From Hydrogenothermaceae bacterium (lineage in GTDB: Bacteria; Aquificota; Aquificia; Aquificales; Hydrogenothermaceae): a stretch of 57,839 nt of DNA. Numbering within the stretch: the stretch's first letter is position 1; every line of letters starts with the position of its first letter. Positions 1 to 57,839 of the stretch are shown here, one piece after another. A model generated the notes under the pieces. The model saw nothing but the letters and a program-made list of their open reading frames with translations, had not been told where the DNA came from and ran no database searches. A program made the translations under genes and the position numbers. Location: assembly GCA_015490675.1 (NCBI GenBank), contig WFXI01000320.1, positions 89,640 through 147,478 on the forward strand. The letters are read 5' to 3'.

Positions 1-312
1 TTTCTTTCCCGATCCGGGAAAAGAAAACTGGATTAACACCGATTCCTCCTTAACGACAACACGCCTAAGCGTGTTCTCATATATTATCGGATCTAAAACA
101 TATATTCTTAACTTCTCTTTAAATTCTTCCTTCTCTTCTTCTGAATATGAATCAGAAAAATTCCAGCTTATTCCAAACTCTTGCAATTTTTCTGCAAGAG
201 TTTTTTCTTCATCAAGTAATTCCTTCTCAACTTTATCAAAATCAGGCTCGAAAACGTAAAACGAGTCCTCTAAATCTTGCTGAAATGTGGATAATACAAA
301 CGCCTCTTGCAT
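1..312 (-). CDS. hypothetical protein, open at the window edge (MQEAFVLSTFQQDLEDSFYVFEPDFDKVEKELL...)
   Basis: Minus-strand frame open from ATG (revcomp of 310-312) to base 1, preceded by strong SD TTCGAAGGAGGATAGCC; absent from the ORF track because no stop lies inside the window. Confidence 0.6.
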   Translation of the reverse strand, partial: MQEAFVLSTFQQDLEDSFYVFEPDFDKVEKELLDEEKTLAEKLQEFGISWNFSDSYSEEEKEEFKEKLRIYVLDPIIYENTLRRVVVKEESVLIQFSFPGSGKK

Positions 313-318
313 GGCTAT

Positions 319-481
319 CCTCCTTCGAATTTTTTTATTTCGCCCTCAACCTGCACCCATTATTGTTGAAAACCGGTCTTAAATACCTACCTTCGACTGA
401 AAAGCCTGAGACCGGCGGGTGCAGGTCACTTAGGGACTTCTAAGCTTTAGAAGTTACCCTCAGGCGTCAATCGAAGGAGGT
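319..481 (-). promoter_or_regulatory. structured 5' leader with alternative pairings, including an anti-SD
   Basis: 319-328 CCTCCTTCGA pairs perfectly with 471-480 TCGAAGGAGG; alternative 385-396 with 471-481; 404-410/459-465; 436-443/447-454; 350-358/417-425; 373-379/409-415. Confidence 0.55.
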
Positions 482-489
482 CCCCTTAC

Positions 490-671
490 ATCTCTTTAAA
501 AGAGATTTTAGAAACAGGTGTGTACTTCCTGTTTCAAGGCTGGTAAGGGTCAGCCTATAAAAACTTTTTTCCTCCTTTCTTTTCTTTACCTCCTTTTTTT
601 TATTTCCCTGAAAGCAAAATGCTTTCTATCGTCTGGGATAAGACGCCCAAATTTATAGTGCTGGGAACACT
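490..671. ncRNA. run of consecutive hairpins, possible structured RNA (strand uncertain)
   Basis: Stems 490-497/499-506, 511-518/528-535, 537-542/551-556, 610-616/620-626, 630-634/641-645, 657-660/668-671. Confidence 0.4.
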
Positions 672-738
672 AAAAAATAAAAATAAAAAAATAAAAAAAT
701 AAAAAATAAAAAAAATAAAAAATAAAAAAAATAAAAAA
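672..738. repeat. low-complexity A(n)T tract
   Basis: Irregular (A4-8 T)n repeat. Confidence 0.85.
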
Positions 739-960
739 GTAAAACCTTACTTTATCCTCCTTTTCACCGCCTTGTAACCTGCACAAAGCTAACCTATTCA
801 ATTTCCAAGTATCCAAATAAGACAAATTTTGCCTTATAGAAAATAACATTAAAATAAAATTTTTCATCTGTCAACATATCATAGCATATTTATATTTAAT
901 TAAAATTTGCCTTCTAAAAATCGAATACCGACGATAGTTTATTAGTTTTCTTGCCAAATT

Positions 961-984
961 TTTGATTATAAATTTATAATCAAA
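961..984. repeat. dispersed palindrome TTTGATTATAAATTTATAATCAAA, copy 1
   Basis: Perfect 24-bp palindrome; related copies at 8639, 22886, 32788, 45952. Confidence 0.85.
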
Positions 985-1074
985 CTGCCTAAATTTTTTA
1001 AGCGTTAACTTTTCCTTTTGTTGTTTAGGGCTCCCTTCATTATTTTTATTTGCAATAGTTATAAAATAATTAAT

Positions 1075-1094
1075 AACTCTGCGTTAGCAGAGTT
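1075..1094. terminator. terminator-like hairpin
   Basis: AACTCTGC-GTTA-GCAGAGTT followed by a T-rich tract. Confidence 0.5.
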
Positions 1095-1267
1095 CCTCTT
1101 TATTATCTTTAATTTTTTAATTTTTTTAATTTTAAATAAAAAATATGTGCGAAGCACTTATACTACCAATATATATATACTATTAATATTTAAAAATAAG
1201 ATGATATATTATATATACTATGAAATATCAGGAAACCTTTTATTTAAAAAGATTTACACGGATTTAT

Positions 1268-1609
1268 TTCCCATTTAGGACGATAAATACTTCCTATTTA
1301 GGACGATTTTAAGATAATAATACTTCCCATTTAGGACGATAAATACTTCCTATTTAGGACGATAATTTATTAGCATTTTCTCTATTAGATTTCCTATTTA
1401 GGACGATAAAATTTCCTATTTAGAACGATATTTCCTATTTAGAACGATAACATTTCCTATTTAGGACGATAGATTACAAAAAGAAAACAAAAATAAATTT
1501 AATATTTCCTATTTAGAACGATATTATTTCCCATTTAGAACGATATAGAACCAAGAAAGCTAAATAAACTTCCCATTTAGGACGACAAAATTTTCCATTT
1601 AGGACGATA
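1268..1609. repeat. iteron array, 12 copies of TTCC[CT]ATTTAG[GA]ACGATA (probable replication origin)
   Basis: Copies start at 1268, 1291, 1324, 1347, 1391, 1413, 1432, 1454, 1506, 1528, 1570, 1592; directly upstream of the rep-like gene. Confidence 0.92.
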
Positions 1610-1689
1610 CTTGAAAAAAATAGTAAACTAATATACTCTTATTTTAGATTCTATTGACTTGTAAAATCTGTATTTCTGGAGGGAGTTTT

Positions 1690-2715
1690 ATGAACAAAAA
1701 TAACAATAATAAACAAATAGCTTTAATTGATAACAATATATTAGACAAATCATTATATGTATCTAGTAAAAAGTTTTGGGATATAAAAACCTCCACTATA
1801 AAAGAACCCAATGGAAGTGAAACTATACTTTTTATTGCTACAAAGGAATTTATAAATCCTGCAACAAATAAATTAGCTAAACAAGTGATAACAAGTAAGG
1901 ATAGACTTCCAAATCATCAAGATAACTTGATACTAAATGTTCTAATACATATGGCACAGAAAAATAAAAAAGATATAGTAAATACTACAGTATATGAAAT
2001 TCTAAAAAATCTTGGATGGTCCACTGGAAAAAAATATTATCAAATAGTCAGGGAATCAATAAACATTTGGTATAATCTTGGAATAGAATTTCACAATTGT
2101 TTCTATACTCATGAAAATGGCCACATAACCTTAAAAAGTAGAATAATAACTCACTTTGAAGAAAGAATGGAAGATGGTAAATTAGAAATACATTTTCAAT
2201 CCAAAATCTTTAATCTTTTAATAAAAAACAGATTTTATACTTCATTAAACATTCCCGACTATAAAAATTTAAAAAGTGCTTTTCAAAGAAGGCTTTATGA
2301 AATATTAATAAAAAGTTTCAATAACAAATTATCTTTTACTATTAACTGGAAACGCCTTAAAGATAAGCTAGAAGATGAGTCAAAATATAAAGCAAAATTC
2401 TTAGAAAAACTAAATAGAGCAATTAAAGCAATAAATGAAAAAACAGAACTAAAAATAAGTATTGAATTAATAGATGACCTAATACAGTTTAGACTAAAAA
2501 ATGAAGAAAAAGTGATACTTTTCGAACTTCTTAATTGGTTACTCAATCATATGGAAGAAGAAATGGTACTTAAAATAAAAAACACTTGTAAACTTAAGAA
2601 AAATGGAGATGGGTTTATAATGATTTGTATAGATGATGAAATTAAAGAATACCTATACAATAATCCTAAAATAATGAAATTTATAAAAGGTTTTAGAATA
2701 CACAAAGTAATATAA
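1690..2715 (+). CDS. plasmid replication initiator (Rep-like)
   Basis: Directly downstream of iterons; N-LILNVLIHMAQ...YEILKNLGWSTGKKYYQIVRESINIWYNLGIEFH winged-helix-like initiator pattern; ATG 1690 preceded by GGAGGGAG (ORF-track start 1654 is TTG). Confidence 0.75.
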   Translation: MNKNNNNKQIALIDNNILDKSLYVSSKKFWDIKTSTIKEPNGSETILFIATKEFINPATNKLAKQVITSKDRLPNHQDNLILNVLIHMAQKNKKDIVNTTVYEILKNLGWSTGKKYYQIVRESINIWYNLGIEFHNCFYTHENGHITLKSRIITHFEERMEDGKLEIHFQSKIFNLLIKNRFYTSLNIPDYKNLKSAFQRRLYEILIKSFNNKLSFTINWKRLKDKLEDESKYKAKFLEKLNRAIKAINEKTELKISIELIDDLIQFRLKNEEKVILFELLNWLLNHMEEEMVLKIKNTCKLKKNGDGFIMICIDDEIKEYLYNNPKIMKFIKGFRIHKVI

Positions 2716-2905
2716 ACCAAAAAAATTTCCCAAATTTCCCAAAAGGAACACCCTTATATTAACAATATATAATTACAAATCAAATAATCTATTATATTTA
2801 CTTATCTTATATTCTTTCCATTTTATCTAATATAAGCCAAAATCAAATCAAAAACTTTATAAAAACTTAAAGTTTCATAATTAAAATTCCTATAGGAGTA
2901 AAATT

Positions 2906-3268
2906 ATGGAAAATTTAAAAATTTTAAAAGAAGATATACAAAATCAAAAAAAGAGTAACAACCAAAAAATGAATACAATACCCAAAACATCAGAAAAAAA
3001 CAAAAAAGTATCTGGAAATATTAATATATCTTATACTTTAAATTTAGAAACAGGAAAATACACTTTTTTATATTCTATAAATAACCTAATTTTAGAGGTT
3101 TTTATGACTAATGCTTTCTCAGAAGGTATAGAACATATACTTAAAATGGTAAAAGAAAATGCTCTAAAAATAAATAATCACAATATAAGCAATAACACAA
3201 AGAAAAAATCTAATATACCTAAACCAAAAAATAAAGAAGAAAATTTCAAAATAAAATCTCTTTTTTAA
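2906..3268 (+). CDS. hypothetical protein, 120 aa
   Basis: ORF with RBS TATAGGAG, between rep and helicase. Confidence 0.6.
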   Translation: MENLKILKEDIQNQKKSNNQKMNTIPKTSEKNKKVSGNINISYTLNLETGKYTFLYSINNLILEVFMTNAFSEGIEHILKMVKENALKINNHNISNNTKKKSNIPKPKNKEENFKIKSLF

Positions 3269-3289
3269 CTTTTCCAAAGGAGATGCGTA

Positions 3290-5134
3290 TTGATAACTCT
3301 AAATGAAGAACAACAAACGGCACTGTCTATATTAACAACCCCTCTCCTTGTTATCGCAGGGGCAGGAACTGGAAAAACAAATTTAATAACACAAAAAATT
3401 AAATTCCTAAATGAAAAACTTGACATCCCCGCTGAAAGGATACTTGCAATTACATTTACAAACAAAGCTGCAAATGAAATGAAAAAAAGAGTGGAAAAAG
3501 GAAACAAAAAATTCCCATATATTCTTACTTTCCACTCTTTTGCCCTAAAAATACTAAAATCCCACTTTACAGAAGCAGGACTTAACAAAGGATTTACAAT
3601 ATATGATGAAAAAGACCAGATAAATCTTATAAAGGACATAATCAAAGAAAATGAAATAAAAACTAAAAAGGATATAAGAAAAATACTAAATGAAATATCC
3701 CTTTTTAAAGAAGGAAAAATAGATATTCTCCCGAAAGATACAAAGGAAATTTTCACTTATTATAAAGAAAACCTTTACATGAATAATGCAGTAGATTTTG
3801 ACGACATAATCATTCTCACAAATCAGGTCTTTGAAGAAAATCCAGATATAAAACAACTTTGGAAAGACTCTTTTGACTATATACTAGTAGATGAATTTCA
3901 GGATACTAATAAACCACAACTTTCTCTTTTAAAACATATATACAACGAAAAAGCGGGAAATCTAACTGTAGTTGGAGACCCTAATCAGTGCATATATTCA
4001 TGGAGAGGTTCTGAAATATCTAACATACTAAACTTTGAATCCCACTTTCCAGGATGTAAAATTTTAAAACTTGAACAAAACTATAGATCCACAAAAAAAA
4101 TAATAGAAGTCGCCAACAAACTTATAGAAGGAAAAATCCCTGAAAAATTCCTACCTAAACTTGTTTCAAATAAGTATGAAGGAAAATACCCTGTAATAAG
4201 AATATTTAAATCAGATACTGAAGAGGCAAAGAAAATATCATCTGCCATTATTAGCTTAAAAGAAAGCAAAGACTTTAGATATAAAGATTTTGCAATTCTT
4301 GTAAGAAATAATAACCTTACTTATGAAATTGAAAGACAATTTATTAAGAATAAAATTCCTTACGATGTTCATGGAAAATACAACTTCACTGAAAAAAGTG
4401 AAATAAAGCTAATTTTAAGCTACATAAAAATTGCAGTAAATCCTAAAGATGAAATTGCTTTTAAATACTGCATAAACACGCCGTCAAGAAACATTGGAAA
4501 AAAAACATTAGAAATGCTTAAAGAAAACTACAAAGATAACTGGATTAAAACATTAAAAGAAAATATTGATAAATTAAAAGACAAACAAAAAGAAAATATT
4601 TTGCAGTTCCTAAAAATAATAGAAAAGATCAAAGAAGATATAGAAAATAAAAATGAAAAAATAGTTGAAAATGTTTTTAACCTTATTAACATGAAAGACT
4701 TCCTTGAAAAAAAATATAAAGATAAAAAAACAGTAACAAAGAAAATAAACAATATTAAACTTCTTCAAAATCTTCTTAAAGAAAAGGATTTTGATGTACA
4801 GGAATTTATAGAAACAATTATACTTTCTTCAGGACAGGATACAATTACAGATGAAGATCGTGTAAAAATAATAACAATTCATTCTGCTAAAGGACTAGAG
4901 TTCCCAGTTGTATTTATTCCTGCCCTTGAAAACGGAGTCCTTCCTTCATCAATATCTGAAATAGAAGAAGAAAGAAGGGTTTTATATACAGCAATAACAA
5001 GAGCTAAGGATCTTGTATTTATTTCTGCTGTCAAATTCAGAAAAGGTTTTGATGGAATAATAAAACCAACATCTTTATCTATTTTTCTAAAAGAATTAGT
5101 AAGAGCCATACCTACGAAAAAATTAAAAATATAA
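3290..5134 (+). CDS. UvrD/PcrA/Rep-family SF1 DNA helicase
   Basis: Q-motif EEQQTALS, Walker A GAGTGKT, DEFQDTNKPQ, GDPNQCIYSWRG, QNYRST, TIHSAKGLEFPVVFI, EEERRVLYTAITRAK. Confidence 0.95.
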   Translation: MITLNEEQQTALSILTTPLLVIAGAGTGKTNLITQKIKFLNEKLDIPAERILAITFTNKAANEMKKRVEKGNKKFPYILTFHSFALKILKSHFTEAGLNKGFTIYDEKDQINLIKDIIKENEIKTKKDIRKILNEISLFKEGKIDILPKDTKEIFTYYKENLYMNNAVDFDDIIILTNQVFEENPDIKQLWKDSFDYILVDEFQDTNKPQLSLLKHIYNEKAGNLTVVGDPNQCIYSWRGSEISNILNFESHFPGCKILKLEQNYRSTKKIIEVANKLIEGKIPEKFLPKLVSNKYEGKYPVIRIFKSDTEEAKKISSAIISLKESKDFRYKDFAILVRNNNLTYEIERQFIKNKIPYDVHGKYNFTEKSEIKLILSYIKIAVNPKDEIAFKYCINTPSRNIGKKTLEMLKENYKDNWIKTLKENIDKLKDKQKENILQFLKIIEKIKEDIENKNEKIVENVFNLINMKDFLEKKYKDKKTVTKKINNIKLLQNLLKEKDFDVQEFIETIILSSGQDTITDEDRVKIITIHSAKGLEFPVVFIPALENGVLPSSISEIEEERRVLYTAITRAKDLVFISAVKFRKGFDGIIKPTSLSIFLKELVRAIPTKKLKI

Positions 5135-5165
5135 AGTTAATTATAAAAAATTTTAGGAGGATAAA

Positions 5166-6356
5166 ATGAACACATCAGAACAAAAAGTTACCATTTCACT
5201 AAATCCAGCAAAGGTAAAAAAAGTAATAAACCTAGCTAAAGCTTTCTCTGGAACACAAGAAGAAACACTAAAAGATTTATTTAAAGATTTATTAATTGAA
5301 ATTCCACAAGGAGAAAATAATAAAGTTGCTATATTATCTGTATCAAATGCAAAAGACCTACTACAAATAGCTATACCCATAGAAAAACCAATAACTTTAG
5401 ATGAAACAGTTTTAATAAGGGTAGATGCAGGAAAATTCAAAGGTATAATAAACAATTTCGAAAAAAACATAAAAATTGAATTTACAGAAAAACACATAAA
5501 ATTTATTTCTGACAAATCATCAATAAAAATAGCAAAACTACCAGGGAATATTCTAAAAGAACAATTTGATATAATCAAAATTAGTAAAGAAAAAGAAAAA
5601 ATCACCACAATAAACGCAGATATATTTCTAGAAGTACTAAATCAGGTTTCTCAAATACCTCTCAGTGAGCAAAAATCAGGAAATCCTGTAGCAATAACCT
5701 TCTTGAAAGAAAAAATAAGAACCTCTGCAGTTCAAGAAATGGGACATTATGCAGCTGCAGGTGAGATAGATTATCCATGTGACATTGATGAACCTATAAC
5801 TTTATATTTGCACCCAGAAACTGTATCAAAGATTATTCAAATTTTGAAAATCCTAAATAATAAAATTATCGAGATACTTGTAGATATAGGAAAAACAAAA
5901 ATGCAAATAAAAACAAAATTATTAAGCTATACAGTATTTTTATCTGGAGAAACATCTCCTAAAGTTCATGAATTAATAGAAACTGTTCTTGCAAAAGATA
6001 CAGTAAAAAAAGTGTTAATAGAAAAGAACGAAATTATAAAAACAATGGACCTGATAAATTTCGTATGTGGCAATGATACTGAAATAGTAGCAAAATTTGA
6101 AAACAACAAGGCTAACATAAAAACAAATAGCAGAGAAGAAGTAACTAAAGAATTAGATGTAATAACTAATGAAAATGCCCAGATGAATGTATCATCAACA
6201 GTTATGCTAAAATCAATAAAAACCTACTCAAATTCAAAAACAGAAGAATCAAATAAAAGTCTAGAACTAATTTTAAATGAAGAAGATTTAAATTACATCA
6301 TAAAAAATCCAGAAAAAGAATACCCTGCTGTAATATTTGCAGGAATGAAAAGCTAA
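5166..6356 (+). CDS. probable DNA polymerase III beta-clamp (DnaN)-like protein
   Basis: Clamp-like patterns RVDAGKFKGIINNFEKNIKIEF..KHIKFISDKSSIKIAKLPGNI and C-terminal DLNYIIKNPEKEYPAVIFAGMKS. Confidence 0.5.
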   Translation: MNTSEQKVTISLNPAKVKKVINLAKAFSGTQEETLKDLFKDLLIEIPQGENNKVAILSVSNAKDLLQIAIPIEKPITLDETVLIRVDAGKFKGIINNFEKNIKIEFTEKHIKFISDKSSIKIAKLPGNILKEQFDIIKISKEKEKITTINADIFLEVLNQVSQIPLSEQKSGNPVAITFLKEKIRTSAVQEMGHYAAAGEIDYPCDIDEPITLYLHPETVSKIIQILKILNNKIIEILVDIGKTKMQIKTKLLSYTVFLSGETSPKVHELIETVLAKDTVKKVLIEKNEIIKTMDLINFVCGNDTEIVAKFENNKANIKTNSREEVTKELDVITNENAQMNVSSTVMLKSIKTYSNSKTEESNKSLELILNEEDLNYIIKNPEKEYPAVIFAGMKS

Positions 6357-6401
6357 ACACTTACTTATTCAGTTAAATTCAGTTAAAAAAACAGGAGAAA
6401 A

Positions 6402-8636
6402 ATGATGGAACAACTTTCTTTAGGATTCTCGAAAAATCACAACCCAAAACAAAAGAAAAACACCAGCTCTAACAAAATAAAAAGTACATATGAAAATATT
6501 TTAAAAACAGAAAAATTAAGTATAACTAAGCCAAAAGAACTAGAATCTAATCACAAAGCCTTAGAAAAAATCAGAAAAAATCAATTCAGTTCAGATATAT
6601 TTAATATAAATTTACCTGAAATATTAAGCCCAGAAGAAATTGAATCAATATACTATATTTCACTACAAAAAAATGCAGAAAAAGAAAAAATATTTTATAT
6701 AATAAAAAAAAGCATCAAAAAAATAAAATCTATAAATAAAGAAAAAGAAATAGAAATAGACATATCCAATCTTGAAAACCTATTTGAACAAATAAATTCA
6801 GAAGAAGAAACTTTTCAAAGTTTTCTAGACGAATACAAGGACATATATGAAAAAATCAATATAAAAGAAAAATCTAAAATAAATGAACATTTAAATCTAT
6901 ATGAAATTCTAAATCTAGTACCTATAGATATATTTAGTCAGAAGAAAATAAATGTATTTACGAATAAGATATCTCCATTAATTAGAGCAATAAACCCAAA
7001 GCAAATAAATGTTTTCTTTACAGAAAAGGACTATATAAAGAGATATATAACTAAAAAAGCATTAAAGGGAGAATATTTAGGAAAAACATTTTGTGAAAGT
7101 CTAAAAGACATCAGAAGTAAAAGTATAGAATTGGCATTGTTATTTATAAATGAAAATAAGATAAAAATATCAAAAGAAGACATTATAGAAATAAGGAAAA
7201 ATACAATTTCAAAGAAGCTAATAGAAAACAATATAGCCAAGGAAGGATCAATAACATATGAAGCAATCCACCCTAAAATGAAAAATTTTGGAATTTCAGT
7301 AATAATTGGACCATCATCTATACTAACAAATAAAAAGCTTAAATTTAAAAAGCACGAATTAATAGCAATACCTTTATTTACCATATATTATTACGACGAT
7401 AGTGAAAATACTACAATGAATATAAATGCTATAGATGTTAATGGAAAACAAAAGGAAGTCAAAGTAAATAAAGCAATATCCATATTTTGCACAATGAAAG
7501 AAGAGGATTTTATGAAATCCCCTATAGATCAAAATCCTTACGCATTTTTCGTTGAAAACCTAAAACAAATAAAAAGTATAAAAAAACTAGAAGAATACAA
7601 AAAAATATTAAAAAACCTCGAATACATAAATAGTATTAGAATAAACAATGAATTTAAGAAAATATTTAACAAAACATGTAAAGACTTAATATCTGAATTA
7701 AAAATAAGCAGAAACTTTCTAATAGCATCTATTTTAAAAGAAATACTTGAAAATATTGAAAAAGAAAATATAGAAAAATTAGACAGAAACAAGTATATAA
7801 AAAAATTAATAAATTACACGAATCAAGAAAAAAGAATAAAAAACCTATTTAAAATAAATCTAATAAAAAGTTCCAAACAAAGTATAATAAACCCTCAAAT
7901 AGAAAAGGAAATAGAATATATAAAAAGTCTTTCTGAAAAGCTGTTCTTAAAATTAAAATCTAATGAAATGTTAATACTTTATCACCTAAAAATAATATCT
8001 AAACTAATAAATGAAGATGATAAATATATTCCCTATGATATATCACAAGGTGGAAAATTCAAATCAGAAGGACAAGTAAAATATGCAAAACCTTTTGAAT
8101 TTTTATTCTGTAAAAATGACTTTATAAATCTCTGCGTATATACCAGCCAAGATTTTTCACATAGAAAAAAAGTTATAAAAATACTCGAAGATGCCCTTAA
8201 AGAAATAAAAATAATAAAATCAAATAACCAAAAAGCCTTATTAGAATTAAACAAAAATATGCTAGAAATAATAAATAAAACCACTAAAAAGGAGTTTAAA
8301 AATTTATCTGAAGCATTCAAATATATTTTTTCCTACAATGAAAATAGAACAATAGACAAAAAACTTTTAATACATCTAGAAAAAACGCTAAATGATACAA
8401 ACCTTCTTTACTTAATAGAAATTTTAAAACTAGTGTCTAAAGGATATATAAACAAAATTATAAAACATAACAATATGTCAAAAATCTATTCAGAAATGCC
8501 CTCTATAATACAAAAAATAAAAGATATATTCACATATATAGAAAATAAAGAAAATATAGTAACGAGAATAACAATAGATAAAACATTAAAAAAGATAAAC
8601 AGCTTAGAAGAAGAACTACAAAATATTAATATCTAA
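6402..8636 (+). CDS. uncharacterised 744-aa protein with N-terminal QLSLGF (clamp-binding-like) motif
   Basis: Strong RBS ACAGGAGAAAA; starts MMEQLSLGFSK. Confidence 0.7.
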   Translation: MMEQLSLGFSKNHNPKQKKNTSSNKIKSTYENILKTEKLSITKPKELESNHKALEKIRKNQFSSDIFNINLPEILSPEEIESIYYISLQKNAEKEKIFYIIKKSIKKIKSINKEKEIEIDISNLENLFEQINSEEETFQSFLDEYKDIYEKINIKEKSKINEHLNLYEILNLVPIDIFSQKKINVFTNKISPLIRAINPKQINVFFTEKDYIKRYITKKALKGEYLGKTFCESLKDIRSKSIELALLFINENKIKISKEDIIEIRKNTISKKLIENNIAKEGSITYEAIHPKMKNFGISVIIGPSSILTNKKLKFKKHELIAIPLFTIYYYDDSENTTMNINAIDVNGKQKEVKVNKAISIFCTMKEEDFMKSPIDQNPYAFFVENLKQIKSIKKLEEYKKILKNLEYINSIRINNEFKKIFNKTCKDLISELKISRNFLIASILKEILENIEKENIEKLDRNKYIKKLINYTNQEKRIKNLFKINLIKSSKQSIINPQIEKEIEYIKSLSEKLFLKLKSNEMLILYHLKIISKLINEDDKYIPYDISQGGKFKSEGQVKYAKPFEFLFCKNDFINLCVYTSQDFSHRKKVIKILEDALKEIKIIKSNNQKALLELNKNMLEIINKTTKKEFKNLSEAFKYIFSYNENRTIDKKLLIHLEKTLNDTNLLYLIEILKLVSKGYINKIIKHNNMSKIYSEMPSIIQKIKDIFTYIENKENIVTRITIDKTLKKINSLEEELQNINI

Positions 8637-8638
8637 AG

Positions 8639-8662
8639 TTTGATTATAAATTTACAATCAAA
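8639..8662. repeat. dispersed palindrome, copy 2 (one mismatch)
   Basis: TTTGATTATAAATTTACAATCAAA between the 744-aa and 1220-aa genes. Confidence 0.8.
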
Positions 8663-8680
8663 TATATAAATGGAGGAAAA

Positions 8681-11600
8681 ATGAATAAAATTTCAAAAGA
8701 CATAGTAAAAAATGCAATTTTAACAATAAAAGAAGAAAAAAAGAATATAGAAAAAATAAAAAAAGAAATAGAAAAATATGGCTTACTAACTACAGAAAAC
8801 AAGAAAGGAATGAGAAACATAAATAAGCTACATGATATAAGGTTCAAAAACAGTATAATAAAACTAAAAAACAACCTAGCATTTATAAAAGAATTTAAAA
8901 ACTACAATATGTTCGTACCCTTATTTGATAATATAGAACCACCAATAAACAGAGGAAAAAATAAAAAAATAAAAATCCAAAAAGACATAGAAAGAAAGGA
9001 ATATAAAGGTTTTGATAACACCAGTTTCCTACTACTTCCTTTTAAAAAGGACATAAGAGAGAAAATAAAAAAAGAAATAAAATCAAAAATAGTGGAACTA
9101 AAAGAAAAACTAGAAGAATTATCTGTTTTAGTATATGAACAACTAAATCCACAAAACGAAGAACATAAAGAAAAATTAGATAAAATAGAAAAAGAAGGAA
9201 TTCAACCACTAACAGAATTGGGAAAACTTTGGGATTTTTTAATAACAACAACACCAAATAAAAAAGATTTAGTAAATTATATAGATATTTTATTAAATTT
9301 CTCTCTGGAAGAAATACTTTCAAACAAAAAGGAAATAGAAAAGTTTTCAGATAAAACATTTTCCCAAAAAATAGAAAATTTCAAAAAACATAAAAATATC
9401 TATACTTTGCAACCTTTAAGAACATCTTTATTATTATTTAATCAATACATATCACAATTAGAAAGAGAAATAATAATAAATAAATACTATAAAAAAGAAA
9501 ACTTTAATAAGGAATACAAGGAATTCTTAAAAGAGTTAGAGCAAATAAAAAATATATTCAACCTTAAAATAGAATTAACAGAAGCACAAAAGATACTTAC
9601 ATTTTCTTACATAAAAGATATAACAGACCATATAAAAAACTCAAAAAAATTACAACCTATAACAATATTAAATACTTCAGAGGTGGGAACTGGAAAAACA
9701 TTTACCTTGCCATTTGTTGCTTATACAATAGCAATAAAATATTTAGAAAAATATTCAAAGAAAGCAATTTTTCTACTTATAACAGAAGCAAATTTATTAA
9801 TAGAAACTAAACAAAAAATAGTTGAAGAAGTTGGTTTAGATGAAGAAAATATAAAGATAATAGAAAATAACAATATTGAAAAAATGGAATTAAACCCATG
9901 GGACATATATCTAATATCTAAAAACAGATTTCAAATGTTAAACAATGATTCAATAAGAAACTTATCTAGAAAAATACGAAAACAAAATCTATTGATAAAT
10001 CTCATTTTAGATGAAGCTTCATATCTAAAAAATCATTCATCTAAAACTTCAAAAATTTATCAAAGATTTAAATCTAATCTAATAAAAGAAAAAATTCTTG
10101 GATTTGAAATGTTAATGACAGCAACACCAATATCAAACGATACAAAAGATATTATATATTTTGTAAACCCTCATAAAAAAATAATACAAAAATTACAAAA
10201 GGAAGTACACAAAGATACAACAAAATTACAAGGTTTTTCTAAGTCATATAAAAGATTATTTGAAGAAAAACTAACATTTAAAGAAGTTCTTAAACTTGCT
10301 GCATTTGGATACGATAAATCAATAAAAATAGATAAAAATACCCATATAGAAACAAAAGCTGCAGTTCTATTATCTGCATACCATAGAAAACACTTTAATC
10401 TTCAAAAATACATAGACAAATTAAATGAAAATCAAAAGAATAAAGATACGGAAAATACAAATACAAAAAATATAATAGATGAAATATCTATAATACAAAA
10501 AGAAACGGGAATAATAGGACAAAAAGTAAATGAAAAAAATTTTAGAAAAGGAAAAAAAGATAAAAATATATCTATAAAACTTATTGACTGCTTAAGTGAA
10601 CTATCAGATATAAAAGGTATAGATAGAATATTAAACTCAAAAGATATAAATAATTCTGTACTTACAAACAGTATAGTTTTAGAAACAAATTTTATAGAAA
10701 CTTCAATATTCAATGAAATGATAAAAAATGCAAGAATAATATCCAACTTCCAAAGATTTAGAGATCTAATAAATTTACTAAATCAATTCAATGTTGAAAA
10801 TAAAAGAATAAAAAAAGAAAAATTTTTAATAAGACATTATTTGATAAGTCAAATATTAAACGATTCTGAAATGATAAAAACAATAAATATAACTACAAAA
10901 GAAAAATCTCTAAACAATGCTAAAATAAATAAAATCATCGTAAACAAAATAGAATATTTAAGTGCACTTAGGAAAGTTCTAGAAACAGAAAAAAATAAAG
11001 AAAACTTACTAAAGAAATTTATAATTGAAATCAACCCTATAGGATACTTTAGATTAAAAGATATTGAACAAGAAATAAAACAAACTTCCTTAAATGTAAG
11101 AAAAAAAGAACTAGAAAATATAAGATTAAAATTAAAAAATGAAATCACACAAGAAATACTCTCTATATTAGACATAGAAAGAAAAAACCTTAAAAGTGCT
11201 TTTATAGATCAGATAAAAAAAGATATAAAAATAATAGAAAACACTCAGGACAACAGAATTGAATTTAATCCTGTATCATTATCATCTTATAAGAATTTCT
11301 TAATGGAAATCGAAGAGGACTTAAAAATAGAACCAAAATTAGAATCTATAATTAATAATCCACAATTATATAACGACATTTTTCAAGAAAAAACAAACTT
11401 ACTAAATATATACTCAGCTATATTTCAAGCTTCTGAATCATTAAATATGCCCATAATATCCAAACATTTAAAAAGAGCAACGAGAACTATAAAACAATTA
11501 ATAGAAAAATACATTCAAATAACAAACTTTGACTTCGAAAAATTTATTGACTTTATATCAAAAAATGCATCAACTACTTTAAATACTATGAAAAAAGTAA

Positions 11601-12343
11601 AAAATTTCTGTAGCTTAAATAACACACCTATATTGATAACAACAAATTACAAAGATTCTGTTGAATTATTGAAAGACAATAATAATTTAAAAATAACTGG
11701 AGAATTAAGCCAGAAAAAGAAAAAAGAAATAATAGATGAAGCAAATAAATTAGAAAATAATAAATCTATAATAACAACAGCACAAGCCATACTAAAAGGA
11801 ATAAGTTTTTACTATATACCTTATGGAATTTTAACTGAAACTCCAAAAAACGCAGAATTTAGAACCCAAATCTCAGGGAGATTAAGAAATCTATTCCCAC
11901 ATCATATAAAAGAAATAGAAAAAGCATCAGAAAAGATCAAAAACAAAGAAAAATGTCTAACAATCCTAAAAAGAAACCAAAAATACTTTGACATTATCTC
12001 ATCAGAAATAATGCTTAGTTTTCCAAATATACAACAAGAAAAAAATATACTGGTAGAAAGTATAAAATATATTTCTCAACACAAAGATATTACGGAAATA
12101 CAAATTAAAGAAACTTTATCCAAAGAAGATTCTAAATATGGCCACATATTCAATAAAGAAATAATAGAAGAATACTCTGAAAAAATAAAGAAAGAAAAAC
12201 TAAAAGATTTCTTAAAACACATAGAAAATAAACAAAATCAAGAAATGACTACAGAAGAACTAATAAACATAATTTCAAAATATCTGGATGAAATAGCAGA
12301 AAGAAACTTAAAGAAAACTACAATTTATAAGTTATTAACATAA
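8681..12343 (+). CDS. large SF2 (SNF2/DEAD-like) helicase, 1220 aa
   Basis: Walker A TSEVGTGKTF, Walker B LILDEASYLKNH, motif III MTATPIS, motif VI FRTQISGRLRN. Confidence 0.8.
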   Translation: MNKISKDIVKNAILTIKEEKKNIEKIKKEIEKYGLLTTENKKGMRNINKLHDIRFKNSIIKLKNNLAFIKEFKNYNMFVPLFDNIEPPINRGKNKKIKIQKDIERKEYKGFDNTSFLLLPFKKDIREKIKKEIKSKIVELKEKLEELSVLVYEQLNPQNEEHKEKLDKIEKEGIQPLTELGKLWDFLITTTPNKKDLVNYIDILLNFSLEEILSNKKEIEKFSDKTFSQKIENFKKHKNIYTLQPLRTSLLLFNQYISQLEREIIINKYYKKENFNKEYKEFLKELEQIKNIFNLKIELTEAQKILTFSYIKDITDHIKNSKKLQPITILNTSEVGTGKTFTLPFVAYTIAIKYLEKYSKKAIFLLITEANLLIETKQKIVEEVGLDEENIKIIENNNIEKMELNPWDIYLISKNRFQMLNNDSIRNLSRKIRKQNLLINLILDEASYLKNHSSKTSKIYQRFKSNLIKEKILGFEMLMTATPISNDTKDIIYFVNPHKKIIQKLQKEVHKDTTKLQGFSKSYKRLFEEKLTFKEVLKLAAFGYDKSIKIDKNTHIETKAAVLLSAYHRKHFNLQKYIDKLNENQKNKDTENTNTKNIIDEISIIQKETGIIGQKVNEKNFRKGKKDKNISIKLIDCLSELSDIKGIDRILNSKDINNSVLTNSIVLETNFIETSIFNEMIKNARIISNFQRFRDLINLLNQFNVENKRIKKEKFLIRHYLISQILNDSEMIKTINITTKEKSLNNAKINKIIVNKIEYLSALRKVLETEKNKENLLKKFIIEINPIGYFRLKDIEQEIKQTSLNVRKKELENIRLKLKNEITQEILSILDIERKNLKSAFIDQIKKDIKIIENTQDNRIEFNPVSLSSYKNFLMEIEEDLKIEPKLESIINNPQLYNDIFQEKTNLLNIYSAIFQASESLNMPIISKHLKRATRTIKQLIEKYIQITNFDFEKFIDFISKNASTTLNTMKKVKNFCSLNNTPILITTNYKDSVELLKDNNNLKITGELSQKKKKEIIDEANKLENNKSIITTAQAILKGISFYYIPYGILTETPKNAEFRTQISGRLRNLFPHHIKEIEKASEKIKNKEKCLTILKRNQKYFDIISSEIMLSFPNIQQEKNILVESIKYISQHKDITEIQIKETLSKEDSKYGHIFNKEIIEEYSEKIKKEKLKDFLKHIENKQNQEMTTEELINIISKYLDEIAERNLKKTTIYKLLT

Positions 12344-12376
12344 CTAATTATTTAATACTATAATATTAGAAATAAT

Positions 12377-13108
12377 TTGGGAAAAATGAAAATGCTTAAA
12401 GAAAAAGACTATAAAAAATACAAAGTTGATGCTTTCATAAATCCGTTTTTACCAAAAAAATATAAAAAGATATTAATGGAAAATTACTTTAAGGATTTTC
12501 CTAACGCTAAAGATTACAAAGATATAGAAATAGGAATAAAAATACTCAAAGAATTCGAATTTGAAAATTACTGGGAATATATGAGAATTCCTTACGAAGT
12601 TAGAAAAAAACTTGGTTTTGAGCTAGATTGGATATCTTCAAGTTATGAAGACTTACAAAAATTAAAAAAAATTAAAGAGATACATAAAAAAATTTACGAT
12701 AAGCACAAAACTAAAAAAAATCTTAACGAAAAATTAATACAAGCTAAAAAAGAAATAAATAATTACTTAATTAAATATATCCTTGATAAAGCACCTAAAA
12801 ATAAAAAAGAACTAATTATTAAAACTTTTTATTATGGATTAATAGGTTTTTTCATAGGACTATTTCTTGAAATTTTGTTAAAAATTTTGTTTCAAAACTC
12901 TATTAATAAAATAATTTTGTTTTTACTACCTTCTTCCTTCTCATTGCTCTTTATGTTTACCTACATTGCTTTTTTAACTTTTGCAGCAAGAAAACCTTAT
13001 AGAGACTATATTAAAGAAAAAAACAGATTTGAAAGAGAAATGGAAAAAATAAATACAGAATTTTATAAAGAGTTAAAAAAAGAATTTCCTGAACTAATAA
13101 AGGATTAA
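12377..13108 (+). CDS. membrane protein with two adjacent TM segments, J-domain-like or unknown N-terminus
   Basis: Hydrophobic FFIGLFLEILLKILF and IILFLLPSSFSLLFMFTYIAFLTFA; start may be the ATG at 12386. Confidence 0.6.
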   Translation: MGKMKMLKEKDYKKYKVDAFINPFLPKKYKKILMENYFKDFPNAKDYKDIEIGIKILKEFEFENYWEYMRIPYEVRKKLGFELDWISSSYEDLQKLKKIKEIHKKIYDKHKTKKNLNEKLIQAKKEINNYLIKYILDKAPKNKKELIIKTFYYGLIGFFIGLFLEILLKILFQNSINKIILFLLPSSFSLLFMFTYIAFLTFAARKPYRDYIKEKNRFEREMEKINTEFYKELKKEFPELIKD

Positions 13109-13110
13109 TT

Positions 13111-15195
13111 ATGGATAATGAAAGAACCATTTTAGAAAATACCATTAAAAAAACAATATTTGAAGATGAAAGAACAGTTTTGGAAAATTTTAACGATAAA
13201 ACTATTATTGAAAACCTAAATAATCTAAATAATAATGAAAAAACAATAATAGAAAAAAACACCAATAAACCTCTTACCGAAAAATTAAACAACTTTAAGA
13301 AAAATAAAATAATAAAAGAATTCCCTGCTCTTGGGTCAGAAGCTGATATTTACCTTTTGGAAAATGGCTTTATACTAAAATTATATAGAAAAGGAATTAC
13401 TATAAACGAAGAAATTTTAATAAAAATAAAAAAACTTTCAGAAAAAAATCCATACATTATAAGAGTTATTGATTTTGGATTTGATAGAGAAAAAAACAGA
13501 TACTATGAGATAATGGAATACGCTAAATATGGATCTGTTGGTGATTTCTTTATAGAATCCCCAGCAAACAAAACACAAATAAAAACATTAGTATCACAGA
13601 TAAATGAAGCTCTTAAATATATACACCAAGAAGGAATAATTCATAGGGATTTAAAACCTACAAATATACTTGTTAAAAGTGTAAATCCATTAATATTTGC
13701 AATAAGTGATTTTGGAATATCATCTGTCTTAGATAATAATGCTACAAAGAAATTGACACAAATAAAAGGTACACCTGTATATTCTGCTCCTGAAAGCTTT
13801 ACAGGAATTATAGGACAAGAAGTAGATTATTGGTCTTTAGGAATGATAATTCTAGAAATTCTACATAAAAATCCTTTTAAAGGGTTAAATCCTCAAACAA
13901 TAATGTTTAAAATAACTTCTGAATCTGTTGAAATAAGTAAAGATATAGATGATGATGTAAAAACACTTTTACAAGGACTTTTAACTCAAAACAGAAAATA
14001 CAGATGGGGTTACAGTCAAGTTAAAAACTGGTTAGAGGGAAAAGAAGAGAAAGTTTATTATTCTTTCAAAGAAAGCAAAAATGTAACCAAGTATAATTTT
14101 CTTGGTAAAAAATTTAATACACTTGAAGAATTAATAAAAGAAGCTACAAAAGACAAAGATACCTTCCAAAAATTTATAACATTTGTAAAAAGAGGATATA
14201 TTAATCAACAATTAATGGAAAATGGTGAAGTAGAACTTGATCTACAACTTTCAGAAATTATAGAAGAAGAATCATCAAATATATTACTTGGAGTTGCTGT
14301 TATAAAACTTTTTGCACCAAATTTAATTCCTAAAATATATGGAATAAGTTTTGATGCTTTAAATTTACTCAGAATACTTTATAAAGGAAAGAATAAAAAA
14401 TCACTAACAAATGAAGAAAATCAAATATACTATATTTTAAACTCTTACCATAAAAGAGAAAAACTATTTAAATATCTTAAAGATAAAAAATTAGAGGAAT
14501 CTTTTAAAATATACTCTGATATTAAAAAGAAAACAAATAATGAGCTCTTCTCAATAAGAGTTACAGCAAATTATATAAATCCTGAAAACATAATGCCTAC
14601 TAATTATAAAGAAGCAATAGAAGAAAACCTTGTAGAAATACTCATAACTCCTATAACAAAAAAACAATTAAATCTTTTAAACAATACTTTAGAAAAATTA
14701 GAATTTGACAAAATAGAAGAAACCTTAATTAAAAATCTTGATATTGAAGAATTTAAACTAGTTAGAGATGCTCTAAGGAACATACCTGAAAATGTAAACA
14801 ATCAAGATATAGAAAAAACTATAAAAAAAATAGAAGAAATATTTGAAAACAATGAAAAAAACTTAGTTCCAAAAGAAATTAAAAACTTACTTTACACAGG
14901 ATACGAGGAATTACATAAGTTAGTGGAAGATATATCTGCACTTTTAAAAATAAGTCAAAATATAAAAACATTAGATAAGATAGAAAAAAAAGAATTCAAC
15001 AATATACAGAATATTTATAGAACATTATATATAGATAAAGACTATCTAATACCATCTGAAGCAAAGTATATCTTAAATTTTGATGTAGAAAATATATCAT
15101 TAAAGGATTGGGAATATGTGATAACAGATTTTAAAATCGCAAAAAATTTCTATATAGAAAACAAAAAAGAAATAGACGAACTAATAGGAAGTTAA
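13111..15195 (+). CDS. Hanks-type Ser/Thr protein kinase with N-terminal TIxE repeats and long C-terminal region
   Basis: IIHRDLKPTNILVK, ISDFGISSVL, GTPVYSAPES, DYWSLGMIILEIL. Confidence 0.95.
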   Translation: MDNERTILENTIKKTIFEDERTVLENFNDKTIIENLNNLNNNEKTIIEKNTNKPLTEKLNNFKKNKIIKEFPALGSEADIYLLENGFILKLYRKGITINEEILIKIKKLSEKNPYIIRVIDFGFDREKNRYYEIMEYAKYGSVGDFFIESPANKTQIKTLVSQINEALKYIHQEGIIHRDLKPTNILVKSVNPLIFAISDFGISSVLDNNATKKLTQIKGTPVYSAPESFTGIIGQEVDYWSLGMIILEILHKNPFKGLNPQTIMFKITSESVEISKDIDDDVKTLLQGLLTQNRKYRWGYSQVKNWLEGKEEKVYYSFKESKNVTKYNFLGKKFNTLEELIKEATKDKDTFQKFITFVKRGYINQQLMENGEVELDLQLSEIIEEESSNILLGVAVIKLFAPNLIPKIYGISFDALNLLRILYKGKNKKSLTNEENQIYYILNSYHKREKLFKYLKDKKLEESFKIYSDIKKKTNNELFSIRVTANYINPENIMPTNYKEAIEENLVEILITPITKKQLNLLNNTLEKLEFDKIEETLIKNLDIEEFKLVRDALRNIPENVNNQDIEKTIKKIEEIFENNEKNLVPKEIKNLLYTGYEELHKLVEDISALLKISQNIKTLDKIEKKEFNNIQNIYRTLYIDKDYLIPSEAKYILNFDVENISLKDWEYVITDFKIAKNFYIENKKEIDELIGS

Positions 15196-15197
15196 TA

Positions 15198-15863
15198 ATG
15201 AAAGCTATATACTATACTAATAAGGGAAAAATAAGAAATATAAATCAAGATTGCTTACTTATAGAAGATATAGTGCAAGGCAATATGAATACCTATAAAA
15301 CTTCAAATAATGTAAGGAATTTTGTAGCAGTTGCAGATGGAGTAGGAGGAGCTCCTTCTGGTGAACTCGCATCAAAAACTGTATTACAAACCTTAAAAGA
15401 AAACGAAAATTCTTCAATAAAAGATGCAATAATAAAAGCAAAAAATAAAATAAAACAAATAGAAGAAATTCATCCACAAAATAAAGGAATGGCTACTACA
15501 TTATCAGGTATTTCATTAAAAGAAAGTATTGTATTCAATAGTGGAGATTCTAGAGTTTATAAAAAAAAGGAAAAGAATTTATGGCAGTTAACTTATGATC
15601 AAATTGATAAATATACAAATGCTTTGACATCAGCTATAACTTCAAATGTAAATGAAAAAGAAATTCAAATGAAAAAAATTAAAATTAATAAAGGTGACAT
15701 ATTTTTCTTATGTACAGATGGAATTTGGAAAGAATTTGATATTGAAGAACTAGAGGAATATTTTTTTATAGGTGACATTGAAACAGCTGCAGACCAAATA
15801 ATTCAAAAATTAAAAGTTAAAGAGCAAAAAGATAATGTTTCATTTATTATTCTAAAAATATAA
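15198..15863 (+). CDS. PP2C-family Ser/Thr protein phosphatase
   Basis: VADGVGGAPSGELAS, FNSGDSRVY, FLCTDGIWKEF, KDNVSFIIL. Confidence 0.93.
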   Translation: MKAIYYTNKGKIRNINQDCLLIEDIVQGNMNTYKTSNNVRNFVAVADGVGGAPSGELASKTVLQTLKENENSSIKDAIIKAKNKIKQIEEIHPQNKGMATTLSGISLKESIVFNSGDSRVYKKKEKNLWQLTYDQIDKYTNALTSAITSNVNEKEIQMKKIKINKGDIFFLCTDGIWKEFDIEELEEYFFIGDIETAADQIIQKLKVKEQKDNVSFIILKI

Positions 15864-15875
15864 GGGGATAAAAAA

Positions 15876-17042
15876 TTGAGTTCAATTATAATATCAGACT
15901 ATAACCCTCCATCCCAGGATTATAGATTAATATCTATATTAAGAAATATAATCTTAGATAAAGAACTGAAATGTAATGAGACTCTAAAAGAACTTAAATT
16001 AAAAGCAAAAAAAAACAACCTTAAAAAAGAATTGATACAAATAATTAATAAAGAAAAGCAAATAAATGAAAAATTAAGATATTACAAAAAAGAGTTGGGA
16101 AATAATATAAAAATATATGGAAAAGTTAACTTTAAAAAAGTTGAAAAAGAAATAAATAAATTAATTGAAGATTTTTTCGAATTTGTAGATGATGCAGAAT
16201 CTAAAATAAACAAAGAAATGAAAAAAATAAAGCTTTCAAAAGAAATAGAAAAAAGTTTTGAACAAATTGAAAAAAGTCTAAAAGAAACAAAAACTGTAGA
16301 AAAAAGACACAAAGAAGAGAACAAAATTACCGAAGAAAATCTACTCAAAATATCTAAGATAAAAAATATACCGTTAGAGGTCCTTAAAACATACCCAAAA
16401 GAAAGTATAAAGAACCTATTAGAAGAAACAAATCTTATCTTAAATAAACAAAAAGAAGAAAAAAGAAATACAAACTTATATAAATCTTATTTAAAAATAT
16501 TTATGAAAAACATAAGTAATGAAACTTTAAAAAACAAAATTCAAAAAACACTTGATAAAGACATAATAAATAAAAATGAATTTGAAGAACTAAAAGAAGA
16601 AATATTAACATTAATGGAAAATGAAACTACTAAAAAACAAGAAGAAGAAGTTAAAGAAGAAGTAATAAACCAACTACTTCTTAAAGGCTATATTATTGAA
16701 AATGAAAATAACCAAATCCTTTATATAGATACAGATGATATAAATTACAAAATAATGATGAAAATAAAGAATGGAAAGATAACATCCAAATTTGTAAAGT
16801 TAGTCGATAAAGAAAACTATAAACCTTCTGAATATGAAAGAATAAAAGATACAGAAAAAATGAAAAAATGGTGTAGTGATTTTGAACAAATAAAAGAACG
16901 ATTAAAAGAAAAAGGTATAGTGATAAAAAATAAAAAGACCATCTATGAACTTGAAGAAGGTATAAATTACGTTTATGCCCAGGAAGTTAAAAAAATAAAT
17001 GAAGAAAAAGGAAATAAAAATGCAATGGGTAAAAGAGCTTGA
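15876..17042 (+). CDS. coiled-coil rich protein, unknown function
   Basis: K/E-rich heptad-like sequence; TTG start after AAGGGGA; overlaps next gene. Confidence 0.6.
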   Translation: MSSIIISDYNPPSQDYRLISILRNIILDKELKCNETLKELKLKAKKNNLKKELIQIINKEKQINEKLRYYKKELGNNIKIYGKVNFKKVEKEINKLIEDFFEFVDDAESKINKEMKKIKLSKEIEKSFEQIEKSLKETKTVEKRHKEENKITEENLLKISKIKNIPLEVLKTYPKESIKNLLEETNLILNKQKEEKRNTNLYKSYLKIFMKNISNETLKNKIQKTLDKDIINKNEFEELKEEILTLMENETTKKQEEEVKEEVINQLLLKGYIIENENNQILYIDTDDINYKIMMKIKNGKITSKFVKLVDKENYKPSEYERIKDTEKMKKWCSDFEQIKERLKEKGIVIKNKKTIYELEEGINYVYAQEVKKINEEKGNKNAMGKRA

Positions 17043-18741
17043 CTTATTTCTAACTCAAAATTCCAACTTCCTAATATCAGGAAATATATACGATAGCTAC
17101 TTTTATGAAAACACACCACTAAATCTTACAGATTTTTTAGGAAGATGGCTTGTGGAAAAACAAGGATATTCTCAAGTAATATCTTATATACCATTATCTG
17201 GGTTTTTCCATGTATATGGAAATGAAAATATATTTGATGAAGCTGTAGGAGAAAAAATATTAAACAAGGATAGAAAAGCTACTTTGGAAAGTGATTATGA
17301 AGTCATAAGAAAATACATAAAAAATGATAAATATCCTGTAGCCCTGATTGTAAATTTTGCATCCAGAATTGAAGAATTATCTAGTGAAGATTTTAGAACA
17401 TTCTTATTTAAAATATTTAAAGATGCTATAGATCCAAAAACAAAAAAAGTAAAATCTGAAAAGGGAACAAAATATAATTTAATTTTTCACCTTTTGGATA
17501 AAGAAGGAGACTTCCCTTCATGGTTCTATATAGATAAACCTAAAATAAAATCAATCCTAATTCAAAAACCTGATATTTTAGTTAGAAAAGAAGCTATAAA
17601 GAAAATTCTTCAAGCATTTTCTAAAAATGATGACAACCTTGTCAATGAAATAACGGATAAAACTCATGGTATGTATATAAGGGAAATAATAAGTGTCTTT
17701 CAGATAGCAAAACAAAATAATATAAAACCAGAAAACATATCTCAGGCTATAAGAACTTATAAAACAGGAATAAAAGAAAATCCTTGGGAAAACATTGAAA
17801 AAGAAAAGATAAAAAACATCGAAAAATTAATAAAAGAAAGAGTCAAAGGACAGGATGAAGCAGTAAAAAAAGCATCTATAATAATTAAAAGGGCATTTTT
17901 TAACCTTTCAGGTTCTCAATTCTCAACATTTTCTCAAAGACCAAAAGGAGTTTTATTTTTTGCAGGACCTACAGGAGTTGGTAAAACAGAACTTGCCAAA
18001 ACAATAGCCCAAATAATATTTGGAAGTGAAGATGCAATGATTAGATTTGACATGTCAGAGTTTAGACACGATCATTCAGACCAAAGACTTCTTGGAGCTC
18101 CTCCAGGGTATATCGGTTATGAACAAGGAGGGGAACTTATAAATAAAATAAGGGAAAATCCTTTTTCTGTAGTTTTATTTGATGAAATAGAAAAAGCACA
18201 TCCAAGGGTAATGGATATAATGCTACAACTCTTAGATGAAGGAGTTTTAACTTCAGGAAGGGGAGAAAAAGCTTACTTTTCTGAAAGCATAATAATATTT
18301 ACTTCAAATCTTGGAGCTTCTCAAATGACAATTACTAACGGATACGAAAAAAACAAGAAAATAGCAAATGAATACATTGAAAGATACTTTAAAGAAGAAC
18401 TAAGAAGACCAGAAATCTTAAATAGAATTGGTAAAAATATAGTAGTGTTTAATTTTATAGAAAAAGATGATGCTAAAGAAATAGCAAAATCTATGATAGC
18501 AAAAGTTCTTAAAAAGCTTGAAAAGGATAAGAATATAAAAATAGAAATTAAAAATATTGATGATATTCTTGATACTGTAACAGTTGACTTATCAATGGGA
18601 GGAAGAGGAATAGGTAACTCTATTGAAGAAATGTTTGTTAACCCTATTTCCCAGCTTCTTTTTGAACAGGATGTAGAACCAGAAAGCAGCATAAAACTAT
18701 ACATAGATGATGGTAAATTAAATTTGGAGAAATTAAATTGA
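17020..18741 (+). CDS. AAA+ ATPase with ClpA/ClpB D2-like module and divergent N-terminal domain
   Basis: GPTGVGKTELAKTIAQIIFG, FDMSEFRHDHSDQRLLGAPPGYIGYEQGGELINKIRENPFSVVLFDEIEKAHP, TSNLGA; internal ATG 17020 preferred. Confidence 0.93.
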   Translation: MQWVKELDLFLTQNSNFLISGNIYDSYFYENTPLNLTDFLGRWLVEKQGYSQVISYIPLSGFFHVYGNENIFDEAVGEKILNKDRKATLESDYEVIRKYIKNDKYPVALIVNFASRIEELSSEDFRTFLFKIFKDAIDPKTKKVKSEKGTKYNLIFHLLDKEGDFPSWFYIDKPKIKSILIQKPDILVRKEAIKKILQAFSKNDDNLVNEITDKTHGMYIREIISVFQIAKQNNIKPENISQAIRTYKTGIKENPWENIEKEKIKNIEKLIKERVKGQDEAVKKASIIIKRAFFNLSGSQFSTFSQRPKGVLFFAGPTGVGKTELAKTIAQIIFGSEDAMIRFDMSEFRHDHSDQRLLGAPPGYIGYEQGGELINKIRENPFSVVLFDEIEKAHPRVMDIMLQLLDEGVLTSGRGEKAYFSESIIIFTSNLGASQMTITNGYEKNKKIANEYIERYFKEELRRPEILNRIGKNIVVFNFIEKDDAKEIAKSMIAKVLKKLEKDKNIKIEIKNIDDILDTVTVDLSMGGRGIGNSIEEMFVNPISQLLFEQDVEPESSIKLYIDDGKLNLEKLN

Positions 18742-19265
18742 AAGTTTACATAAACTGCATTTTACATCCTATAAAAACACTTGGACCGGGAAAAAGAGTC
18801 GGAATATGGTTTCAAGGTTGTGATATTAAATGCAAAGGATGTATGTCTAAACATACATGGGAATTAAAAGATGAGTTTCTAACAACAACTGATAAAGTTT
18901 TAAGAAAAGTAAAAGAATCAGGTTTAGATAAAGTAACAATATCTGGAGGAGAGCCTTTTCAGCAAGCAAATGCTCTAAAAAATATACTTGAAGGTCTAAA
19001 AGAACTCGGCATTGAAGATATTATAATTTACTCAGGTATGAAAAAAGAACAAATACTTAAAAAGTATAAATGGATAAAAGATTTATGTTCCTTATTAATT
19101 AGTGAACCTTTTGTAGAAGATAAACCTTCTAATATGATATGGAAAGGATCAGAAAACCAACAGGCTACTATTTTTAAAAATGAAAGTTATTACAAAAATT
19201 GGTTAAATAAAGAAAAAGATAAAAAAGTTCAAATAATTGGAAATCTAATAGTGGGGATTATGTGA
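18738..19265 (+). CDS. NrdG/anaerobic activase-like radical SAM protein
   Basis: GIWFQGCDIKCKGCMSKHTW (CxxxCxxC), TISGGEPFQQ; 4-nt overlap with AAA+ gene. Confidence 0.88.
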   Translation: MKVYINCILHPIKTLGPGKRVGIWFQGCDIKCKGCMSKHTWELKDEFLTTTDKVLRKVKESGLDKVTISGGEPFQQANALKNILEGLKELGIEDIIIYSGMKKEQILKKYKWIKDLCSLLISEPFVEDKPSNMIWKGSENQQATIFKNESYYKNWLNKEKDKKVQIIGNLIVGIM

Positions 19266-19672
19266 TGTTTAAGATATGTCCATCTTGCGGGGGAAAAAAC
19301 CCAGAAAGTGCAATAATATGCTCAAATTGTATAGAAGATATATCAAGTGTAACTCCTCAAGAAGAAAATAATGAGAATAAACCTACAGCACTAGTTATCT
19401 TTGAAGGAAAAGAATATAAAATTGAATCTCCTTGCATAATTGGAAGAAATGAATTTTTAAAGGAAATTTTATCAGAATATAAAACAATTTCAAGAAAACA
19501 CTTAAAAATATATTTTGAAGAAGGTTCTTGGTTTATTGAAGATTTAAACTCAACAAATGGAACCTTCTTAAATGGAGAACCTATAAAAAATAAACATATA
19601 TTAAAAAATGAAGATGTAATAGGTCTCGGCCAGACTCATAAACTTATTTTTATATTAAATAAACCCATTTAA
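19262..19672 (+). CDS. zinc-ribbon plus FHA-domain protein
   Basis: CPSCGGKNPESAIICSNC; CIIGRNE...ISRKHLKIYFEEGSWFIEDLNSTNGTFLNG. Confidence 0.95.
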   Translation: MMFKICPSCGGKNPESAIICSNCIEDISSVTPQEENNENKPTALVIFEGKEYKIESPCIIGRNEFLKEILSEYKTISRKHLKIYFEEGSWFIEDLNSTNGTFLNGEPIKNKHILKNEDVIGLGQTHKLIFILNKPI

Positions 19673-19966
19673 TTCTTTTACTCTACTCTTAGTATAAGAA
19701 ACACCTTCTTCATCAATAATATTCCCAATGTAAACACTATCTAAATCTAAGCTAGCATACAAAATAAAATTTAAATCAGAAAAATCCTTAATTAAAACTT
19801 CATAAAAACCCTCATATTCAGAATGGAAGGCTTCCACAACTTCAAAATCAAAATTATAAAACAAGGATTCTATTCTGTCTTTTATTTCCAAAAAAGTCTT
19901 ATAATCTACAACAGACTTAGTAAAAAATCCTTCTTTATGCTTTAACCTAATCCTAACAAAATCCAT
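19655..19966 (-). CDS. hypothetical protein, 103 aa
   Basis: Minus-strand ORF, convergent with the FHA gene; 3' ends overlap. Confidence 0.6.
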   Translation of the reverse strand: MDFVRIRLKHKEGFFTKSVVDYKTFLEIKDRIESLFYNFDFEVVEAFHSEYEGFYEVLIKDFSDLNFILYASLDLDSVYIGNIIDEEGVSYTKSRVKELNGFI

Positions 19967-19993
19967 AAGAAACTCCTTATAAATAAAATAATA

Positions 19994-20530
19994 TCAAGAA
20001 ATCTTCTCAAAAAATCTAAATCTTCGGCCCTCTACACTCTTATAAAGGGCATAAAGATCCTTAAACTCTTCAATAATTTCCTTTAATTTTTCAAAATCTT
20101 TAATCTTAGGAACTCTTGTCTTAGCCTTAACCAAAGCTCCCTTTTTCGGGTTTAAAGATACAACAACCCTTTCTTTGCCATAATTTTTGTCAAAATACCT
20201 ATTAGCAGTTATATAATATTGGTCCAAATCTGGAATATCAAGTATATTAAGAATTTTCTTTAATTTTATTAATTCATCTTCTAAATCTTCTCTTGTTATA
20301 TAAGAAATCCCTATCATGAAACCAATAAAAAAATTATACTCATCATATATAGAACTAAAATTAGGAAATTCTATATAATCACTTAAAATTCTTTTCATAT
20401 CTTCTACATTATCAGAATGTTTTCTAAGATTTATAAGTATTATTCTTCTATCCTTTAAAGATAATTTCTTAGCAAAAAGAAAGCCTTTTTTAAACATACT
20501 TGACAGTCCCATATCTCTATAATACTGCAA
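19994..20530 (-). CDS. hypothetical protein, 178 aa
   Basis: ORF of plausible composition with no overlapping plus-strand gene; weak RBS. Confidence 0.55.
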   Translation of the reverse strand: MQYYRDMGLSSMFKKGFLFAKKLSLKDRRIILINLRKHSDNVEDMKRILSDYIEFPNFSSIYDEYNFFIGFMIGISYITREDLEDELIKLKKILNILDIPDLDQYYITANRYFDKNYGKERVVVSLNPKKGALVKAKTRVPKIKDFEKLKEIIEEFKDLYALYKSVEGRRFRFFEKIS

Positions 20531-20565
20531 ATAAAATTATTTTCAATAATTATTAACTTCTATTA

Positions 20566-20620
20566 TTGACTTTAAAAAGAAAGAAACTTATTATGAAATT
20601 ATGACATCATAAATTCATAA
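20566..20620 (+). promoter_or_regulatory. sigma-70 promoter (TTGACT-17-TATTAT) overlapped by a 30-bp operator with four 8-bp-phased TTATGA/TCATAA half-sites
   Basis: -35 20566-20571, -10 20589-20594; half-sites start at 20591, 20599, 20607, 20615. Confidence 0.65.
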
Positions 20621-20640
20621 AGTTATTTAGTAAAAGAAAA

Positions 20641-20817
20641 TTGAAAGATAAAAAAATAATTCAATTATCAATAAGAATAGATAAAAAGACTTTAGACCAA
20701 TACAAAATTTGGTTAATAAAAAATGGATATAGAAGTATAAACCAACATATAAATGAAATAATAAAAGAAATAATAGAAAAAGAAAATAATGAAAAACATA
20801 ATAGACCTAAAAAATAA
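20641..20817 (+). CDS. ribbon-helix-helix (CopG/Arc-like) DNA-binding protein, 58 aa, TTG start
   Basis: MKDKKIIQLSIRIDKKTLDQYKIWLIKNGYRSINQHINEIIKEIIEKENNEKHNRPKK; not in ORF track. Confidence 0.65.
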   Translation: MKDKKIIQLSIRIDKKTLDQYKIWLIKNGYRSINQHINEIIKEIIEKENNEKHNRPKK

Positions 20818-21160
20818 ATATTTAAGGAAAATTAGAAAAGGAGCTAGTCTCTGTATAAGAGAAAAGTACCTATATCTTTTTGAAGATGAAGAACTAGTAT
20901 ACAAAACATCCTTTTCACTACACAAGTACTATAAAAATGGAAAATATATGACATATCAATTAGAAGCATCTATAGAGGGAAAAGGTTTAATAATATCTAG
21001 TCTTCAAAGTTCAAAAGGTAGATCTAATCTATACACTCTGTACAAATTAATAAAAAATTTTAAAGAAATAAAACACATAATAGAAACAATAGAAAATTTA
21101 AAGGAATATGAAAAGACACTAGAACAAGCAAAATTTATAAAACCTAAATCAAAAAGATAG
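20789..21160 (+). CDS. hypothetical protein, 123 aa
   Basis: ORF overlapping the 3' end of the RHH ORF by 29 nt. Confidence 0.5.
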   Translation: MKNIIDLKNKYLRKIRKGASLCIREKYLYLFEDEELVYKTSFSLHKYYKNGKYMTYQLEASIEGKGLIISSLQSSKGRSNLYTLYKLIKNFKEIKHIIETIENLKEYEKTLEQAKFIKPKSKR

Positions 21161-21200
21161 TCTTTGAACAAATAATATAACTAATCATATAGGAGAAAAA

Positions 21201-21965
21201 ATGTTAACAAGAACATCACAAAAAATAGAAAGAAAAAGATCTGTAAAAATAGATATAAGCAAAGATATAAAGTATATCTATAAAATAGTAAATGAAATAG
21301 TAAAAAAGTACCCAAAAACAAAAGAATATAAAGAAGATTTAATATCTGCAGGAATAGAAGGATTAGTAATAGCGAAAGAAAAATATAATCCAGAAAAGGG
21401 AACAAAATTTTTAACCTATGCTGCATATCATATAAAAGATTTTATTTACAAAGAAATAAGTAAGAATTCCTTAGGGGGATTACAATCAGCAAAACTAACG
21501 AAACAAAGAGAAAAAGAAATATTTAAATTACTTAAAGAAAAAAAAACAATAAAGGAAATATCTAAAGAACTAAACTTAAAAGAAAATACAATAAATAAAT
21601 ACATTGCTCATAAAATAACTTCATATTTAAGCTTAGATGAAAAGATAAAAACAAAAAATAACGAAACATTTACAAGGCATGAAACAATACCTTCCAGATT
21701 TTCCATGAAAGAAGTAGAAAAAGAAATAGATAGAAAAAGGTTAAAAGAAATATTATTTAAAGCTATAAATATAGAGTTAACAAAAAAAGAAAAATATGTA
21801 ATACATTACAGAATTTTAGCAGAAAATCAAAAAACTCTTAAAGAAATAGGAAACCATCTAGGAATATCAAAAGAAAGAGTAAGACAAATAGAAAAAAAAG
21901 CCTTATCAAAACTAAGAAAACATCTTAAAAGAAAAAATATATCTATAAATGACTTTTTGTATTAA
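21201..21965 (+). CDS. sigma-70 family RNA polymerase sigma factor
   Basis: DLISAGIEGLVIAKEKYNPEKGTKFLTYAAYHIKDFIYKEI (region 2); LKEIGNHLGISKERVRQIEKKALSKLRKHL (region 4.2). Confidence 0.93.
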   Translation: MLTRTSQKIERKRSVKIDISKDIKYIYKIVNEIVKKYPKTKEYKEDLISAGIEGLVIAKEKYNPEKGTKFLTYAAYHIKDFIYKEISKNSLGGLQSAKLTKQREKEIFKLLKEKKTIKEISKELNLKENTINKYIAHKITSYLSLDEKIKTKNNETFTRHETIPSRFSMKEVEKEIDRKRLKEILFKAINIELTKKEKYVIHYRILAENQKTLKEIGNHLGISKERVRQIEKKALSKLRKHLKRKNISINDFLY

Positions 21966-21990
21966 AAATTAAAAGTTTTTTTAATACAAA
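21956..21990. terminator. 13-bp-arm inverted repeat at sigma-factor stop (terminator or attenuator)
   Basis: TTTGTATTAAAAA (956-968) / TTTTTAATACAAA (978-990). Confidence 0.45.
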
Positions 21991-22012
21991 TTAATTCTTA
22001 AGAGGTAAAAAA

Positions 22013-22360
22013 ATGAGTCACACTTCAGAAATTGATCTTCAATTAAAAGATAAAAAAACACTTATAAAAGTTCTAAACAAACTAAATATTAGTTATTCAG
22101 AAGGAGTCCATAAACTATTTTCAACTACTGAAAAAGGATTAGGAATAAATTTGCCAGGATGGAAATATCCAGCAGTAATAAAAGACGATGGAAGTGTAGC
22201 ATTTGATAATTATAATGGAAAATGGGGAAAAATAGAAGAACTTAATAAAGTCAAAGCACATTACACTGCAGAAATAGCAAAAAAAGAAATGAAGAAAAAA
22301 GGATATAAATGCATAGAAAAAGAAATAAACGGAAAAATACAAATAAGATTTATAAAGTAA
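22013..22360 (+). CDS. DUF1257 (Ycf35-like) protein
   Basis: MSHTSEIDLQLKDKKTLIKVLNKLNISY start and GYKCIEKEINGKIQIRF end match the Ycf35/DUF1257 pattern. Confidence 0.7.
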   Translation: MSHTSEIDLQLKDKKTLIKVLNKLNISYSEGVHKLFSTTEKGLGINLPGWKYPAVIKDDGSVAFDNYNGKWGKIEELNKVKAHYTAEIAKKEMKKKGYKCIEKEINGKIQIRFIK

Positions 22361-22381
22361 TCCAAAAAAAAGGAGAGATAA

Positions 22382-22576
22382 ATGAAAGAAATAAAAATTG
22401 AAATAGATTTAAATACAGGAGAGACTTATATAGAAACTTCTGGATTTAAAGGAAACGAATGCTTTATAGAAACAAAAAACTTAAAAAACAAATTAGGTAA
22501 TATTAAAAAGGAAATAAAAAAAGAAGAATTCTACAAAAAAACAAAAACAGAAAATAAAATAAAAAGAGGTTTATAA
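22382..22576 (+). CDS. DUF2997-like small protein
   Basis: IKIEIDLNTGETYIETSGFKGNECFIETKNLKNKLG. Confidence 0.6.
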   Translation: MKEIKIEIDLNTGETYIETSGFKGNECFIETKNLKNKLGNIKKEIKKEEFYKKTKTENKIKRGL

Positions 22577-22888
22577 ATGATAATAGAAATAGATAAAACA
22601 GGAAAAGCATATGGTTTAGATGAAGATTTAAAAGAAATCTTTAACGAAGAAGATTTCTCTACTACAAATAAAAAGAGATTTTCCTATATATACCCGAAAA
22701 ATATATTGCTAAGAGCAATATTTAAATTCATAAGAAAAATTTTCTCAGATGAAAGTAAATTAGCAAATTGGACAAGATCTTGGAAATGTGAATGGATTGT
22801 TTTAATAAATAAAAAAGTTTATGGACCTTTCAAGACAAGAAAAAAAGCCATCGAGTTTGAGAAAACTATGTTTTACTCCTCTCTCTAA
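22577..22888 (+). CDS. hypothetical protein, 103 aa
   Basis: ORF abutting the DUF2997-like gene, RBS AAAGAGG. Confidence 0.6.
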   Translation: MIIEIDKTGKAYGLDEDLKEIFNEEDFSTTNKKRFSYIYPKNILLRAIFKFIRKIFSDESKLANWTRSWKCEWIVLINKKVYGPFKTRKKAIEFEKTMFYSSL

Positions 22889-22915
22889 TTTGATTATAAA
22901 TTTATAATCAAATTA
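22886..22915. repeat. dispersed palindrome, copy 3 (30 bp perfect)
   Basis: TAATTTGATTATAAATTTATAATCAAATTA. Confidence 0.88.
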
Positions 22916-22969
22916 AAATTAAGAAAAAAAAGAAAAAACACCAACCCAACAACATAAAAGGAGTTCAAA

Positions 22970-24445
22970 ATGAAAAAAATAGAAACCTATTTAAATGCAG
23001 ATACCCCCTGTATTTGGATAAATACTCACGAATATAAAAGAGCAATAAAAATACTAGACAATATATTAAAAGAACAAGTAAAAACATTAAGAATATGGAG
23101 TATAACAAAAGAAATACATTCATTAAACAAAGAAACTTTAACAAATATTGAGAAACAAGTAATAGAAGATGTATCTGAACAAACACAATCAATAGCAGAA
23201 TTACCACTAAACTATATACTAGACCCTAGAATATTAACAACAGTAATGGTGCTACTAGATTATCATAGATTTCTAGATGAAATATTCATAGCAAGAAAAC
23301 TACTAGATGCCATAGAAAACGAAAACTTCAATCAAATAATAATAATATCTCCAAATCCAGTAATTCCTACAGAAATAGAAAAATATATAACAATAATAGA
23401 TTTACCTTTACCTAGTGAAAAAGAGTTAGAAAATAAACTTATAGAAACTGTAAAAGAACAAAGCTTTGATGAAAACTTTAAAGAAAAATTGAAAAATGAT
23501 GAAAATCTAAGAAAAAATCTTGCAAAAGCAGGAAAAGGTCTAACTCTAACCGAGTTTGAAGAAGCAATTTCAATATCTTTAAAGGATAAAGATATTATTG
23601 ATTTAAAAGACATTTTTGAGCAAAAGAAACAGCTCGTCAAAAAAACTTCCGGGCTTGAAATATTTGACCCTGAAGATATTGATGAAATAAAAGGACTAGA
23701 TATTGCAAAAAACTACATAACAAAAGCAATAAAATCAGGCATAGGAAAAGGAAGTTTACTTGTTGGTATACCAGGAACAGGTAAATCTTTACTGGCAAAA
23801 CAAATAGGAAAAATAACAGAACTTCCAACAATCGTTCTAGACCTTGGAGCAATATTTGGTTCCCTTGTTGGAGAATCTGAAAGAAACATATCTCACGCCC
23901 TTAAAACTGTTGAGGCTATGGCTCCCTGCATATTATTTATTGATGAACTGGAAAAGGGACTTTCTGGTATTAACTCATCTGACAAAACAGATGGCGGAAC
24001 AGGCTCAAGAGTTTTTGGAAAATTTTTAACCTGGCTTAATGATAAAAATTCTGGAGTCTATGTAATAGCCACAGCAAACGACATTTCAAAACTTCCACCT
24101 GAATTTACAAGAAGTGGAAGATGGAACTGGATATTCTTTGTTGATCTTCCAAATAAAGAAGAAAGAGAAGAAATGCTCAAATACTACTGCAAAAAATACG
24201 GCGTTAAATACACTCCTGTAAATACAGAAAACTTTACAGGGGCTGAAATTAAGGCTCTTGTTGAAAATGCTTACATACTTGGATGCTCTTTAGAGGAGGC
24301 TAAAGAGTCTGTAATTCCAATATATATGACAAGAAAAGAAGAAATAGAACACATGAGAAAAATGGCTAGAGGAAGATTTATTCCTGCTTCAAAACCAGAA
24401 AGTAAAAAACCTAAAGTTACAAAAAGAAAATTAACATCTGTTTAA
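22970..24445 (+). CDS. Ycf46-like AAA+ ATPase
   Basis: LLVGIPGTGKSLLAKQIGKITELPTIVLDLGAIFGSLVGESERNISHALKTVEAMAPCILFIDELEKGLSG, NDISKLPPEFTRSGRW. Confidence 0.85.
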   Translation: MKKIETYLNADTPCIWINTHEYKRAIKILDNILKEQVKTLRIWSITKEIHSLNKETLTNIEKQVIEDVSEQTQSIAELPLNYILDPRILTTVMVLLDYHRFLDEIFIARKLLDAIENENFNQIIIISPNPVIPTEIEKYITIIDLPLPSEKELENKLIETVKEQSFDENFKEKLKNDENLRKNLAKAGKGLTLTEFEEAISISLKDKDIIDLKDIFEQKKQLVKKTSGLEIFDPEDIDEIKGLDIAKNYITKAIKSGIGKGSLLVGIPGTGKSLLAKQIGKITELPTIVLDLGAIFGSLVGESERNISHALKTVEAMAPCILFIDELEKGLSGINSSDKTDGGTGSRVFGKFLTWLNDKNSGVYVIATANDISKLPPEFTRSGRWNWIFFVDLPNKEEREEMLKYYCKKYGVKYTPVNTENFTGAEIKALVENAYILGCSLEEAKESVIPIYMTRKEEIEHMRKMARGRFIPASKPESKKPKVTKRKLTSV

Positions 24446-24459
24446 GGAGAAAAGAAACA

Positions 24460-25389
24460 ATGAAAACTTTACCCCTTTTTGAAAAAACATCTCCAAAGTT
24501 TGAACTATTTTTTACAGATGAAGTGGATAAGAAATATTTAGAAAAGCATCCCGCTTTAAATGCATATTCAAACCTTTTTGACAGCAATCTTCTTCTTCCT
24601 CTTTTAAAAAATAAACCATTAAAAAATGAACTTTATATCAAAGAAACCGCAATCAAAGTTCTATTAGAAAAAGAAAAAATCCAGTATAAGCAAGACTTAA
24701 ACAAGCTGAAAAACTATACTGAAAAAGAAATTAAAGCAATCATATACTCAAAAAAACATTCTCAAGAAAATATTCTACAAATCTACCTTAACGAAAATTA
24801 CTCTCCTGTTGCAGTTTACAGAAAACAACCTGAAAAAGTAGCAAAAATAATAACTGTAAAAAAACACCCTGAAAAAATAGCAGCAATTGATTTTCTTTTA
24901 CATATAGCTCATTTTTCAGAAGATATAAGCAAAGAAAAAATAAACGAAATAATGATAAGTAAAATTGACAAAATTATAAATTCAAGAAAAAACTTAGAAA
25001 GCATCCTTGAAAATGCTATAAAAGAATTTGAGGTTTCTGACATTATATTTACAAGTCTAAACACTTTTTATGTAATATCTGTAAAAGATAAAAAAATAAA
25101 AATTGAAGTAGACAAAATAAAACAATATTACACTCAAGAATGTGAAGATTTTTCTTTTGATATTGAAAATGTCCCAGAAGATCCAATCTCTTTAAAAGAA
25201 GAAATGAAAATCCTAAAAATGCATATTAAAAATATTTTTAAAAGGAATAACACAGAATCTCTAACAAAATTACCTGAGGAAGATAAACAAGATGTTATTT
25301 ATACATATATAAAATATAAAAAGTTAAAAGAAAAAATAAATCTAGAAAAAAAGGCTAAAAAAAATGAAAAACAACGAGCTACTCAATAA
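24460..25389 (+). CDS. hypothetical protein, 309 aa
   Basis: RBS AAGGAG; overlaps PAPS-reductase gene by 26 nt. Confidence 0.6.
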   Translation: MKTLPLFEKTSPKFELFFTDEVDKKYLEKHPALNAYSNLFDSNLLLPLLKNKPLKNELYIKETAIKVLLEKEKIQYKQDLNKLKNYTEKEIKAIIYSKKHSQENILQIYLNENYSPVAVYRKQPEKVAKIITVKKHPEKIAAIDFLLHIAHFSEDISKEKINEIMISKIDKIINSRKNLESILENAIKEFEVSDIIFTSLNTFYVISVKDKKIKIEVDKIKQYYTQECEDFSFDIENVPEDPISLKEEMKILKMHIKNIFKRNNTESLTKLPEEDKQDVIYTYIKYKKLKEKINLEKKAKKNEKQRATQ

Positions 25390-26266
25390 AATTAAATCAG
25401 ATTATGATATGTACTATGTGGCTGTATCTGGAGGTAAAGATTCAACAGCTACTTTACTTTGGTGTCTTGATAATCTTCCAAAAGAAAAAATAAAAGTCTT
25501 TTTTATAGATATTGGCAATGAATCAACTATTACATTAGATTACATAAGATATCTTGAACAAGAATTAAAGCATAGAATATGGAGAATAACACCTAAAAAG
25601 ACCTTCTCAGAACTTATTCTAGAAAAAAAATTCTTTCCATCTCCATATGCAAGATTTTGCACAAATCTACTTAAAATAGAACCTGCAAAGGAAATACTAA
25701 ATATACTAAAAGGAAAGAAAAAAAATATAGAAAACATAAAAAACACAGACCAGATTATAAAAATAAAAAATTCCTTACCTAAAAATCCAAAAATACTTGT
25801 TATTACTGGAGTAAGGGCAGATGAATCACTTACAAGAAGTAAATACTCCCAATACGACAAAAACAATCCTTTAACCCAAACAGATGTCTTTCGTCCTATA
25901 CTCTACTGGAGTGTGGAAGATGTTTTTAACTATCTTAAAGAGAAAAAAATAAAACCAAATCCTCTTTATGAAATGGGATGTAGTAGAGTTGGATGCTTCC
26001 CTTGTATATTTGCAAAAGAAAAAGAAATAAAACTTTTATTTGAAAACCAAAATTTTGAATACGATAGAAAAAGAATAATACTTTTAGAAGAAAAAATAGG
26101 AAGAAAATTCTTTATACATAAATCTCTAAAGGAAAAATATAACTATATAAAAAGAAATGAAAAAAAAGAAAATTTATCCTTATTTAATACTTCAAAAGAT
26201 AAAGAAAAAGAAAAAAAAGAAGATACAGATATATGTACTGTCAAAGGGTTTAGCTTTTGCGAATAA
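25364..26266 (+). CDS. PAPS reductase/DndC-like adenosine nucleotide alpha-hydrolase
   Basis: PP-motif AVSGGKDSTATLLW; DVFRPILYWSVEDVFNYLKE; GCSRVGCFPC. Confidence 0.85.
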   Translation: MKNNELLNKIKSDYDMYYVAVSGGKDSTATLLWCLDNLPKEKIKVFFIDIGNESTITLDYIRYLEQELKHRIWRITPKKTFSELILEKKFFPSPYARFCTNLLKIEPAKEILNILKGKKKNIENIKNTDQIIKIKNSLPKNPKILVITGVRADESLTRSKYSQYDKNNPLTQTDVFRPILYWSVEDVFNYLKEKKIKPNPLYEMGCSRVGCFPCIFAKEKEIKLLFENQNFEYDRKRIILLEEKIGRKFFIHKSLKEKYNYIKRNEKKENLSLFNTSKDKEKEKKEDTDICTVKGFSFCE

Positions 26267-26303
26267 AATTTGTCAATGAAAAATTAAAATAAAAAGGTAA
26301 AAA

Positions 26304-26531
26304 ATGAAAAAATATGGATTACTAACTTTATTACTTTTTATAAGAATAATAACACTTAGCAGCATTATACTTATAACACTAAAACTCCTAGGGAAAAACA
26401 TAGAATTTGAATATAATCTCTTACTGACTACCTGGATTACATCAACAATAGTAACACTAGTATTAAGACACTTTATAGAATTGAAAATTTTCAGGAAAAA
26501 GGGAAAACACCCAATAAAATTGAAAAAATAA
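26304..26531 (+). CDS. small membrane protein
   Basis: Two hydrophobic segments, RBS AAAAGG. Confidence 0.5.
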   Translation: MKKYGLLTLLLFIRIITLSSIILITLKLLGKNIEFEYNLLLTTWITSTIVTLVLRHFIELKIFRKKGKHPIKLKK

Positions 26532-26558
26532 TCATTAAAATTTAAAAAAGGAGAAGAT

Positions 26559-27050
26559 ATGATAAAAAAATTGCTTAAAAAAATAGAACACTTAGATAAT
26601 AACAAAAAAATAACAATAAAAATAAACGATGAATTTGCCACTTATATTGAAGCTGGCAAACTAAAAAATGCATTAAAAGAAAAAGGAAAAATATTTTTTG
26701 AAGATGGATGTTACGATGTATTCATAGACTTTACAAAAACTTTTCCTTACAGTTCCTACGGGTGGTATAAAAGATACGGCCTACTTTCCTTTAATGGTAA
26801 AACCCCTACCTTATTTAGAGATGGAGATAACTGGAAAATATATAAAGATGACCTCTCAAATATCCCTTATTACTTTTATGACATAACAGAAAAAAACAAT
26901 GGACCAGGATTTTACAACTTAATTGAAGAAGATTTAATGCCAGAAGAAGAATATGAAAAAACATACAACTGTTACTACTTTGAAAACATATATCAAATTA
27001 AAATAAAAGAATTCGAAACAGATACTATACTCGCAAAATTACAAGTTTGA
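26559..27050 (+). CDS. hypothetical protein, 163 aa
   Basis: ORF with RBS AAAGGAGAAG. Confidence 0.65.
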   Translation: MIKKLLKKIEHLDNNKKITIKINDEFATYIEAGKLKNALKEKGKIFFEDGCYDVFIDFTKTFPYSSYGWYKRYGLLSFNGKTPTLFRDGDNWKIYKDDLSNIPYYFYDITEKNNGPGFYNLIEEDLMPEEEYEKTYNCYYFENIYQIKIKEFETDTILAKLQV

Positions 27051-27149
27051 AATCTTAAATTTAATTCTCCACAAAATTTAACACTCAAAACTTCTTCTTT
27101 TTAAATCTAAAAGTTTCATAAGTAAATTTTTTCCTACAAGGAGATTAAA

Positions 27150-27401
27150 ATGAAACTTTTTGAAAGAGAAATGGCTATGCCAAAATGGAAATACACAATG
27201 TTCAAAACAATGGACATCCTAAGATCTAAAGAATTCTGGAAAAAACTATTTGAAGGAATAATACTCGTTCTAGGTACTACTTTACTAAGTATTGCCTTTT
27301 GGATGATTATGTGGATTTTTGGAGAAGACGAGCTAAAAGTGAATAGGGAAAATCCTGACTACCAAATAAAGCAAAATACTACCTACCAAAAAGCCGATTA
27401 A
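27150..27401 (+). CDS. small membrane protein
   Basis: TM segment FEGIILVLGTTLLSIAFWMIMWIF; RBS CAAGGAG. Confidence 0.6.
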   Translation: MKLFEREMAMPKWKYTMFKTMDILRSKEFWKKLFEGIILVLGTTLLSIAFWMIMWIFGEDELKVNRENPDYQIKQNTTYQKAD

Positions 27402-27501
27402 CTGTCCTATAAAATATCCTAATTCTTTTTCGTCCATAAAAATAATATTCGACACATTAAAATCATTCTTAAAATTATTTTATAGTCAAAGGAGAAGAAT
27501 A

Positions 27502-28140
27502 ATGAAAAAAGTTTTGCCCCCTTGGATGTTAACACAAAAAGAATATGAAGAAATATTTAAAATTTTAGAAAAACAAGAAAAAATGTCAGAAAGAGAAGCG
27601 AAAATTCTAAAATTTTACTTTGATCACTTCTTTCTGACAGGAATGACAAATCATAAAGACTGGGTTAGAGAAGCATTAATAAAAGGAGAAGTAGTCCCTA
27701 AAAAAACTCTGAAAGAATATCCTGACCTTAAAATAGAAAAAATTCCAGATGCAATCATATGGCCAGAATATAACCTTATTCCGGATTTCACTGAAATCTC
27801 TATATGGCTAAAGAACACAATAGAAAGGCAACCAGGTTTTATAAGCATTTTAACAAAAGCTCTAGAAGAAGCAGCAAATAAAATCCCCGATATTAAATTC
27901 TCAAGAATTTATGTTTACATAACAGAAAAACCTTACCTCGAATATCTTCCTTTGCAGTTAAACCCATCAAAAGAAATCCAGCCTTATTTGCTAACAACAA
28001 GAAAAGCAATAAAAGAATTAATTCCTAAACTAAAAGAATATGAAAAAAAACTAACTGAAGAAATTATAGAAAAAACCGGATTTGATCCCTTCAAAGTTTT
28101 AAAAGAAACTTCAAAAGAATTTAATAAAAAATACAACTAA
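27502..28140 (+). CDS. hypothetical protein, 212 aa
   Basis: ORF with RBS AAAGGAGAAG. Confidence 0.65.
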   Translation: MKKVLPPWMLTQKEYEEIFKILEKQEKMSEREAKILKFYFDHFFLTGMTNHKDWVREALIKGEVVPKKTLKEYPDLKIEKIPDAIIWPEYNLIPDFTEISIWLKNTIERQPGFISILTKALEEAANKIPDIKFSRIYVYITEKPYLEYLPLQLNPSKEIQPYLLTTRKAIKELIPKLKEYEKKLTEEIIEKTGFDPFKVLKETSKEFNKKYN

Positions 28141-28213
28141 CCACCTTTCCCATCCTTTTTAAAATCTAAAAGTTATTCTTTTAAATTTTAAACACAGATA
28201 CAGGAGAACAAAA

Positions 28214-28447
28214 ATGGGACTAATGAAAGACCAGCTTGGAAGATACTTAGATGAACTTCAAAGACAAAAAGACTACTATGACTATTACCACGAGGAATAT
28301 CCAGAGAAACTTAAAGAAAAACTTGAAGAATGGAGAATGATAGATGATGAGCCACCACTACCACCAGAAGAAGAAGAATTTATAGTAAAAGACAAAAATT
28401 TAGAAGAAAAAGATGATGATGATTTGAAAAACAATGAAAGGAGGTAA
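28214..28447 (+). CDS. acidic hypothetical protein, 77 aa
   Basis: ORF with RBS CAGGAG. Confidence 0.55.
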   Translation: MGLMKDQLGRYLDELQRQKDYYDYYHEEYPEKLKEKLEEWRMIDDEPPLPPEEEEFIVKDKNLEEKDDDDLKNNERR

Positions 28448-28452
28448 AAACG

Positions 28453-29004
28453 ATGGGAGCATACTATCACGCAGTAATTGGAAAAAATAAAAAAAGATTG
28501 AAAAGACTATCTTCTTGGCAAGCAAATAACGGAGCAAAACTGTTAGAACACTCTTATTTAGACAATAACTATGTGAACACTGTTATGAACAAACTTTTAA
28601 ACAAGCCTCAGAAACTTGGCTGGCTTTGTGATTATCACAAGGGAGAAATTGACTGGAATAATGTTCCTGAAAATAAAAAATGGCAGCCAAAGGTATTAAA
28701 AGGGGACTGCTATGTAATAAATCACGATAAAAAAGAATACATAGACATTAAAAAGTATAGAGAACTTGCTTTAAAAGATAAAGCATTCCACAAAATTTTT
28801 GATGGTTTTGTTTACATAATTCACCCTGTTCCACTTTTAACAAACTCAGACAAAACTGCAATGGGAGGAGGAGATTACGGAGAGGATTATTTCCTTAGAG
28901 GACATTGGTATTTAGACACTATAGAGGTTAAAAATAAACTCCCTAAAAAAATTAAAGAAGAATATACAGATATAACAGAACAATCTCTCGTATTATACGA
29001 ATAA
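28453..29004 (+). CDS. hypothetical protein, 183 aa
   Basis: ORF with RBS AAGGAGG. Confidence 0.65.
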   Translation: MGAYYHAVIGKNKKRLKRLSSWQANNGAKLLEHSYLDNNYVNTVMNKLLNKPQKLGWLCDYHKGEIDWNNVPENKKWQPKVLKGDCYVINHDKKEYIDIKKYRELALKDKAFHKIFDGFVYIIHPVPLLTNSDKTAMGGGDYGEDYFLRGHWYLDTIEVKNKLPKKIKEEYTDITEQSLVLYE

Positions 29005-29026
29005 ACCACGAAAAGAGATAAGAAAG

Positions 29027-29367
29027 ATGAAGCTAGAAAAAAAGTTTTTGATAAAGAAGTTAAATGTCCTTCTTGCAATTATAAAACCCACATTCCCTTT
29101 TCTTTAGATAAACAAAATTGGTTTTGTGGAAAATGCATAGCAGATATTATCAGCAGAGATTACATAGTTGCAGATAAAACTTTTAATCCAAATGACTTTC
29201 CTGATGTTCTCTTTCCAAATTGGTACGACAAGGAATATTTTGAAGAAACATACGGAAAAAAACTTACAGATGAGCAGTGGCAAAAGCTGAAAGAAGAACT
29301 TGAATATTCTGAAATTATGGACAATGTGTCTGACATAGTCTACGAATTAATTCCAAATGAAATATAA
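29027..29367 (+). pseudogene. frame-disrupted zinc-ribbon protein; joins only via a -1 shift at A_AAA_AAG (possible programmed frameshift, mutation or sequencing error)
   Basis: ATG 29027 then AAGCTAGAAAAAAAG; -1 frame encodes VKCPSCNYKTHIPFSLDKQNWFCGKCIADIIS...NPNDFPDVLFPNWYDKEYFEETYGKKLTDEQW..., homologous to the next ORF; uncalled in the ORF track. Confidence 0.6.
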
Positions 29368-29377
29368 GGAGAGAAAA

Positions 29378-29602
29378 ATGAATAAAAAAGAATTTAACCC
29401 TAACAATTATCCAAACATATTCTTTGCTAACTGGTTTGAAAAAGAACATTTTGAATGGTTTTTAGGAAAAGAACTAACAAATGATGAATTTCAAGAAATC
29501 AAAAAACAAATGGAAGATGACCTTATTATCGCAGACAAAGTTTCTGAAATAGTTCAAGACTATATTGAAAGCTATTATAAAAACACTTTAGGAGGTAAAT
29601 AA
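29378..29602 (+). CDS. hypothetical protein, paralogous to the C-terminal half of the preceding disrupted ORF
   Basis: NPNNYPNIFFANWFEKEHFEWFLGKELTNDEFQ; ATG 29378 follows AAGGAGAG. Confidence 0.65.
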   Translation: MNKKEFNPNNYPNIFFANWFEKEHFEWFLGKELTNDEFQEIKKQMEDDLIIADKVSEIVQDYIESYYKNTLGGK

Positions 29603-29603
29603 T

Positions 29604-30143
29604 ATGCTCGTGACAACTTCAAAAGAAAAATTTTACTCTCTTAGAGAGTTTATTGACTACATAAAAAATGATGAAAGATTTGAAAATGCTTTAAGAAGTT
29701 TTGTTTTAGAGTTTAAAAAAGGTTTGAAAGAAGGACTTGACTTAATTGGAAGAATTGAACTAAATGCAAAAAACATTGATGAGCTTAAACAAGAGATGAG
29801 AGAAAAAAGAATAAGTTTTATTAACTTATCTACTGATGAAATGATTTACTACGCAGAGTTTATATGCGACAAGGCTAATGTAGTATGTGAGGTTAAAGTT
29901 GATGATGAAGGAGATTTAATTTACAAAGAAGTCTATCTTGACTTCAATCCAAAAGTTTTCAAAAATGTAGCATTTCTGTATTTTTTAGAAAGAGGTAACA
30001 AACCTGAACTTACGGAAGAAGAATGGCAAAAATTTAAAGAAAGATATGAATCAGAAGAATTACCAGAAGAACTATGGAAACGTATCAATGATTTTGAGTA
30101 TGAAATTAAAGAAAAAGTAAAAGAAAAGGAGAAAGTGTTATAA
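29604..30143 (+). CDS. hypothetical protein, 179 aa, paralog of 48009..48566
   Basis: YLDFNPKVFKNVAFLYF...EEWQKFKERYESEELPEELWKRI. Confidence 0.65.
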   Translation: MLVTTSKEKFYSLREFIDYIKNDERFENALRSFVLEFKKGLKEGLDLIGRIELNAKNIDELKQEMREKRISFINLSTDEMIYYAEFICDKANVVCEVKVDDEGDLIYKEVYLDFNPKVFKNVAFLYFLERGNKPELTEEEWQKFKERYESEELPEELWKRINDFEYEIKEKVKEKEKVL

Positions 30144-30324
30144 AAGCAAAATACAAAACTTTTACGACATATTGAAAGAAAAAGGATATACAGTAATCCC
30201 ATTAGACCTTGAGATTGATCACTTTATTTATTTTTAAAAAAGGTAAGAGCAATGAAATTATATAGAATACCTATTAAAACAGCTAAATCTATAATCAAAA
30301 AAATAAAAAGGGAGGTTAACAACT

Positions 30325-30879
30325 ATGCCTAACTATGTAGATGTAGTAATTACGTTAAAATCAAAAAATAAAAAAATAATTAAAAAGTTTATAGAAAAGT
30401 TTAAGAAAGAAGGATTTGAAGGATTTATCCCAATTCCAAGAAATTTAAAAGATGTGAACGAACAAGTGGATTTTACATATAAACACTGGGGAACAAAAGG
30501 AATAGAACCTCAAACACTTAACACAGGAGATAACTATATTGTATTTATCTCACATTGGAGTCCTCCCTATGAATTTTTGCTAAATGTTTCTAAGGACTAT
30601 CCTGAAATTGAATTTACTCTTGAATGGATTGATGATGGAGAAATAGAACTTCATAAACACACTATCAAAAATGGAAAAGAAATAAATTATAAAAAATATT
30701 TACATTTAATATCTGACGATATTGACCTTTATGAAGATGAAATTGAATATTTTATGGAAAAAATTGAGAAAGTTTTAAAGGAAACAGATGAGGCAATTAT
30801 TGATGATGAACACATAAAAGGAAAAGAAAAAATACTAAAAAAAGTAAAAAACTTAACAAAAACAAGTTATGTAAAATAA
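30325..30879 (+). CDS. YubB-like ferredoxin-fold domain protein
   Basis: FTYKHWGTKGIEP...FISHWSPPYEFLLNVSKDYPEIEFTLEWIDDG. Confidence 0.55.
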   Translation: MPNYVDVVITLKSKNKKIIKKFIEKFKKEGFEGFIPIPRNLKDVNEQVDFTYKHWGTKGIEPQTLNTGDNYIVFISHWSPPYEFLLNVSKDYPEIEFTLEWIDDGEIELHKHTIKNGKEINYKKYLHLISDDIDLYEDEIEYFMEKIEKVLKETDEAIIDDEHIKGKEKILKKVKNLTKTSYVK

Positions 30880-31029
30880 GAAAATTAATTTGAAAATTGA
30901 TATTAAAAGAAAAAGGCTGTTTCTGGCTTTTAATCCTTGAAAACTTATCTTCCAACTACTAGTAAATTTGAATTTAAAAGGTTTCCCCATATTCTTTAAA
31001 ATCCAAAAGTTATGAATTTAAATTTTTAA

Positions 31030-31635
31030 ATGGAGAAAAAGATGAAAGAACTTTTAAAAAAATATCCTGGATATTTTATGAGCTATCAAAAAAGTGAAAA
31101 ATCTCCTATCTATGCTTATTTTAGATTTCCCGAAAAAAATGAAAGATTTGCAGTCACACTAACTGTTAAATCTCCTGAAATTGTAAAAAAAGCAATTGAA
31201 GACAAAGTAATAGAAAAACCTCAAATCCTTAAACTAAAGAAAATTGAGCAAAAGTTTAACAATAAAAACCTTTCTTACTACTATCTATATAATGAAAATA
31301 ACAACAAAGAAGATCTTAAAGAAACTGCATCAGAAATTAAAAAAATAATAGAAAAATATCCAGATTACATTAAACCAGTTCCTTCTTTATTTAAAAATAC
31401 AGAAATAGATTATGAGAAACTTCCACTTGATAAACAGCTAATAGAAAATATTAAAAAATTTAAAAACAAGCTTTACAGATTTTATTTGAACATAATGCTT
31501 GAAGAAAATAAATCTTTAATAATAGATGACACATCTGCCTACATAAGAAATCTTCTTGAAGAAAAACCAAAAGAAATGAAAAATATATTAGAAAAAAATA
31601 ATAAATTTTACAAAATAGAAAAAATACATAAATAA
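31030..31635 (+). CDS. hypothetical protein, 201 aa
   Basis: ORF with upstream leader element; start could be the internal ATG at 31042. Confidence 0.6.
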   Translation: MEKKMKELLKKYPGYFMSYQKSEKSPIYAYFRFPEKNERFAVTLTVKSPEIVKKAIEDKVIEKPQILKLKKIEQKFNNKNLSYYYLYNENNNKEDLKETASEIKKIIEKYPDYIKPVPSLFKNTEIDYEKLPLDKQLIENIKKFKNKLYRFYLNIMLEENKSLIIDDTSAYIRNLLEEKPKEMKNILEKNNKFYKIEKIHK

Positions 31636-31662
31636 TCAGAACTTCAATTAAAGGAGAAAAAA

Positions 31663-32034
31663 ATGGGATACTACTCTACTTTAAATTTTGAAGGAAAAGC
31701 AGAAAAAATCAATGAAAAAGCACTTGAAAATCTAAACAAAATGCTTGAAAAAAGCAAGTTTGAAGGATTTGAAGGTGCAGAAGTTTCCTTTGATGAAAAC
31801 GGCTACATTAATATAGAAATGGCAGATTATACAAATAAATTTCAAGACGATGAACAATTTGTAAACGAACTTGCAAAAATAATAGAAAAAGGGCATATAA
31901 TAATCCATTTCATAGGAGAAGATGGAATAACTTGGGGGTATTTAATAAAAGATAGAAAAGTCAAACAAGGAAGTTTTGTTCTTGTACCTTACGATTTACA
32001 AAAAAAAGTAGAAAAAATAATATTACAAGAATAG
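31663..32034 (+). CDS. hypothetical protein of the 'MGYYS/T' small-protein type
   Basis: MGYYSTLNFEG...IIHFIGEDGITWGYLI; RBS AAAGGAG. Confidence 0.6.
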   Translation: MGYYSTLNFEGKAEKINEKALENLNKMLEKSKFEGFEGAEVSFDENGYINIEMADYTNKFQDDEQFVNELAKIIEKGHIIIHFIGEDGITWGYLIKDRKVKQGSFVLVPYDLQKKVEKIILQE

Positions 32035-32035
32035 A

Positions 32036-32326
32036 ATGAACAAAGTAGAAAAGATAAAATTTTTTAACCTTCCTGTTTCACACCTTGAGTTTTTAGGAAT
32101 CATTAAAGATAAAGTTGATAGAGAAAGAAGAAATAGACACATCTTAGTTTTTAAAACAAAAAATAAAATCTTAATTGACATTGACTATCAAACTTTTGAA
32201 AACAACACATTTTCTTTAAACATAGAAGTTCTTGATGAGAACTACCAAAACATAACCAAAATGGAAAATGAAATAGCAGAAAAAATAGAAAAAAATATAG
32301 AAAAATTTGAAAACCTATTCCAATAA
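32036..32326 (+). CDS. hypothetical protein, 96 aa
   Basis: ORF immediately after the preceding stop. Confidence 0.5.
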   Translation: MNKVEKIKFFNLPVSHLEFLGIIKDKVDRERRNRHILVFKTKNKILIDIDYQTFENNTFSLNIEVLDENYQNITKMENEIAEKIEKNIEKFENLFQ

Positions 32327-32368
32327 ATTTCTAAATAAAACTAAAAATAAAACTAAAGGAGAAACACA

Positions 32369-32791
32369 ATGAAAACAGTTGTTGAAAACTTTTTAAAAAA
32401 AGAAAAAAGTTTTTTAGAGGAAAAAGAAAACATAAGAAAAGAACTTCTGTCTCAGTTTTTAAAAGAGTTTCTAAATAAAAATGGATTTAATCTAAAAGAA
32501 ATAACTATTAAAGAGTTCAAATTTGAAGAAGAAAGTGCATGGAATGAAATAACTGATGATGGAATTTATACACAAAAAATAGAAATAAAAGGAGTTATAT
32601 ATGATGAAGAAGGAGAATGTGACATCAGCATACAGCACACATACTTCCATTCATCTTATTACAATGGCTCAGGAGAAACAAGCGAAGATACAACTATTAA
32701 CTGTGATGACTCTAAATACGAAGAATTTATAAAAGAAGAATTTCCGGAAATAATTAATCTCATAGAATCTGCTTATTACCTAAAAACTTGA
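32369..32791 (+). CDS. hypothetical protein, 140 aa
   Basis: ORF with RBS AAAGGAG. Confidence 0.6.
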   Translation: MKTVVENFLKKEKSFLEEKENIRKELLSQFLKEFLNKNGFNLKEITIKEFKFEEESAWNEITDDGIYTQKIEIKGVIYDEEGECDISIQHTYFHSSYYNGSGETSEDTTINCDDSKYEEFIKEEFPEIINLIESAYYLKT

Positions 32792-32809
32792 TTATAAATT
32801 TATAATCAA
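32788..32809. repeat. dispersed palindrome, copy 4
   Basis: TTGATTATAAATTTATAATCAA directly abutting the SD AAGGAG of the next gene. Confidence 0.88.
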
Positions 32810-32821
32810 AAGGAGACTATA

Positions 32822-33226
32822 ATGAACTATGAACTTGGCTACTATGAAGAAAAAATTAAAAGAGAAACAGGCCTCTTTGTTGATGGATACTATATTTGGA
32901 AAAAAACAGTAAATCCAATAACTCAAATCCAGATTAAAAGAAAACATGAAGGTCCCTATCTGATACAAAAAGGTCTTGCACTTTTTCCTGAAAGCAAAGT
33001 TAACTACACAATATCAAAAGAAGCCTTTATTAAAAGAGAAATAAAGACTTTAGAAAGAAAAGAAATAAATCAACTAAATCTTATAAGCTTCTATTTCAAA
33101 GAAATTGACGGATTTATTTCAATGCCAAGAGAAATTCTTGAAAAAGTTCCTTTAGAAAAACTAAAAAAAGAAATTGAAAATCTCTTGAAGACATTAAAAA
33201 AGGAGGAAAAACTTTGGATAAAATAA
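32822..33226 (+). CDS. hypothetical protein, 134 aa
   Basis: ORF with RBS AAGGAG. Confidence 0.6.
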   Translation: MNYELGYYEEKIKRETGLFVDGYYIWKKTVNPITQIQIKRKHEGPYLIQKGLALFPESKVNYTISKEAFIKREIKTLERKEINQLNLISFYFKEIDGFISMPREILEKVPLEKLKKEIENLLKTLKKEEKLWIK

Positions 33227-33393
33227 TTAGAAACTAGATATGCCTCTAAGGATAAATAAAAAAATTTTATGATATGATATTTCTAATTCTAATCAAAGAT
33301 ATTTTTATAAAAGAAAGCTAAAGAAAATATCAATTAGATAGAAAATTAATCTATAAACTATAATAAAAAACTACAAGAGTTAAAAATAAAAAA

Positions 33394-33933
33394 ATGATTA
33401 AAAAATTAAATGAAAAATTAAAAAACTGCCAGCTTTGCAATTTATGTGAAAACAGAAACCAAGTCGTCTTTGGACATGGAAATTTAAAAGCAAAAATAGT
33501 TTTTATAGGAGAAGCTCCTGGAAGGGAAGAAGATGAAAAAGGAATTCCATTTGTTGGAAGATCGGGAAAACTTCTTACAGATGCAATAGAAAGTGCAGGA
33601 TTCAAAAGAGAAGATTTTTACATAACAAATATAAACAAATGCAGACCTCCTGATAATAGAACTCCTAAAAAAGATGAAATTGAAAAATGCCTTGTTTTTT
33701 TAAAGGAAGAAATAAACATAATAAACCCTGAAATTATCTGCCTTGTGGGAGCAACGCCTGCAAAGGCATTCTTAGGAAATAAAATAAAGATGAATGAAAT
33801 AAGAGGAAAAATAATAGAAAAAGGAAGCAAGAAATTCTATGTGGTCTTCCACCCAGCTTATGTTTTAAGAGGAATGAAAACAAGAAAATCTATATTTTAT
33901 GAAGACATTAACAACTTATTAAATTATATTTAA
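33394..33933 (+). CDS. family 4-like (Fe-S) uracil-DNA glycosylase
   Basis: CQLCNLCENR, FIGEAPGREEDEKGIPFVGRSGKLL, NINKCRPPDNRTP, VFHPAYVLR. Confidence 0.93.
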   Translation: MIKKLNEKLKNCQLCNLCENRNQVVFGHGNLKAKIVFIGEAPGREEDEKGIPFVGRSGKLLTDAIESAGFKREDFYITNINKCRPPDNRTPKKDEIEKCLVFLKEEINIINPEIICLVGATPAKAFLGNKIKMNEIRGKIIEKGSKKFYVVFHPAYVLRGMKTRKSIFYEDINNLLNYI

Positions 33934-33980
33934 TATATATAATAGACATTTGATAAAATAGACATCTAAAGGATAAAAAC

Positions 33981-34745
33981 ATGATTAAAATTTTTATAAA
34001 AAATAAAAAAGAAATAGGAATAGTAGAAGAACCTGAAAAACAAGAACAGAAATATCCTACAATTAATCTAGCAACATTCCCCAAAAAAGGAATAATACAG
34101 GTAGTTGGAGACAGTGGCAGTGGAAGAACAACATTCTCTAATGCTTTAATTCATTACTTAGCAACAAAAGAGACATTCAAAAACAGTATTGAAAACATAA
34201 CAATACTAACAGGATTTTCAGGGGGATCTGAATACTTCTTAAGACATGCTCCTGTTAATCACTTGATAAGATATCTACCAATAGATTATCCTGAACTAAT
34301 AGAAAGATTGAAAAAAAACAAAGATATAAACCCTAAAGAAATATCAGAAATGTTTCACGATCTTAAGTTAAAGTATAAGTCACTTTTTCTTAAAAAACCT
34401 ATACACATATTTCAAGTACTTGAGTTTTTAGACTCCAGCCTATATAAAAAGCTACTAAAAAATTTTCTTTTATACTTTTCTACAAAAGAAAATAGCATAA
34501 TAGCAATTGACCACATTGTAATAAATAAAACAGTAGATAAAACAGACCAAGAGGTAATTAATGCCATAAAACGAGCATCTGAAAATAACCTTGTAATAAT
34601 AAATATGCATGAACCTATTGAAACATTAGCATTCAAAGAAAATAATATATTCATAGATCCTAAACATGATAACGGTTTTATTAAAGAATACTTAAGTAAC
34701 CAATTAAACGAAAACAATATTATAGTCTTCCTAAAACAATCATAA
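33981..34745 (+). CDS. RecA/KaiC-like P-loop protein with GxxxxGRT Walker A variant
   Basis: GIIQVVGDSGSGRTTFSNALIHYL; NSIIAIDHIV. Confidence 0.5.
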   Translation: MIKIFIKNKKEIGIVEEPEKQEQKYPTINLATFPKKGIIQVVGDSGSGRTTFSNALIHYLATKETFKNSIENITILTGFSGGSEYFLRHAPVNHLIRYLPIDYPELIERLKKNKDINPKEISEMFHDLKLKYKSLFLKKPIHIFQVLEFLDSSLYKKLLKNFLLYFSTKENSIIAIDHIVINKTVDKTDQEVINAIKRASENNLVIINMHEPIETLAFKENNIFIDPKHDNGFIKEYLSNQLNENNIIVFLKQS

Positions 34746-34802
34746 TATTACTAAATATAATGATATAAAAAACATATAAAAAAATATAAAAGGAGAAATA
34801 CT

Positions 34803-35285
34803 ATGAAAAAAGAATATCCAACTGTAGATGGATTACAGGCAGTCTTAAAAGTCCTTAAAAGTTTAGACTTTACTCCTACCTACATCCAACAAGAGCTAAT
34901 AAGAGCAGAACTACAAAAATATAGACTTGAAATTTTAAAAGAAACATTTGGAATTGACAAAGACCCTGTTCCTGCTGCTGCCGTTGAAACATCTTCGCCT
35001 GAAGGTGAAAAAGGAATTTTTATATTATTTGTTAACCCTCTTGATTTCGTAGAACTAGTTGAAAAAGATGGAACCCCTACACCAAAGGAAAAGCTCTCAG
35101 ACCTTGCATTTCTTGCTTTGATTGGTCTTTACATAAGCAAAGATAACCCCGAAAAAATTGAAATAGGAATGGCTCCAGTAGAAATCTTGTTAAAACTAAA
35201 AGAACCACCTAAAAAAGAAGATGAAAAAGTAATTATAGAAGAAAAATTCACAGGAGAAAAAAAAGATAATAACCTTCTTAATTAA
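34803..35285 (+). CDS. hypothetical protein, 160 aa
   Basis: ORF with RBS AAAGGAG. Confidence 0.6.
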   Translation: MKKEYPTVDGLQAVLKVLKSLDFTPTYIQQELIRAELQKYRLEILKETFGIDKDPVPAAAVETSSPEGEKGIFILFVNPLDFVELVEKDGTPTPKEKLSDLAFLALIGLYISKDNPEKIEIGMAPVEILLKLKEPPKKEDEKVIIEEKFTGEKKDNNLLN

Positions 35286-35328
35286 ATATAAAAGTTTTTT
35301 AATTAAAACTTAGATTAATGGAGAAAAA

Positions 35329-35823
35329 ATGAAGGCTCTAGAAAAATTTGAAACAATTGCTTATTATCCAGAATACACTTACTACATATATAGAGAAGGA
35401 AGACAACCGTGTGCAACAGTAGAAGTACAAGTATTAAAAATACACAAAAAATATATAGTTATAGCTACAGATCTCTTGTCTGTTAAAGCTAAAAAATTAA
35501 ATTGTAGACAATCAATAACAAACTCTTATGAATATTTTATTAAAGACTTTTTTAACAAAATGAAAAAAGAAAATCCTACAATAAAATTAAAAGACTTTGT
35601 CTGGATAGAACATTACTATGAAAGAGGAGATAAAACAGACAGCCTACCTGAAAGTTACGATCTTGTAATACCTGTAAATATAGAAATAGATGAAAAAGGA
35701 TTTATAGAAAAATGCAAACCATCCTGGAAAAGACTTTTAATGGATGATATGAATCCTGAAAAAAGAAAAGGATTGAGCATTAGTCAATTAATGGATAAAC
35801 TAGAAGAACTCAATATAATATAA
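35329..35823 (+). CDS. hypothetical protein, 164 aa
   Basis: ORF with RBS ATGGAG. Confidence 0.6.
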   Translation: MKALEKFETIAYYPEYTYYIYREGRQPCATVEVQVLKIHKKYIVIATDLLSVKAKKLNCRQSITNSYEYFIKDFFNKMKKENPTIKLKDFVWIEHYYERGDKTDSLPESYDLVIPVNIEIDEKGFIEKCKPSWKRLLMDDMNPEKRKGLSISQLMDKLEELNII

Positions 35824-35862
35824 AAGTTTTATAAGTAAATTTTTCCTTTAAAAGAATGGAAT

Positions 35863-36030
35863 ATGTGGGCACTAAGCATTAACATCTATAATTATCCAAA
35901 AGTCAAAGAAACCTTTAAAATAAAGGGAAATTTTTTCAGCCTTACAGGAATAGTTAATACTTTAGAAGCCATTTGCATTGGAAAAATTAAACAAGAGGTG
36001 GAAAATGAAAACAGTCAGACAATTAATTGA
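35863..36030 (+). CDS. small hypothetical protein, 55 aa (uncalled)
   Basis: MWALSINIYNYPKVKETFKIKGNFFSLTGIVNTLEAICIGKIKQEVENENSQTIN; overlaps next gene start. Confidence 0.4.
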   Translation: MWALSINIYNYPKVKETFKIKGNFFSLTGIVNTLEAICIGKIKQEVENENSQTIN

Positions 36031-37204
36031 AGAACTTTATCCAGACTACAAAGAAAAACTTGAAGAAATGTTTCCTAATATGTATAAATTTGCAAGACAA
36101 GTTGAAATAATCCCATGGGAAGAAACTTTCCAAAAAACAGATAAAAACCCAGAAATATTTCAGCAGATAGAATTTTTACAGATGCTGCTTGAAAACGGTA
36201 TGATTTCAGAAGAAGAATATAGAAAAAGCTTGAAATATATTCATCCTGGATATGCAAGTATAACAAAAGGTATTTCGTTTATAAAAGATAAAAAAGTTGC
36301 TTTTAGGGATAAAATACCACCAATTACTGCTATCCTACACGAACTTGGACACATTTACTTTAAGGAAGACGATTATGTATGGAACTCTGTCTACGGCGGA
36401 GGCGAAAGTTTACTCCATTTAACTTTAACCCAAAAAGCATCTTTTACAGAAAAAGACATAAAAAACCATATGAGATTTATGAGATTAATACTACTTGCAC
36501 CTATAAGTAAACTCAAAGAAATAGACCAACAACTTACAAAGTATATAAGACATCATATGGAATCAAAAAACCTAGGATCATTGTCTGTCAATAACAGTGT
36601 ACTTTCTTTAATACTGGCTGCTGGAACACTTCCTGGTGTAGAATTTGAAGAAGGTGAAGACCTTTTATATGAACATATTTATGATAAAAGAAAAATAGAC
36701 TTACTAATAAAAAAAGGAAAAATAGTAATAAAATCTTCATATTACAGACAAATGCTTATACAATTCCTATTAGAAATAATTGATGGATACCAATATCAAG
36801 ATCCTTTCTATCAAAACTATGGGAATGCATATTTTTACCATCTATCAGATATTGTAAAAACAACAACAAAAATATTAAACCCATCTATTCAAAATATTGA
36901 AGAATTTGAAAAAGAATTTGAATTACCCTTTATCGCTCACTATTTTACAGCTCTTGGAATAAACAAAAATGAAGCAATATCAAAGAAAGATAATCCCCTT
37001 GAGATTATAGAAAAATACATATTTACTCCATTTTCCAATCTACTTCCAGTAGATAGATATGAATTAATAATAGGCTCAAATAAGCTTATAATAATAAAAT
37101 CTGAAGTTACTGAGAGGTTAAAAGACTATTTAAATAAAAATCCAAATATTCAACTACCACAGATAATAAAAGACATACTTGAAGATAATAATATAAAAGT
37201 ATAA
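36005..37204 (+). CDS. HExxH zinc metallopeptidase-like protein
   Basis: ITAILHELGHIYFKEDDYVWNSVYGGGESL; ATG 36005 after AGAGGTGG preferred over TTG 35978. Confidence 0.6.
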   Translation: MKTVRQLIEELYPDYKEKLEEMFPNMYKFARQVEIIPWEETFQKTDKNPEIFQQIEFLQMLLENGMISEEEYRKSLKYIHPGYASITKGISFIKDKKVAFRDKIPPITAILHELGHIYFKEDDYVWNSVYGGGESLLHLTLTQKASFTEKDIKNHMRFMRLILLAPISKLKEIDQQLTKYIRHHMESKNLGSLSVNNSVLSLILAAGTLPGVEFEEGEDLLYEHIYDKRKIDLLIKKGKIVIKSSYYRQMLIQFLLEIIDGYQYQDPFYQNYGNAYFYHLSDIVKTTTKILNPSIQNIEEFEKEFELPFIAHYFTALGINKNEAISKKDNPLEIIEKYIFTPFSNLLPVDRYELIIGSNKLIIIKSEVTERLKDYLNKNPNIQLPQIIKDILEDNNIKV

Positions 37205-37242
37205 AAATATTTTAAATAAAAACTTTTAACAGAGGTTGAGGC

Positions 37243-37641
37243 ATGAGAATTATTCTTTTGATTTTAGGAATTTTAGCATTTTCTATTTCTTCATTTGCTT
37301 TAGAAATTAAAACTTTAATAATGACCAATCCAGAAAGTATTTCTGTCAAAAAAAATTCTTTTCTCGGAAAGTACTTAATAATAAAAAAACCTAAGTTTTT
37401 CAGAGACAAATACGATGATACATATATAATTCCTATAAAAAGTATAAAATGGATATATTATAAAAAGACGAAAAGATCATATGAAGACAATTATTACTAT
37501 GTAATATACCTTATCCTTAAGGAAAAACAATCATTTCCAATAGAAGCAGTAGGAATTGAAATAAAAGATAAAAAACTTTTTAGAGATTTTGAAAATGTAA
37601 AAAATTGGCTAAAAAAAACATTTGATATGGAAATTGAATAA
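37243..37641 (+). CDS. secreted or membrane-anchored hypothetical protein
   Basis: N-terminal signal-like MRIILLILGILAFSISSFA. Confidence 0.55.
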   Translation: MRIILLILGILAFSISSFALEIKTLIMTNPESISVKKNSFLGKYLIIKKPKFFRDKYDDTYIIPIKSIKWIYYKKTKRSYEDNYYYVIYLILKEKQSFPIEAVGIEIKDKKLFRDFENVKNWLKKTFDMEIE

Positions 37642-37783
37642 CTTTATTTGTATTTTTTTTATATTTAATTCTTAATACTAGATACTTTTTAGTTCTTCTC
37701 AAAATTAAATCTTTATCTGTATAATATCAAATGTAATTTACAAAAATAAAATAGATTTCAAAGATGAAAATCTCTTGAGGCAA

Positions 37784-38224
37784 ATAATGGACAACAAATT
37801 AAAGGGAAAAATAAAATGGTTTTCAAAAGAAAAAGGGTATGGGTTTATCTTTGGAGAAGATAAAAAAGATTATTTTGTTCATATTAAAGATGTAAAAGGA
37901 GAAGATATTCCACAAGAAAAAGATGAAGTTGAGTTTAAAGTAATAAAAAACAAAAAGGGATTAAAAGCTATAGATGTAATAATAATCAAAAAAAATAAAG
38001 AAAACCAAAGAAAAAAACTTGCCATCTGTCAACACTGTGGTAAAGAAATGGTTCCAAGAGTAATATTTACACAAGGAGTTCCACGAGGATCAATATGTCC
38101 ATTTTGTGGAAAGACATATAAAGTTTTTAAAGCTTCTGAAGAAGATTTAACTGCAATGTATATAATTATGGGACTTGTCTTATTTTTTATATTTTTTGTT
38201 ATAATGGTAGGAGCATTTTCATAA
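37784..38224 (+). CDS. cold-shock domain plus zinc-ribbon plus C-terminal TM protein
   Basis: LKGKIKWFSKEKGYGFIFGEDKKDYFVHIKD; CQHCGKEM...CPFCGKTY; terminal hydrophobic helix; ORF track begins at 37775. Confidence 0.85.
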   Translation: MMDNKLKGKIKWFSKEKGYGFIFGEDKKDYFVHIKDVKGEDIPQEKDEVEFKVIKNKKGLKAIDVIIIKKNKENQRKKLAICQHCGKEMVPRVIFTQGVPRGSICPFCGKTYKVFKASEEDLTAMYIIMGLVLFFIFFVIMVGAFS

Positions 38225-38237
38225 GGCTAAGAAAAAA

Positions 38238-38747
38238 ATGAAATCAAAACTAAAAATACAAATTTTCATAACCTTTTTTTTATTTTCTTCACTCTCTTTT
38301 GCCTCTGATAAAATCCCTGCAAAAGTTTTATATGTTATTGATGGAGACACCATTAAAGTTTGGCTAAACGGAAAAAAAGAAAGTGTAAGGCTTATTGGAA
38401 TAGATACTCCAGAAAGCAGAAAAAATAGAAGAGCTAAAAAGCAGGCAAGAGAATTTGGAATAACAACTTCTCAGGTTGTAATTCTTGGAAAAATGTCTAA
38501 AAACTTTGTAAAAAGTCTTGTTCACAAAGGAGATATTGTCTTTCTTGAACTTGATGTTCAACCAAGAGATAGATATAAAAGAGTTCTTGCTTATATTTGG
38601 CTAAAAAATGGAAAAATGCTTAACAAAGAAATTATCTGTGAAGGTTATGCAATGCCCTTGACTATCCCGCCAAATGTTAAATATGCGGATGTTTTTAGAG
38701 AATGCTTTAGAAAAGCAAGAGAAAAAGGGCTTGGACTTTGGAAATAA
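38238..38747 (+). CDS. thermonuclease (SNase) family secreted nuclease
   Basis: VLYVIDGDTIKVWLNGKKESVRLIGIDTPES; ELDVQPRDRYKRVLAYIW; signal peptide. Confidence 0.93.
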   Translation: MKSKLKIQIFITFFLFSSLSFASDKIPAKVLYVIDGDTIKVWLNGKKESVRLIGIDTPESRKNRRAKKQAREFGITTSQVVILGKMSKNFVKSLVHKGDIVFLELDVQPRDRYKRVLAYIWLKNGKMLNKEIICEGYAMPLTIPPNVKYADVFRECFRKAREKGLGLWK

Positions 38748-38754
38748 AAGGAGC

Positions 38755-39720
38755 TTAAAGCTCCTTTTTCAAATATTTTGAAATAATGTTTTCTATTTCT
38801 TTTAATTTATTGTTAACAAGTTCTTTATCCTCGTCTGATAACCTATTATAAACACTAGATAACCTTCTACTAATAGAAGAAAAAGAAACTTTTCCATTTT
38901 CATTTAGAATTTCTGAAACTCTCTTTTTTATAAAAGCATATCCATAATGATTTTGCTCAGCCTCTTTTATTAAAGTTTCTAACTCTTTTATTTTCTTTTT
39001 CTTTGCAAGTTTATTAAGTTCTAAAGCTATCGTATAACTCCAGTTATTTCTTCTAACAGCATCTTTTATTAATGGATGTATATTAAGCAATTTTAATTTA
39101 TCTATAAAAGTTCTTAGAGACTTTCCAGTTATTGCTTTTATTAAGTTTTCTAATTTTATAGCCTCTTCCTTCTCCTCTTCCGATAAATTCCTTACATTCC
39201 CTAGCTTATAATTATTAACTCTTAATATAAACTTTATTGTATCTTCTAAAGACTCTTTCTTGAAAACAAATTGAAGATATTGAACTTGTGAATACACTTT
39301 ATCGTAATCATTTAAATTTTCCCTTTGAATGTTTTCTGAAAGCATTAAAGCTAGAGCTGTATCTTTTGATACATCTAATAAAACCACAGCAGGTATTTTA
39401 TCCCTTCCTAAATATTCAAAAGCTTTTATCCTTCTAAATCCAATAATTCTTTCATATCTACCATTTTCTTTTTTCCTAACAACAATTGGATGAGCAAGTC
39501 CATATATCTTTATGTTTTCTGCAAGCTCAACAATTTTTTCTTTTGAATAAAAGGATCTATCATGAAATGGCGGATTATCTATTAAATCTATAGGAATTTC
39601 TTTAACTTCATAAGTTAAATTTTCAATTTCTTCTTTTAGGTTTTCATCAAAATCCAAATCTGTAAAATTAAAGTTGTTAACTATTAGACTTTTACTTTTT
39701 TTCATCATCAAATCCTCCAT
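38755..39720 (-). CDS. parB: ParB-family partition protein
   Basis: IPIDLIDNPPFHDRSFYSKEKIVELAENIKIYGLAHPIVVRKKENGRYERIIGFRRIKAFEYLG; LSENIQRENLNDYDK. Confidence 0.92.
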   Translation of the reverse strand: MEDLMMKKSKSLIVNNFNFTDLDFDENLKEEIENLTYEVKEIPIDLIDNPPFHDRSFYSKEKIVELAENIKIYGLAHPIVVRKKENGRYERIIGFRRIKAFEYLGRDKIPAVVLLDVSKDTALALMLSENIQRENLNDYDKVYSQVQYLQFVFKKESLEDTIKFILRVNNYKLGNVRNLSEEEKEEAIKLENLIKAITGKSLRTFIDKLKLLNIHPLIKDAVRRNNWSYTIALELNKLAKKKKIKELETLIKEAEQNHYGYAFIKKRVSEILNENGKVSFSSISRRLSSVYNRLSDEDKELVNNKLKEIENIISKYLKKEL

Positions 39721-39721
39721 C

Positions 39722-39739
39722 TAAGCGAAATTTCGCTTA
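39722..39739. promoter_or_regulatory. parS-like palindrome copy 1
   Basis: TAAGCGAAATTTCGCTTA, 18-bp perfect palindrome overlapping the parA stop, upstream of parB. Confidence 0.7.
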
Positions 39740-40603
39740 ATTATTAATTGTTTGTATTAAACCTGCTCTTTTTAAAACTTCATCCCCTATTTGCTTCAAA
39801 AGGAGCAGTAAATCTTTACTATATGTTTCGTATTTTTCGATGTAATCATGAATCAACATTTGATTTGCAGCTGCTTTTGCCCAAACAGTCCTTCTGTAAA
39901 GCTCTGGCAAAAATATTTCTTCTGGAGGTGCAGATAATTTTAAAAATGGAACCTTTCTTAATAATCCAGGTAAAGATAATTTTAAATCTGCATATCTTTC
40001 TAAAGGTTCTTTAGCTCTTTTATCAAAGTCTACCGCTATAAAACCAAGTAAAGAAAGATCTTTTAACCTAAAATGTTTTATATTTTGAATAAGTGTTTCA
40101 ATAGTTAATAAAGTTCCTGTCTCATCAAGTAAAGTCGGTCTTATTGGAATCAACACATAATCACTTGCAACTTCTACAGAAGTTTCAAGAGTTCCTCCAC
40201 CACCTTCTGAGTCTATAATAACTATGTCAAACTCATCAGCTACTCCCCTTGTTTCTCCAAAAAATTCATCTCCTTTTAAAAAATTTCTTAAGTAATATTC
40301 CCTACCCCTTTTACCACTTTCAGCTTGTTCTTTTAAGTTTTTATTAGAAGGAATTAAATATAGGTTGTCTTTAATTTTTAAAGGTTTTACAGGCTTTTCT
40401 TCAAAAATATTACTTATATCATGTTCCGTACCGATATATTGATTGGCATTAAGTCCCATAAGATATGTTTGACTTGCCTGAGAATCAAAATCAATAACTA
40501 AAGTCTTTAATCCTCTCCTCGAAAATTCACTGGCTAAAGCATTCGATACGGTAGTCTTCCCTACACCACCTTTAGTATTGATTATTCCTAAAATAGTTCC
40601 CAT
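39737..40603 (-). CDS. parA: ParA-family partition ATPase
   Basis: TKGGVGKTTVSNALASEFSRRGLKTLVIDFDSQASQTYL; DIVIIDSEGGG. Confidence 0.95.
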   Translation of the reverse strand: MGTILGIINTKGGVGKTTVSNALASEFSRRGLKTLVIDFDSQASQTYLMGLNANQYIGTEHDISNIFEEKPVKPLKIKDNLYLIPSNKNLKEQAESGKRGREYYLRNFLKGDEFFGETRGVADEFDIVIIDSEGGGGTLETSVEVASDYVLIPIRPTLLDETGTLLTIETLIQNIKHFRLKDLSLLGFIAVDFDKRAKEPLERYADLKLSLPGLLRKVPFLKLSAPPEEIFLPELYRRTVWAKAAANQMLIHDYIEKYETYSKDLLLLLKQIGDEVLKRAGLIQTINN

Positions 40604-40681
40604 AACAGCCTCCTACTAACTAAATAGTTTGTATTATTTTTATTTCGACACATATATAAGATACTTTAATACAAATAAACC

Positions 40682-40709
40682 AAATCTAAGCGAAATTTCG
40701 CTTAGATTT
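40682..40709. promoter_or_regulatory. parS-like palindrome copy 2
   Basis: AAATCTAAGCGAAATTTCGCTTAGATTT, 28-bp perfect palindrome with the same core as 39722. Confidence 0.72.
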
Positions 40710-40758
40710 AATAAAAATTAAAAAGTTGAATTCTAAAATTTTTAAAGGGAGAAATAAG

Positions 40759-42201
40759 TTGAAAGAATTTTTAAATGAATTTAAAACCTTAAAAAATGCC
40801 GGATACCCTGCTATTTACATTCAAACTCATGAAGAGACAAGATTTGAAGAAGTCCTACTTGAGAACACCGACTTTCCTATTTATTCATGGAACATGATAC
40901 AGGGAGTTGTTGACCTTAGAGAAAATGAAATAAAAGCTAAAGGCCTTGGAGTTGAAGATGGAATACTTTATGCACCTCAAGTTGAAGAAGAATCTATATT
41001 CATAATTAAAGACATTCACCATTACATTGAAGATCCTGTTATTATAAGAGCTTTAAAAATTGCTATAGAAGAATGTAAAAAGGCACTAATTACAATAGTT
41101 CTCCTTTCTCCTTCTCCTAAAGTTCCTATAGATTTGGAAAAAGAGGTTGTAATCCTTGAAATGCCTCTTCCTGAAATATCTCAAATCTCAAAACTTGCAG
41201 AAAAAATAGTAAAAGAAAACGAACTTGACATTGAAGTTAAAAGAGACTTCTTTAAAACTGCTAAAGGTCTTACTATAAATGAAGCTGAAAATGCAGTATC
41301 TCTTTCAATTGTAAAAAAACGCAAAATTGACCCTAAAATCCTTGAAGAACAAAAAATGCAGGCTGTTAAAAAATCAGGACTTCTTGAAATTTACAAGCCT
41401 GTTAACCCTTCTGAAATTGGAGGTCTTGAGAACCTAAAAAAATACATTGAAAACAGAAAAGAAGGATTTTTAAACGATAAACTTCCAAATCCTAAAGGAA
41501 TACTACTCCTTGGAATTCCAGGAACAGGAAAAAGTTTATCTGCTAAAGCGATAGCTTCCATTTTAGAATTTCCTCTTGTAAAGCTTGATATATCTGCTCT
41601 AAAAGACTCACTTGTCGGAGAATCTGAAAGAAAAATGAGAGAAGCACTGAAAATTATCGATGCAGTTTCACCTGTTGTTGTCTGGATAGATGAAATTGAA
41701 AAAGCACTTTCTGGAGTACTATCTTCATCGAAAACTGACGGAGGAACTACATCATCTATGTTTGGTTATCTTCTTACTTGGATGCAAGAAAGCAAAACAC
41801 CTAAATACATAGTTGCAACTTCTAACGACATAGATGAGCTTTTAATGATTTCACAGGGAGCATTAATAAGAAGATTTGATGATGTATTTTTCGTTGACCT
41901 TCCAAATGAAGGTGAAAGAAGGCAGATACTTCAGATAATGAATAAAAGATACAACACAGATATAGACTTATCTTTAGCAGAAAAAATGGAAGGCTGGACT
42001 GGAGCTGAAATAGAAAAATTTGTAATTGCCTCAGTATATGACGGAGTTGAAGAAGCTTTTAAATCCATAAAGCCTATATATCTTCAAAATAAGGAAACAA
42101 TAGAAAAATCAAGACAATGGGCTCTTACAAATGCAAGAATTGCAAACAAAACAACTGTCAAAAAGAAAGATGTAAAAAGAAAACTTGCAGGAATTAATTA
42201 A
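40759..42201 (+). CDS. Ycf46-like AAA+ ATPase, second paralog
   Basis: ILLLGIPGTGKSLSAKAIASILEFPLVKLDISALKDSLVGESERKMREALKIIDAVSPVVVWIDEIEKALSG; TTG 40759 after AAAGGGAG. Confidence 0.85.
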   Translation: MKEFLNEFKTLKNAGYPAIYIQTHEETRFEEVLLENTDFPIYSWNMIQGVVDLRENEIKAKGLGVEDGILYAPQVEEESIFIIKDIHHYIEDPVIIRALKIAIEECKKALITIVLLSPSPKVPIDLEKEVVILEMPLPEISQISKLAEKIVKENELDIEVKRDFFKTAKGLTINEAENAVSLSIVKKRKIDPKILEEQKMQAVKKSGLLEIYKPVNPSEIGGLENLKKYIENRKEGFLNDKLPNPKGILLLGIPGTGKSLSAKAIASILEFPLVKLDISALKDSLVGESERKMREALKIIDAVSPVVVWIDEIEKALSGVLSSSKTDGGTTSSMFGYLLTWMQESKTPKYIVATSNDIDELLMISQGALIRRFDDVFFVDLPNEGERRQILQIMNKRYNTDIDLSLAEKMEGWTGAEIEKFVIASVYDGVEEAFKSIKPIYLQNKETIEKSRQWALTNARIANKTTVKKKDVKRKLAGIN

Positions 42202-42319
42202 ATCTAAAAGCTTTGTAAAGAAAAGTTAAAAGAATTTACAAAAGAAACCCCTGATTTAAAATAAAAATAAACTTTTATTCCAGATAATGTAGAAGTCTGA
42301 AAATATTAGGAGAGAAAAA

Positions 42320-42787
42320 ATGAAACCTCCAAAACACAACTTTAGAATTTATGTGAACCTTAATAAAAAAGGACTTTTTTCAATTCAGGCCAAAGTAAAT
42401 GGAAAATGGAAAGTTATAACCTATGCTCAGCACTTAATTGCAAAAGATGCTTTCTACAAAGTTTATGAAAGTGGAAGACAAAGAGTTTTAAAGCAAAGAA
42501 AAAGAAATGTTCATGCTTATCTCATGTGCAATTCTTTTGAAATTATAGATAATCCACCCTCAACTGATAACCTGCTAAGAATAAGATATAATCCATATCT
42601 CCACAACCAGTTTAAGATTGGATATGCAGCTCCAGATATAAAAAGCAGAAAAATATTTTTTCAAAACATCTTCTGTGCAAAAGAAATCCTTGCAACAAAC
42701 AGCAAAACATATCTGCTTGTTCCTGCAGTCACTGATTTTGAAACAGCTTTAAAGAATCCGATAAAAAAACAAACTGTTTTATTCTAA
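42320..42787 (+). CDS. hypothetical protein, 155 aa
   Basis: ORF with RBS TAGGAG. Confidence 0.6.
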   Translation: MKPPKHNFRIYVNLNKKGLFSIQAKVNGKWKVITYAQHLIAKDAFYKVYESGRQRVLKQRKRNVHAYLMCNSFEIIDNPPSTDNLLRIRYNPYLHNQFKIGYAAPDIKSRKIFFQNIFCAKEILATNSKTYLLVPAVTDFETALKNPIKKQTVLF

Positions 42788-42817
42788 AATTATAAAAAAC
42801 AAGAAAGGAGAAAAACA

Positions 42818-43015
42818 ATGAAAAAATTTATATTCATCACTCTAATCCTTACATTATCCATAGCTATAGCAAAAGAAAATCCAAATAAAAAACTAATAGC
42901 AAAAGACATAGGTAAAACTTTTAATAAAAAAGCTAATCTATCTGATATGATAAAAGACACTGGAAAAGCCTTCTACAAAACACTCCATATCATAAACTTT
43001 AAAAAACAAGGTTAA
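42818..43015 (+). CDS. small secreted hypothetical protein
   Basis: Signal peptide MKKFIFITLILTLSIAIA; RBS AAAGGAG. Confidence 0.55.
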   Translation: MKKFIFITLILTLSIAIAKENPNKKLIAKDIGKTFNKKANLSDMIKDTGKAFYKTLHIINFKKQG

Positions 43016-43095
43016 AAATCACCTAACAAATAACTAATAACTTCACTATAAATTAAAAGTTCTAAAAACAAATTTCAAATAATTGGGACACGACA

Positions 43096-43593
43096 ATGAA
43101 AATTCAAACATTTTCAAAAGAACAAATCATTGAAGCACTTAAAAATATAGATATTTCAAAAATAGACCTTTCAAAAATTGCAGTTATAAGAATTTCATCC
43201 ACTCCTCTTGAAGATTTGCCCATTCCAATACCTGAAGAAAATGTTTCTATTTTTAACTTTGCTGACATAGAAGAAGAATATTGGGAAAAACACAAAAAAG
43301 AATTAATAGAAGCTGAGTTAAGAGAAGAAGAAATAACCGGGATAAGAGGAAGATTTAGCCCTATAACAAAAAAAGAAGCCTATGAAATAGTAGAATTTGT
43401 TAAAAATATTAAAGAAAAAGGCATTAAACTACTTCTAATTCATTGCGATGCTGGACTATGCAGAAGTAAAAGTCTTGCTATTGCTATTTCTGAATATATA
43501 CTAAAGGATGAAAAACAAGCAGAAGAATTCAAAAATAGTCCTTTAACAATAGAAAACAAAACAATTTTAAATAAAATAAAAGAGGTAGTTTAA
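43096..43593 (+). CDS. protein tyrosine/dual-specificity phosphatase-like protein
   Basis: LLLIHCDAGLCRSKSLAIAISEY matches HCxxGxxRS active-site loop. Confidence 0.8.
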   Translation: MKIQTFSKEQIIEALKNIDISKIDLSKIAVIRISSTPLEDLPIPIPEENVSIFNFADIEEEYWEKHKKELIEAELREEEITGIRGRFSPITKKEAYEIVEFVKNIKEKGIKLLLIHCDAGLCRSKSLAIAISEYILKDEKQAEEFKNSPLTIENKTILNKIKEVV

Positions 43594-43977
43594 ATGCACG
43601 AAGAAATAAAAGAAAAAATAGAAGAATATGGAACAAGTGAACTTCCCTGGACTGGAGGTTTCATCTTAAAGGACGGAACAGTCATTGAAATCGGAGATGG
43701 GACTGACCATAGAATTATAGATATAGAACTTTGGAGTAAATGTAAAATCTTAACTTACAGAATACACGATAAAGGAACTACTTGGTATATCAGAGTTAAT
43801 GCTGGACTTTCTGATGAGCAAATACAAAAACTGCTTGATAGATGTGGATTTATAAGAGAACTTCATCTTGATGTTTATGATGAAAAGGAAGATAACCTTA
43901 TATTTTCAAAAGTTTATTACAACTTAAAAGTTTTTGACCTTGAAGATATTTTAAAACAAGTGCAAAATATACTTTAA
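43594..43977 (+). CDS. hypothetical protein, 127 aa
   Basis: ORF abutting PTP-like gene. Confidence 0.55.
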   Translation: MHEEIKEKIEEYGTSELPWTGGFILKDGTVIEIGDGTDHRIIDIELWSKCKILTYRIHDKGTTWYIRVNAGLSDEQIQKLLDRCGFIRELHLDVYDEKEDNLIFSKVYYNLKVFDLEDILKQVQNIL

Positions 43978-43990
43978 AAGGAGAAACACA

Positions 43991-44563
43991 ATGACAAAGG
44001 AAGAATTTTTAAAACAATTTGGAGATGTCAGAAAAAAAGAGGTCCAGGAAAAAAACCAAATTAAAGAAGTTAAAGAACCAAACACTATTAAAGAAGTTGT
44101 TCTCGTAGATATAGTTTATAACTACAATCTAAACCAATATAAAAAGTTTCCACCAGAATATATGCACAAAGCTATGCCAATTTGGTTTAATGCTACTAAA
44201 ACACAGCTAAAACAAGCACAAAATATTGATGAAGAAAAGGCAAAAAAACTCCTCGAAAAAACAAAAGTAGCAAAACAAATAGTAAAAGAAAAAAAGCCTG
44301 TAAAAATGACAATTAAAACAGTTGCAAAATATACAGGAGATAAAATCCACCACTGGAAAATTTATGCTGTATTTGAATTTGAAACCCAAGCCCTTCACAT
44401 CCTATATAAAAACAAGGGACTTAAAAAAACTTTTATTTTTACAGATGAAGGAGTATTTAATATAAAAACCCCTCCTTCAAACATCCCCGAGTCAACACCT
44501 TACGGCTTTATAGGAATTGATACAATAAACAACGATAAAACTCTTGTCATCATTGAAAAATAA
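43991..44563 (+). CDS. hypothetical protein, 190 aa
   Basis: ORF with RBS AAAGGAG. Confidence 0.6.
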   Translation: MTKEEFLKQFGDVRKKEVQEKNQIKEVKEPNTIKEVVLVDIVYNYNLNQYKKFPPEYMHKAMPIWFNATKTQLKQAQNIDEEKAKKLLEKTKVAKQIVKEKKPVKMTIKTVAKYTGDKIHHWKIYAVFEFETQALHILYKNKGLKKTFIFTDEGVFNIKTPPSNIPESTPYGFIGIDTINNDKTLVIIEK

Positions 44564-44617
44564 TCCTTTTAAAATCAAAAAGTTCTGTAAGTAAATTTTC
44601 CTTAACTGGAGAGTAAA

Positions 44618-45577
44618 ATGAAAAATCTTGAAACATTTGCAAGCATTTTATCAGGCTTTGGCTATATTGATAACAAAAATCTAACTAACTTCTACCTTGA
44701 AAATTTAGGAAAAAAAGCTTTAAAAGAAATTGCAAAAGAACTTAAAATAAAAAATCCAAAAATAACCATAGATAAACCGCTGTCAAAAGTACTTTTATAT
44801 GAAAACGACACTAGAATAATGGAGCTAGACGAAAAAAGTTTAGAAATCTACAATAAAAAAATTGAATTAAAAAAACTTATAGATATACAATCTTTCATAA
44901 ACAAGATAAAAGATGAAAAATATGAAATAGAAAAATTTCCCATTTTCAGAATGACAGTAGTGTTTGCATCCTTTCATTCAAGATTTAGCAAAAAAACAGC
45001 CCAAAAAGAATATGTAAACAAAATTGAAGAAGTAATATTTGTGGACATTCCTCTTTTAAACGAAATAGATGAAATAAACAACGAACATGCAAAAATGTTT
45101 TACCAACTTACAACTTCAATTTATGATGAATATATGTTTTCTCAAAACAGTCCAAAAGCAAAAATCTATAAGCAAAATAAAATGAAAGAAATAAAAGCAA
45201 GACTATTTATATCAAAAAATAAAGAAGAATTTGCAAAAAAATTAGAAAACAAGATAATAAAAAGCCACAAACCAATAATAAGAAAGCTTGAAGAAAGAAA
45301 TTTCTTTTTTGGTAGCAAAATAGAAGATTATATAAAAGAAAGAGTCCTAACAAGTTCTTACCTTCAAAATGCCTTAATAGAAGATAAAAAAACACCTGAA
45401 ATTCTTGAAATAAATGGCTGGATAGAAACTACAGATTTCTATGAAGGAAAAACAAAAACTTCGGGAAGTTTATTTTATGAACTATATCCAACAGGGATAG
45501 TAATGATAGCTTACAAAAAACTGCAAAAATTATTAAGCAAACAGATAAAAGAAAAACAGACCCTTTTATTTGTTTAA
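44618..45577 (+). CDS. hypothetical protein, 319 aa
   Basis: ORF with leader element and RBS TGGAGAG. Confidence 0.6.
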   Translation: MKNLETFASILSGFGYIDNKNLTNFYLENLGKKALKEIAKELKIKNPKITIDKPLSKVLLYENDTRIMELDEKSLEIYNKKIELKKLIDIQSFINKIKDEKYEIEKFPIFRMTVVFASFHSRFSKKTAQKEYVNKIEEVIFVDIPLLNEIDEINNEHAKMFYQLTTSIYDEYMFSQNSPKAKIYKQNKMKEIKARLFISKNKEEFAKKLENKIIKSHKPIIRKLEERNFFFGSKIEDYIKERVLTSSYLQNALIEDKKTPEILEINGWIETTDFYEGKTKTSGSLFYELYPTGIVMIAYKKLQKLLSKQIKEKQTLLFV

Positions 45578-45622
45578 AATCTAAAAGTTAAATAAGGAAA
45601 ATTTTCCTTACAAGGAGAAAAA

Positions 45623-45971
45623 GTGAAAGAAATATTAAAAGCATTAGAAGAAAAACTTATTTGAAAACTCAATAAATAGCATAAAAGTAAAACATCCTTC
45701 CATTTATCAATTTATGCTTAATCCTTTTGAAAAGATATTAGATAAGATAAATATAGAAAAACAAACCTTCAAAGCAAAAGAACTGCTTGATGAAATAAAA
45801 AAAATAAATCCAGAAAACTTCACAGAAGATGAATACAAAACTTTTGAAACTTCCTTGATAGAAACATTTAAAGAATTAAAATACAAAACTAAAGAACTGG
45901 AAGAAAACCTAAAAAATGAATTTTTAAAGGCATTTAAAACTAACAATAAAGTTTTGATTATAAATTTATAA
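45623..45971 (+). pseudogene. frame-disrupted small ORF (GTG start; +1 shift required)
   Basis: GTG KEILKALEEKLI TGA, with continuation FENSINSIKVKHPSIYQFMLNPFEKILDKINIEK... in +1 frame, beyond A5 run 45651-45655. Confidence 0.5.
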
Positions 45972-45977
45972 TCAAAA
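45952..45977. repeat. dispersed palindrome, copy 5 (26 bp)
   Basis: TTTTGATTATAAATTTATAATCAAAA. Confidence 0.88.
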
Positions 45978-45986
45978 GAGAAAAAA

Positions 45987-46799
45987 ATGGAACTATTAAA
46001 AAAACACTTAACACTATTTTTTGTCTTTAACCCAAAATATATCCTTGAAAATGATACTTCTAAGATAATCCAAAGGTCATCAGAGTTTATAAGAAACTAT
46101 GCAAACGAAGAAGAATTAAACCAAATTTCAGAAATAAACCTTCCAGAAAAGGAATATAAAAACATATTATACAATTCTGGATGGTTTGGACAGTTAAAAC
46201 TTCCAAGATACAAAATGAAAGAAAAAATATTAAAACACCTATTAAAAACATCTGAAACATTTAAATCCTTAACAAACTCTGGAGAAATATATCTACTGCA
46301 TTCGCTTTTAACTAATGATTTCCGTGAAAAGAAAAACTCCGCAGACAAAGATGAAGGATTTACAAAAACACCAGAAAAATATGACTACAATGGGTGGATA
46401 GAAAAAAAGGAAAAGCTAAAAATAAGGATCGCTTTTGGTAAATATCTAATGTTTCTACACAGTAAAAAAATTTTGCAAATTAAGAACACAAAACCTAATA
46501 ACGATAACTATATAATGGCCTTATATAAAAACCTTTTAGAACTCCATTTTTCTCTGGGGTATAAAGCTAAAGAAAAAGTAGAACAACTTTTAAATAAACC
46601 AATAAATGAATACCAAGAAGAATTAATGCTTGAAGATTTAATAGAAGCTATGGAAATTGAACTATCAAAGACACAAAACCACATAAGCTGGCTTGAAGAA
46701 GAAATTACAAGCCCAGCTCAAATTCACCAGCAAAGCCACAAAAAAGTTTCAAAGAAAAACGGCAAAATCTCAACAAGAAAATTAGCTATTAAAAACTAA
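45987..46799 (+). CDS. hypothetical protein, 270 aa
   Basis: ORF with RBS AAGAG. Confidence 0.6.
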   Translation: MELLKKHLTLFFVFNPKYILENDTSKIIQRSSEFIRNYANEEELNQISEINLPEKEYKNILYNSGWFGQLKLPRYKMKEKILKHLLKTSETFKSLTNSGEIYLLHSLLTNDFREKKNSADKDEGFTKTPEKYDYNGWIEKKEKLKIRIAFGKYLMFLHSKKILQIKNTKPNNDNYIMALYKNLLELHFSLGYKAKEKVEQLLNKPINEYQEELMLEDLIEAMEIELSKTQNHISWLEEEITSPAQIHQQSHKKVSKKNGKISTRKLAIKN

Positions 46800-46837
46800 A
46801 AGTTATGTAAGGAAATTTTCCTTACCTGGAGAGTAAA

Positions 46838-47398
46838 ATGAGAAATCTCATCAGAATTTTTATGTTATTTCTTGCTTTTACGCTGGTTCCTTATGCAACA
46901 GAAGCAAATAAAAAAGAAGAAATAAAAAAAGCAATTAACAATCTAGAATTTGACTCTGCTGTAGTTGACATTTGTATTTCAAACAAGAAAATTTGCAACA
47001 TTCTTACAGACAAAAAAATATATAAATACTTAAAAAGGCACTACAAAAAAGCACTTTACTCTATAGCTTTTAACGAAAGTTCTTTCAAATATAAATATGG
47101 AAAAGTTAATGAAAACGACAGAGGTTACTTCCAAATAAATACAAAAATATGGAACCCTGAAAGAATAAATAAAACCTTTGGAATAAAAACAACAAAGTGG
47201 AGGATAACCCATGATATAAAACTTCAAACCAAAATAGCCCTTAGAATATGGCTTTATAACAGTGCAGTCTATATATTAACAAAAAGAAAATATCCTAAAA
47301 ATCTTGCTCAATATACAGCTCTTTACCACAATCCAAACTACATATCTAAGAAATATGAAAGCAAAATCAAAGAAGTGATTTTTAAAATCAAATTTTAA
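46838..47398 (+). CDS. secreted SLT-like lytic transglycosylase
   Basis: Signal peptide; ALYSIAFNESSFKYKYGKVNENDRGYFQINTKIW; AQYTALYHNPNYISKKY. Confidence 0.7.
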   Translation: MRNLIRIFMLFLAFTLVPYATEANKKEEIKKAINNLEFDSAVVDICISNKKICNILTDKKIYKYLKRHYKKALYSIAFNESSFKYKYGKVNENDRGYFQINTKIWNPERINKTFGIKTTKWRITHDIKLQTKIALRIWLYNSAVYILTKRKYPKNLAQYTALYHNPNYISKKYESKIKEVIFKIKF

Positions 47399-47445
47399 AA
47401 ATAACAGAAAAAATTAGAAAAAATTAAAAAAATAAGTAAAAAACT

Positions 47446-47850
47446 TTATTCAAACTCTATAACAAGACCTGAATCCCCTTTTTCGCTCTTTCCCAAATTC
47501 ATCTTTTTTACTTTAAGTTTCCCTCTTGCAATAGCTATAGCTATTGTTACTATTATAACAGCAACAGATACTCCTACAATAGCTGCCACAGCTGCAATCG
47601 CAGCACTCTCACTTAATCCATAAGAAAAAAAAGCAAATACACCACCAATAAATAAAACACTTAATATGATAGCAATCGTGCTTTCTGACAAATTGGCAAG
47701 AGAAGAAACACCTAGAGCAGCAATCCCTGCAAGAATTGTAGAAATAGTCTCTTTTTTCTTTCCTGACAAATAATTAGAATAAATTTCATCTAAATATTCT
47801 TCTGGACCAACTAAAACAAAAGGCTCCTTTCTTTTTATAAAATCAGCCAT
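47446..47850 (-). CDS. membrane protein, 134 aa
   Basis: Three hydrophobic segments; isolated minus-strand ORF. Confidence 0.55.
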   Translation of the reverse strand: MADFIKRKEPFVLVGPEEYLDEIYSNYLSGKKKETISTILAGIAALGVSSLANLSESTIAIILSVLFIGGVFAFFSYGLSESAAIAAVAAIVGVSVAVIIVTIAIAIARGKLKVKKMNLGKSEKGDSGLVIEFE

Positions 47851-48008
47851 TTTCTTTTACCAATCTTTCTCATAAACACAAACAACAGGCTTACCTTCTA
47901 TAGTTTCAGGACATTTACTCTTCTTTTCCATAAAAAATTCCCCCTTTATGTTTATTTTAAATAAATAAAAGTTATTTTGCTAAATTTCAAGTCCATAAAG
48001 GAGAAAAA

Positions 48009-48566
48009 ATGATTGTTTACTGGGATGACTTTATAGAAGTTAAAGATTTAGAAGAATTCATAGAAAAAGTAAAAGATAATTCCAATTTTAACAGTGCTAT
48101 TAACTTATTTTTCCCAAGAAAAATAAAAGAATTAACAAAAGAAACCTATAAAATAGAATTAAAATCAAAGAACCTAGAAGAAATAATAAAAGAACTTAAA
48201 ACGCATCAACTTGAACTTAAAGACATCCTATCTGAAACAGAATGTTTTGAATATATTCTTGACAACGCTTACGGAATCTTTCAAGTAGAATATGACGAAT
48301 ACAAAGATGCATTTATCATCAAAAAAGGAAAACTAGATTTCCATCCCTCATTATTTGATAATATTGCATTTTTATACTATGAAACAAAAGAGGATTTAGA
48401 TCATCTCCTTGAAAATGTTTTAAATAAAAAACCTTTAGACTACAAAAAATGGAAGAAATTTAAAGATTACTTTGAAACGATAGATATGCCAGATGAACTT
48501 TATTCTGAAATAAGAACATTTATAGAAAAAGTCCTGGAAACAATGGAGGAAGATGAAAATGCTTGA
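48009..48566 (+). CDS. hypothetical protein, paralog of 29604..30143
   Basis: KLDFHPSLFDNIAFLYY...KWKKFKDYFETIDMPDELYSEI. Confidence 0.65.
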   Translation: MIVYWDDFIEVKDLEEFIEKVKDNSNFNSAINLFFPRKIKELTKETYKIELKSKNLEEIIKELKTHQLELKDILSETECFEYILDNAYGIFQVEYDEYKDAFIIKKGKLDFHPSLFDNIAFLYYETKEDLDHLLENVLNKKPLDYKKWKKFKDYFETIDMPDELYSEIRTFIEKVLETMEEDENA

Positions 48567-48927
48567 AAATGTTTGTTCAATTTTAAGAATCTCTGATATT
48601 AAAGATTTTGAAAAAGCAGAAATTATACTCCACGAAGCAGATGCAAAAGAATACATAGACGAAGTAGCTCAGGAAATAGCTGAAAAAATAATAATACAAA
48701 ATGGATGGATAGTGAATCCGGTAGAAATTGCCCTAAAAAAAGTTGTACAACTTTCAGATTATCCAGAATGCTTTGAAATAAACTACACACTTGGAGATTT
48801 TTCTGTTGACTGTAATTTAGAAAAATTAAAAGAAAATATGAAAAAAGATAATATTACCTTTAAAGATCTAAACAAGCAAACTATATATTTAATAGAAAAA
48901 ACTTCAAACCATCAAACAAAAAACTAA
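48553..48927 (+). CDS. hypothetical protein, 124 aa
   Basis: ORF overlapping upstream gene, internal RBS GGAGGAAG. Confidence 0.55.
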   Translation: MKMLENVCSILRISDIKDFEKAEIILHEADAKEYIDEVAQEIAEKIIIQNGWIVNPVEIALKKVVQLSDYPECFEINYTLGDFSVDCNLEKLKENMKKDNITFKDLNKQTIYLIEKTSNHQTKN

Positions 48928-48942
48928 AGAGGTGGTAAAAAA

Positions 48943-49317
48943 ATGAATAATAAAACTTTGGAAAAAACTTTATTCGAGAAAATAAAAAAACTCGGAATAA
49001 TTGATGCTCTAAAAGAAAAGCCTTATTTAAAAATTGAAAATCCACCTTTCCTGCCCCTGTCAATAGAAAAACTTTACGAAAACAGGATAGTTCTTGCACA
49101 CTACTTTGAAATGAACGGAGACTTAGTTCCTGATCCAGATATGGAAGTTGAAATTGATGAAAAAAATGAAAAAGCAAAAGCTTTAACCTTCCAAAATATG
49201 TATATCTACCAGTCTGTTGAAGATAATCCAGACCAAAAACTTCAAACAGATTTAAACCTATTTCTCCTTGAATGGCTTAAAAACATAGAGAATCAAAAAT
49301 ACAAAATAAAAAAATAA
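48943..49317 (+). CDS. hypothetical protein, 124 aa
   Basis: ORF with RBS AGAGGTGG. Confidence 0.55.
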   Translation: MNNKTLEKTLFEKIKKLGIIDALKEKPYLKIENPPFLPLSIEKLYENRIVLAHYFEMNGDLVPDPDMEVEIDEKNEKAKALTFQNMYIYQSVEDNPDQKLQTDLNLFLLEWLKNIENQKYKIKK

Positions 49318-49386
49318 TTTCATAAAAATCTTAAAAAAAAAAGATAAAATTATAAATATAAAAAAATTACAATAAAAAAGGGAAAA

Positions 49387-50067
49387 ATGGATCAAATTTT
49401 ACAATTTGTCTACAAAAATTTGACTTATATTGTAAGTTTTGTATTATTCTTGTTTTTCAGTGCATTTATACTATTTTTTGAACATAAAAAAGGAAAAAGG
49501 ATAAAAAAAACAACTGGAATTTTACTTATTTCTTTTCCTATATTCTTATTTATACTAGAAATAGTCCTAAAAACACTTAATCATCTTATAAATAATCAAG
49601 GTTTACCTATTGAAGAAATTGCAAAGAAAGAAATAACACTAGAAAAACCAATAATCAATCCAGAAGAAGGGGATTGCCGAATTAAAAATATACTTTTCTA
49701 TCTTAAAAATGAAGGAATATACAAAGGAAAACCTTTATATATAGTTCTTGGAGAAGTAAGTCCAAAAAATAGAAATATCTTTTTACCACACTTTTGGTTA
49801 ACTACAGATTATAAAAATCCTGATAAATATGCAAATATTATAGATAAAACAACAGCTGCTTCCGGAAAAGGTACTGTAGATATACATAAGGTAATATATA
49901 AACCTCATAGAATATATAGAGTAAATATGGAAACATGTGAAATAATTCCTATAAAATATTTCTTTGTATTTAAACCAAATATAAGCTTTAATGAAACTCC
50001 AGGAGGAACAAAATGGATGAAAAATGCTTGCAAAACATTTAAAAAAATAGAAAATAAAAACAATTAA
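49387..50067 (+). CDS. membrane-anchored hypothetical protein, 226 aa
   Basis: Two N-terminal TM segments. Confidence 0.55.
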   Translation: MDQILQFVYKNLTYIVSFVLFLFFSAFILFFEHKKGKRIKKTTGILLISFPIFLFILEIVLKTLNHLINNQGLPIEEIAKKEITLEKPIINPEEGDCRIKNILFYLKNEGIYKGKPLYIVLGEVSPKNRNIFLPHFWLTTDYKNPDKYANIIDKTTAASGKGTVDIHKVIYKPHRIYRVNMETCEIIPIKYFFVFKPNISFNETPGGTKWMKNACKTFKKIENKNN

Positions 50068-50102
50068 ACAAATTTTAAATAATTTCTTGCTAAAAAAGTA
50101 TA

Positions 50103-50660
50103 ATGAATAAAACAGTAAAACATATACTTGATGAACTTCTTTCTATTAAAGAAGCTATAAATGAAGAAATTAACAAAGGAAATTTAGGACCTATTTGTAT
50201 TGAATTTGATTGTGAAGAAAATCCTTCTTGGGCAAAATTTGACTCTGATAAAAATCTTAATAATGAATATTTTATAAGAATTTATTATAAAAATAAAAAA
50301 GGCATATATAGGGATGAATTTTTAAACATAAATGAACTTACATTCTGGATAATTCCAAGTAGACATATAAAAATTATCCTTCACTTTTATATAGAAAAAA
50401 TCTTTTCTGAAGAAAATCTAAAAGAGAACGAATACGAAGGGTATCTTTTAGTTCAAATCTATGATGAACAAAATAGTTCTATCCTTCCCTTACATATTTA
50501 TTTAGAGGACAACTATTTAAAGGAAACATATAAAATATTACAATACTTTAAAAATATTATAGATATTGAAGACGAAGGTTATATATTTCTAAAAGAACTT
50601 ACAGAAATCACAATAAATGCTCTAAAATCTTACAATATAAATTTAAATATTTTTGGATAA
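50103..50660 (+). CDS. hypothetical protein, 185 aa
   Basis: ORF; convergent with HTH gene. Confidence 0.55.
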   Translation: MNKTVKHILDELLSIKEAINEEINKGNLGPICIEFDCEENPSWAKFDSDKNLNNEYFIRIYYKNKKGIYRDEFLNINELTFWIIPSRHIKIILHFYIEKIFSEENLKENEYEGYLLVQIYDEQNSSILPLHIYLEDNYLKETYKILQYFKNIIDIEDEGYIFLKELTEITINALKSYNINLNIFG

Positions 50661-51101
50661 AAATTCAGATTTTAATATCAACTTCACTCTTTCTATAGTA
50701 TAACTAATTTCTTTATCAATTAAATCTTTAACTAAATAAATAGTATTTTTGCTAATATCTTTTTCTTCTAAATTCAGTTCTTTTAACGAATATTCAATAA
50801 TTGCCTGTGGAACAAACTTTAATATATCTTCTGGATGTTCAAATTGTGGATAACTCAATAAATCTTTTCTGGCATCTATACATAAAACATCCTCAATTCT
50901 TTTTAAAATATCAACTGATATAGTTTTAAACAATCCACTTTCAATCTTCTGTAGTTCATCAACACTAATACCAAGCTTCTCTGCTAAACTTTCCTGAGAT
51001 AGTCTCATAACTTCTCTATAATACTTTACTTTCAGTCCAAACACTCGTTTTGTAGTGTTACCAATAATCTCTTCCTGTAAATTTTTTTCTAATACTTCCA
51101 T
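50643..51101 (-). CDS. XRE-family HTH transcriptional regulator
   Basis: GLKVKYYREVMRLSQESLAEKLGISVDELQKIESGLFKTISVDILKRIEDVL. Confidence 0.88.
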   Translation of the reverse strand: MEVLEKNLQEEIIGNTTKRVFGLKVKYYREVMRLSQESLAEKLGISVDELQKIESGLFKTISVDILKRIEDVLCIDARKDLLSYPQFEHPEDILKFVPQAIIEYSLKELNLEEKDISKNTIYLVKDLIDKEISYTIERVKLILKSEFLSKNI

Positions 51102-51121
51102 CTTGTAACTCCTATATTAAT

Positions 51122-51772
51122 TTATAAAAACTTTTCGATGCTTTTCACATCTATATTAAATATATAAATAGCAAACATTAATCCTATAAAATCTTTGTAA
51201 TTTCTTATTTTAAAAGTTCCATCTTTTACTTTTTTGGCTACTTCAAGAGCATAAGCATTATAATCTGTATTCTCAAATAATATTTCTTTGGCTTTAAATG
51301 GAACTTCTTGCTTTACAAAATCTTCAAACTTCCTAGTTTTTATTTCCTTAAACTTTTTGTTGCCCCTACCACCTTTCTTGCCATTTTCTTTATAAGGATT
51401 ATACCTTAGATTAATTCCTTTTAATGTCAACTCATCCAGTAATGAGTTAAAAGTGTCATTGTCAAATTCTTTTAATACTTCCTCAACTTCCCTTTTTGTG
51501 ATAGCAATCCTTTTCTTCTTACCATTTTCAGGAAATAAATATTCAAAAGCTTTATTTGTTTTTAACTTTAAGAGTTTGCTTACTGCCTGGAGAAACATTG
51601 CAGAATAATGATAGAGTTTTTCATTATCCAAAACCTCAGCTTCAACTTTAAAACTTTCAACTAAAAGATCTATTCTTACATCTAAAGGGTTGATTTTGCC
51701 TTCCTCAACTTTTCTTAAGAAAAATCTATATGGATTTAAAATTTCCTTTTTTTCTTTTAAAACTTCCATCAA
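51122..51772 (-). CDS. ScpA (kleisin)-like protein
   Basis: YRFFLRKVEEGKINPLDVRIDLLVESF...LYHYSAMFLQAVSKLLKLKTNKAFEYLFP resembles ScpA N-terminal region; 4-nt overlap with recombinase. Confidence 0.45.
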   Translation of the reverse strand: MMEVLKEKKEILNPYRFFLRKVEEGKINPLDVRIDLLVESFKVEAEVLDNEKLYHYSAMFLQAVSKLLKLKTNKAFEYLFPENGKKKRIAITKREVEEVLKEFDNDTFNSLLDELTLKGINLRYNPYKENGKKGGRGNKKFKEIKTRKFEDFVKQEVPFKAKEILFENTDYNAYALEVAKKVKDGTFKIRNYKDFIGLMFAIYIFNIDVKSIEKFL

Positions 51773-52947
51773 ATTATATCCGCCAATAAGTTTTTAAGAT
51801 TTAGATAATATTTACTTGTAGTTAAAATATTTTCATGTCCTAATAGTTCTTTAACTACTTCTATTGGGTACCCTCTCTCAGCAAGTTTTGTGGCATATGT
51901 TCTTCTAAATGTATGTGCTTTTATTTCTAAATCATAACCCAAAGATTTTAATTTCTTCGTATGCCTAGAAAATAAACTCTTAACAGTCGATTCTTTAATC
52001 TTATCTACACTTCTTATTATTCTATTTGGATTGTAAGCATCATATATATCATAAGAAAATAAATATAATTCCTCATTCCCAGATTTTGACTTCCTTAATT
52101 GCTGTGTTTTTAAAAACAATTCAAATACTTCGAGGAAAAAAGGATCTTCATCAAGTAAAAGCATTTTTGTTATTCTTTTTTTCCCAAATTTACCTTCTTT
52201 GACATTTATAGTGTAGATAGTCTTTGTAATCTTAGATAGCTTTTCTTTATCTCCTAATTCTTTCACTACCTCAATAATAGCTTCTGTTACTTCTTTTTGT
52301 AATTCCTTTGATAAGCTCTTTACAGAGAATACAGGTCGTTCTTTATTTATTAAATATTCAAAATCAGAATTTAAAGATATAACTCCTTGGTAGATAGTGT
52401 CATCATATAAAAGTTCTACAGTTGCATCTTCTCTTACAACAATTTCTTTTTTAATATCCGAAAGAGTTACATTTACAGCTTCACTTAATCTAAGTCCAGT
52501 ATGAAGTAAAAATCCTGTTAAAATACCTAGTATAGGATGCTTCTCTTCTTCAAAATAGAATTTTCTAATAATTTGTATATCTTCATCGGAATAGATTTCT
52601 ATATCTTTTTTCTGTTTATTTTTATATTTTCTACCTCTAAAAATTACACTCTCAGCATTTTTATCATACTTAGCTGTAAGATAACCTGACTTATCGGCCC
52701 ATTCTAAAAACTCTCTTATGTCTAAAAGCAAAAGCCTTATATAGTTATCTTTATAACCTTGATTTACTTTCTCTTCAAAAAAGTTCCTTATAGTAGATTC
52801 TGTGAAAAATACAAAATCGTCATCTTTCATATATGGATATAGATGCTTTAAAAGTCTTTTCTTTCGATTATACTTAGTTTTAGTATCTAAATTTTCAAAC
52901 CTATCTAAATATTCGTCTACTATTTCCTCAAATCTTAATTTTGTCAT
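51769..52947 (-). CDS. tyrosine recombinase (Xer/phage integrase family)
   Basis: LTGFLLHTGLRLSEAVNV; HTFRRTYATKLAERGYPIEVVKELLGHENILTTSKYY. Confidence 0.93.
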   Translation of the reverse strand: MTKLRFEEIVDEYLDRFENLDTKTKYNRKKRLLKHLYPYMKDDDFVFFTESTIRNFFEEKVNQGYKDNYIRLLLLDIREFLEWADKSGYLTAKYDKNAESVIFRGRKYKNKQKKDIEIYSDEDIQIIRKFYFEEEKHPILGILTGFLLHTGLRLSEAVNVTLSDIKKEIVVREDATVELLYDDTIYQGVISLNSDFEYLINKERPVFSVKSLSKELQKEVTEAIIEVVKELGDKEKLSKITKTIYTINVKEGKFGKKRITKMLLLDEDPFFLEVFELFLKTQQLRKSKSGNEELYLFSYDIYDAYNPNRIIRSVDKIKESTVKSLFSRHTKKLKSLGYDLEIKAHTFRRTYATKLAERGYPIEVVKELLGHENILTTSKYYLNLKNLLADII

Positions 52948-53011
52948 ATACCTTTTCTCTAAACTTTTCTTCTTAAGTTACTCTTTATTTTAATTTCTTT
53001 TTAAAAGCTAG

Positions 53012-53036
53012 TCAACAATAGGTTATATATTGTTGA
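53012..53036. promoter_or_regulatory. 9-7-9 inverted repeat, possible recombination site or operator
   Basis: TCAACAATA-GGTTATA-TATTGTTGA upstream of the recombinase gene. Confidence 0.5.
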
Positions 53037-53094
53037 TTTTAAGAAATAACAAGATTTAATTGGTTTGAACGAAATATAGTAGAAAAACACCTTT

Positions 53095-54906
53095 TTATGC
53101 TTTAGAGAAATATTTAGCTTTAATAAGCTTAATTTTCCCTTTTATTTTAATATCTTTTTCTAAACTATTTAACAAAGATTCAACCTTTTTTATCAGAGGG
53201 TTAAAAATACTATCTCTTACTGATTTCTCTGATTTTATAAATCTTAGAATAAGCATTGTAAATTCTTCATCTTCTAATAAACAATCTCTAATAAAAGACT
53301 CTTTTATATCATTTAAATTTAAAGCTTTAGAACGAAGAATAGATCCTTCTAGTATACCTTTAATTAAGTCTTTAACAGAATCACAAGAAGACAACATATT
53401 ATTCTTAAATTCTTGCTCTAAATTTTCTAATTTTTCTTTTAAAGATGGAATTTCTCTTAAAATGTCCATTCTTTCGTACATATATTTATATAGCAAAATC
53501 TGGAACTCTTCCTTATCTTTTTTATAAAGTTCATTTAGATAACTAACTAAAATCTCAGAAAAACATTCTAGGTATGTGTCTTTATTTTGTTGGTCTACCT
53601 CTGATAATATATATCTTAATATGGAATATAAATCATCTAAATAAAAAATTTCTAGAATTTTACTTTTATGTTTATTAAATAATTTCCGTAAGTCCTTGAT
53701 AAAATCCTTATCCTCATATTTAAAATTGTATAAATACTTATTAATTTTATTTTCAAATTCTTCTTTTATATTTTGATTTCTTCTAATATTTAATTCATTT
53801 TCTAAAGCATCTTTAATGTTAGCTATTAACTCTGGAGTTAATAATTCTTTTTCTATAAAAGGAAAAAATGCTTTAATGTATTTAGGAATAAAAAGATCAA
53901 GTTGAGAAAAGTGACTAAAATAATGAAAAATTTCTTCTATTTCTTTTACTTGAGAATCTTTCTCTTCAGTTTCATTATTATTTAAGTTTTTAGAAAATAA
54001 ATATCCTAAATAATAACCTCTCTTTTCTAATACATCTTGGGGAAGGATATTTTTGACTTTCTTCAAATATACAAAAGGAATTAGATATTTAATTGCTTCT
54101 TGTAATAAATCTCTATACTTCTCTAAATTTTCTATACCTCTTATACTTTGACATAATCTATCTAGAACAGAAAAGATTTGTATCATTATCCTGATATTAT
54201 TTATATTATAGAAAACAAGAAAATCTTTTATATCTTTATAATTGTTGAAACAAAAATCCTTAAATTTTTCTTCTAATATAGAAAAATTCTCTTCTACATT
54301 TGGATCATAGGTAAATTCAAAATCTACGATTTTTTCTTTATATTTCTCATAAATTTCCTTATCTTTATCTTTCAATTCTTCTTCGTTAAAAATAAGTATT
54401 ATTCTACATTTTTTTTCTTCCTTTAAGACACTGAAGAAACCTAATAAAACATCTAAATTTAGATTATCTCCAATTCTCTCTAAGTCATCAAAGATGATTA
54501 TTACATCTTTAAAATCTTTCTTTTCAAAAAAGGAAATTCCTAAATTTATTAAAGTCCCAAAAGTACCCGAGTTAAAAATAAAATCGTTATCTTTATCTCT
54601 AATGCCAAAATTGAATTTAAGCCCTTCTATTTTATCTTTGATAGATTTTATAAATTTTGATGATTTGTAAAGATTTACTATTATTTCTTTCTCTATATCA
54701 TATATTGAAACCTTATTGAATAAAGAAATATAAGCGTAATTATCCTTATATTTTCTATCTTTTTTAAATTCTTCAACAAAACTTTTTATAAAATAAGTTT
54801 TCCCAATACCCCATTTCCCTTTTATTACACATAAAAATCCATCTTCGTTGTAATTTTTAAGAATAGTTTCTAAATTTTCTTTTAGAATTTCTTTTTTGGT
54901 AGACAT
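53095..54906 (-). CDS. KAP-type P-loop NTPase
   Basis: FLCVIKGKWGIGKTYFIKSFVEEF; VIIIFDDLERIGDNLNLDVLLGFFSVLKEEKKCRIILIFNEEEL. Confidence 0.8.
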   Translation of the reverse strand: MSTKKEILKENLETILKNYNEDGFLCVIKGKWGIGKTYFIKSFVEEFKKDRKYKDNYAYISLFNKVSIYDIEKEIIVNLYKSSKFIKSIKDKIEGLKFNFGIRDKDNDFIFNSGTFGTLINLGISFFEKKDFKDVIIIFDDLERIGDNLNLDVLLGFFSVLKEEKKCRIILIFNEEELKDKDKEIYEKYKEKIVDFEFTYDPNVEENFSILEEKFKDFCFNNYKDIKDFLVFYNINNIRIMIQIFSVLDRLCQSIRGIENLEKYRDLLQEAIKYLIPFVYLKKVKNILPQDVLEKRGYYLGYLFSKNLNNNETEEKDSQVKEIEEIFHYFSHFSQLDLFIPKYIKAFFPFIEKELLTPELIANIKDALENELNIRRNQNIKEEFENKINKYLYNFKYEDKDFIKDLRKLFNKHKSKILEIFYLDDLYSILRYILSEVDQQNKDTYLECFSEILVSYLNELYKKDKEEFQILLYKYMYERMDILREIPSLKEKLENLEQEFKNNMLSSCDSVKDLIKGILEGSILRSKALNLNDIKESFIRDCLLEDEEFTMLILRFIKSEKSVRDSIFNPLIKKVESLLNSLEKDIKIKGKIKLIKAKYFSKA

Positions 54907-54955
54907 ATTTCTACTTTCCTTTTTAATATTTTAATAAATAACTATATAAAATTAA

Positions 54956-57763
54956 TTAATTAGATATAAATTCCATTATATATTCCTTTCTATTATTAAA
55001 TGCAATTTTAATTTTATTATCATCATCACTTTTCAATATAGAGAGAAACTTGATTAATTTATTTTTGTCGTCTAAATATTCTAAAGCAAATTCTTTTAAT
55101 TTATCTAAATACTTATTTTTTATATCTTCTATGTCATCTAAAAGATTTTGATTTAGATTTGCATTGAATTTAAAACTTACCATATTGCCACCAAATATAA
55201 TATGGATCCCTATATTTTCTTTATGTTTTTCACTAAGGTATCTATAAATATACCCAATAAGATCTAATTTTACTAAATGAAGGAAAGTTTTTACTCTATA
55301 TTCTCTTAAGTTTATATTTTTTTCAGAATTATCTAAAATGTCTAGAATAAATCTTTTTCTAGTAAAGTTCCAATTAATTTTACCTTCTAAAAACTCATTA
55401 AAATTTGCTTTCCATGATTTAAGACTAATAACCTCATCCTTTTTCTTGTCGTTATAATAAATAAGGACATCTCCAATATTAAACCAAAAAAATTCTTCAT
55501 CTTTAGATAATTTACTTAAATATTTTTCCTTTACATGTGTATTTCCTAAAGTGATAAGACCAATATAAGCAGTTCTCTTACCTATGTGTGGGATTTCCTG
55601 TTTCCTTGTTATTTCTAATAAAGTCTTAATATATTGATTATCTTTCTTTTCATTTTTAAAATTTGAGTTATGAAATAATAATCTAGATAAAAAATAACCA
55701 GCCCAATTGAATTGATATAGGAAATTTTCAATATTATAATCCCTGTTGTCAATAATTGTTTTTAAAAAGTTATTTAAATTGTCAGCAACCTTAAACACTA
55801 ACTCTTTATCATAGTATTCAAAAAAGTTTAAAACAAATCTTGTAATATCATATCTATAATAATAGCTTAGTATTTTAAAATCTATATCTTCAAAGTCTAA
55901 AGATAATTCTCTAATTAAAGATTCTGCAATAAAAAACTCCATAAAAGATTCGTGAATAAACTTATCTATTCTTTTCCTTGATATTTGTAAAATAGATTTT
56001 AACTCGTTTGATACAAGAAACTCTTCAAAAACATTATCATAACTATTCAAAAATTTATCATACTCGGTCCCTAAAAATTTATTATGTTTAAGAAAATCAT
56101 AAAAATATATTTCATCATTTTCTAAAGAAAATAACTCGTATAATCTATCTTCTAACTTTATTGATAAATTTAAATTTTTATCTAATATTTCAACAAGATT
56201 TTCGTCACTGGTACCCATCTGTTTATTATACAAAATCCATGAAAAAAACATAGCACTATCACTAAAAATCTTATATAAATACTCTAAGCTATTATTAGTT
56301 CTAGAAAAAATAGAACTTTCTTTAGCAGATTCTCTTTCTAGCCACGTTATAAAAAACAATCTATATAACAAAAATTTATTTTTTGAAATTTCCTCAATAT
56401 TTTGGATATCTTTTCCATAAATATAACTAAATAGAAACAATATAGCTAACAGAGGATTGTTTATATTTATAGAAATTCTATTTACTTCTTTTTCTGAAAT
56501 GCCTTTAGAATATAACTTTTTCAGTCTAATATTTATTGCATGTATTAATTCCATAATTTGTTCTTGTTTCCATTTTTTTATTTCAAATACTGCATCACAG
56601 AATGAAAAATTTTTTTCACTATAAATATTCTCTAAATAGTAATTTGTTCTTGAAGAAAGAATATAAGGAAAATAATCATATTTCTTTTCTTTTAATCCTC
56701 CTCTTTTTACATTTTGATAAGCTTCATCTAAAGAATCTAATATAAGAAATATATTGAGGGATTTATCTAAATTGTTAAGGCGCTTTTTTTGATTTTCATC
56801 TTCTCCATATTTTAGGTAAATACCTCCGTCATTATCTAATAATACTACTGGATATGTACCATTACTTGTATCTTTATTTATGAATTTATTCAAAATTAAT
56901 ACTAGAAAATCCTTATAACTTTTAATATCTTTTTTAAAAAGTAAATCTATATCCTTAAGTTCAAAAAATAAAGGTATAAAATTAGTCTTACCACTTCTAT
57001 AAAAATGTAAAATTTCATAAAATAAGTGAGTTAAAAACGTAGTCTTACCTATGCCACTTTCACCTACTATAAGATAAGAAAAATTTTTGCAATCTTGTAA
57101 GTTATTTTTAACCATATCTACTAATTCATTTGATGAAGTAACACTTATATCTGAAGATGATAATATATTTTTTACTTCTATATTTAAATAATCTGGATAA
57201 ACTATATCAACTTGAAAGGGCCAATCTCTATTTAAGTCAAGAAGACTCTGGATTACATTTATATTTTTTATGTTCCTTATGGAGTCTATAATAAGAAACT
57301 CTTTTAATTCTTCTAAAAATTCTTCTTGAGAAAGATTTTTATTCGAAAAATATAATAAAAAATCTTTTGTTGAATAAAGAAAGTATATATCCCCTTTTTC
57401 TAAGAAGTGATTAACTTTAATATAATCCTTTTGATTTGCAACAATTTCCTGTGAAGTTAATTGTATAATGTCCTGAGTGATTTTTAAAAGTTTCTCTATA
57501 TCGTACTTATCCAAATATATTTCATAACTTCTAGAAATTTCATTAAATAATGTATAAAACAAGATTAAAAATTCTTCGTTACCAATAAACTTTTTTAATA
57601 TTAGAAGTTCTTCCTCTTTATTAAAATTCAAAAAAGGACTTATTTTTATATATTTTGTTCTTATTATATTAATTACATCTTTTAATATATCTTCCATATG
57701 TATCTTATTAAGATTTAAATTACTTAAATGGTCTAAAAAGAATAGTAGGATTTCATCTTTCAT
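54956..57763 (-). CDS. NACHT/STAND-type NTPase, 935 aa
   Basis: SYLIVGESGIGKTTFLTHLFYEIL; LNIFLILDSLDEAYQN; PYILSSRTNYYL. Confidence 0.8.
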   Translation of the reverse strand: MKDEILLFFLDHLSNLNLNKIHMEDILKDVINIIRTKYIKISPFLNFNKEEELLILKKFIGNEEFLILFYTLFNEISRSYEIYLDKYDIEKLLKITQDIIQLTSQEIVANQKDYIKVNHFLEKGDIYFLYSTKDFLLYFSNKNLSQEEFLEELKEFLIIDSIRNIKNINVIQSLLDLNRDWPFQVDIVYPDYLNIEVKNILSSSDISVTSSNELVDMVKNNLQDCKNFSYLIVGESGIGKTTFLTHLFYEILHFYRSGKTNFIPLFFELKDIDLLFKKDIKSYKDFLVLILNKFINKDTSNGTYPVVLLDNDGGIYLKYGEDENQKKRLNNLDKSLNIFLILDSLDEAYQNVKRGGLKEKKYDYFPYILSSRTNYYLENIYSEKNFSFCDAVFEIKKWKQEQIMELIHAINIRLKKLYSKGISEKEVNRISININNPLLAILFLFSYIYGKDIQNIEEISKNKFLLYRLFFITWLERESAKESSIFSRTNNSLEYLYKIFSDSAMFFSWILYNKQMGTSDENLVEILDKNLNLSIKLEDRLYELFSLENDEIYFYDFLKHNKFLGTEYDKFLNSYDNVFEEFLVSNELKSILQISRKRIDKFIHESFMEFFIAESLIRELSLDFEDIDFKILSYYYRYDITRFVLNFFEYYDKELVFKVADNLNNFLKTIIDNRDYNIENFLYQFNWAGYFLSRLLFHNSNFKNEKKDNQYIKTLLEITRKQEIPHIGKRTAYIGLITLGNTHVKEKYLSKLSKDEEFFWFNIGDVLIYYNDKKKDEVISLKSWKANFNEFLEGKINWNFTRKRFILDILDNSEKNINLREYRVKTFLHLVKLDLIGYIYRYLSEKHKENIGIHIIFGGNMVSFKFNANLNQNLLDDIEDIKNKYLDKLKEFALEYLDDKNKLIKFLSILKSDDDNKIKIAFNNRKEYIMEFISN

Positions 57764-57816
57764 TCTATTCTCCTTGAATAATTTAACAAAAAACTCTAAA
57801 GGATTTATAACAATCT

Positions 57817-57839
57817 GAATTATATTATCTATATAATTC
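57817..57839. repeat. inverted repeat GAATTATAT-TATCT-ATATAATTC at window end
   Basis: 9-bp perfect arms, 5-nt spacer. Confidence 0.6.

Follow-up and report, generated by a model that had tools for sequence, protein, structure and literature searches.

Results

The operon and its plasmid setting

The window, the whole stretch of 57,839 nucleotides that was analysed, comprises bases 89,640-147,478 of a 147,478-base contig (C320). Because TraC, TraH, TraU, TraF, TrbI and a TraD-like coupling protein are encoded on it, this contig represents an F-type conjugative plasmid of 147 kb. At the start of the window lies the beginning of a gene for a 297-aa protein, which an earlier note on this DNA had equated with the open reading frame at 1..312; that frame does hold the gene start under the leader studied here, and makes up the first third of the gene (Table 1). 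ORFs of 61 and 50 aa follow downstream, giving a three-gene operon that is flanked on each side by an initiator gene, one Rep3 and one RPA/TrfA-like. Tandem repeats of TTTCCTATTTAGGACGATA at 1260-1470 of the window precede the RPA/TrfA-like initiator at 1654 and form a probable iteron origin, while the second, Rep3-type initiator is found at L002:6531-8063. The intergenic stretch between the last gene and rep3 (L002:8064-8300) is strongly structured, with GC-rich hairpins, and is possibly another RNA. Furthermore, inverted copies of GTAAGG(T/C)TTTACTTTTTTATTTTT flank the operon (735-751 of the window and L002:8275-8300), which could be terminators or element ends. Elsewhere in the window, two large NTPase-like genes on the minus strand, one matching the PADLOC candidate defence family PDC-S49 (53095-54906, E 3e-32) and one with a weak mads_8 match (54956-57763, E 2e-4), form a possible defence island.

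A homologue of the 297-aa protein, about 55% identical, is encoded on a 163,841-base (164-kb) plasmid contig from another genus of the family (G026:C2), and dozens of backbone genes are common to both plasmids. The homologous operon has five genes, of 293, 96, 33, 61 and 54 aa, and directly upstream of it lies an IS607-like pair of a resolvase and a TnpB-like gene (L014:10876-13097). Among 136 genomes of the phylum, the operon is known from these two, with three further matches at noise level, and the viral, genome, plasmid and phage collections held no relatives of the 297-aa protein. Protein-family searches of the operon proteins returned no fitting family; weak matches to FkbH_N, NADH subunit C and ZorA lay far under the cut-off and were dropped. 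The 50-aa ORF, a hydrophobic peptide present in G000 only, likewise has no family match.

Table 1. Features of the first leader, its gene and the region upstream (window coordinates)
Feature	Position	Strand	Sequence	Remark
297-aa gene, first 104 codons	1..312	minus		Whole CDS L002:9059-9952:-
Strand c, Shine-Dalgarno (SD) segment of the 297-aa gene	319..328	minus	TCGAAGGAGG	Perfect 10-bp helix P1 with 480-471
P3 3' strand	348..358	minus	GGGTGCAGGTT	From sequence and fold; pairs with 427-417
P4 3' strand	373..380	minus		From sequence and fold
Strand b, alternative partner of a	385..408	minus	CAGGC..CAGTCGAAGGTAGGT	From duplex energy; earliest in prefix series
Segment of b	396-385	minus	TCGAAGGTAGGT	Present in sequence
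P4 5' strand	409..416	minus		Pairs with 373-380; strand b looped out in OFF fold
P3 5' strand	417..427	minus	GACCTGCACCC, motif GTGACCTGC	Motif found again in most leaders
Hairpin P2 region	428..462	minus	ACTTCTAA/TTAGAAGT and flanking pairs	In MFE, centroid and forced a:b fold
Strand a, anti-Shine-Dalgarno strand	461..480	minus	CCTCCTTCGATTGACGCCTG	Common to both folds; own-partner test
Segment of a	480-471	minus	CCTCCTTCGA	Present in sequence
Conserved 5' block	774..784	minus	GTGCAGGTTAC	Kept in both loci; complementary to P3 5' strand
Possible promoter	846..874	minus	TTGACA-N17-TAATGT	By sequence reading; homologue has TTGACA-N18-TATATT

Two exclusive folds of the first leader

Strand a of the leader of the 297-aa gene has two alternative partners, the internal strand b and the SD strand c. 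All pairings that the earlier note had proposed here are present in the sequence, correct to the base, although the 12-nt partner it had given for 480-471 is only part of the real a:b pairing, which is longer and joins 480-461 with 408-385. As bare duplexes, a:b reaches -28.5 kcal/mol versus -18.6 for a:SD, and none of 300 shuffles gave an equally good a:b duplex. The minus-strand leader as a whole folds at -68.2 kcal/mol (z -4.7), a stability reached by 0 of 200 shuffles. Its MFE structure is an OFF fold, in which P1 closes a branched domain of P2, P3 and P4 and the SD is hidden. The a:b helix crosses both P3 and P4, and therefore the two folds are mutually exclusive. The 9-bp (358-350/425-417) and 7-bp (379-373/415-409) pairings had been described as conflicting with the a:b fold, which is true, and both nest inside a:SD. 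Hairpin P2, on the other hand, occurs in both folds.

Eight leaders on a common plan

A leader of this kind precedes every gene of both operons, three on this plasmid (A1-A3, A1 being the leader of Table 1) and five on the homologue (B1-B5). Their common plan consists of a GCCTCC-type strand a, hairpin P2, usually a GACCTGC strand (P3), strand b, a returning arm and the SD, with 130-168 nt between strand a and the start codon. The P3 motif GACCTGC/GCAGG is found with small variations in six of the eight, A3 and B5 being the two that lack it.

When the a strands were assigned to the SDs of all eight leaders, the true assignment ranked first of 40,320, and for a against the internal region only two of the 40,320 assignments, the true one included, scored as well. 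Evolution has therefore maintained both of the exclusive pairings through changes in sequence. The same own-partner test on the arm halves gave 17/40,320; tested as single leaders, A3 and B5 have an a:b pairing no better than shuffled sequence. The covariation that the earlier note had proposed looking for is seen between the orthologous leaders A2 and B2, in which 31 of 31 pairs are kept and six carry changes on both sides (0-1 when the partner was slid). This alignment was built manually from the structure, a procedure that is biased towards pair retention. A covariance model built from A2 and B2 alone detects B3, absent from the model, over its full length (E 4.7e-6), and found no convincing copies elsewhere among the 136 genomes. 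A DNA search with the leader in 60 relatives returned low-complexity matches only, and a loose motif search for ACCTGC..GCAGG was uninformative; a MAFFT alignment of the raw sequences of six leaders put the helices out of register and was discarded. The comparative sample consists of the two known operons.

Folding order and access to the SD

Folding of progressively longer prefixes at 37 and 70 °C gives equilibrium estimates, which approximate kinetics only crudely. In each of the eight leaders a:b appears once b has been made and lasts until the returning arm or the SD is reached, after which a:c takes over. For A1, the predicted SD opening is 0.00 when folded freely, 0.75 with a:b forced and 0.74 with a masked. 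With the first 14 nt of a masked, the predicted SD opening rises to 0.61-0.95 at 37 °C in 8/8 leaders. Forcing a:b at the same temperature yields 0.70 in A2, and 0.21, 0.18 and 0.26 in B1, B4 and B5, and opens the SD more at 70 °C than at 37 °C. By prediction, A1 behaves as expected of an SD-sequestering switch, the SD being paired in the stable fold and freed in the alternative one; across the eight leaders, holding a on b frees the SD wholly or only in part. The SD of B4 is only half hidden even in its stable fold, and is half open at all temperatures.

An RNA thermometer was considered and rejected, since six of the eight leaders keep the SD largely closed at 85 °C (opening below 0.25); B3 reaches 0.31 at this temperature. 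Mean opening of the A1 SD moves from 0.00 at 37 °C to just 0.04 at 85 °C, and most other leaders behave alike.

Upstream of leader 1, the conserved 5' block (GTGCAGGTYAC) forms 11 pairs with the P3 strand of that leader in short prefixes, and 10 in the homologue. In these models the block may delay the closing of P3, a conjecture that concerns leader 1 only.

Stop codons and possible translational coupling

In A3, B3, B4 and B5, the start of strand a is separated from the stop codon before it by 12, 12, 3 and 6 nt, respectively, and a ribosome terminating there would sit over a and thereby expose the next SD. Such an arrangement resembles the RNA-unfolding model of translational coupling, in which the ribosome of the upstream gene removes the structure hiding the next SD (PMC12548453). 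In A2 and B2 the distance is 94 and 95 nt, and this spacer is strongly conserved and folded, its structures including a hairpin that spans the stop codon. No gene precedes leader 1. Coupling leaves leaders 1 and 2 without a direct explanation. Between the plasmids, the last part of the 297-aa gene and the spacer (L002:8960-9110 and L014:9170-9310) are almost identical, a level of conservation far above that of the rest.

The coding regions are folded as well

Compared with synonymous shuffles preserving the protein and its codon usage, folding z-scores are -7.3 for the 297-aa gene and -7.8 for the 293-aa gene, whereas seven control segments (genes) of the same plasmid range from +0.6 to -1.9. 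The small ORFs are mostly folded too (z -2.3 to -5.2), the 50-aa ORF excepted. Comparing the two long genes, 39 pairs occur at the same aligned positions, versus at most 15 in 288 shifted comparisons; five of the 39 carry changes on both sides and the rest are mostly unchanged. RNAalifold of this CDS pair gave a compensatory count of 21 versus 24.6 in shuffles, which is not above chance, and the case for CDS structure accordingly uses energy and shared positions only. In an unbiased scan of both plasmids, the top five 1-kb bins of each by degree of structure fall in this locus. On both plasmids nearly all of the operon mRNA, its coding parts too, has a predicted fold far stronger than chance would give, so that the structured element is larger than the single leader originally claimed.

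Coding regions of cellular mRNAs are generally thought to be weakly folded, and heavily folded messengers are otherwise familiar from RNA phages and plasmid-addiction systems. Here, synonymous codons have apparently been chosen to fold nearly the entire messenger.

Discussion

A proposed kinetic, ribosome-coupled switch

Taken together, the predictions support the earlier claim of a translational switch with two exclusive folds: a stable a:c pairing would hide the SD, and both pairings are evolutionarily maintained, as borne out by eight leaders and by the compensatory changes of A2/B2. The reading we prefer, with a probability of roughly 0.55, is that the operon of this F-type conjugative plasmid yields a single, highly structured polycistronic mRNA carrying three two-state translational switches, of which A1 is the first, and that these are under kinetic, ribosome-coupled control. 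During RNA synthesis strand a would at first be held by b, leaving the newly made SD briefly open, until refolding to P3, P4 and a:c closes it. For later genes, a ribosome ending at the preceding stop would sit on a and thereby re-open the next site. The genes would as a result be translated in sequence and the mature, untranslated mRNA would be silent, with its folded coding regions keeping it compact, inert and long-lived. A broader picture, which we offer tentatively and rate as doubtful, is that the operon transcript acts as a globally folded mRNA machine, in which the 5' block, the serial bistable leaders and the structured CDSs work as a timed cascade; it would be translated only while nascent or gene by gene, and would otherwise lie inert, perhaps to be stored or passed on.

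Could a protein be what fixes one of the two folds? The note had envisaged control by a ligand or a protein, and a protein ligand is still conceivable: the 297-aa protein, or another plasmid protein, would bind the P3 motif GACCTGC/GCAGG. The presence of this motif in six of the eight leaders, all of which sit in the protein's own operon, would suit such autoregulation. However, A3 and B5 would have to do without the motif, the family searches detected no RNA-binding family in the 297-aa protein, and its AlphaFold prediction is poor (pLDDT 57) and too poor for a structure search. We consider autoregulation unlikely on this balance.

Transcription attenuation, which we regard as rather improbable as a general explanation, would make a:b, with a U-run behind b, an intrinsic terminator before each gene, a factor or ribosome on a then allowing read-through. 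Long U-runs do follow b in A2, B1 and B2, and the A locus has more terminator-like sites than expected (14 versus 2.9). Nevertheless, a clear U-run directly after the stem is confined to these three copies: A1 (AUUUAAG) and B5 (CCCGCUUUG) have none. The U-run also doubles as the 5' side of the P4 apical stem, a whole hairpin lies inside the a:b loop, and a pure terminator would have no need of the a:SD pairing seen in 8/8 leaders. Attenuation is therefore possible for A2, B1 and B2, and not for A1.

A metabolite riboswitch, to which the competing folds around the SD might point, is very improbable. As many as five copies occur in a single operon, one ahead of each gene, and no conserved unpaired core runs through the eight leaders, so that small-molecule control as first envisaged finds no support. 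The note had recognised no known riboswitch consensus, and in agreement with this no Rfam family reached its gathering score in the window, the best sub-threshold match having an E of about 5. Ribosome traffic combined with folding order fits the anatomy of these leaders better than a ligand does.

That hairpins were selected in the DNA, to serve the transfer or replication of single-stranded plasmid, and not for regulation through RNA, deserves hardly any credence: although the plasmid is of the F-type conjugative kind with replication genes nearby, and the antisense strand folds well too, in front of every gene it is the SD on which the closing helix ends, folding of both strands (as the note had advised) gives a steadier sense strand in 8/8 leaders with 52 versus 10 G.U pairs, imperfect stems of at least 8 pairs hold six G.T mismatches versus no A.C, and the three one-sided changes between A2 and B2 all lead to G.U on the sense strand. 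Given this strand asymmetry, RNA rather than DNA is the likely target of selection.

Comparison with known systems

If the kinetic, ribosome-coupled switch exists as proposed, one may ask whether control by folding kinetics, as known from hok and RNA phages, is also available to an operon carried on DNA, and for what purpose a conjugative plasmid would need it. The timed cascade, if true, would be a DNA-plasmid counterpart of the genome strategy of single-stranded RNA phages. Like translational riboswitches, these leaders would set SD access by two exclusive folds, but they lack a conserved ligand core and any Rfam match, and are used in tandem within one operon. The coupled pairs f1 VII/IX, MS2 coat/lysis and rpmI-rplT are similar in that a terminating ribosome would unfold the structure over the next SD (PMC12548453), whereas here no simple hairpin is involved: the ribosome would sit on strand a of a long bistable leader, and would do so serially along the operon.

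In MS2, the closing strand lies upstream of the SD and the coding RNA is highly structured, as in the operons described here. We know of no sequence similarity between its leader and those described here. In the MS2 maturation leader, a transient structure permits translation before the inhibitory cloverleaf forms (PMC6733600), and the likeness extends to the SD hidden in a cloverleaf-like fold and would extend to the transient open state. The differences are that we are dealing with the mRNA of a DNA plasmid, that the searches found no RNA replicase or coat family among the operon proteins, as an RNA phage genome would have, and that the device is repeated before every gene. The hok and aapA mRNAs, on their part, pass from a metastable early pairing to an inert state in which a stable fold conceals the SD (PMC6733600). 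The type I toxin mRNAs of hok/Sok and aapA/IsoA would share with ours this order of events and, for hok, share the plasmid setting; unlike theirs, which is at the 3' end, the inhibitory partner is upstream here, and several genes have such leaders, the first of these genes encoding 297 aa and not being toxin-like. A hok-like system pairs a small membrane toxin with an antisense RNA, and the one small hydrophobic product noted here is the 50-aa peptide, in G000 only. Since the family searches gave no replicase, coat or toxin-pair gene, and the inhibitory strand is placed otherwise, the leaders probably belong to neither type. By analogy, the MS2 maturation leader and the hok and aapA mRNAs are nonetheless the nearest parallels, and the switch proposed here would work as they do.

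Follow-up and report, generated by a model that had tools for sequence, protein, structure and literature searches.

A probable autoregulated ribbon-helix-helix repressor with 8-bp-phased operator boxes, upstream of a sigma-factor gene on an Aquificota plasmid

A stretch of 57,839 nucleotides from a Hydrogenothermaceae bacterium (the window) contains a 58-aa open reading frame that begins with TTG and is preceded by a palindrome lying over its promoter. The locus raises the question of whether these two are a ribbon-helix-helix (RHH) repressor and its operator, and whether a sigma factor encoded further along the same strand is held under their control. C320, the 147-kb contig that contains the window, comes from a draft genome of 2.38 Mb and is a large Aquificota plasmid: it encodes a Rep protein resembling RPA/TrfA/RepM (1654-2715) as well as ParA and ParB (38755-40603), and it has extensive gene-by-gene similarity to G018:C2, the 164-kb second contig of a two-contig relative, called the related plasmid below. 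The coordinates of the locus are collected in Table 1.

Table 1. Features of the candidate repressor locus and of the gene run that follows it, in window positions.
Feature	Position	Strand	Description
Divergent neighbour	19994-20530	-	weak YfjL-like C-terminal domain; same place on related plasmid
Sigma-70-like promoter	20566-20594	+	TTGACT 20566-20571, 17 bp, TATTAT 20589-20594; 10/12 consensus
Predicted operator	20591-20620	.	four TTATGA/TCATAA half-sites, 8 bp apart, two per strand
58-aa ribbon-helix-helix protein	20641-20817	+	TTG start; homologs, profile and structure matches
123-aa protein, unknown function	20789-21160	+	overlaps end of RHH gene by 29 nt; counterpart on related plasmid
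Sigma-70-family factor, 254 aa	21201-21965	+	regions 2 and 4; plasmid-borne
115-aa protein	22013-22360	+	weak DUF1257 resemblance; 53% identical counterpart directly after sigma on related plasmid
64-aa DUF2997 protein	22382-22576	+	
103-aa protein	22577-22888	+	last gene of run; ~46% identity relatives, enterobacterial and Vibrio plasmids

The predicted operator reads TTATGAAATTATGACATCATAAATTCATAA and follows the pattern TTATGA-N2-TTATGA-N2-TCATAA-N2-TCATAA. Its hexamers start at 20591, 20599, 20607 and 20615, which confirms from the sequence the four symmetric, 8-bp-spaced half-sites of the original prediction, and the dyad lies between 20605 and 20606. The site can also be parsed as three contiguous 8-bp boxes, TGAAATTA, TGACATCA and TAAATTCA (20594-20617), flanked by TTA and TAA. 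The promoter element was found where it had been claimed; the half-sites had also been said to cover its -10, and they do overlap it, the extent being four of the six bases (the last four of TATTAT). A transcription start near 20601 is predicted from the position of the promoter. Reading the palindrome as an RNA stem-loop is disfavoured because the predicted transcript would begin mid-palindrome.

Taken singly, the palindrome, the 8-bp phase and the promoter match are not rare in DNA this AT-rich (24% GC). Palindromes of 13/15 arise in about 40% of simulated windows, the site's lag-8 score is reached by 6 of the 85 real upstream regions on the contig, its own included, and promoter-like matches are not above chance (25 found against 27.2 expected from shuffles). 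Combined at one spot, the three are singular. The full pattern has a single match in the 2.38-Mb draft genome, and a search of plasmid and chromosome for a second full operator found none. Nothing else in the window matches the pattern at three or fewer mismatches; one of 100 shuffles contains such a match. The 147-kb contig has 22 palindromes scoring 12/15 or better; at lag 8 the site reaches 17 of 22 matches, and its nearest competitor among them 12 of 22. An isolated TTATGAAGTCATAA at 17295 was considered as a further site; it lies inside a ClpB-like gene and was taken as chance.

The predicted operator and the TTG start codon are separated by 20 nt, with no good Shine-Dalgarno ahead of the TTG. 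In the alignment, other members of the RHH family begin with ATG at the residue matching this TTG, and the start is therefore supported. The claim that the open reading frame encodes a real RHH protein is supported as well, by independent tests on sequence and on a structure model. A predicted strand at about residues 6-13, with the pattern Q-x-S-x-R, is followed by helices at 15-27 and 33-53. Searched as a single sequence with phmmer, the protein matched the RHH domains of NikR over residues 6-56 (E 7e-4); the NCBIfam NikR model matched positions 6-58 (E 1.2e-4), with a score of 22 against a cut-off of 119, and the family profile of the RHH homologs matches NikR too. PHROG Arc-like repressors were weak matches. 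Pfam gave nothing at E<1 for the 58-aa sequence alone, and one homolog matched its RHH_4 family at no better than E 0.039. AlphaFold2 modelled the monomer, in which the strand has no partner since it pairs only in the dimer, as two helices after an extended N-terminus (mean pLDDT 80). Foldseek found NikR as the best match to this model (prob 0.87), with ParD, VapB and AvtR also among the matches, all of them at E > 0.2. Seven residues are invariant in nine aligned members: M1, R12, W24, L25, I26, Y30 and S32.

Homologs of the protein were found in 13 other genomes in a search of 136 genomes of the phylum, and its named relatives come nearly all from Aquificales/Aquificota assemblies. They occupy about a dozen distinct loci. 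At no fewer than eight of these (L003, L041, L043, L054, L055, L059, L060 and L061) a tnpB-type gene, called from OrfB_IS605 and/or Cas12f1-like TNB domains at six loci and from N-terminal sequence match at the others, starts divergently beside the RHH gene across a short AT-rich gap, and several of the gaps contain 8-bp-phased repeats. Elsewhere the homolog sits in a TniB/TniQ transposon locus (L042), between a Piwi-domain gene upstream, which shares its strand, and an AAA gene downstream (L040:1456-3146), or, by sequence look only, near a ParA-like gene (L058). The homolog of genome G026 (L003:1501-1644) has an in-frame TGA at the invariant Trp codon W24, and this copy is either decayed or a sequence error. 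No relatives of the RHH protein, the sigma factor or the operator were found on viral contigs, and neither the RHH protein nor the divergent gene had a relative in a plasmid collection.

The 8-bp phase recurs upstream of these homologs. The 80 bp upstream of each gene were compared with dinucleotide-preserving shuffles, one median value was taken per family group, and lag 8 had been set beforehand by the original prediction. Across seven groups, a grouping that was the analyst's choice, the enrichment was confined to lag 8 (Fisher p 3e-5, or 3e-4 when the window is left out); at lags 5-7 and 9-14 there was none (all p > 0.5). The null was calibrated on 196 upstream regions of genes of this plasmid and the related plasmid and was near-uniform, with 2.0% of values below 0.01. 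Against it, the group result at lag 8 without the window has an empirical p = 2e-4, which supports the proposed tie between 8-bp phasing and the RHH protein. The best single case, L042, belongs to another class and reads TTATAGAA TTATAACA CTATGACA CTATAG; L041 has GAAATTATGA on the same strand and in the same phase as the window site, and groups L003 and L044 have no lag-8 signal. When homolog sites were aligned directly to the window site, similarity and significance were only modest, so the phasing test carries the argument.

The locus draws attention to an RHH family that is specific to this lineage and usually partnered by TnpB. A wider scenario may be sketched tentatively, in which RHH repressors of an Aquificota-specific family normally face TnpB nuclease genes in divergent orientation. 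Operators phased at 8 bp in the intervening gap would let a single small protein tune the RNA-guided nuclease as well as itself, and the plasmid might have acquired such a repressor-operator cassette and placed a sigma factor under it. We regard this scenario as possible rather than probable. The literature searched contained no paper describing RHH repressors of TnpB, a weak sign that the arrangement is new.

For the window itself, the analysis suggests that the 58-aa protein is quite probably an autoregulated repressor which acts cooperatively on the 8-bp boxes and damps a plasmid operon that includes the sigma factor. We infer binding, repression, promoter use and operon extent along the following lines. 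RHH dimers would place a two-stranded sheet in the major groove, with Q8, S10 and R12 facing the bases, and would sit side by side on TGAAATTA-TGACATCA-TAAATTCA. The bound dimers would exclude RNA polymerase because the boxes overlie the predicted start site and some of the -10. A rising concentration of RHH protein would close its own promoter, giving negative feedback, and the transcript with the RHH protein, the 123-aa protein and the sigma factor (perhaps reaching 22888) would be held low and steady.

As predicted, gene order confirms that the RHH frame heads a tight same-strand run containing the sigma factor, and the two genes are presumably co-transcribed. Whether this amounts to significant control of the sigma factor by the RHH protein is a closer call, and we lean slightly towards it. 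The related plasmid keeps the order of divergent gene, 123-aa counterpart (33% identity over 58 residues, E 3e-6), sigma factor (38%) and next gene (53%), and its gap at the sigma neighbourhood holds no RHH gene and no operator. RHH control of the sigma factor is therefore not essential; the cassette is an optional extra, and its gain or loss does not follow that of its would-be targets.

The same comparison speaks against one rival explanation, in which the RHH protein forms a type II toxin-antitoxin pair with the 123-aa protein whose gene overlaps its own, the operator serves toxin-antitoxin autoregulation, and the sigma factor is merely downstream: the 123-aa counterpart is present there without any RHH gene. 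The overlap of 29 nt would suit such a pair, and autoregulation by RHH antitoxins commonly works through multiple half-sites that span the -10 and the start, as with RelB on relO from -10 to +17 (PMC2812701). However, the 123-aa protein matched no toxin family, and relO is composed of 12-bp half-sites made of hexads (PMC2812701), versus 8-bp boxes here. We consider a toxin-antitoxin pair unlikely.

A second rival assigns the palindrome to a different regulator or to the host, with the RHH protein working at other sites, for instance as an accessory to transfer or partition like MobC, TrwA or ParG. The element is indeed a plasmid with ParA/ParB and Rep, and RHH proteins of plasmids frequently have a role in transfer and also repress their own gene, as does MobC of RA3 (PMC4175270); but no recognised relaxase or partition gene adjoins the RHH gene, and the plasmid has its own ParB, of the ParB_N type. 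The site has one copy in 2.38 Mb, and the 8-bp phasing accompanies the RHH family into transposons and unrelated loci, both of which count against an outside owner, and this assignment seems improbable to us. That site and reading frame are chance features of 24% GC DNA is the least credible explanation of all: a palindrome score or a lag-8 score is not rare by itself in this DNA, but the full combination is found only once, homologs show the phasing again, and for the reading frame the homologs with their seven invariant residues largely refute it.

Several other features of the plasmid were recorded alongside the locus. A 24-bp palindrome, TTTGATTATAAATTTATAATCAAA, occurs in the window at 961, 8639, 22889, 32787 and 45953 with 0-1 mismatch (expected 0.00); contig C320 has eight copies, the small contig C193 has one, and there are none elsewhere in the genome. 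Most copies occupy short gaps immediately ahead of gene starts, and the related plasmid has a distinct version, TTTGATTTCTAATTAGAAATCAAA, at about nine sites. The palindrome has the look of an operator, or a partition-type site, that is used across the plasmid and has evolved together with its reader, as KorB/KorA sites do. As a further instance of the operator at 20591-20620 it was rejected, since its sequence differs and it shows no clear 8-bp phase (8-12 of 22). Another palindrome, CAAATCTAAGCGAAATTTCGCTTAGATTTA (40681-40710), lies just upstream of the minus-strand parA and is a candidate parS or par operator. A cluster encoding a Ser/Thr kinase, a PP2C phosphatase, a ClpB-like AAA protein, a radical SAM activase-like protein and an FHA zinc-ribbon protein (13111-19672) is also on the related plasmid, and the relatives of the 103-aa protein are spread over 582 mostly conjugative enterobacterial and Vibrio plasmids.

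The preferred reading, an autoregulated RHH repressor, offers a compact, testable candidate repressor-operator pair from a thermophile, on a plasmid with its own sigma factor. Among known systems, NikR provides the best sequence and fold match through its N-terminal RHH domain, and its half-site TATGA (GTATGA-N16-TCATAC) resembles TTATGA. Unlike NikR, the 58-aa protein ends at the RHH domain, without the nickel-binding C-terminal domain, and the half-site spacing differs. Arc of phage P22 is of similar length and has Arc-like repressors among the weak PHROG matches; its strand residues are Q9-x-N11-x-R13, comparable to Q-x-S-x-R here, and its subsites are about 11 bp apart versus 8 here.

MetJ, to which the original prediction had compared the protein, binds tandem 8-bp metboxes and is autoregulated (PMC2775130). 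The comparison stands for the geometry, with predicted RHH dimers on adjacent 8-bp boxes and a likely autoregulation, and fails for family membership: the protein has 58 aa versus about 105, lacks the SAM-binding region and does not match the MetJ profile, its box is TGA-N2-TCA, and no further regulon sites were found. RelB and MobC repress their own promoters (PMC2812701, PMC4175270). Although no toxin or relaxase was recognised next to the 58-aa gene, the locus shares with RelB-relO, other RHH antitoxins and MobC of RA3 a small RHH protein and a palindrome over its own promoter, through which it would likewise repress itself. The candidate regulator belongs to an ordinary class; what is unusual is its setting.
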